Below are positions 1 to 23,304 of a stretch of 23,304 bases of DNA, in pieces (position 1 is the first letter of the stretch; each line of letters begins with the position of its first letter). Origin of the DNA: a virus. Both the position numbers and the translations under genes were made by a program. Under the pieces are notes generated by a model. The model saw only the letters and a list, made by a program, of their open reading frames with translations, did not search any database and had not been told where the DNA came from. The stretch is taken from the IMG/VR virus record IMGVR_UViG_3300025671_000546, positions 1 through 23,304 of that record; one strand, written 5' to 3'.

Positions 1-179
1 CGCTTACGCTTCTTCGAAGCGTTCTTCTTGGTGGACTCCAAAGAGTCCAAGTACGCCATCAGGTCACGAACGGCGGCTTTCGCCTCCTTGACTCGACCTT
101 CGGTCGTTGAGAAAGATGCAGCGTTCACTGCTGACTTAACTGCTTTCAGCAGTTCTACTCGGTTGGTTTGATTGTTCAT
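1..179 (-). CDS. Partial hypothetical protein, lysine-rich helical
   Basis: A leftward reading frame starts with ATG at 179 and stays open to the window edge (59 codons seen), so the C-terminus is missing. The visible part begins MNNQTNRVELLKAVKSAV, is predicted largely helical, and becomes very basic near the edge (about residue 50 on: STKKNASKKRK). I do not recognise the family. A nucleic-acid-binding role is possible from the basic tail but is only inference. The gene is divergent from the rest of the left end and has a good upstream promoter: TACCTTTG on the minus strand at 238-231 with a TTTG at 263-260, giving a leader of about 51 nt. Confidence 0.6.
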   Translation of the reverse strand, partial: MNNQTNRVELLKAVKSAVNAASFSTTEGRVKEAKAAVRDLMAYLDSLESTKKNASKKRK

Positions 180-230
180 CGTAGATGAAGATTTGAAGTT
201 TGACTCGGCTCGACTTTCGAACCGATGGTC

Positions 231-263
231 CAAAGGTAAGGCGATGGGTTTCTTACTTCCAAA
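231..263 (-). promoter_or_regulatory. Bacteroidota-type promoter for the leftward gene
   Basis: On the minus strand TACCTTTG (238-231) matches the Bacteroidota -7 consensus TAnnTTTG. TTTG at 263-260 sits 21 nt upstream, in the place of the -33 element. It is the only promoter in the window where I see both elements well placed. It would drive the gene starting at 179. Confidence 0.5.
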
Positions 264-282
264 TTTTTGAGGGACTAATTCC

Positions 283-423
283 ATGCGCGATTTTACCTTC
301 GGTAAAACAGGCGCGAAGAATTTGTGTGTGCGCGTAAGGCACTGCGCTGTGCAGTGTGCCGTGATGCGGTGTGATGCGTTGCAGTGTGGCGTCATGGCGG
401 AGGGGTTTCGGGTTAGGCCGTAA
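283..423 (+). CDS. Doubtful 46-residue ORF
   Basis: ATG at 283 opens a 46-codon frame ending TAA at 421-423. It starts MRDFTFGKTGAKNL and continues with a Cys/Val/Arg-rich stretch that is encoded by the local GC-rich repeats. An imperfect promoter box AATTTTTG (262-269, one mismatch to TAnnTTTG) lies 13 nt upstream. The N-terminal part looks protein-like, the rest looks like translated repeat. It also overlaps the TTTTACC/GGTAAAA hairpin. I list it only because it is the single coding candidate in a 750-base gap. Confidence 0.2.
   Translation: MRDFTFGKTGAKNLCVRVRHCAVQCAVMRCDALQCGVMAEGFRVRP
291..307. repeat. Perfect 7-bp inverted repeat (hairpin)
   Basis: TTTTACC, loop TTC, GGTAAAA. GCGC on each side (286-289 and 311-314) could extend it after internal mismatches. 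There is no T-tract directly after it, so it is not an obvious intrinsic terminator. Confidence 0.6.
351..399 (+). repeat. GC-rich imperfect direct repeats
   Basis: GCAGTGTGCCGTGATGCG at 351-368 is repeated 30 bases later as GCAGTGTGGCGTCATGGCG (381-399). A GTGATGCG unit also occurs twice between them (361-368 and 371-378). Such short, regularly spaced repeats can be iteron-like protein-binding sites, but no function can be assigned. Confidence 0.45.
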
Positions 424-697
424 GGGGGTATGGGGATTGTCCTCAAAGAGGAAACATCGGTGTAACTCTCAGCTGTACCGCTACTTCACCTGACACCACG
501 TAACCTGCTCAGCACCAGTCAGTTACGAAAAGCTGGAATGTATGCGCAAAATGCGACGTGTATCGTACCCACGGGGTTGCGTAATGCGTTTCGGGTGTGC
601 GTGCGTAACGCCTATAGGTACGTATAATCCCCCAGATCCGTATAACACCCTCAAATTTCAAAGCGGGTTCGCCCTCGATCGGCTCACACTCGCTTCA

Positions 698-880
698 CTT
701 AGAAGTATCTAAGCTGTTCTATGACAATAAGTTAGACCTATTTACTTAACCTAATGCTCTAGCTGATTCATAAGTCAGAAATCTGCTGTAACTTCGCCTC
801 GAAGCAAACGAGAAAGAGAAGCTTCTTAAGTAAATAAGGGAAAAGCTTCTAAGCAGTCTTAGGAAATGTAAGAACATTTC
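698..880. ncRNA. Cluster of inverted repeats, possible structured RNA or origin
   Basis: Several dyads lie in about 180 bases: hairpin CTTAGA/TCTAAG with loop AGTA (698-713); long-range stem CCTATTTACTTAA (737-749) pairing with TTAAGTAAATA-A-GG (826-839) with one bulged A; inside it CTGATT/AGTCAG with loop CATA (763-778) and CTTCG/CGAAG with loop CCT (792-804); palindrome AGAAGCTTCT (817-826); then tandem hairpins CTAAG/CTTAG (849-862) and GAAATGT/ACATTTC (863-880). The arrangement resembles a multi-branched RNA fold closed by a long stem. A DNA role (origin, operator array) would fit equally well, and the strand is unknown. Confidence 0.35.
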
Positions 881-923
881 AAGCTGTTACTTTATTGCTG
901 AATAGGCACAAGAACTATCTTCT

Positions 924-931
924 TATATTTG
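924..931 (+). promoter_or_regulatory. TATATTTG promoter box for 936 gene
   Basis: TATATTTG is an exact match to TAnnTTTG. Only 4 nt separate it from the ATG at 936, so transcription should start at or very near the ATG and the mRNA would be leaderless or nearly so. No clear -33 element is seen. Confidence 0.65.
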
Positions 932-935
932 TAGC

Positions 936-1175
936 ATGAAAGCAGTAAAGAAAGCCTCAACTGGCGCGATCGTGAATGGTGATCCTAAATACATCAAAAC
1001 CAAAAAGAAGCTGAAGCAGGAGAAAGAAACTCCGAAGGCTTTTACCATGACCATTACCCCAAAGGACCCTAAGATGAACCTCCCTGGAATGACTAAGGTT
1101 CTGCAAGAGCTTGGTCTTGTAGCAGGCGGTAAGGATAAGATGGCATTCACCAAGACGAAGACTAAGAAATCCTAA
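936..1175 (+). CDS. Small basic hypothetical protein
   Basis: A 79-residue, lysine-rich protein (MKAVKKAS...; C-terminus ...TKTKTKKS). A glycine/proline-containing segment NLPGMTKVLQELGLVAGG lies at about residues 48-65. No family is recognised. The start at 936 is chosen because it follows the TATATTTG box by 4 nt and because the next gene has the same arrangement. With the following gene it forms a rightward pair at the far left of the structural region. A virion-associated role is possible from the basic composition but unproven. Confidence 0.7.
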   Translation: MKAVKKASTGAIVNGDPKYIKTKKKLKQEKETPKAFTMTITPKDPKMNLPGMTKVLQELGLVAGGKDKMAFTKTKTKKS

Positions 1176-1180
1176 ACGCT

Positions 1181-1188
1181 TATATTTG
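1181..1188 (+). promoter_or_regulatory. TATATTTG promoter box for 1193 gene
   Basis: TATATTTG lies 4 nt upstream of the ATG at 1193 and directly after the stop of the previous gene (1173-1175). It matches the box at 924-931 in sequence, distance and following bases (GCATC-ATG versus GTAGC-ATG). Confidence 0.65.
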
Positions 1189-1192
1189 CATC

Positions 1193-2224
1193 ATGAGAGC
1201 ACAAAAAAATTACGACAATATGTTCCTGGGCGGTCTCGTAGATAAAGCGAAGGGATTCGCTGAAAAGAGACCTGGAATGGCCAAGGCTATCGGTCTGGGC
1301 GGAGGCATGCTTCTGAATAAAGCGATCGGCAATAAAGGAGCTGGACTCTTCTCAAAAATGTCTGGCGCTGGTCTGATGGGTATGCTCGGAGAGCATTTGC
1401 GACAGCGTCGTAATGCAAATCAGAATATCGAAGTGCCTCAGGCTGAGTACGGAGCTATGGTCAAGAAGTACCGTACTGGAGGGATGATCTATGCAGAAGA
1501 TTCAGATCTCTTGCAAACAGAGAAAGATAAGAATGGAACTTCAGGAAATGGAGGCGAGCTTAGGACTCCAGAAGGTAAGAAGATGAGAAAGGTTGGGGAC
1601 CTTCTCAGAACGCTTGAAGCGATCGAGACACCAGAGGTCTACCCAGAAGACATCGCTGAGGACTTCGTTGCTGTTCGCGGGGCTGATGACAGAAGAGAAG
1701 AAAGAGTGGCGGCCATTGAAGGTCGGGGAATCGGAAGATCTCTTGATGACCCAAGACTTGCTCAACCTATGAACTTCGAGGTTGACGGAGAGAGATTTAC
1801 GCTGGAAGGCGTTGAGCTAGGAGGCTACGACGAGGAGAAGGGAATTATGAACCCTAACGTCATTACGCTTCCTGCTGAGATATACGACATGATGGAGGAA
1901 GGAGATATCAGCGAGGCCGACCTTGGACAGGTTCTTTCCGTATACTACGGTCGTCAAGGCGATCAGAGAGGTTCCAGCTCAAAAATCACAACCAGACCCA
2001 AGTTCATAAGAGGAGAGGATCCTGAGGGCGATGACGACGACTTCAGAAAGGGAAGGCCTCCTCGCAACAGAAATCGAAAGATTAACCTCAACTGGCCAGA
2101 GTTTAACTTTCCTAAGCCCGAACCTAGAAGTGTAACAAGGTACTCAAGGGGTAGTAACGCTCCAAACAAAATGAGGCCTTTGTTCACCCCAGGTCAGCAC
2201 AGAAGAATAGGGAGAGGATCTTAA
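1193..2224 (+). CDS. Hypothetical virion-type protein with Gly/Met-rich hydrophobic segment
   Basis: A 343-residue protein of unknown family. Residues 29-67 form a Gly/Met/Leu-rich, weakly hydrophobic stretch (AIGLGGGMLLNKAIG..., GAGLMGMLGEHL) that could be membrane-active. Residues 80-110 contain EYGAMVKKYRTGGMIY. The middle (about 105-270) is acidic and soluble in character; the C-terminal 70 residues are rich in Arg, Pro and Asn. Such a mixed layout occurs in internal or ejected virion proteins, but no homologue is recognised. The start follows a TATATTTG box by 4 nt. The stop TAA (2222-2224) overlaps the stop of the convergent gene 2221-2559 and lies at the tip of an 11-bp hairpin. Confidence 0.75.
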   Translation: MRAQKNYDNMFLGGLVDKAKGFAEKRPGMAKAIGLGGGMLLNKAIGNKGAGLFSKMSGAGLMGMLGEHLRQRRNANQNIEVPQAEYGAMVKKYRTGGMIYAEDSDLLQTEKDKNGTSGNGGELRTPEGKKMRKVGDLLRTLEAIETPEVYPEDIAEDFVAVRGADDRREERVAAIEGRGIGRSLDDPRLAQPMNFEVDGERFTLEGVELGGYDEEKGIMNPNVITLPAEIYDMMEEGDISEADLGQVLSVYYGRQGDQRGSSSKITTRPKFIRGEDPEGDDDDFRKGRPPRNRNRKINLNWPEFNFPKPEPRSVTRYSRGSNAPNKMRPLFTPGQHRRIGRGS

Positions 2225-2235
2225 TCCTCCTCCCT
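2209..2235. terminator. Hairpin spanning convergent stop codons
   Basis: AGGGA-GAGGAT (2209-2219), loop CTTA (2220-2223), ATCCTC-c-TCCCT (2224-2235): 11 base pairs with one bulged C. The stop codons of the two convergent genes (TAA on each strand) sit at the loop. There is no long T-tract on either side, so a terminator role, possibly in both directions, is likely but not certain. Confidence 0.5.
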
Positions 2236-2559
2236 TGTCAAGAAGAACTCCACACCCATAACGATGTCTTCGTCGTCCTGGGGCGCTACGAAAGAAAAGC
2301 TCTGACCAGAGAATCCGTCCATCGACACAATGGCTGTGTATTGCTGGCCTGAAATGATGTCGTCGAAGCGACACGTTCCGTCCATGTCTGCTGATTCAAC
2401 CCGAGTCACCCCGAAAGAGGACTGCAGAGTTACGTGTGCCCCCTCCATAGGCATGATCGAAACGTCGTCGTAGATGTAAGTGAACAGTGTCACGTCGCCT
2501 TGAGCGACGCAAGTGATGCAAGACAAGAGGAAAGCGAAAGTTGCAATGTAATTACGCAT
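2221..2559 (-). CDS. Secreted protein with beta-sandwich (carboxypeptidase-regulatory-like) domain
   Basis: I place the start at ATG 2559 (112 residues) because the protein then begins with a standard signal peptide: MRNY, hydrophobic core IATFAFLLSCITC, and a VAQ-GD cleavage region typical of Bacteroidota signal peptidase I substrates. An upstream TTG at 2622 would bury it. The mature part has the pattern of a carboxypeptidase-regulatory/Cna-B-like fold: a variable substitution strand (MEGAHVTLQSS), an acidic 'ADMDGTCRF' turn, then ISGQQYTAIVSMDGFSG. These domains bind or stack in the envelope or outside the cell; the role here is unknown. The gene is leftward in a rightward phage region, divergent from the M15 peptidase gene, and looks like a moron-type accessory gene. 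A lipoprotein is the alternative, as LLSC and CITC resemble weak lipoboxes. Confidence 0.7.
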   Translation of the reverse strand: MRNYIATFAFLLSCITCVAQGDVTLFTYIYDDVSIMPMEGAHVTLQSSFGVTRVESADMDGTCRFDDIISGQQYTAIVSMDGFSGQSFSFVAPQDDEDIVMGVEFFLTREED

Positions 2560-2579
2560 GATTGTTGATTTGAATTTTG

Positions 2580-2587
2580 TAAATTTG
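2580..2587 (+). promoter_or_regulatory. TAAATTTG promoter box for M15 peptidase gene
   Basis: TAAATTTG matches TAnnTTTG and lies 73 nt upstream of the ATG at 2661. It is in the gap between divergent genes (2560-2660). On the other strand AATGTTTG (2637-2630), with one mismatch, could serve the leftward secreted-protein gene. The two predicted transcripts would overlap at their 5' ends. Confidence 0.35.
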
Positions 2588-2660
2588 TTCGTTGCTGATC
2601 TCATTGTAAGGAGGAAAAACAATTACCTCCAAACATTTCGGCAAGAAAATTTCAAAAAAA

Positions 2661-3131
2661 ATGCAACTATCTGAAAACCTGACGCTTAGAGAGTGTACCA
2701 AAAGCATCACCGCATCGAGGCTCGGCATAAACAACACACCAGATGAATGGGAAACAGAGAATCTTAGACAGCTTGCGCGATACGTATTTCAACCTCTTAG
2801 GGAAGGTCTCGGAGTTCCTATATACGTGTCGAGCGGGTATCGTTCGCTTGAGCTCAACACTGCGATCGGCGGCTCAAGCCGTAGCCAGCATATTCAAGGA
2901 AGAGCACTCGACCTGGACGCAGACGTTTTCGGAGGTACGACAAACGGTGACATCTTCCGCTATATACTCAACTGCATCGAATTTGATCAGCTCATTTGGG
3001 AGTTTGGTGACGAAGACAATCCTGATTGGGTTCACGTTAGCTACGTCCATGATGGCGATAATCGTGGTCGTGTTCTCAAAGCTGTTCGGGATGATAAAGG
3101 CCAGGTCGTCTACAAAGTGATGTTCACTTAA
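2661..3131 (+). CDS. M15-type zinc peptidase, probable endolysin
   Basis: A 156-residue single-domain protein of the peptidase M15 (D-Ala-D-Ala carboxypeptidase-like) family, which cleaves peptidoglycan peptides. Visible signatures are VSSGYRS (56-62), the zinc motif QHIQGRALDLD with H77 and D84, and DWVHVS with H125, a third likely ligand. E114 or D122 is a candidate catalytic residue. The length fits minimal phage M15A endolysins. There is no signal peptide, so release would need a holin, which I do not recognise nearby apart from a speculative nested frame. The stop (3129-3131) overlaps the stop of the convergent gene 3128-3550. A terminator-like hairpin follows at about 3151-3177. Confidence 0.85.
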   Translation: MQLSENLTLRECTKSITASRLGINNTPDEWETENLRQLARYVFQPLREGLGVPIYVSSGYRSLELNTAIGGSSRSQHIQGRALDLDADVFGGTTNGDIFRYILNCIEFDQLIWEFGDEDNPDWVHVSYVHDGDNRGRVLKAVRDDKGQVVYKVMFT

Positions 3132-3550
3132 GACTCTAGTCTTCTGTAAAAGGCCTGCACCAACATGCGGGCTTTTTGCGTTATAGCATAGCGTACTCTA
3201 TAGTTCATCTTGGTCTCATCACGAAACAAGTGATCCTCTCTTGTGCTAGAGGGGGTCAGCTTATCGAAGTGCTTGTATACGAGCTCAGCCCGTTGCAAGG
3301 GGAACAGAATGCGGTTGCCGAAGTTCTTCTTATTGAACCCGTACTCGTCTGCTGCGTAGTTAATGGTCCAGAACTCTTTGTCATACGCCCACAGCAGGAA
3401 CTCAAGGTGGCTGAAAGATATGCCGTTGTCCTCGCAGAACATAGTGCGGGTGGACCTGAGATGCTTTAAGTAGTTGTTGTTGATGTACCTGTCGTCGAGG
3501 AACGACACCTCCCTGAACAATCTCTTCTTTCGAACTTTCGTTTTGGGCAT
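3128..3550 (-). CDS. Winged-helix (MarR-like) DNA-binding protein
   Basis: A 140-residue protein with a basic N-terminus (MPKTKVRKKR). The rest has the pattern of a winged-helix domain: a helix FSHLEFLLWAYDKEFWTI (46-63), a helix-turn-helix region with a likely recognition helix NKKNFGNRILFPLQRAEL (73-90), a wing (91-120, VYKHFDKLTPSS...NYRVRYAIT) and a closing helix TQKARMLVQAFYRRL. This resembles MarR-family folds in outline. It may act as a regulator or an architectural DNA-binding protein. It is leftward with a 32-bp gap to the divergent gene at 3583; a TATTTTTG box (minus strand 3578-3571) lies 20 nt before its ATG. Its stop shares TTAA with the endolysin stop. Confidence 0.7.
   Translation of the reverse strand: MPKTKVRKKRLFREVSFLDDRYINNNYLKHLRSTRTMFCEDNGISFSHLEFLLWAYDKEFWTINYAADEYGFNKKNFGNRILFPLQRAELVYKHFDKLTPSSTREDHLFRDETKMNYRVRYAITQKARMLVQAFYRRLES
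3130..3177 (+). terminator. Terminator after endolysin gene, inside convergent gene
   Basis: A small hairpin AAGAC/GTCTT (3130-3143) is followed by a GC-rich one: GCCTGCA (3153-3159), loop CCAACA, TGCGGGC (3166-3172), then TTTTT (3173-3177). For the rightward endolysin gene this is a good intrinsic terminator. It lies within the last codons of the leftward gene 3128-3550. On that strand the hairpin is followed by only TTTT. Confidence 0.7.
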
Positions 3551-3554
3551 GAAA

Positions 3555-3578
3555 TAATTTGTATCTTAGACAAAAATA
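3555..3578. promoter_or_regulatory. Overlapping divergent promoters
   Basis: On the minus strand TATTTTTG (3578-3571) matches TAnnTTTG and lies 20 nt from the ATG at 3550. On the plus strand TAATTTG (3555-3561) is one base short of the consensus and lies 21 nt before the ATG at 3583. The two sites face each other within 24 bases, so use of one would probably interfere with the other. Confidence 0.4.
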
Positions 3579-3582
3579 AGCT

Positions 3583-3882
3583 ATGAACTACGAAGATGTT
3601 GAATTCCTGTCAGAGCTTTACACTAAGATACTCGAAATCGAGAACTTGGTTAAAGAGAGAGGGTACGAGAATAGAATCATGTCAGCTATCGTCGTAGGAC
3701 TCATGGATGAAATTGAATCCGCCGAAGACGAATCAGTAGAGATGAAGTCGCTGTTTAGTTACAACCTAGACTCTAAAGACGAGCTCGACATCGTAGTCGA
3801 TCTCATGAGGGAGACCTATGAAGACAACACAGACAACGACCTTAGAGACATGCTGGGAGACCTCGGCATATCTCTAAACTAA
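3583..3882 (+). CDS. Small acidic hypothetical protein
   Basis: A 99-residue, strongly acidic, mostly helical protein (MNYEDVEFLSELYTKILEIENL...; DELDIVVDLMRETYEDNTDNDLRDML). No family is recognised. The first gene of the rightward unit that leads to the co-chaperonin. Its stop overlaps the next start (TAATG, 3880-3884), which suggests coupled translation. The composition is compatible with a small regulatory or inhibitor protein, but nothing specific can be claimed. Confidence 0.7.
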   Translation: MNYEDVEFLSELYTKILEIENLVKERGYENRIMSAIVVGLMDEIESAEDESVEMKSLFSYNLDSKDELDIVVDLMRETYEDNTDNDLRDMLGDLGISLN

Positions 3883-4121
3883 TGCAAGAAGGATACGTAA
3901 GAAAGATCGTCATAGGCCACGATCCCAAGAATGGAATGGCCTACTACATCGGCATGAGAGCTGGTGATGGAAAAGTGTCTGCTATCGCTCTAGATACAGA
4001 ATTTCTTCATAAATTTGGAACAACTAGGTACTTGGTGTATGTAGAGAAAGAGAACGAGACGTTTCTCTGGAAGAGCATAAACCAGATGCCTACTATAATT
4101 GAATACGACTTAAACTTTTAA
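3882..4121 (+). CDS. Small hypothetical protein
   Basis: A 79-residue protein (MQEGYVRKIVIGHDPKNGMAYYIG...) with a beta-rich look: alternating hydrophobic strands separated by glycine turns, and a conserved-looking 'GHDPKNGMAYYIG' start. No family is recognised. It overlaps the upstream stop by one base and ends 2 nt before the co-chaperonin start, so the three genes are probably one unit. Confidence 0.65.
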   Translation: MQEGYVRKIVIGHDPKNGMAYYIGMRAGDGKVSAIALDTEFLHKFGTTRYLVYVEKENETFLWKSINQMPTIIEYDLNF

Positions 4122-4123
4122 CT

Positions 4124-4714
4124 ATGCGAACATTTGATCTGTTTGTCGTAGAAATCGACAAGCCGATTAATGACACAGTCACCACCAAGGGTGGCCTGGA
4201 ACTGTACGTCGACAATCGGTTCAAGGAGTTCGAGAACAGGGTGAACGAAGGCCCTGTGGTCTCCACCCCCTTCAAATACGACACTGGAGTCGAAGAGGGC
4301 GACACGCTGTACTTCCACCATCACGTCGTGATCAATGGTGGGCAGCCGCTCACTGGTCATGAGAACCATTATCTCATCCGCTGGAACGACGAAAGCACCG
4401 TGGCCAACCAAGCGATTGCGTGCAAGAAGAAAGATACCGACGAAGTAATCCCTCTTGGCGGATGGGCAATCCTCGAAGACTTAGATAAGCCAGAGGAAGA
4501 GGAGAAGGGTAAGGACGAGATCGTACTCGTGAAGCTTAAAGAAGCACCCACCAAGACAGCTCGTGTTGCTTTTGATAGCCCTGGCATGCAAGAACTAGGC
4601 CTGAAGGTTGGCGACGTTGTCGGATTCAAGAAAGGCATTGACTACAGATTCAAAATCGATGGCAAAGAATACATCCGCATCCCCCAAGACTACCTCGACT
4701 ACGCAGAAGTTTGA
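4124..4714 (+). CDS. GroES-like co-chaperonin, probably two tandem GroES domains
   Basis: A 196-residue protein whose end is clearly GroES-like: LKVGDVVGFKKGIDYRF (160-176) and IDGKEYIRIPQDYL (178-191) correspond to the 'vkvGD.V.f' and 'dg.eylii...di' strands of GroES. The N-terminal half looks like a second copy: a mobile-loop-like TTKGGLELYV (20-29), NEGPVVSTPF (41-50), VEEGDTLYFHHHVV (56-69) and HYLIRWNDES (82-91). The second copy would start near 106 (EVIPLGGWAILEDL) and has no obvious GG-hydrophobic mobile loop. Single GroES is about 95 residues, so the length fits a duplication. Phage co-chaperonins such as T4 gp31 work with host GroEL to fold the capsid protein; the same role is inferred here. 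The GroES fold is fairly sure, the duplication less so. Confidence 0.7.
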   Translation: MRTFDLFVVEIDKPINDTVTTKGGLELYVDNRFKEFENRVNEGPVVSTPFKYDTGVEEGDTLYFHHHVVINGGQPLTGHENHYLIRWNDESTVANQAIACKKKDTDEVIPLGGWAILEDLDKPEEEEKGKDEIVLVKLKEAPTKTARVAFDSPGMQELGLKVGDVVGFKKGIDYRFKIDGKEYIRIPQDYLDYAEV

Positions 4715-4985
4715 GACGGTAAACGCAGCCGAGCGCCTGATGAACAGCATGCAGGTGGCTATCGATAACATGATCGATGAGATCAAGAAGCCTGTAGATC
4801 CAGAAGCTGGTGGATCAGCTAGAAAAGCAGAACTACAATCAATTAAACAAACCGCAATAGATTGCAAGGAGCTCATCATTGAGCGACAGAAGCTAGAGCA
4901 GATGGTAAAACAATTAAGAGACAATGGCCAAATCGAAGAAGACAAAGACTACTCAGGAGGATTCGCAGAAAGATTCTCAAAGTAA
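4659..4985 (+). CDS. Coiled-coil hypothetical protein, possible small terminase
   Basis: I place the start at ATG 4659 (108 residues, MAKNTSASPKTT...), which overlaps the co-chaperonin gene by 56 bases; a TTG further upstream looks like chance extension, and ATG 4740 is the alternative. The N-terminal 25 residues are Ser/Thr/Lys-rich and disordered in character. Residues about 27-95 are helical with charged repeats (SIKQTAIDCKELIIERQKLEQMVKQLRDNG). Its position a little upstream of the terminase large subunit and its helical, oligomer-like make-up would fit a small terminase subunit, but I see no specific signature, so this is a guess. Confidence 0.6.
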   Translation: MAKNTSASPKTTSTTQKFETVNAAERLMNSMQVAIDNMIDEIKKPVDPEAGGSARKAELQSIKQTAIDCKELIIERQKLEQMVKQLRDNGQIEEDKDYSGGFAERFSK

Positions 4986-5079
4986 ACAGTACTGGTGGAA
5001 GAACATGACGATCACCGAAGACGACGTAAAGAGATATAAGTTTTGGGAAGACATGTGGAATGGTGAGTACGAAAGCTGA
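4924..5079 (+). CDS. Short hypothetical protein (51 residues)
   Basis: ATG at 4924 opens a 51-codon frame overlapping the previous gene by 62 bases and ending at a TGA that overlaps the next ATG (TGATG, 5077-5081). It reads MAKSKKTKTTQEDS..., then QYWWKNMTITEDDVKRYKF and WEDMWNGEYES. The aromatic, charged C-terminal part is not what a random frame usually gives. The layout repeats the preceding pair, where another MAK-starting frame begins about 60 bases inside its upstream neighbour. A shorter start at 5005 (24 residues) is possible. Function unknown. Confidence 0.5.
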   Translation: MAKSKKTKTTQEDSQKDSQSKQYWWKNMTITEDDVKRYKFWEDMWNGEYES

Positions 5080-5387
5080 TGAAGTTCATCTGTTCTCAGT
5101 GCTCAGCGTGTTGCAGGTCAGTAGGCATGATGGACCCAGAGGTCCACGGTCTGCCATCCAAAGCTGACGGTAGCTGCGCACACCTCGTCGGGAACCTGTG
5201 CTCCATACACGAAGACAGGCCTGATATATGTAGGATAGAGAAGCTCAGAAACAAGAAACCAGATCAAACAGTAAAAGAATACTACATAGAAGCAACCAAA
5301 GCATGCCACACGCTTATCGATCTACACGGAATGGACGAAGCCTACAAAGTAGATATCAGCGAATACGACTCAATGGATGATGAGTAA
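5079..5387 (+). CDS. YkgJ-family cysteine-cluster (CxxCxxCC) protein
   Basis: A 102-residue protein with the hallmark of the YkgJ / zinc-iron-chelating family: C5-x2-C8-x2-C11-C12 at the N-terminus, then GSC33, GNLC41SIHEDRPDIC51R. These cysteines are thought to bind zinc or an iron-sulfur cluster; the biochemical role of the family is not well settled. The C-terminus is acidic and helical. The ATG at 5079 sits within the preceding stop (TGATG). The presence of a metal-cluster protein just before the packaging genes is unusual, and its role here is unknown. Confidence 0.8.
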   Translation: MKFICSQCSACCRSVGMMDPEVHGLPSKADGSCAHLVGNLCSIHEDRPDICRIEKLRNKKPDQTVKEYYIEATKACHTLIDLHGMDEAYKVDISEYDSMDDE

Positions 5388-5388
5388 T

Positions 5389-5468
5389 CGGCGAGTATCT
5401 CCTCAAGCTTATACCTTGTAGAAAGAGTAATCGGTCACATGCGGGTTCAAGCCCCGCCTCGCCGACCA
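5389..5468 (+). tRNA. tRNA-like sequence, unresolved or degenerate
   Basis: The acceptor stem CGGCGAG (5389-5395) pairs perfectly with CTCGCCG (5458-5464), followed by A and an encoded CCA (5466-5468). The T-arm GCGGG-TTCAAGC-CCCGC (5441-5457) is perfect. The middle 45 bases do not give a normal D-arm plus anticodon arm. The best local loop is CAAG-CTTATAC-CTTG (U33, anticodon TAT, A37), which would be tRNA-Ile(TAT), but it leaves only about 7 bases for the D-arm and about 21 for the variable region. It may be degenerate or rearranged. The isotype is a guess. Confidence 0.5.
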
Positions 5469-5469
5469 T

Positions 5470-5543
5470 GCCCTCGTAGCTCAGTTGGATAGAGCATTTG
5501 CCTTCTAAGCAAACGGTCACAGGTTCGAATCCTGTCGGGGGTA
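5470..5543 (+). tRNA. tRNA-Arg (anticodon TCT)
   Basis: A normal cloverleaf: acceptor GCCCTCG (5470-5476) with CGGGGGT (5536-5542, two G-T pairs), a normal D-arm with GCTC/GAGC, anticodon stem TTTGC/GCAAA with loop CTTCTAA (anticodon TCT, reading AGA), T-arm ACAGG-TTCGAAT-CCTGT, discriminator A. CCA is not encoded (CTA follows), unlike the neighbouring tRNA-like sequence. AGA codons look frequent in the window's genes, so the tRNA may support phage codon use. Confidence 0.9.
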
Positions 5544-5557
5544 CTAAATTTACAACC

Positions 5558-5746
5558 ATGGCAGAATACATTTGCAAGTGCGAAGAAGCACACGAAGAAA
5601 ACAAGAGCGGAGTCACCATCAGGTTTGGTGAAGACGGCGCTTACCACGACATCAAGTGTCCGTGCGGAAAGTACATGGAGCTTAAGAACCCAAAGACAGG
5701 GGCACCTAAGCTTGGTCGAATGGATAGTCTCGGCAGAAGCTACTGA
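5558..5746 (+). CDS. Small zinc-ribbon-like protein
   Basis: A 62-residue protein starting MAEYICKCEEAH. CKC (6-8) and CPC (34-36: KCPCGK) form two cysteine knuckles that would suit a small zinc ribbon. The start at 5558 is preferred over in-frame upstream starts because those would lie within the tRNA-Arg. The stop overlaps the terminase start (TGATG, 5744-5748), so it is probably translated together with TerL. Function is unknown; small zinc-binding proteins next to terminases are sometimes DNA-packaging accessories. Confidence 0.65.
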   Translation: MAEYICKCEEAHEENKSGVTIRFGEDGAYHDIKCPCGKYMELKNPKTGAPKLGRMDSLGRSY

Positions 5747-7872
5747 TGTCTGTTCTCGTAGACATAGATGGATACGAAGATAAAGGGATTAAGATCGACC
5801 CTAACGGTTCGGAAGGTGAGGCTATTGAACTCCATGGGCTTCTTGTTGTCCTCCCGAAAAAACCAAAGCGATCTGAAATACTCTTCCATGACCAGCCAAA
5901 GGCTATGCAGATGTGGCGACGCATTCCTATGCCCAAAGAGCTGCAAATGGTTAGAAGTATGGATGAGTGGTTCGAGAACCCTCCCGAGTTTAGAAAGAAG
6001 TTTTCTGGTTACATCGAGAAGGAGTTTGAGCGCAGGCGCAACGGTGTTTGGTTTTACAATCATGGCGTCCCTACGTATATTACGGGAAGGCACTACATGC
6101 TCTTACAATGGTCCAACATCGATATCGGCGCCCCGTATTATCTTGCGTTCCAACGTGAAATCTTTATCCACATGGCTGCGTGCGAAGCTGATCCCCGTTG
6201 TGTCGGTCAGCTTTATACTAAGTGTCGCCGTTCTGGGTATACTAATATCTGTTCTTCTGTTCTTGTTGACGAAGCTACGCAGGTTAAAGACAAGCTTCTT
6301 GGGATTCAGTCGAAGACTGGTAAGGATTCTCAAGAGAACATTTTCATGAAGAAGGTCGTTCCGATCTTCAAGTCATACCCGTTCTTTTTCAAACCCATCC
6401 AAGATGGTACAACTAACCCGCGCATGGAGTTGGCTTTCCGCGAACCATCCAAGCGAATTACGAAGAATAACAAGACGTCATACAAAGGTGACGCTCTGAA
6501 CACGATCATCAACTGGAAGAATACCACGAATAACGCATACGACGGGGAGAAGCTACACATGCTATACCTGGATGAGGCGGGTAAATGGGAGAAGCCAGTT
6601 GACATACGAGAGGCATGGCGAATTGAAAGAACCTGCCTTATTGTCGGTAAAAAGGTGGTTGGCAAGGCTCTTGTAGGGAGTACGGTAAACCCAATGGACA
6701 AGGGCGGAAACGAGTACAAAGTCCTTTGGGAAGACTCTAATCCGAATGAACGCAATGCAAATGGTAGGACTAAAAGCGGACTCTATCGCATCTTTATACC
6801 AGCTTACGATGCCCTCGAAGGTTTCTTTGATCGCTATGGTAATCCCGTTACCGAAGACCCTGACAATCCCGTTGAAGGTATCGACGGTGAGCTCATCGAA
6901 ACTGGGGCGAAGACGTACCTGAAGAATGAGAGAGACAGCCTCAAGGATGACGCCTCTGAACTGAACGAAGTTGTCAGGCAGTTCCCCTTTACAGAGGAAG
7001 AGGCTTTCAGGGATAGCATCGAGGGGAGCCTGTTCAATGTGGGCAAGATCTACCAGCAGATAGATCACAACAACGACCTGTATCCAAACCCTGTGGTCAG
7101 GGGTAACTTCATGTGGAAGGAGAAGGACAAAGAGGTTATATTCTCTCCTGATCCTAACGGTAGGTTCCACGTAGCTTGGCAGCCTGCCGCTGCAGACAGA
7201 AACAAATTCATCGATGAACGCGGAAAGAAAAAACCTGGGAATAGCCACATTGGTTGTGGCGGTGTTGACTCTTATGACCTCGATCAAACTGTTGACGGAA
7301 GGGGGTCCAAAGGAGCTTTACATATGTACAACAAGTTCAACATGCACGCCCCCGCAAACATGTTCGTTGTTGAGTATGCTTCCCGACCTGACCTCGCCAG
7401 CATTTTCTACGAAGACGTCCTTATGTGTGCCTTCTACTACGGCTATCCACTCCTCGTGGAAAACAATAAGTACGGCATCGTAAGATACTTTGAGTCAAGA
7501 GGTTACGATGGCTACTTAATGGATAGGCCAGCCCACTTAGCCTCTTCTAGTTCTAAGGCGAATGTCAAGACGAAAGGCATCCCTTCGAACTCGCAAGACG
7601 TAATTCAATCTCACGCGCAAGCCATTGAGACTTATATCCACGATCACGTAGGAGAGAACTCAGAGACAGGGGAGATGGGTAAGATGTATCTTAACAGAAC
7701 TCTTGAGGATTGGATAGGCTATAAGATCTCAAACAGAACCAAGTTTGACTTGACCATTAGCTCGGGACTGGCTCTTCTTGGATCACAAAAAGTCAAAGCG
7801 GAGAAACCCAAGTCTAACTTCAACGAGAAGAAATTCTTTAGGCAGCATAAGATAAAACACTGGCACTCGTAA
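5746..7872 (+). CDS. terL: Terminase large subunit
   Basis: A 708-residue packaging motor: an N-terminal ATPase pumps DNA into the prohead and a C-terminal RNase H-like nuclease cuts concatemers. ATPase motifs: the Walker A-like TKCRRSGYTN (158-167), where the usual lysine before Thr is replaced by Tyr; Walker B HMLYLDE (271-277); motif III VGSTVN (310-315). Nuclease: an acidic residue in GGVDSYD (D508), then LLVENN (E572) and TKFDLT (D668) are the likely metal ligands. N- and C-terminal extensions are modest. It starts within the stop of the zinc-ribbon gene and ends 19 bases before the portal gene, which has its own promoter. The whole fits large terminases of Bacteroidota podoviruses. Confidence 0.9.
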   Translation: MSVLVDIDGYEDKGIKIDPNGSEGEAIELHGLLVVLPKKPKRSEILFHDQPKAMQMWRRIPMPKELQMVRSMDEWFENPPEFRKKFSGYIEKEFERRRNGVWFYNHGVPTYITGRHYMLLQWSNIDIGAPYYLAFQREIFIHMAACEADPRCVGQLYTKCRRSGYTNICSSVLVDEATQVKDKLLGIQSKTGKDSQENIFMKKVVPIFKSYPFFFKPIQDGTTNPRMELAFREPSKRITKNNKTSYKGDALNTIINWKNTTNNAYDGEKLHMLYLDEAGKWEKPVDIREAWRIERTCLIVGKKVVGKALVGSTVNPMDKGGNEYKVLWEDSNPNERNANGRTKSGLYRIFIPAYDALEGFFDRYGNPVTEDPDNPVEGIDGELIETGAKTYLKNERDSLKDDASELNEVVRQFPFTEEEAFRDSIEGSLFNVGKIYQQIDHNNDLYPNPVVRGNFMWKEKDKEVIFSPDPNGRFHVAWQPAAADRNKFIDERGKKKPGNSHIGCGGVDSYDLDQTVDGRGSKGALHMYNKFNMHAPANMFVVEYASRPDLASIFYEDVLMCAFYYGYPLLVENNKYGIVRYFESRGYDGYLMDRPAHLASSSSKANVKTKGIPSNSQDVIQSHAQAIETYIHDHVGENSETGEMGKMYLNRTLEDWIGYKISNRTKFDLTISSGLALLGSQKVKAEKPKSNFNEKKFFRQHKIKHWHS

Positions 7873-7878
7873 TTTTAG

Positions 7879-7886
7879 TATATTTG
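7879..7886 (+). promoter_or_regulatory. TATATTTG promoter box for portal gene
   Basis: TATATTTG lies 5 nt before the ATG at 7892. It shares TTTAGTATATTTGC with the box at 10790-10797. The near-zero leader predicts a leaderless mRNA. Confidence 0.65.
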
Positions 7887-7891
7887 CGCTA

Positions 7892-10363
7892 ATGTACGGG
7901 GACAATAAACCAACTAAAAAAGGATTTCCCAGTCCTCTTGAAACAAGAGAGGTCAAAGAAAGCAACTCCTATGGCCTTCAGTATGCGAAGGCTATTGAGA
8001 ATCAGTGGGGAACTCTCGATAGGGAGAACACCCTGATGAGGCGCAGAAGGGATACCTTCCTTAAGAACCGAGCTTACGCTAACGGAACTCAAGACACCGC
8101 TATCTATCGTCAGCTCCTGACTAGCATGGACCCCAACAACGGGGATGGCAGCTTCCTTAACCTGGATTTTACTCCAGTACCTATACTCCCGAAGTTCGCT
8201 AGAATTGTAGTGAACAAGATTCTCTCTAGAGAACCGTACCCAAACCTAGAGGCCGTCGATCCTCTCTCTTCTTCTGAAAAGGATAGAGAGCGCAAGAAGA
8301 TGGAGGCTCTCATCGAAGCCAAGAAGGATCTCAAAGACATCAAGGACAAGACTGGTGTAGACGTAGCTAATGTCGAATCCCTGCCAGATACTCTTGAGGA
8401 GGCGGAGATCTTTATGGGGAACAATATCAAGTCCTCTTCTGAGATCGCTGCTCAGATCGCAACCAACATGACGCTTCAGTGGAATGACTTCCACGATTCT
8501 ATCTACAGGAGATCCGTAAAGGATATCGTAGATCTCGGCATGGCTGTTGTCAAAAGAAGCAACGATCCCAACTACGGCATTGTCACTGAGTACGTTGACC
8601 CTATCGACTTCGTGCACAATGAAGTGAAAGACCCTTCGTTCGGGGATATGATCTACGCAGGTCACATCAAGCGGATGCCTATCCATGAGCTTAAGAGATT
8701 GGCTGGGGATCAGTTGACCGAGGAGGACTATAAGAAGATTGCCGACACAGTAAAGTCAAAGAGCCAGAATAAGTCTCATAGAATGTCTCAGTCTACCTAC
8801 GATCCCGAAACGAATCGTAGTCACTACGGGTATGACGAGTTTATGGTTGACGTTCTTGAGTTCGAGTTCTTGTCCGTTGACAAGATGTACTTCGAAGAGA
8901 AAGAGAGCAGGTACGGTAACGTAGGCTTCTATGCCAAAGAAGAAGGCTATAAGGCCCCAGAGAATTCTGTTTACAGACGTGAGGTCAAGTGCCTTGAGAA
9001 CGAGACTGTCTACGGAGGTTACTACGTGCTTGGATGCGATAAGCTCTTCAGCTACGGCATGAAGACCAACATCCCTAAGAACCTCTACGACCTTTCAAAG
9101 GCAAACCTCTCTTACTCTGTTGTCGCAACGAACATGGACAACATGATGCCTAAGTCTATGGTGAATAGCTGCATCGGGTTTGCTGACCAGCTCCAGCTTA
9201 CGCACCTTAAGATCCAGCAGGCTATCGCTAAGGCTAAGCCAGATGGCATCATCATTGACATCGAAGGTCTGGAGAATGTCCAGCTCGGAAAGGGTGGAGA
9301 GTTGCAGCCATTGGAGCTCCATGACATCTACGAACAAACGGGTGTATTTTACTACAGAAGCAAGAACCCAGAAGGTGGATTCCAAAACCCACCGATCAGA
9401 GAGATCGGGAATGCTGTTCGTAACATCAATGAATTCATTGGGTTGTACAACCACTACCTGCGCCTCATCAGAGACACCACAGGTATCAATGAGATGATGG
9501 ATGCTTCTACGCCTAAGGGGGATACTCTCGTGGGTGTTCAGCAGCAAGCAATCGCAGCTGGTAACAATGCTATCTACGACATGACGCACGCATCCATTGT
9601 GCTCTTTAAGAAGGTGTGCTCTGACATCGTCAAGTGTCTGCAGATCCTTCCAGTGGGTAGCGTCATTTACGAGGCATACGCTAACGCTGTAGGTGAGGCT
9701 AACATGGAGGTGCTCTCTTCATTTGATGACCTGCCTATGTACAACTTCGGTGTGCGTATCGTTAAAGAGATGGAGGATGCTGAGCGTCAGTACCTTGAGC
9801 AGAACATCCAGGTAGCCCTTGCTCAGAAAGAACTCGACATCGAAGATGCCATTGCTATACGACAGCTTAAAGACGTGAATCAAGCCGAGAGGCTTCTCAT
9901 TGTTCGCAGAGCGAAGCGTATGGCTAGAGCCCAGCAAATGGCTATGCAGAACTCTCAGCAGCAAGCTCAGATCCAGCAGCAGTCAGCTCAGGCAGCTTCT
10001 CAGGCGCGTCAGCAAGAGCTTCAGATGGAGGCTCAGCTTAAGGCGCAAGAACTGCAAATGAAAGCTCAGCTCGACATGCAGATGGAGCAGGTTAAGCACC
10101 AGTTCCGTAAGGAGATCGAACTTATCAGAGCTCAAGCAACTCTCGGATTTAGAACAGAAGAGCAAGAGTTCAAAGAGAAGCTCGAAGTTCTCAAAGAGGA
10201 TCGAAAGGACGAGCGCGTCGAGAAGCAAGCAGTGGAGCAAAGCAAGCTTATCTCTCAGAGAAAAGGAGAGAGATCAGAGCTCACAGAGGGTCCTGAGACT
10301 CAAGTCGGTGGGCCTCAAAACGTAGATGATATCGTTAAAAACATTATTGAGCAGGGCGCTTGA
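7892..10363 (+). CDS. Portal protein
   Basis: An 823-residue protein directly after the terminase. The region of about 200-560 has portal-like character: a helical stem and wing area with acidic and amphipathic helices, and RDTTGINEMMDASTPKGDTLVGVQQQAI (about 527-554), a segment typical of phage portals. Residues about 674-790 are a long Q/A/R-rich coiled coil (repeats of QLKAQELQMKAQ type) that may form the barrel or a DNA-contacting crown. Portals form the dodecameric ring through which DNA passes and on which head and tail join. The length is large for a portal but suits crAss-like and related phages. It starts 5 nt after a TATATTTG box. Confidence 0.85.
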   Translation: MYGDNKPTKKGFPSPLETREVKESNSYGLQYAKAIENQWGTLDRENTLMRRRRDTFLKNRAYANGTQDTAIYRQLLTSMDPNNGDGSFLNLDFTPVPILPKFARIVVNKILSREPYPNLEAVDPLSSSEKDRERKKMEALIEAKKDLKDIKDKTGVDVANVESLPDTLEEAEIFMGNNIKSSSEIAAQIATNMTLQWNDFHDSIYRRSVKDIVDLGMAVVKRSNDPNYGIVTEYVDPIDFVHNEVKDPSFGDMIYAGHIKRMPIHELKRLAGDQLTEEDYKKIADTVKSKSQNKSHRMSQSTYDPETNRSHYGYDEFMVDVLEFEFLSVDKMYFEEKESRYGNVGFYAKEEGYKAPENSVYRREVKCLENETVYGGYYVLGCDKLFSYGMKTNIPKNLYDLSKANLSYSVVATNMDNMMPKSMVNSCIGFADQLQLTHLKIQQAIAKAKPDGIIIDIEGLENVQLGKGGELQPLELHDIYEQTGVFYYRSKNPEGGFQNPPIREIGNAVRNINEFIGLYNHYLRLIRDTTGINEMMDASTPKGDTLVGVQQQAIAAGNNAIYDMTHASIVLFKKVCSDIVKCLQILPVGSVIYEAYANAVGEANMEVLSSFDDLPMYNFGVRIVKEMEDAERQYLEQNIQVALAQKELDIEDAIAIRQLKDVNQAERLLIVRRAKRMARAQQMAMQNSQQQAQIQQQSAQAASQARQQELQMEAQLKAQELQMKAQLDMQMEQVKHQFRKEIELIRAQATLGFRTEEQEFKEKLEVLKEDRKDERVEKQAVEQSKLISQRKGERSELTEGPETQVGGPQNVDDIVKNIIEQGA

Positions 10364-10391
10364 CGCACTAAAAACAATCATAAAAAAGATA

Positions 10392-10778
10392 ATGGCTAAA
10401 GTAAACCTAGATATAGCGCCCCGCCTAGACATTGTGTGTAAGAGAGGGGACTCGTTTAAGTTGGTAGTTGATTTTCAGACGCCAATGCCACTTGACACCT
10501 CAGCTACTTACATCCTGAAGGTCGCAGAAGATTCAGAGGCGTCTCCGTTGAGTGCTACGTTTACCTACGACATTACTAACGGGGAGGCTTCTAACTCTAA
10601 GCTTACTATCGAGGCCACTTCTACGGTTACCCTCGGCATCGAGCCAGGTCTTTACGTTTACGACCTACAGGTTACAGACACCAACGCTGACGTCTTCCCT
10701 GCTGTAGGAGGCGCCCCTTACGAAGCAACTCTACTTTACGGAACGTTTAGGGTGAATGACGACGTCAACATCTCCTGA
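10392..10778 (+). CDS. Beta-sandwich protein resembling baseplate/fibre-attachment N-domains
   Basis: The start is taken at ATG 10392 (128 residues, MAKVNLDIAPRLDIVCKRG); an upstream in-frame start would overlap the portal. The sequence follows a common phage pattern: RGDSFKLVVDFQTP...DTSATYILKVAED..., then ...GIEPGLYVYDLQVTDTN... and TLLYGTFRVNDDVN near the end. This resembles N-terminal domains of baseplate upper (BppU-like) and fibre-anchoring proteins. It sits between the portal and the giant fibre, so it may attach the fibre to the tail. No signal peptide or cysteine cluster. Family assignment is from the pattern only. Confidence 0.65.
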   Translation: MAKVNLDIAPRLDIVCKRGDSFKLVVDFQTPMPLDTSATYILKVAEDSEASPLSATFTYDITNGEASNSKLTIEATSTVTLGIEPGLYVYDLQVTDTNADVFPAVGGAPYEATLLYGTFRVNDDVNIS

Positions 10779-10789
10779 TTCTCCTTTAG

Positions 10790-10797
10790 TATATTTG
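10790..10797 (+). promoter_or_regulatory. TATATTTG promoter box for tail-fibre gene
   Basis: TATATTTG lies 4 nt before the ATG at 10802 and 12 bases after the preceding stop. It shares TTTAGTATATTTGC with 7879-7886, so the two promoters are probably used together. Confidence 0.65.
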
Positions 10798-10801
10798 CAG
10801 T

Positions 10802-13800
10802 ATGAGTAGTCCAACGGTAATTGTAAACTCCACCCCAGTAGTCAAAGTTAGTTATGGACTGCCAGGAATTGGGGTTCCTTCAGGCGGGATAAAGCCACAA
10901 GTATTAAAGAAAAGTTCAAGCGCTGACTATGCCACCGAGTGGGGTGACGTAGAGGTTTTGATGCTTGACAGAACTGATCTGACGTTCACAGGAACGCTCT
11001 CTAAAGGAGATCCTGTCTACATCAACTCAAGCGGACAGATCGCTGCTTGTGACGCTGCTGATGCAGCTACGCTCCCTCCCGTTGGGTTGGTTGCTGGAGA
11101 TGTTACTGATCCAGAAGATGACGTAGATGTTATCCTCGTCGGTGCTCTGATTGACGCTAACACTGCGACTTTCTCTGTCGGTGACAGACTGTATGTCGCA
11201 ACAGGCGGAGGGATTACCGCTACCGCTCCTAGCGGAACGGATGCTTCTTACTCTGTCGGGGTTGTTTCTAAGGTAGATTCTACCGAAGGGATCATCTCAG
11301 TTTACGTAGATGGGAGCAACAACACTTTCGAAGGGTTGGCTCAGAATCAGATCTGGGTGGGTAACGCTAACGGTGTGGCTACTCAATACACACACCAGCT
11401 CAGCACTCTTATCGATGTTGACTCTAGCATGTCTCCTTCTGCAAATGATTTCCTTAGATACTCTGGAACTCAGTGGGAGGCGTCTTCTGCGCCGTTCACT
11501 TTCGCTGACATCACTGGGTTGGATCACTTGCCGCAAGGACATGTGTACGTCGGTGATTCAAGCAACTTGACTTCAACGACAGATACGATCTACGTAGACG
11601 TCGCAAACAGCAGAGTCGGGATTGAAACTACATCTCCGCAAGAAGCGCTGCATGTAGATGGGAGAATAAATCTTAGTGCGGGCGGTGTTAACCAGAAGTA
11701 TATCCTTATTGGAACAGAGCTGCCCAACTCGTTATTTAATGGTGCTGTAGGTATTGGCGAAAGGGTGTTTCAAAATTCTACAAGCTCGAGCTTTGCAGTT
11801 GCTATCGGCAAAGAAGCGGCTCAAAATGCAACGGGAAACAAAAACATTGCGATAGGTCAAAGAGCAATGCGAGGGGGTTCTGGTTCGACTGGTTCCTACA
11901 ATATATCCGTGGGGGCTCAGACTATGCTGAGCCTTACAGACGGCTCATATAACACCGCAATGGGCCAATCCGCTATGCAATCCTTAACTAGTGGTGAATT
12001 CAATGTGTCCTTGGGTGCGTACGCTGGTTTTCTATCTACTACGGCGTCTTACTCAACCTATGTAGGAGCTCAGTCTGGCTATCAGACTTCTGGGGGGAAT
12101 AACGTGGCTGTCGGATTCAACGCTCTAAACGGCACATTTAACCAATCTACATTCGAGAATACTGTAGCAGTCGGTTACGAGGCTCTTAAAGTTCTCACTA
12201 CAGGCGCAAGCAATACTGCTATCGGTTATGAAGCCTTGCATGATTTAACCACTGGTAGTTACAACACTGTGCTTGGTTATCAAGCTGGTAATGACTTGAC
12301 TACTCAGAATGAGAATACGCTGATAGGTTATCAGACTTCTGGTGCTGTTAGTGCGACTGCTGTTGGAGTGCTCGCATCAGCGGCTGGGGTTGGCTCAATA
12401 GCTTTAGGGGCAGTCGCAAGCGCTAATGCAATCTCTACTGTTGCAATCGGGACGTCGTCGCGTTCTGAAAGCGTTGGTTCTGTAGCAATCGGACGTCTTT
12501 CTAGAGCCCACGAAAGAGGCGTGTTTGTTGGGTATGACACTGGTAGATACAACAACGGTGAGGGGAATACTGTCATCGGTTATGAAGCTGGAACAGGCTC
12601 CACTCAGCAGCCAGGATCTACGTACAACTACAACGTCCTTCTTGGTTACAGAGCTGGGCACCAGCTTGAAACGGGTTCTGGCAACGTATTCATCGGGTAT
12701 GGAGCAGGGAGCTCTACTTTGTACGACAACCACAGACTCCGTATCAGTGGCCAGTCACTCGGCGTGCCTAACGCAACCGATCTTATCTACGGGGAGTTCG
12801 ACAACGAGTTCGTTAAGATCAATGGGGACTTAGAGGTTAGAGATGACATCGTCAGCTCAAACAACGAAGACATCACCATCATCCCAGATGGCACAGGTCA
12901 CGTCTTGCTCGGTAACTACGAGTTCGATACAAACCAAACTCTAGCCCCTGCGCTTGACAGATACATTCTTACGTATGATGCGAACACAGAAGAAATCTCT
13001 CTTCAAGAGAACCCAGCACTTGAGGGAGAGCTAGATGTTAATCTTGTTGTAGAGACGGTAAAGAACGACACTGCAAACACGCTCAACAAAGGTACTGTAG
13101 TGTACATCACTGGTGAAGATGTTGACGGCAACACTACTGTTGATGTAGCTAACAATACTGATGAGACTAAGATGCCTGCTGTTTTCGTTCTCAACGAAGA
13201 TATCGCAGCTGGAGCTACTGGTCAGGCTGTTTTCTCTGGGCTGCTTGATGCAGTGAACACTGCTGGATTCAGTGTCGGCGATGTTGTATATGTTGGAAAT
13301 AACGGAAACTTTGTAAGCGAAAGGCCCGAGAGCCCTAACGTTATTCAAGAGATTGCTATTGTAGCCAACGTGAGCGCTACAGATGGGAAGGTTTACGTAT
13401 CTAAAGATGTTAAAGAAGACCCAGAAAAAATTCACTTCCCAGTTCGTAATGACGAAGGGGCGACTATACCCGCAGGAACTCCTATCTACTCTAAGGGTGA
13501 GATTGGAGGAAGTGAGAGAATTCTAGTAGGTATCGCAGACGCAAGCGATCCAACAAAGATGCCTGCCATAGGTATCGCTACAACAGAACTTACGACTACG
13601 GGCGCAGATCAAGATGGTCTTGCCATTATGGTTGGAACTTACAACACCAACATCAGTGGCTTTACAGGGCTTGCAAATAACGACGTGTTGTATGTTGCCA
13701 GCGGCGGAGGGCTGACAAAAGACAAACCAACTGGCTCTAACCTCATTCAAAACGTTGGTATAGTCCTAAAGACGAACGGAACAACTTGTCAAGGCCTCAA

Positions 13801-15967
13801 GGTGTCGTGCATTGGCCGTACTAATGACGTTCCTAACATCGCCACAGGAAACATCTGGGCGGGTAACGCAAACGGTGCTGCTCAAGCTACAGACACAGCT
13901 TATATAGACATTGCTAACGGAAGAGTTGGTATCGGCACTACATCTCCTACTCAGGCCCTCCATGTGAGTGGCTCAGGAAACAATATATACATTGACGACG
14001 GCAACCTAGTTCTGAACGCAGCAAACGCTGGTAAAGTAAACTTCGGTGTAGCTGGGGAGATGGGTGCGAGTAATACAGGAAACACAGTAACACTTCAGAA
14101 AAGCGGAAACACCAATAAGTTTGTGTTTGGTACGCAGAACGGAGCATTGACCATTCGGGACGACGCCACATCCGCTTACACAGTAGTCGAAAAAGAGGCT
14201 ATTAAAATAAATTCTTCAGGAGACCTCAAGTTCCTTCAGCACAGCGGTACTACAAACAATGACGGAAAGGTTCTTAATTGGAGTAACTCGATTTCTTCAG
14301 TAGCCAGTGTGAGAGGCGTGGTCAGTGTTGCTGGAGACTTGAGGGTTAACGACTACTCTTCTGGATCTGCCGTTGAGGTTGCCAGACTAGGTAATGACGG
14401 GGTTCTCAGGTTCTGGGAGGGAGCCAACTACGTAGGCCTGAAGGCTGCTTCAGCCATGACCTCTGATGTAGAGTTTGTCCTTCCAGCTACCGACGGTACG
14501 CCAGGTCAAGTGCTCACGACAGACGGTAGCGGCAACTTGACTTTCGCTACATCTGTTTCTGCAGACACCAACATTGCGAACACCGACCTTACTCTAGATA
14601 ATGATAGGGTACTTCAATTAGACAACTACGATTTTTCAATTAAAGATGGAGGTCTTACTAGACTAGGTTGGAACGACGCTGCTGGAGCATGGAGTATGGT
14701 AGGTAGCCTTGGGATCACTGGTGATTTAGCTCTCACTGGAAACTTCTCTCAAGTAGGAAATACAACACACACAGGTTCTTTTGAGGTCAGAAGCTCAAGC
14801 AGTATTACCGCTGGCGCAATCAGTATTGCTGATAATGATAACAGCAACACTGTAACTATTGCCGCTCCTTCTACGCTATCTAATGATCTTACCTTCGTGC
14901 TTCCGTCTACTGACGGGCAGTCAGGTCATGTCCTTCAAACGGACGGGTCAGGTAATCTGTCATTCGCTGCTGGAGGTACTGGAACAGGAGATAACCTAGC
15001 CACCGCTGACCTGACTCAAACATCAGGTCAAAGCAGAACCTACACCACGGCTAGCTCCAACCTTTTGACGTTCGAGACTTCTACGACTACCCCAGCCTTC
15101 ATAAGAATCGAAGACTACGGAGATGCCACTGACACTCTAAGCTTCCAGGCTAATCCAGGAAGAATCAAGTTCAAGGCTACAAACAACGCTGTGTCTGGCG
15201 CTATATCCCTTAAGGAGGCTACAAATAATGGAAACGACTACATAACTATTCAAGCGCCATCTTCGCTAAGTTCGCCTGTCACTCTTACACTACCTAATTC
15301 AGACGGTGATGCCAACCAGGTTCTCAAAACAGACGGGTCGGGTAACCTAGATTGGGTTGATCAGACAACAATACCAGCCCTCAACATAACACGGGTAGCT
15401 GGTACTGGAGGCTTGGGTGAAGTCCCCTTTTACAGCAGTAACAACCTTGTTCTTGACAGTGATGCTACTTTCAGATTTAGTGGTGGTACACTTTCTACCC
15501 CTAAACTAAATTCTGACCAGATCCCTCAAGTTAGACCGACTTCGACATCTGCTGTAGGCACTTACGGTGGTAATTCGGAGACGATATCCAAGATAGGGAC
15601 TGACGTAAGTGTAGTTGCTGGAAAGGTTTATAACCTTGCTGGAGGCTCATTCACAGAAACTGATGCTGAGGCAGAGGCTGACTCAAAAGGATTGCTTGCT
15701 GTAGCCTCAGCTACAGGAACCACCAACGGTACCGACATGGTGCTTAAGGGGGCCGTGAAGCTGTCTACCAATGCGGCATTCAGTGGCGCCAGCATCGGCG
15801 ATCCAGTTTACTTGAGAGGAGCAGATGGCTCACAGTCCAACAAGGGAACACTTACAGCTACCCCTCCATCTACTCCAGGTGACATTGTTAGAATTGTGGG
15901 CTACGTTACAGACCCAGCTAATGGCATTGTGTACTTTAACCCAGACAGCACTTTCATTGAAGTATGA
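10802..15967 (+). CDS. Giant mosaic tail fibre / adhesin
   Basis: A 1721-residue protein built from repeats. (1) Four related beta-barrel-like units of about 110 residues at about 60-171, 755-864, 878-1007 and 1603-1717, each with 'GDpVYi...G', 'kmPAvG', 'FsvGD.lYV...G' and a final 'G.vyV'. (2) A YadA-like beta-roll at about 313-640 with many NTAIGYEAL / LTTGSYNT / GAGSST-type repeats (VAIG, TAIG, AVGY). (3) Two copies of VGI(G/E)TTSPxxALHV (about 271 and 1042) preceded by 'IWxGNANG'. (4) Three copies of LPxxDG...VLxTDGSGNL (about 1223, 1362, 1493). This mixture is typical of trimeric host-recognition fibres of marine phages. I see no S74 autoprotease at the end. It starts 4 nt after a TATATTTG box. 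Confidence 0.85.
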   Translation: MSSPTVIVNSTPVVKVSYGLPGIGVPSGGIKPQVLKKSSSADYATEWGDVEVLMLDRTDLTFTGTLSKGDPVYINSSGQIAACDAADAATLPPVGLVAGDVTDPEDDVDVILVGALIDANTATFSVGDRLYVATGGGITATAPSGTDASYSVGVVSKVDSTEGIISVYVDGSNNTFEGLAQNQIWVGNANGVATQYTHQLSTLIDVDSSMSPSANDFLRYSGTQWEASSAPFTFADITGLDHLPQGHVYVGDSSNLTSTTDTIYVDVANSRVGIETTSPQEALHVDGRINLSAGGVNQKYILIGTELPNSLFNGAVGIGERVFQNSTSSSFAVAIGKEAAQNATGNKNIAIGQRAMRGGSGSTGSYNISVGAQTMLSLTDGSYNTAMGQSAMQSLTSGEFNVSLGAYAGFLSTTASYSTYVGAQSGYQTSGGNNVAVGFNALNGTFNQSTFENTVAVGYEALKVLTTGASNTAIGYEALHDLTTGSYNTVLGYQAGNDLTTQNENTLIGYQTSGAVSATAVGVLASAAGVGSIALGAVASANAISTVAIGTSSRSESVGSVAIGRLSRAHERGVFVGYDTGRYNNGEGNTVIGYEAGTGSTQQPGSTYNYNVLLGYRAGHQLETGSGNVFIGYGAGSSTLYDNHRLRISGQSLGVPNATDLIYGEFDNEFVKINGDLEVRDDIVSSNNEDITIIPDGTGHVLLGNYEFDTNQTLAPALDRYILTYDANTEEISLQENPALEGELDVNLVVETVKNDTANTLNKGTVVYITGEDVDGNTTVDVANNTDETKMPAVFVLNEDIAAGATGQAVFSGLLDAVNTAGFSVGDVVYVGNNGNFVSERPESPNVIQEIAIVANVSATDGKVYVSKDVKEDPEKIHFPVRNDEGATIPAGTPIYSKGEIGGSERILVGIADASDPTKMPAIGIATTELTTTGADQDGLAIMVGTYNTNISGFTGLANNDVLYVASGGGLTKDKPTGSNLIQNVGIVLKTNGTTCQGLKVSCIGRTNDVPNIATGNIWAGNANGAAQATDTAYIDIANGRVGIGTTSPTQALHVSGSGNNIYIDDGNLVLNAANAGKVNFGVAGEMGASNTGNTVTLQKSGNTNKFVFGTQNGALTIRDDATSAYTVVEKEAIKINSSGDLKFLQHSGTTNNDGKVLNWSNSISSVASVRGVVSVAGDLRVNDYSSGSAVEVARLGNDGVLRFWEGANYVGLKAASAMTSDVEFVLPATDGTPGQVLTTDGSGNLTFATSVSADTNIANTDLTLDNDRVLQLDNYDFSIKDGGLTRLGWNDAAGAWSMVGSLGITGDLALTGNFSQVGNTTHTGSFEVRSSSSITAGAISIADNDNSNTVTIAAPSTLSNDLTFVLPSTDGQSGHVLQTDGSGNLSFAAGGTGTGDNLATADLTQTSGQSRTYTTASSNLLTFETSTTTPAFIRIEDYGDATDTLSFQANPGRIKFKATNNAVSGAISLKEATNNGNDYITIQAPSSLSSPVTLTLPNSDGDANQVLKTDGSGNLDWVDQTTIPALNITRVAGTGGLGEVPFYSSNNLVLDSDATFRFSGGTLSTPKLNSDQIPQVRPTSTSAVGTYGGNSETISKIGTDVSVVAGKVYNLAGGSFTETDAEAEADSKGLLAVASATGTTNGTDMVLKGAVKLSTNAAFSGASIGDPVYLRGADGSQSNKGTLTATPPSTPGDIVRIVGYVTDPANGIVYFNPDSTFIEV

Positions 15968-16890
15968 GTGTAAGCAAAATAAACGGTGTTACTTGGAGCG
16001 GCATCTCTAAGGTTAATGGTGTAGCTAAAGCCAACGTCGCAAGAGTTATCTCCTGCCTCGTTACTGCAGGTGGCGGTGGTGGCGGCGGTTCTGTTTCAAC
16101 TAAGTCGGTTGTCTACGATGGTGTTGACGCAACTACTTTGATTACAAACCAACACACTTTTAGTACCATACTTTATAGGTCTGCCTACGACAAAGCCACT
16201 ATTTCTATCTGGGTTAATCTTGACGGGGTTACTGACACTACTGAGCAAAACATATATGCATCTAGTTTTGTCAACGGGCCGATAGCCACCAGAGACTTTT
16301 TGAGAATAAAAAGAACTTCAACAAACAACCCAGCGAATGTTGTGGTTTTTGCAAATAACGCTTCAATAGATGATAAAAACTCAGTCCACAACGCAGCGTT
16401 TTGGAAGCAGGTTCAAGCGCCGTCAGTTGCAATGGACGAGTGGATACACGTTTGCTTAGTGTGTAAGCAGGCTTCAGGAGGTACAGGTTATGATGCTACC
16501 ATATTTGTGAATGGGTCTTCTGCAAGTGACACGTCTACCACAAATCCCTCTACAGCGACTAATAACCTTGTATACAATAGGGATGCTGGCTTAGGATCAG
16601 ACTACAGTCCAGCCAATACGACATTTGTAGCGTTTGAAGAAATGAAGCTTAGCGACTATATCGTTTGGTCTGACGCGCTGACATCTTCAGAAATCACAGA
16701 GATATACAATGCTGGCGTGGGTGGATTTGACCCATCTACTAACTCTGGAAACTACGCAAGTAGTGCTGATCTTAAAATCCATTACGAGGTAGGTAACACT
16801 GCTGAGGATACGACCGAGGCACCTGTGACAAATAATACTGGCACTTCTGGCAACTTGGTTCACACCAACGTAGAATTTGCATCCTTATGA
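15964..16890 (+). CDS. LamG / concanavalin A-like lectin domain protein
   Basis: A 308-residue protein. The N-terminus SKINGVTWSGISKVNG repeats a short motif often seen at the ends of phage fibres and is followed by a seven-glycine linker (about 36-42). Residues about 45-260 read as a LamG/ConA-like jelly roll: ATISIWVNLDG, MDEWIHVCLV, ATIFVNGSSAS and LSDYIVWSDALTSSEITEIYNAG, which are the usual strand motifs. Such domains bind glycans, so a receptor-binding or fibre-tip role is likely. The ATG lies inside the fibre stop codon (ATGA), suggesting joint translation. Confidence 0.8.
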   Translation: MSVSKINGVTWSGISKVNGVAKANVARVISCLVTAGGGGGGGSVSTKSVVYDGVDATTLITNQHTFSTILYRSAYDKATISIWVNLDGVTDTTEQNIYASSFVNGPIATRDFLRIKRTSTNNPANVVVFANNASIDDKNSVHNAAFWKQVQAPSVAMDEWIHVCLVCKQASGGTGYDATIFVNGSSASDTSTTNPSTATNNLVYNRDAGLGSDYSPANTTFVAFEEMKLSDYIVWSDALTSSEITEIYNAGVGGFDPSTNSGNYASSADLKIHYEVGNTAEDTTEAPVTNNTGTSGNLVHTNVEFASL

Positions 16891-17129
16891 TATACGTGAT
16901 AGCACCTAGAAATGAGGTTACTCAGGCTATGATTGACGCCTCGATGGGTCAGTCCTTAGACGGCCTAAGATCTTCTGTGTATGGCTCTGACAGGGTAATA
17001 CTGAAGTTTCAGGGGGCCGCTCCAGATTCTGTGTCTGGTTACACGCAATACAATGCCTCTCAAATAAAGGATATCCTTGAAGATCCTGATGGAGACTGGG
17101 TTCCATTTACAGATATAGACGACGTATGA
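16887..17129 (+). CDS. Small hypothetical protein in fibre operon
   Basis: An 80-residue protein (MIYVIAPRNEVTQAMIDASMGQ..., ending DGDWVPFTDIDDV), acidic and without recognised family. It overlaps both neighbours by ATGA-type junctions (16887-16890 and 17126-17129). Position suggests a fibre accessory such as a chaperone or adaptor, without direct evidence. Confidence 0.65.
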   Translation: MIYVIAPRNEVTQAMIDASMGQSLDGLRSSVYGSDRVILKFQGAAPDSVSGYTQYNASQIKDILEDPDGDWVPFTDIDDV

Positions 17130-17608
17130 GTACAACTCCGTTCACATATTCGCTTCAAAAAGAAGTTGGTAGGCTGGGTTCAGACAACTACAAAGCTGTC
17201 TGGGATATCAGCGCTACGGCCTCGCTCAGTCAAGATGTGAGGTCTCAGTTCGCTGATGACCCCACAAACGGTTTTAAGGTTAAGGCGGTTCACATCGTAA
17301 AGCCTGTAGAAGGAGGGACTGGATATTACTTGCACTGCAGGTACTACGTAGACGGATTGAAGGATACCAGTCAGAGGTATACAATATCCATAGGTGACAG
17401 CACCTACGCTACGAGATTGTTTGCAACGTTCTCCGACATAAAGGATGACCTATACGAGAAGTTTGATCAGAACGGCGTTTCAATTACTCAAGTTAGATAC
17501 GAGGCTACACCTCAAAGAGCTCCTGAGCTAGAGGCGCTTCTTTATCGAGAATACCCTTCAGGTGTGCTTGTATCATCAGATAACAATAGCTACGTATATG
17601 ACGTATAA
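17126..17608 (+). CDS. Hypothetical protein at end of fibre operon
   Basis: A 160-residue protein (MSTTPFTYSLQKEVGRLGSD...) with alternating beta-strand-like segments and a tyrosine-rich middle (YYLHCRYYVDGL). No family is recognised. It is the last gene of a four-gene overlapping chain that starts with the fibre. Tail-fibre assembly or receptor-binding roles are plausible from position only. A gap of 151 bases follows. Confidence 0.65.
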   Translation: MSTTPFTYSLQKEVGRLGSDNYKAVWDISATASLSQDVRSQFADDPTNGFKVKAVHIVKPVEGGTGYYLHCRYYVDGLKDTSQRYTISIGDSTYATRLFATFSDIKDDLYEKFDQNGVSITQVRYEATPQRAPELEALLYREYPSGVLVSSDNNSYVYDV

Positions 17609-17728
17609 TTTTATACCATACACGCTTGGGAGCTTGATTTATTCTTCGTCCACCCAACTGACTTAATCGGAAATCGGATGCTGCTGGATGGATTCCAAAC
17701 AGTAAGGTTCCGTAACGATTTATTTTCG

Positions 17729-17736
17729 TATATTCG
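17729..17736 (+). promoter_or_regulatory. TATATTCG promoter box for 17760 gene
   Basis: TATATTCG differs from TATATTTG at one position and lies 23 nt before the ATG at 17760, so a short AT-rich leader is expected here. The rest of the gap (17609-17728) shows only a weak inverted repeat around 17671-17699. Confidence 0.45.
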
Positions 17737-17759
17737 CATCGTTAATCAAAATCAATCTA

Positions 17760-18038
17760 ATGCCACAAACATTTACAACTAAGCGCTGGGCCATCACAGG
17801 CGAGCAAAATTTCGGAGAGTTCTCTCTCTTGAATCCTAAGATTAAAGTTCTTGCATGTCAGGTTCTTGACAACAATGCTGTAATCGTAATCGAAGCAAAC
17901 GAGAACGACGGGGTGTTTAAGCACCGTAGCACTGTGTCTTATACAGAGTACACTGAGACTGACATCAATGAGATTGTCGATTCAGCTATGACGGCTGCAT
18001 TCCCTGATGCCACTGTAACCACAGAGCCAGCGGAGTAA
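17760..18038 (+). CDS. Small acidic hypothetical protein
   Basis: A 92-residue protein (MPQTFTTKRWAITGEQNFGEF...; ...AFPDATVTTEPAE) with beta-strand-like pattern and an acidic C-terminal half. No family is recognised. It has its own promoter and is followed by a strong terminator, so it forms a single-gene unit within the structural region. Its function cannot be inferred. Confidence 0.7.
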   Translation: MPQTFTTKRWAITGEQNFGEFSLLNPKIKVLACQVLDNNAVIVIEANENDGVFKHRSTVSYTEYTETDINEIVDSAMTAAFPDATVTTEPAE

Positions 18039-18052
18039 GACAATAGAGTCTA

Positions 18053-18088
18053 TAAAGAGAGGGGCCATCGAGCCCCTTTCTTTGTTTT
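18053..18088 (+). terminator. Intrinsic terminator
   Basis: GGGGC (18061-18065), loop CATCGA, GCCCC (18072-18076), then TTTCTTTGTTTT. The stem is extended by AAAGAGA on the left with TTTCTTT on the right. A TATATTTG promoter box follows directly at 18090. Confidence 0.85.
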
Positions 18089-18089
18089 G

Positions 18090-18097
18090 TATATTTG
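18090..18097 (+). promoter_or_regulatory. TATATTTG promoter box for 18102 gene
   Basis: TATATTTG is 4 nt before ATG 18102 and starts right after the T-tract of the terminator. The junction TTGTATATTTGCGTTATG is the same as at 22452-22469. Confidence 0.7.
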
Positions 18098-18101
18098 CGT
18101 T

Positions 18102-18404
18102 ATGAGCAGTCCAAGCGCTATCTCCAAGAGAATCAAGAACATGCTGAAGAAGTATGGGTTGAAGGGAGTGAACAAACCTAAGTCCACACCTAAGCACCCA
18201 AAGAAGTCTCACATGGTTCTGGCTAAGGAAGGCAATAAGATCAAGCTTATCCGATTCGGAGAGAAAGGAGCCGACACTGTAACAGAGTCAAACCCAACCC
18301 CAGCTAGACGCAAGAAACGTGCAAGCTTCAAAGCGCGTCACGCCAAGAACATAGCGAAAGGCAAAATGAGCGCAGCGTACTGGGCGGATAAAGTAAAGTG
18401 GTAA
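18102..18404 (+). CDS. Small basic protein, phage-conserved type
   Basis: A 100-residue, very basic protein. I take ATG 18102 (MSSPSAISKRIKNMLKKYG) and not the upstream TTG at 18087, which lies in the promoter. KSHMVLAKEGNKIKLIRFG (35-53) is followed by a basic linker and ends with ASFKARHAKNIAKGKMSAAYWADKVKW (about 74-100), a tail I associate from memory with small proteins of marine phages and crAss-like relatives. A role in DNA binding or head assembly is likely from charge and position. First of three adjacent basic genes. Confidence 0.7.
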   Translation: MSSPSAISKRIKNMLKKYGLKGVNKPKSTPKHPKKSHMVLAKEGNKIKLIRFGEKGADTVTESNPTPARRKKRASFKARHAKNIAKGKMSAAYWADKVKW

Positions 18405-18405
18405 C

Positions 18406-18591
18406 ATGAACGCAGTCAAGTACAACAAGGGAGGTAAGCTTAAAGTAAGCACGAAGACTATGAGCGTGCCACCACCCGCTGGATATCACTGGATGGAAGA
18501 GCGCGGTAGATACTTCTTGATGAAAGGAGACTACAAGCCGCACCCCAACGCTGTAAAAGAAGCCAAGTTCAAGATGGTATCTCATGGCTAA
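18406..18591 (+). CDS. Small basic hypothetical protein
   Basis: A 61-residue protein starting MNAVKYNKGGKLKVS and containing PPPAGYHWMEERGRYFLMKGDYKPHP (about 23-48). The 'GYHWM...LMKGDYKPHP' segment looks conserved in small phage proteins, though I cannot name the family. It starts 1 nt after the previous stop and overlaps the next gene by 8 bases. Confidence 0.65.
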   Translation: MNAVKYNKGGKLKVSTKTMSVPPPAGYHWMEERGRYFLMKGDYKPHPNAVKEAKFKMVSHG

Positions 18592-18976
18592 GTCAGCCAA
18601 GAAAAAGAATCCAGGGCTATGGAAGAGAATCGTTGCCCGTATCAAAGCGGGCAACAAGGGCGGGCGGGCAGGACAGTGGTCAGCACGTAAAGCTCAGCTT
18701 GCTGTAGCTGCATACAAAAAGGCTGGTGGAGGCTACAAAGGCAAGAAGTCAAAGAGTAACAGCCTAAGCAAGTGGACTAAGCAGAAGTGGCGCACATCAG
18801 ACGGTAAGCCATCAAAAGGCAAGAAGAGATACTTGCCAGACAAGGCTTGGAAGTCACTGAGTGCCAGTGAGAAACGAGCCACCAACAGGGCTAAAGCAGC
18901 AGGCAATAAGAAGGGTAAGCAGTTTGTAAAACAACCCAAGCGTATTGCCAAGAAGGTCGCAAAGTACAGAAAGTAA
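18584..18976 (+). CDS. Highly basic protein, DUF5872-like
   Basis: A 130-residue protein, roughly a third Lys/Arg. Visible pattern: LWKRIVARIKAGNKGGRAGQWSARKAQLAVAAYKKAGGGYKG (12-53), SLSKWTKQKWRTSDGKPSKGKKRYLPDKAWKSLSASEKRATNRAKAAG (about 60-107), then a basic tail. From memory this resembles DUF5872 proteins of phages and giant viruses (a name I recall but could not check). A nucleic-acid-binding or virion role is inferred from composition and the position just before scaffold and capsid genes. Confidence 0.7.
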   Translation: MAKSAKKKNPGLWKRIVARIKAGNKGGRAGQWSARKAQLAVAAYKKAGGGYKGKKSKSNSLSKWTKQKWRTSDGKPSKGKKRYLPDKAWKSLSASEKRATNRAKAAGNKKGKQFVKQPKRIAKKVAKYRK

Positions 18977-18984
18977 ATTAGTTA

Positions 18985-18992
18985 TATATTTG
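18985..18992 (+). promoter_or_regulatory. TATATTTG promoter box for scaffold-like gene
   Basis: TATATTTG is followed by a 15-nt AT-rich leader (CACAAAATTTAATTC) before ATG 19008. This is a normal Bacteroidota leader, unlike the 4-5-nt distances at the other TATATTTG boxes. Confidence 0.6.
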
Positions 18993-19007
18993 CACAAAAT
19001 TTAATTC

Positions 19008-20090
19008 ATGGAAAATCAAGAAGTTAACGAAACTTCCTCAGTGGAGTTTTTGTCTGACGAGCAAGTTCAGAACGTCACAGCTGAAGACATTCAGCAATCA
19101 GAGGCAGCTCAACCAGCTCCACCTGATGTGATTGATCTGGATGCAGCGATGCAGACAGACCAGGAGCCAGCAACGGCAGCTCCTGAAGAAACCTTTGACA
19201 ATACAGGACAACAACAACAAACTTATCAGGAGCCTATTGATGTCGATGCGGAAGTGCTTTCATACCTAAGCGAAAAGCTGGGTAGACAGTTCAACTCATT
19301 CGATGACTTGGCTCCTCAGCAACAAGAAAGAGCGCTTGACGAGCGTGTAGAGGCGATCGCTCGGTTCGTCGAAGAGACAGGCCGAGATCCTCAAGATTGG
19401 TTCAAGTACCAACAGCTGAACGCTTCCGAAATGGATGACATGACTGCTGTTAGACTTCAGATGATCGGAGATTATCAGGACCTTAATCAAGACGAACTAG
19501 ATACGCTTCTCTCTAGCAAGTACAAGCTCGATCCGAATCTGCATACAGAAGAGGAGGTGAAACTTTCACAGTTGCAGTTGAAGATGGATGCCAAGGAAGC
19601 ACGGGATAGAATATCCGCTTTGCGCGATACCTACAAAGCCCCGATTGTTTCTCAGGAATCTGTCGACGACGCTTCTCCGATTGATGACCAATGGATCGCA
19701 AACATGCAGAGAGATCTCGGTGCCCTCGATGGCGTTGAGTTCGATCTGGGGAATGGTAATTCTTTTACCTTCGGTTTGACTAACGAGTATAAAAGTCAGC
19801 TTAACGAGAAGAACACTCGCCTTGACGAGTTCTTTGATCCTTACGTGAGCGAGGATGGGACTTGGGATTACGACATGTTGAACATGCACCGCACAGTGAT
19901 TGACAATATCGAAACGATTGTACAGTCAGTCTACAAGCAAGGCATGTCAGATGGTCAACGAGGAATCGTTAACCAAGCAGCAAACGTCAGTGCCAAAAGC
20001 CCGAATCAAGGTAGCTCTCAACCAGGAGAATCGTCACTCGCAGCACAGCTTCGGCAAGCGCTTGGTAGTAACAATCTCACATTTCGTTGA
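19008..20090 (+). CDS. Scaffold-like head assembly protein
   Basis: A 360-residue, acidic and Gln-rich protein directly upstream of the capsid gene. The first 80 residues are Ala/Pro/Gln-rich and disordered in character; residues about 80-210 are helical with coiled-coil-like stretches (KLSQLQLKMDAKEARDRISALRD); the last 40 are Gly/Ser/Gln-rich and end with a basic helix (LAAQLRQALGSNNLTFR). Such layouts are typical of scaffolding proteins, whose C-terminal helix binds the capsid protein. No protease motif is seen. Identity rests on position and composition. Confidence 0.65.
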   Translation: MENQEVNETSSVEFLSDEQVQNVTAEDIQQSEAAQPAPPDVIDLDAAMQTDQEPATAAPEETFDNTGQQQQTYQEPIDVDAEVLSYLSEKLGRQFNSFDDLAPQQQERALDERVEAIARFVEETGRDPQDWFKYQQLNASEMDDMTAVRLQMIGDYQDLNQDELDTLLSSKYKLDPNLHTEEEVKLSQLQLKMDAKEARDRISALRDTYKAPIVSQESVDDASPIDDQWIANMQRDLGALDGVEFDLGNGNSFTFGLTNEYKSQLNEKNTRLDEFFDPYVSEDGTWDYDMLNMHRTVIDNIETIVQSVYKQGMSDGQRGIVNQAANVSAKSPNQGSSQPGESSLAAQLRQALGSNNLTFR

Positions 20091-20117
20091 ACAATAACTA
20101 TCTAACAATTAGAAAAT

Positions 20118-21530
20118 ATGGCTGTACCTAGCAACCCTAATACTGACCCCCAAGGACCAAGAGAACTTGGCCTGGGAGCACAAAACTACACTTCTTTGGG
20201 ATCGCTCCTCGACCCAACGAAGCCTGACGTAAGAGAACTCTACGTCGAAACTTTCGGAGACCAAGGATTGACAGGTTTCTTGGACCTCACTGGAGCTGTG
20301 AGAAACGCAGGTACCTCTGACGAGGTCGAGTGGTATGAAGAAGGTCGTTTGCACAGAACTGTAACTATTGACTCACCAACAGGCGCTGTTGCGGCGGGTG
20401 CTTCAGGCACATTCACAGTTGATACGTCAAACTCTATCGATCAAGATGACATCACTGCGGCAGATCAAGTTATCCGTCCAAACGACGTCTTGTTGAATGG
20501 AAGTCAAAGACTCATCGTTCAAACTGTTGGCACTGGAACTACCTTGACATTTACTGCTATCGCTTCAAGCGCTATCACTGCTGGAGAGTACGATGGTGTT
20601 GAATTCGCTGTTATCGGTAACATGTATGCGCAGGGAACTGGTCAGCCAGACAAGTTCTACCAGACTTCACTCACGAAGCGTCGAAACAGCTACATCATCA
20701 CCAAGGACACGTTCCACGTCAACGGCTCACAAGCAAGCAACATCGGTTGGTTGAAAGTGAATGGCCAGTACAGATGGTACGTTAAGGGTGAGATGGACGC
20801 TCGTAAGCGTTTCATGAACCAGCGTGAGGCTATGATGTTGTGGTCAGACGGATCTTCAACATCTCCTTCTAGCATCACTGTTCAAACGGCTGACGGCGCA
20901 TTTAACAAGTCTGAAGGCTACTTCGCTGCTGTTGCAAACAGAGGCATCACTGCTGATGGCTTCACCAACCCTGGCACAGGCAACGTAGCAGGCCAGCCTA
21001 CACTCGCTGATTTGGATGCTATCATCCTGGAGCTCGACAAAGAAGGTGCTGTGAACGAGTACGCTATGTACTTGAACAGAGATTTGTCTTTGGCTATTGA
21101 CGACATGTTGGCTGCAGGCATTGCAGGCAATAGCATTACTTCAGGTTTGGCTTCTCAGTTTGGAGCTTTCAACAACTCCGAAGACATGGCTGTGAAGCTC
21201 GGCTTTAAGTCATTCCAGCGTGGAGGTTACACTTTCCACAAGCACGATTGGAAGATCTTGAACGATCCTACTATGGGTGGTTTGGGTGACGTCAAGGGCG
21301 CTATGGTTCCAATGACGCAGGTCGCAGATGCTAAGACTGGTATCAAGGCTCCAGCTTTGGAGATGAACTACAAGGCTGCTAACGGCTACAGCAGAGACAT
21401 TGAGCACTGGGTTGAAGGTGGCGGGGTCCTCGGATTCAACACCAACGACGAGGATGTGGCTAAGTTCCACTACCGCTCAGAATGCAACTTGGTAACTCGC
21501 GCTGCAAACCAGCACGTATTGCTCAAGTAA
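20118..21530 (+). CDS. Major capsid protein (HK97-like) with insertion domain
   Basis: A 470-residue protein following the scaffold-like gene. Capsid-like features: an N-terminal arm (MAVPSNPNTDPQGPRELG), LLDPTKPDVRELYVETFGDQGL, then a large alpha/beta core with FHVNGSQASNIGW, RFMNQREAMMLWSDG and a C-terminal YKAANGYSRDIEHWVEGGGVLG. Residues about 81-165 are Thr/Ala/Asp-rich and beta-like, unlike the core, and read as an inserted surface domain as in crAss-like phages. The start is after an AT-rich leader (AACAATTAGAAAAT-ATG) without Shine-Dalgarno. A terminator follows at 21544-21590. Confidence 0.8.
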   Translation: MAVPSNPNTDPQGPRELGLGAQNYTSLGSLLDPTKPDVRELYVETFGDQGLTGFLDLTGAVRNAGTSDEVEWYEEGRLHRTVTIDSPTGAVAAGASGTFTVDTSNSIDQDDITAADQVIRPNDVLLNGSQRLIVQTVGTGTTLTFTAIASSAITAGEYDGVEFAVIGNMYAQGTGQPDKFYQTSLTKRRNSYIITKDTFHVNGSQASNIGWLKVNGQYRWYVKGEMDARKRFMNQREAMMLWSDGSSTSPSSITVQTADGAFNKSEGYFAAVANRGITADGFTNPGTGNVAGQPTLADLDAIILELDKEGAVNEYAMYLNRDLSLAIDDMLAAGIAGNSITSGLASQFGAFNNSEDMAVKLGFKSFQRGGYTFHKHDWKILNDPTMGGLGDVKGAMVPMTQVADAKTGIKAPALEMNYKAANGYSRDIEHWVEGGGVLGFNTNDEDVAKFHYRSECNLVTRAANQHVLLK

Positions 21531-21543
21531 TCTAAATGGTAAT

Positions 21544-21590
21544 CGAGGGGGAGAAACGGTCTCCCTCTCTTTTACTTCTTTTTTCTTTTT
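21544..21590 (+). terminator. Intrinsic terminator after capsid gene
   Basis: GAGGGGGAGA, loop AACGG, TCTCCCTCTC, then TTTTACTTCTTTTTTCTTTTT. The core stem is GGGAGA/TCTCCC. It lies just before the next gene (21608), which has no visible promoter, so some read-through is likely. Confidence 0.75.
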
Positions 21591-21607
21591 AATTAAAATC
21601 AAATTCA

Positions 21608-22420
21608 ATGGCAACTAAATCAACGCCTCGTAAGAGAGCGAGCAGCACGCCGAAAGCGGCTATCACAATTCCCCACGACTCCAAGAGAAAAGCACCTAGT
21701 GGAGAGAGGAATTCAAGACTCATGTATGAGTACAGAATGGACAGCCCTAGCGGAGCTCTGTACCTCATGAGAGACACCACATACAACTACTACGACGAAG
21801 AGAAAAACAAAGTACGCGGTGTACGATACTGCGAAGGAGAGACATCTATCTTCGTTGATGAGCAATCAGAAAACCCCGTAAAGACTCCGCTCACATTTAA
21901 GATGGGAGTCATGGTGGTTCCTAAGTCAAAGCCCAACCTCATCGAGTTTCTAGACAAGCATCCAGGAAACCGCGCCAATGGAGGCAACAAGTTTCACTTG
22001 GTAGACTATGTAGCGAAGAAGCAAGCTAGTCTCGACGAAGAGTTCGTGGCTGCAGATGCAATCGTCATGCTTAGAACAAAGCCAGTAGAAGAGCTTCTTA
22101 TGGTAGCTACTGCTTACGGCATGAATACAGACAGGGAGTTCGCTGAGATTAAACACGACTTGCTTCAGAAGGCGAAGGTTAACCCAGCAGGCTTCATGAA
22201 GTCATTCGATGACCCATCAGTGAAGATGAAGTCTAAGATCAACTCAGCAGTCAACTATCAGATCATCAAGCTTGACGACGATGCTGTTCGTTGGTTTGAC
22301 ACTGGACAGCAGATCATTTCTGTTCCAGCAGGCATGGACCCACTCAATGTGTTTGTCCGATACTGCCTAACAGAGAAAGCAGTTCCTATCGTAGAAGAGA
22401 TAGATAAACAGCTTCAGTAA
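21608..22420 (+). CDS. Hypothetical protein downstream of capsid gene
   Basis: A 270-residue protein with a basic N-terminus (MATKSTPRKRASSTPKAA). The region of about 40-140 is beta-rich (YEYRMDSPSGALYLMRDTTYNYYDEE...) and contains PNLIEFLDKHPGNRANGG (about 110-127). The C-terminal half is helical (ADAIVMLRTKPVEELLMVATAYGM...). No family is recognised. Position between capsid and connector genes suggests a head decoration or assembly protein. It lacks its own obvious promoter and is followed by a strong terminator. Confidence 0.75.
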   Translation: MATKSTPRKRASSTPKAAITIPHDSKRKAPSGERNSRLMYEYRMDSPSGALYLMRDTTYNYYDEEKNKVRGVRYCEGETSIFVDEQSENPVKTPLTFKMGVMVVPKSKPNLIEFLDKHPGNRANGGNKFHLVDYVAKKQASLDEEFVAADAIVMLRTKPVEELLMVATAYGMNTDREFAEIKHDLLQKAKVNPAGFMKSFDDPSVKMKSKINSAVNYQIIKLDDDAVRWFDTGQQIISVPAGMDPLNVFVRYCLTEKAVPIVEEIDKQLQ

Positions 22421-22453
22421 GAGAAGGCCCCTGAGAAGGGGCTTTTTCTTTTT
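22421..22453 (+). terminator. Intrinsic terminator
   Basis: GCCCC (22427-22431), loop TGAGAA, GGGGC (22438-22442), then TTTTTCTTTTT. A TATATTTG box follows at 22455, in the same way as at 18061-18097. Confidence 0.85.
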
Positions 22454-22454
22454 G

Positions 22455-22462
22455 TATATTTG
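22455..22462 (+). promoter_or_regulatory. TATATTTG promoter box for 22467 gene
   Basis: TATATTTG is 4 nt before ATG 22467 and begins right after the terminator T-tract. TTGTATATTTGCGTTATG is shared with 18087-18104. Confidence 0.7.
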
Positions 22463-22466
22463 CGTT

Positions 22467-23213
22467 ATGCCAGTAAGTGTAAACGTAGTTTATGGAACGC
22501 TGAAAAGCCTCGTAAATAAAGACCAAAGAGGGTTCATCACTGTTGATGAATTCAACAGGTTTGCACAGGCGGCTCAGCTCAGAATCTTCACCAGGCTGTT
22601 CGATCAACTCAAAGATGGGAGCAGGCTTGAGCGTGCTGGCTTTGGCCAGGGTAGAGATAAGTCTAAGTACAAGCAGATCCACGAGGACCTCGCTATTTTT
22701 GCTAAGTCAGGTACTGAGACCAAGTCCAATGGAGTATTCAATCGCCCAGACGACCTATCTCGAATCATCTCTATCTCAACTGCTGGGGATGCTTTGTTTG
22801 GCCAGATGACCAGAGTTCCAGTAGAGGTATGCTACGATGAAGAGAAGATCGAAAGAATCCTAGGCAGCACTCTTAATGCGCCTTCAGAGGCTTTCCCTGT
22901 GGCTTTGGTTACAGGAGACATTGAGGTGTTCCCAGAGAGCATCAGGAAGATTAAGATTAGATACTACAAGATTCCTCAAAGCTTTACGACGGCAGCCACT
23001 CCTGTGAGGTCAGACGACCCGCCTACGTTTGGTGTAGACGTCAACAATGTCTACGACGCTAGCGCAAGCAGGGACTTCGAGTTGCCAGAGCACTACATGA
23101 TGGATCTGGTGATCGAGATTGCTGACCTGATCGGTATTAACCTGAGAGACGCCTCCGTTACTGCATACGCTCAAAAAGAACAGAACGAGAAAAAATCTGA
23201 ACAATCCTTCTAA
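22467..23213 (+). CDS. Head-tail connector-like structural protein
   Basis: A 248-residue protein. I take ATG 22467 (MPVSVNVVYGTLKSLVNKDQ) because the TTG at 22452 lies in the promoter. The opening VNKDQRGFITVDEFNRFAQAAQLRIFTRLF (about 16-45) is a pattern I recall from structural proteins of Bacteroidota and marine podoviruses. Later parts are beta-rich (IKIRYYKIPQSF) and end in a helical C-terminus with LPEHYMMDLVIEIADLIGI. Position after the capsid genes fits a connector or ring protein. Its stop overlaps the next ATG (TAATG). Confidence 0.7.
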   Translation: MPVSVNVVYGTLKSLVNKDQRGFITVDEFNRFAQAAQLRIFTRLFDQLKDGSRLERAGFGQGRDKSKYKQIHEDLAIFAKSGTETKSNGVFNRPDDLSRIISISTAGDALFGQMTRVPVEVCYDEEKIERILGSTLNAPSEAFPVALVTGDIEVFPESIRKIKIRYYKIPQSFTTAATPVRSDDPPTFGVDVNNVYDASASRDFELPEHYMMDLVIEIADLIGINLRDASVTAYAQKEQNEKKSEQSF

Positions 23214-23304
23214 TGGCTAGAAATTACGTACCACTTCAACAAGTCATCAATGACTTCATGCTAAGCTTGGACGGTAATGACTTTGCCGCCCATGTCAGCG
23301 ACGC
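23213..23304 (+). CDS. Partial structural protein
   Basis: ATG at 23213 overlaps the previous stop and the frame stays open to the window end (30 codons seen: MARNYVPLQQVINDFMLSLD...). The C-terminus is missing. The start resembles proteins following connector genes in podovirus-like clusters, so it is probably another ring or tail protein. Confidence is limited by the short visible part. Confidence 0.65.
   Translation, partial: MARNYVPLQQVINDFMLSLDGNDFAAHVSD

Follow-up and report, generated by a model that had tools for sequence, protein, structure and literature searches.

A conserved promoter and hairpin element at the divergence of replication and virion genes in a group of marine phages

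The divergent junction and its genes

The window (the whole 23,304-nucleotide stretch analysed, a 23.3-kb virus record) carries a terminase gene (5746-7872), a portal gene (7892-10363) and further virion genes, with a tRNA-Arg (TCT) gene at 5470-5544 between structural genes. Judged by the terminase, its nearest named relatives are phages of Flavobacterium, Cellulophaga and Maribacter and one Manatee Spring podovirus genome, with best identities of 39-48%, and no named phage matched the window at the DNA level. These comparisons place it in a family of uncultivated marine phages, related to the Elemovirus-type phages and probably infecting Bacteroidota, a host phylum that we infer from the terminase relatives together with the promoter boxes.

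At the left end, the first gene of the leftward block (1-178, minus strand, beginning MNNQTNRVELLKAVKSAVNAA) is cut by the end of the contig, and its start is homologous in L006, L007 and most relatives, where it lies at about -600. The first rightward gene (936-1175, plus strand) encodes 79 amino acids and occupies a slot that holds different genes in different phages. Between the gene starting at 178 and the one starting at 936 is a non-coding gap that is kept in the terminase relatives. A first-pass annotation had described a gene-free cluster of inverted repeats at 698-880; this stretch does fall within the gap, free of any known gene, and the inverted repeats are present where they had been placed.

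The wider arrangement can be followed in G004, a related genome of 62.9 kb that is probably complete, since it has an 81-bp terminal repeat. Its minus-strand block of about 16 kb encodes a class II ribonucleotide reductase, a DnaB-like primase-helicase, an exonuclease VIII and a Myb/HTH-type protein, its plus-strand block of about 46 kb holds the virion genes, and the junction sits between the two. Four other long contigs have the same layout, with the replication block to the left of the junction and the virion block to its right.

Contig ends cluster to the left of the element: 21 of 50 related IMG/VR contigs end within 1000 nt on that side (3.0 expected if uniform) and one ends on the right, and the window's own start lies 786 nt to the left. 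This clustering is probably an assembly break zone, and it may mark a physical end of the genome. Perfect hairpins of at least 7 bp are concentrated near the same end of the window, where four of nine fall within 1-310, three of them inside the left gene.

Conserved promoters, hairpins and tail

The comparison covered terminase relatives, about 50 further contigs from a motif scan and contigs similar to the window. More than 50 relatives share, at one site, a promoter of the TAnnTTTG type, a leader of 110-140 nt with a covarying hairpin, and a conserved tail. The common order begins some 600 nt to the left with the minus-strand gene, followed by a structured region of about 240 nt (Part A) and, in many phages, by two TTATNNACR repeats at -115 and -103. 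Then comes CTTGACTTT-(A-rich)-TGTAACTTYGCC, which corresponds to TTG plus TAnnTTYG as in the Bacteroidota promoter, and finally Part B, of about 110-140 nt, which ends where homology stops sharply at GGCGCAAAAACTGT, at ACTGT; beyond this the phages differ. Since the first rightward gene varies between phages where it can be read, the element does not belong to any particular gene. The different genes found to the right of the ACTGT end make this position a cargo slot adjoining the conserved junction.

In Bacteroidota, the -7 box TAnnTTTG spans -12 to -5 (PMC9723704). The corresponding rightward box in the window, TAACTTCG (789-796, plus strand), gives a predicted +1 at 801. Its eight columns, TGTAACTT, are invariant in 40 aligned relatives; nearly all relatives read TAACTTYG and about eight have the exact TTTG, and the window reads TTCG, one mismatch. 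The -33 TTG, present as TTGACTTT in most relatives, is absent from the window clade, and in F. johnsoniae, according to PMC7366714, no -33 element could be detected. On the minus strand, a -7 box, TACCTTTG (231-238), is found about 50 nt before the left gene, and many relatives carry a minus-strand TAnnTTTG at about -555 to -490.

Downstream of the element, most relatives, the window included, have a second promoter, predicted to be leaderless. In the window this is TATATTTG (924-931, plus strand), whose predicted +1, with the box position taken from PMC9723704, is the A of the ATG at 936. L070, L114, L123, L137 and L142 have the ATG directly after Part B and no second box. Boxes of the TATATTTG form stand 4-5 nt before the ATG of six plus-strand genes in the window (boxes at 924, 1181, 7879, 10790, 18090 and 22455), and because such a box spans -12 to -5, the predicted +1 falls on the A of the ATG in five of the six, which would make them leaderless; leaderless mRNAs account for only 3.7-5.5% of host mRNAs. 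The rightward block contains at least three strong intrinsic terminators (18052-18085, 21545-21569 and 22419-22450). At 18052-18097 and 22419-22462, a strong intrinsic terminator is followed at once by a leaderless promoter, and these pairs look like ready-made gene insulation units.

The predicted leader RNA (Part B; 801-918, plus strand) runs to the end of homology. It comprises a stem-loop P1 (817-850; 817-824 pairing with 843-850), a stem-loop formed by P2 and P3 (852-888; 852-856/884-888, 858-860/881-883 and 863-869/874-880) and a conserved 3′ tail, GCTGAATAGGCACAAGAACTAT (897-918), which is also kept in L019, L074 and L088. We described the element with a covariance model, R1, which has two helices (P1 as AGCUUC/GAAGCU, and the central hairpin P3) and was built from six sequences. 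Of 66 related loci, 48 matched R1 with E below 1e-10, and there were three weak matches to the tail only. In the resulting alignment 91.6% of cells are paired, double-sided changes occur in 10 of 12 pairs, double-change cells number 110 vs 30 in shuffles, and covariation scores 0.493, where shuffles give 0.153 and slid controls no more than 0.08; all these figures are inflated because the alignment was fitted to the model. Within the R1 alignment, P3 is paired in 97% of cells, with double changes in five of six pairs, and inspection of the raw sequences shows it directly, as ATTACTT/AAGTAAT, GTGCGT/ACGCAC, GTTGTAT/ATACAAC, GTTTGTC/GACAAAC, GTTTGC/GCAAAC, ATGTGTG/CACACAT and AATGCG/CGCATT. The P1 analogue AGCUUC/GAAGCU covaries in the clades other than that of the window. 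RNAalifold on a plain MAFFT alignment of 40 relatives returned almost nothing, since the variable hairpin was misaligned there, a problem that the covariance model solved.

The window is a member of a clade that has diverged: it did not reach E<0.1 against the whole of R1, and its best match is limited to the 3′ tail. Its hairpin at 863-880 nevertheless occupies the place equivalent to P3 of the other clades, and new perfect P3 stems are found elsewhere in the window clade (GAGATGT/ACATCTC in L286 and TAGATC/GATCTA in L291). P1 and P2 are kept in this clade, partly through wobble pairs; 82% of P1 cells are paired, with AGAAG/CTTCT changed to GGAAG/CTTCC in L291, and P2 shows nine one-sided changes that retain a wobble pair. 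A column count within the clade gave two double changes, a result that is weak by itself, as it comes from only seven sequences. The two-hairpin module of the window (815-890) folds better than shuffled sequence (z -3.17 on the plus strand and -3.95 on the minus strand, none of 200 shuffles equalling it on either), values that are supporting and not independent, since the boundaries were chosen after the comparison. In a search for an intrinsic terminator, P3 lacked an immediately following T run on both strands, whether in the window or in the relatives.

Part A (424-653 in the window) has conserved blocks at about 527-560 and 618-646 in a wide alignment and a closing helix at 432-438/626-632 (GGGGATT/AATCCCC), which says little by itself because it is nearly invariant. 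Across 16 relatives, 91.3% of the cells of the consensus structure are paired, with a covariation score of 0.320 vs at most 0.13 in slid controls, and folds of single relatives gave z values of -5.5 and -4.0. For the window's copy of Part A, folding does not beat shuffled sequence (z -0.98 and +0.58). With the leftward promoter to its left and the rightward promoter to its right, Part A is seemingly in neither mRNA, and we found no promoter of its own.

As far as sequence comparison goes, the promoter, the position of the hairpin and the tail are conserved, P3 and P1 carry compensatory changes, and the element lies where the replication and virion genes diverge. The junction, at which the reading of genes diverges and pairing is kept while letters change, is very likely a working control element, and one that has apparently not been described in this marine phage group. 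In the window and five relatives, no Rfam family except tRNA reached its gathering score and relaxed scans gave chance-level matches only; literature searches returned nothing on this element; and in bacterial genomes 107 pattern hits were close to chance by a rough estimate, while 100 scanned with R1 gave 0 matches. The early-to-late switch of Bacteroidota phages is little known, and this element lies at the single junction that feeds both gene blocks; absent from Rfam, it offers a defined target for work on leader-RNA control or origin function.

Leader RNA, replication origin and other readings

Pairing statistics bear on whether the element works as RNA or as DNA. P3 is strictly Watson-Crick (271 Watson-Crick cells, 1 G-T and 0 A-C), and two hairpins of Part A are strictly or almost strictly so. 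P1 has 22 G-T and 15 A-C cells, and the alignment favours G-U. In 38 relatives of other clades, the core folds with a mean z of -2.50 on the minus strand vs -1.25 on the plus strand, and the P2 changes in the window clade are in the G-U manner of a plus-strand RNA. Neither covariation nor the folding comparison of the two strands settles RNA against DNA or the strand; the promoter evidence points to Part B being a plus-strand RNA. An N4-type hairpin promoter for a virion RNA polymerase was considered because P3 is without G-U pairs, and was rejected, the giant virion protein of G004 having no polymerase motif or match.

The reading that we tentatively favour is that of a promoter and a structured leader RNA heading the rightward operon and possibly acting on polymerase as the put RNA of HK022 does. 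A host-type sigma-A promoter (TAACTTCG) would start the rightward transcript near 801, and the first ~118 nt of this presumed transcript would form the two stem-loops (817-850 and 852-888) and end in the conserved tail just before the first gene. By analogy we infer that the leader would act in cis on the transcribing polymerase, making it resistant to pausing and termination, so that it could pass the terminators in the rightward block of ~46 kb. The likeness to put consists of two stem-loops by a promoter, terminators downstream and independence from the first gene. In the minority of relatives that have no intervening second promoter, the element must be the 5′ leader of the first gene. Against a leader RNA, the strict Watson-Crick pairing of P3 is unusual for a compensating RNA helix and suits a DNA hairpin equally well, the minus strand folds better in other clades, and the window has no -33 TTG, has TTCG instead of TTTG and does not match the whole of R1. 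Read-through may not even be needed, since two of the strong terminators are each followed at once by a promoter of their own. A broader claim seems unlikely, namely that Bacteroidota phages have here a new family of leader RNAs that antiterminate without a protein, stand at the head of the rightward genes, differ in their hairpin from clade to clade and are coupled to a structured origin region to the left.

Because covariation leaves RNA or DNA undecided, we keep as the main rival a reading in terms of DNA, doubtful though it is: the whole junction (about 420-920) would be a replication origin in which the hairpins function at the DNA level, for instance by giving the phage primase-helicase a structured site for entry or priming, and the TTATNNACR repeats would be bound by a DnaA-domain-IV protein. 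The position of the junction at the head of a block with a DnaB-like primase-helicase, a class II ribonucleotide reductase and an exonuclease VIII fits such an origin, as do the placement of Part A between two divergent promoters, seemingly outside both mRNAs, and the strict or almost strict Watson-Crick pairing of P3 and the two Part A hairpins. The paired repeats at -115/-103 in many relatives amount to 2.1 per kb vs a background of 0.39, and stand-alone DnaA domain IV proteins (PF08299) occur in 7 of 16 relatives' records. Among the checked phages with the repeats, G003, G007, G008 and G011 have such a protein. G006 and G001, a near relative of the window, have neither a PF08299 match nor repeats at that position; this link between repeats and protein is suggestive, but the correspondence is imperfect, as G002 has the protein and no repeats at its junction. 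Against an origin, the window clade and the complete G004 have neither the repeats nor a clear PF08299 protein (the G004 hit scores 16 bits vs a cut-off of 31.5), yet the junction is kept in them. GC skew, suggested as a check in the first-pass annotation, cuts both ways: it turns near the junction, but there it also follows gene direction. Stand-alone PF08299 proteins scored above the family cut-off in four phage records (listed: L164-L167, G009, G013, G002 and G011).

It is quite unlikely that the element is a plain 5′ untranslated leader tuning the translation or stability of the first gene while leaving the polymerase unaffected. The first ATG does come directly after the element in some relatives, and Flavobacterium translation depends on mRNA structure rather than on Shine-Dalgarno pairing (PMC6847099). 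However, different phages have different first genes here, mostly served by a leaderless promoter of their own, and under these conditions a leader specific to one gene would not persist. We consider it very unlikely that the structured strand is the minus strand, producing either a small RNA read leftward or a regulatory RNA complementary to the leader. The better minus-strand folding of the core in the 38 relatives and the minus-strand TAnnTTTG boxes to the right of the hairpin in some clades would agree with this, but these minus-strand boxes lack the conservation of the plus-strand box, which is invariant, and the P2 changes of the window clade are of the G-U type on the plus strand.

Scarcely credible, finally, is the multibranched structure that the first-pass annotation drew around a 13-bp stem (737-749/826-839) as the functional fold. 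Besides a structured non-coding RNA, that annotation had offered an origin or an operator array; its general idea of a structured RNA or an origin survives, and the repeats and the conserved control junction are real, but the geometry as drawn is mostly wrong and its nested architecture is not conserved in relatives. Folding of 690-890 gave z -0.95 on the plus strand (30 of 200 shuffles as good as native) and -0.66 on the minus strand, and folding of 735-841 gave -1.18. By the refuting conditions that the annotation itself had named, the drawn structure fails. Across the window and three close relatives, the six drawn helices, the 13-bp stem among them, have 0 double-sided pair changes, and the hairpins 698-713 and 763-778 are broken in close relatives, with only 70.8% pairing. 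The 13-bp stem is present, with one bulge. The window has no longer stem of this type, and a whole-window scan found in it the only uninterrupted stem of at least 11 bp with a loop of 30-130 nt; a stem as long as this uninterrupted run arose in 1 of 150 shuffles of 650-935, so that about half of one such stem is expected over 23 kb and finding one is no surprise. Six of its 13 pairs vary without compensation in close relatives, and two arms taken from one phage pair no better than arms combined across phages. The left arm is a motif that persists in relatives without the right arm, and in such a stem the promoter region would be base-paired to the transcript. These points outweigh a weak observation by eye in L291, where one pair is changed on both sides and some others are G-U. 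Of the remaining drawn hairpins, 792-804 is invariant in the window and three close relatives and overlaps the promoter box, and 863-880 is real, being invariant in close relatives and replaced by other perfect stems in distant ones. Single-sequence folding can thus mislead: the element is real, with a geometry other than the eye-catching one.

Comparison with known systems

The Elemovirus phage of Flavobacterium, vB_FspP_elemoA, and Caudoviricetes sp. MW202828 resemble the window in having a related terminase (39-48% identity) and two divergent gene blocks, but their divergent junctions are only ~145 and 64 nt long, leaving no room for the element. The junction is like a DnaA-box origin in that many relatives have DnaA-box-like repeats, a DnaA domain IV protein and replication genes nearby; unlike such an origin, the window clade is without the repeats, and oriC is not defined by an array of hairpins.

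The nut site of phage lambda (boxA-boxB) has, close to where an operon begins, a hairpin of variable letters beside linear sequence that is conserved. Here too, the letters of the hairpin vary between phages, a conserved linear sequence adjoins it and the operon start is near, but the element keeps no GNRA-like loop, an N-type protein was not found, and the likeness to boxA is one seen by eye.

The put RNA is ~70 nt long and forms two stem-loops just after an early promoter (PMC9378689). HK022, with its putL and putR sites, has another host phylum and another polymerase, and the likeness drawn here concerns overall layout, not sequence and not the details of stems I and II. In that layout, both place two adjacent stem-loops immediately 3′ of the phage promoter that heads a long operon, and they agree in size, at about 72 nt here (817-888, with a predicted promoter box at 789-796) vs ~70 nt in put.
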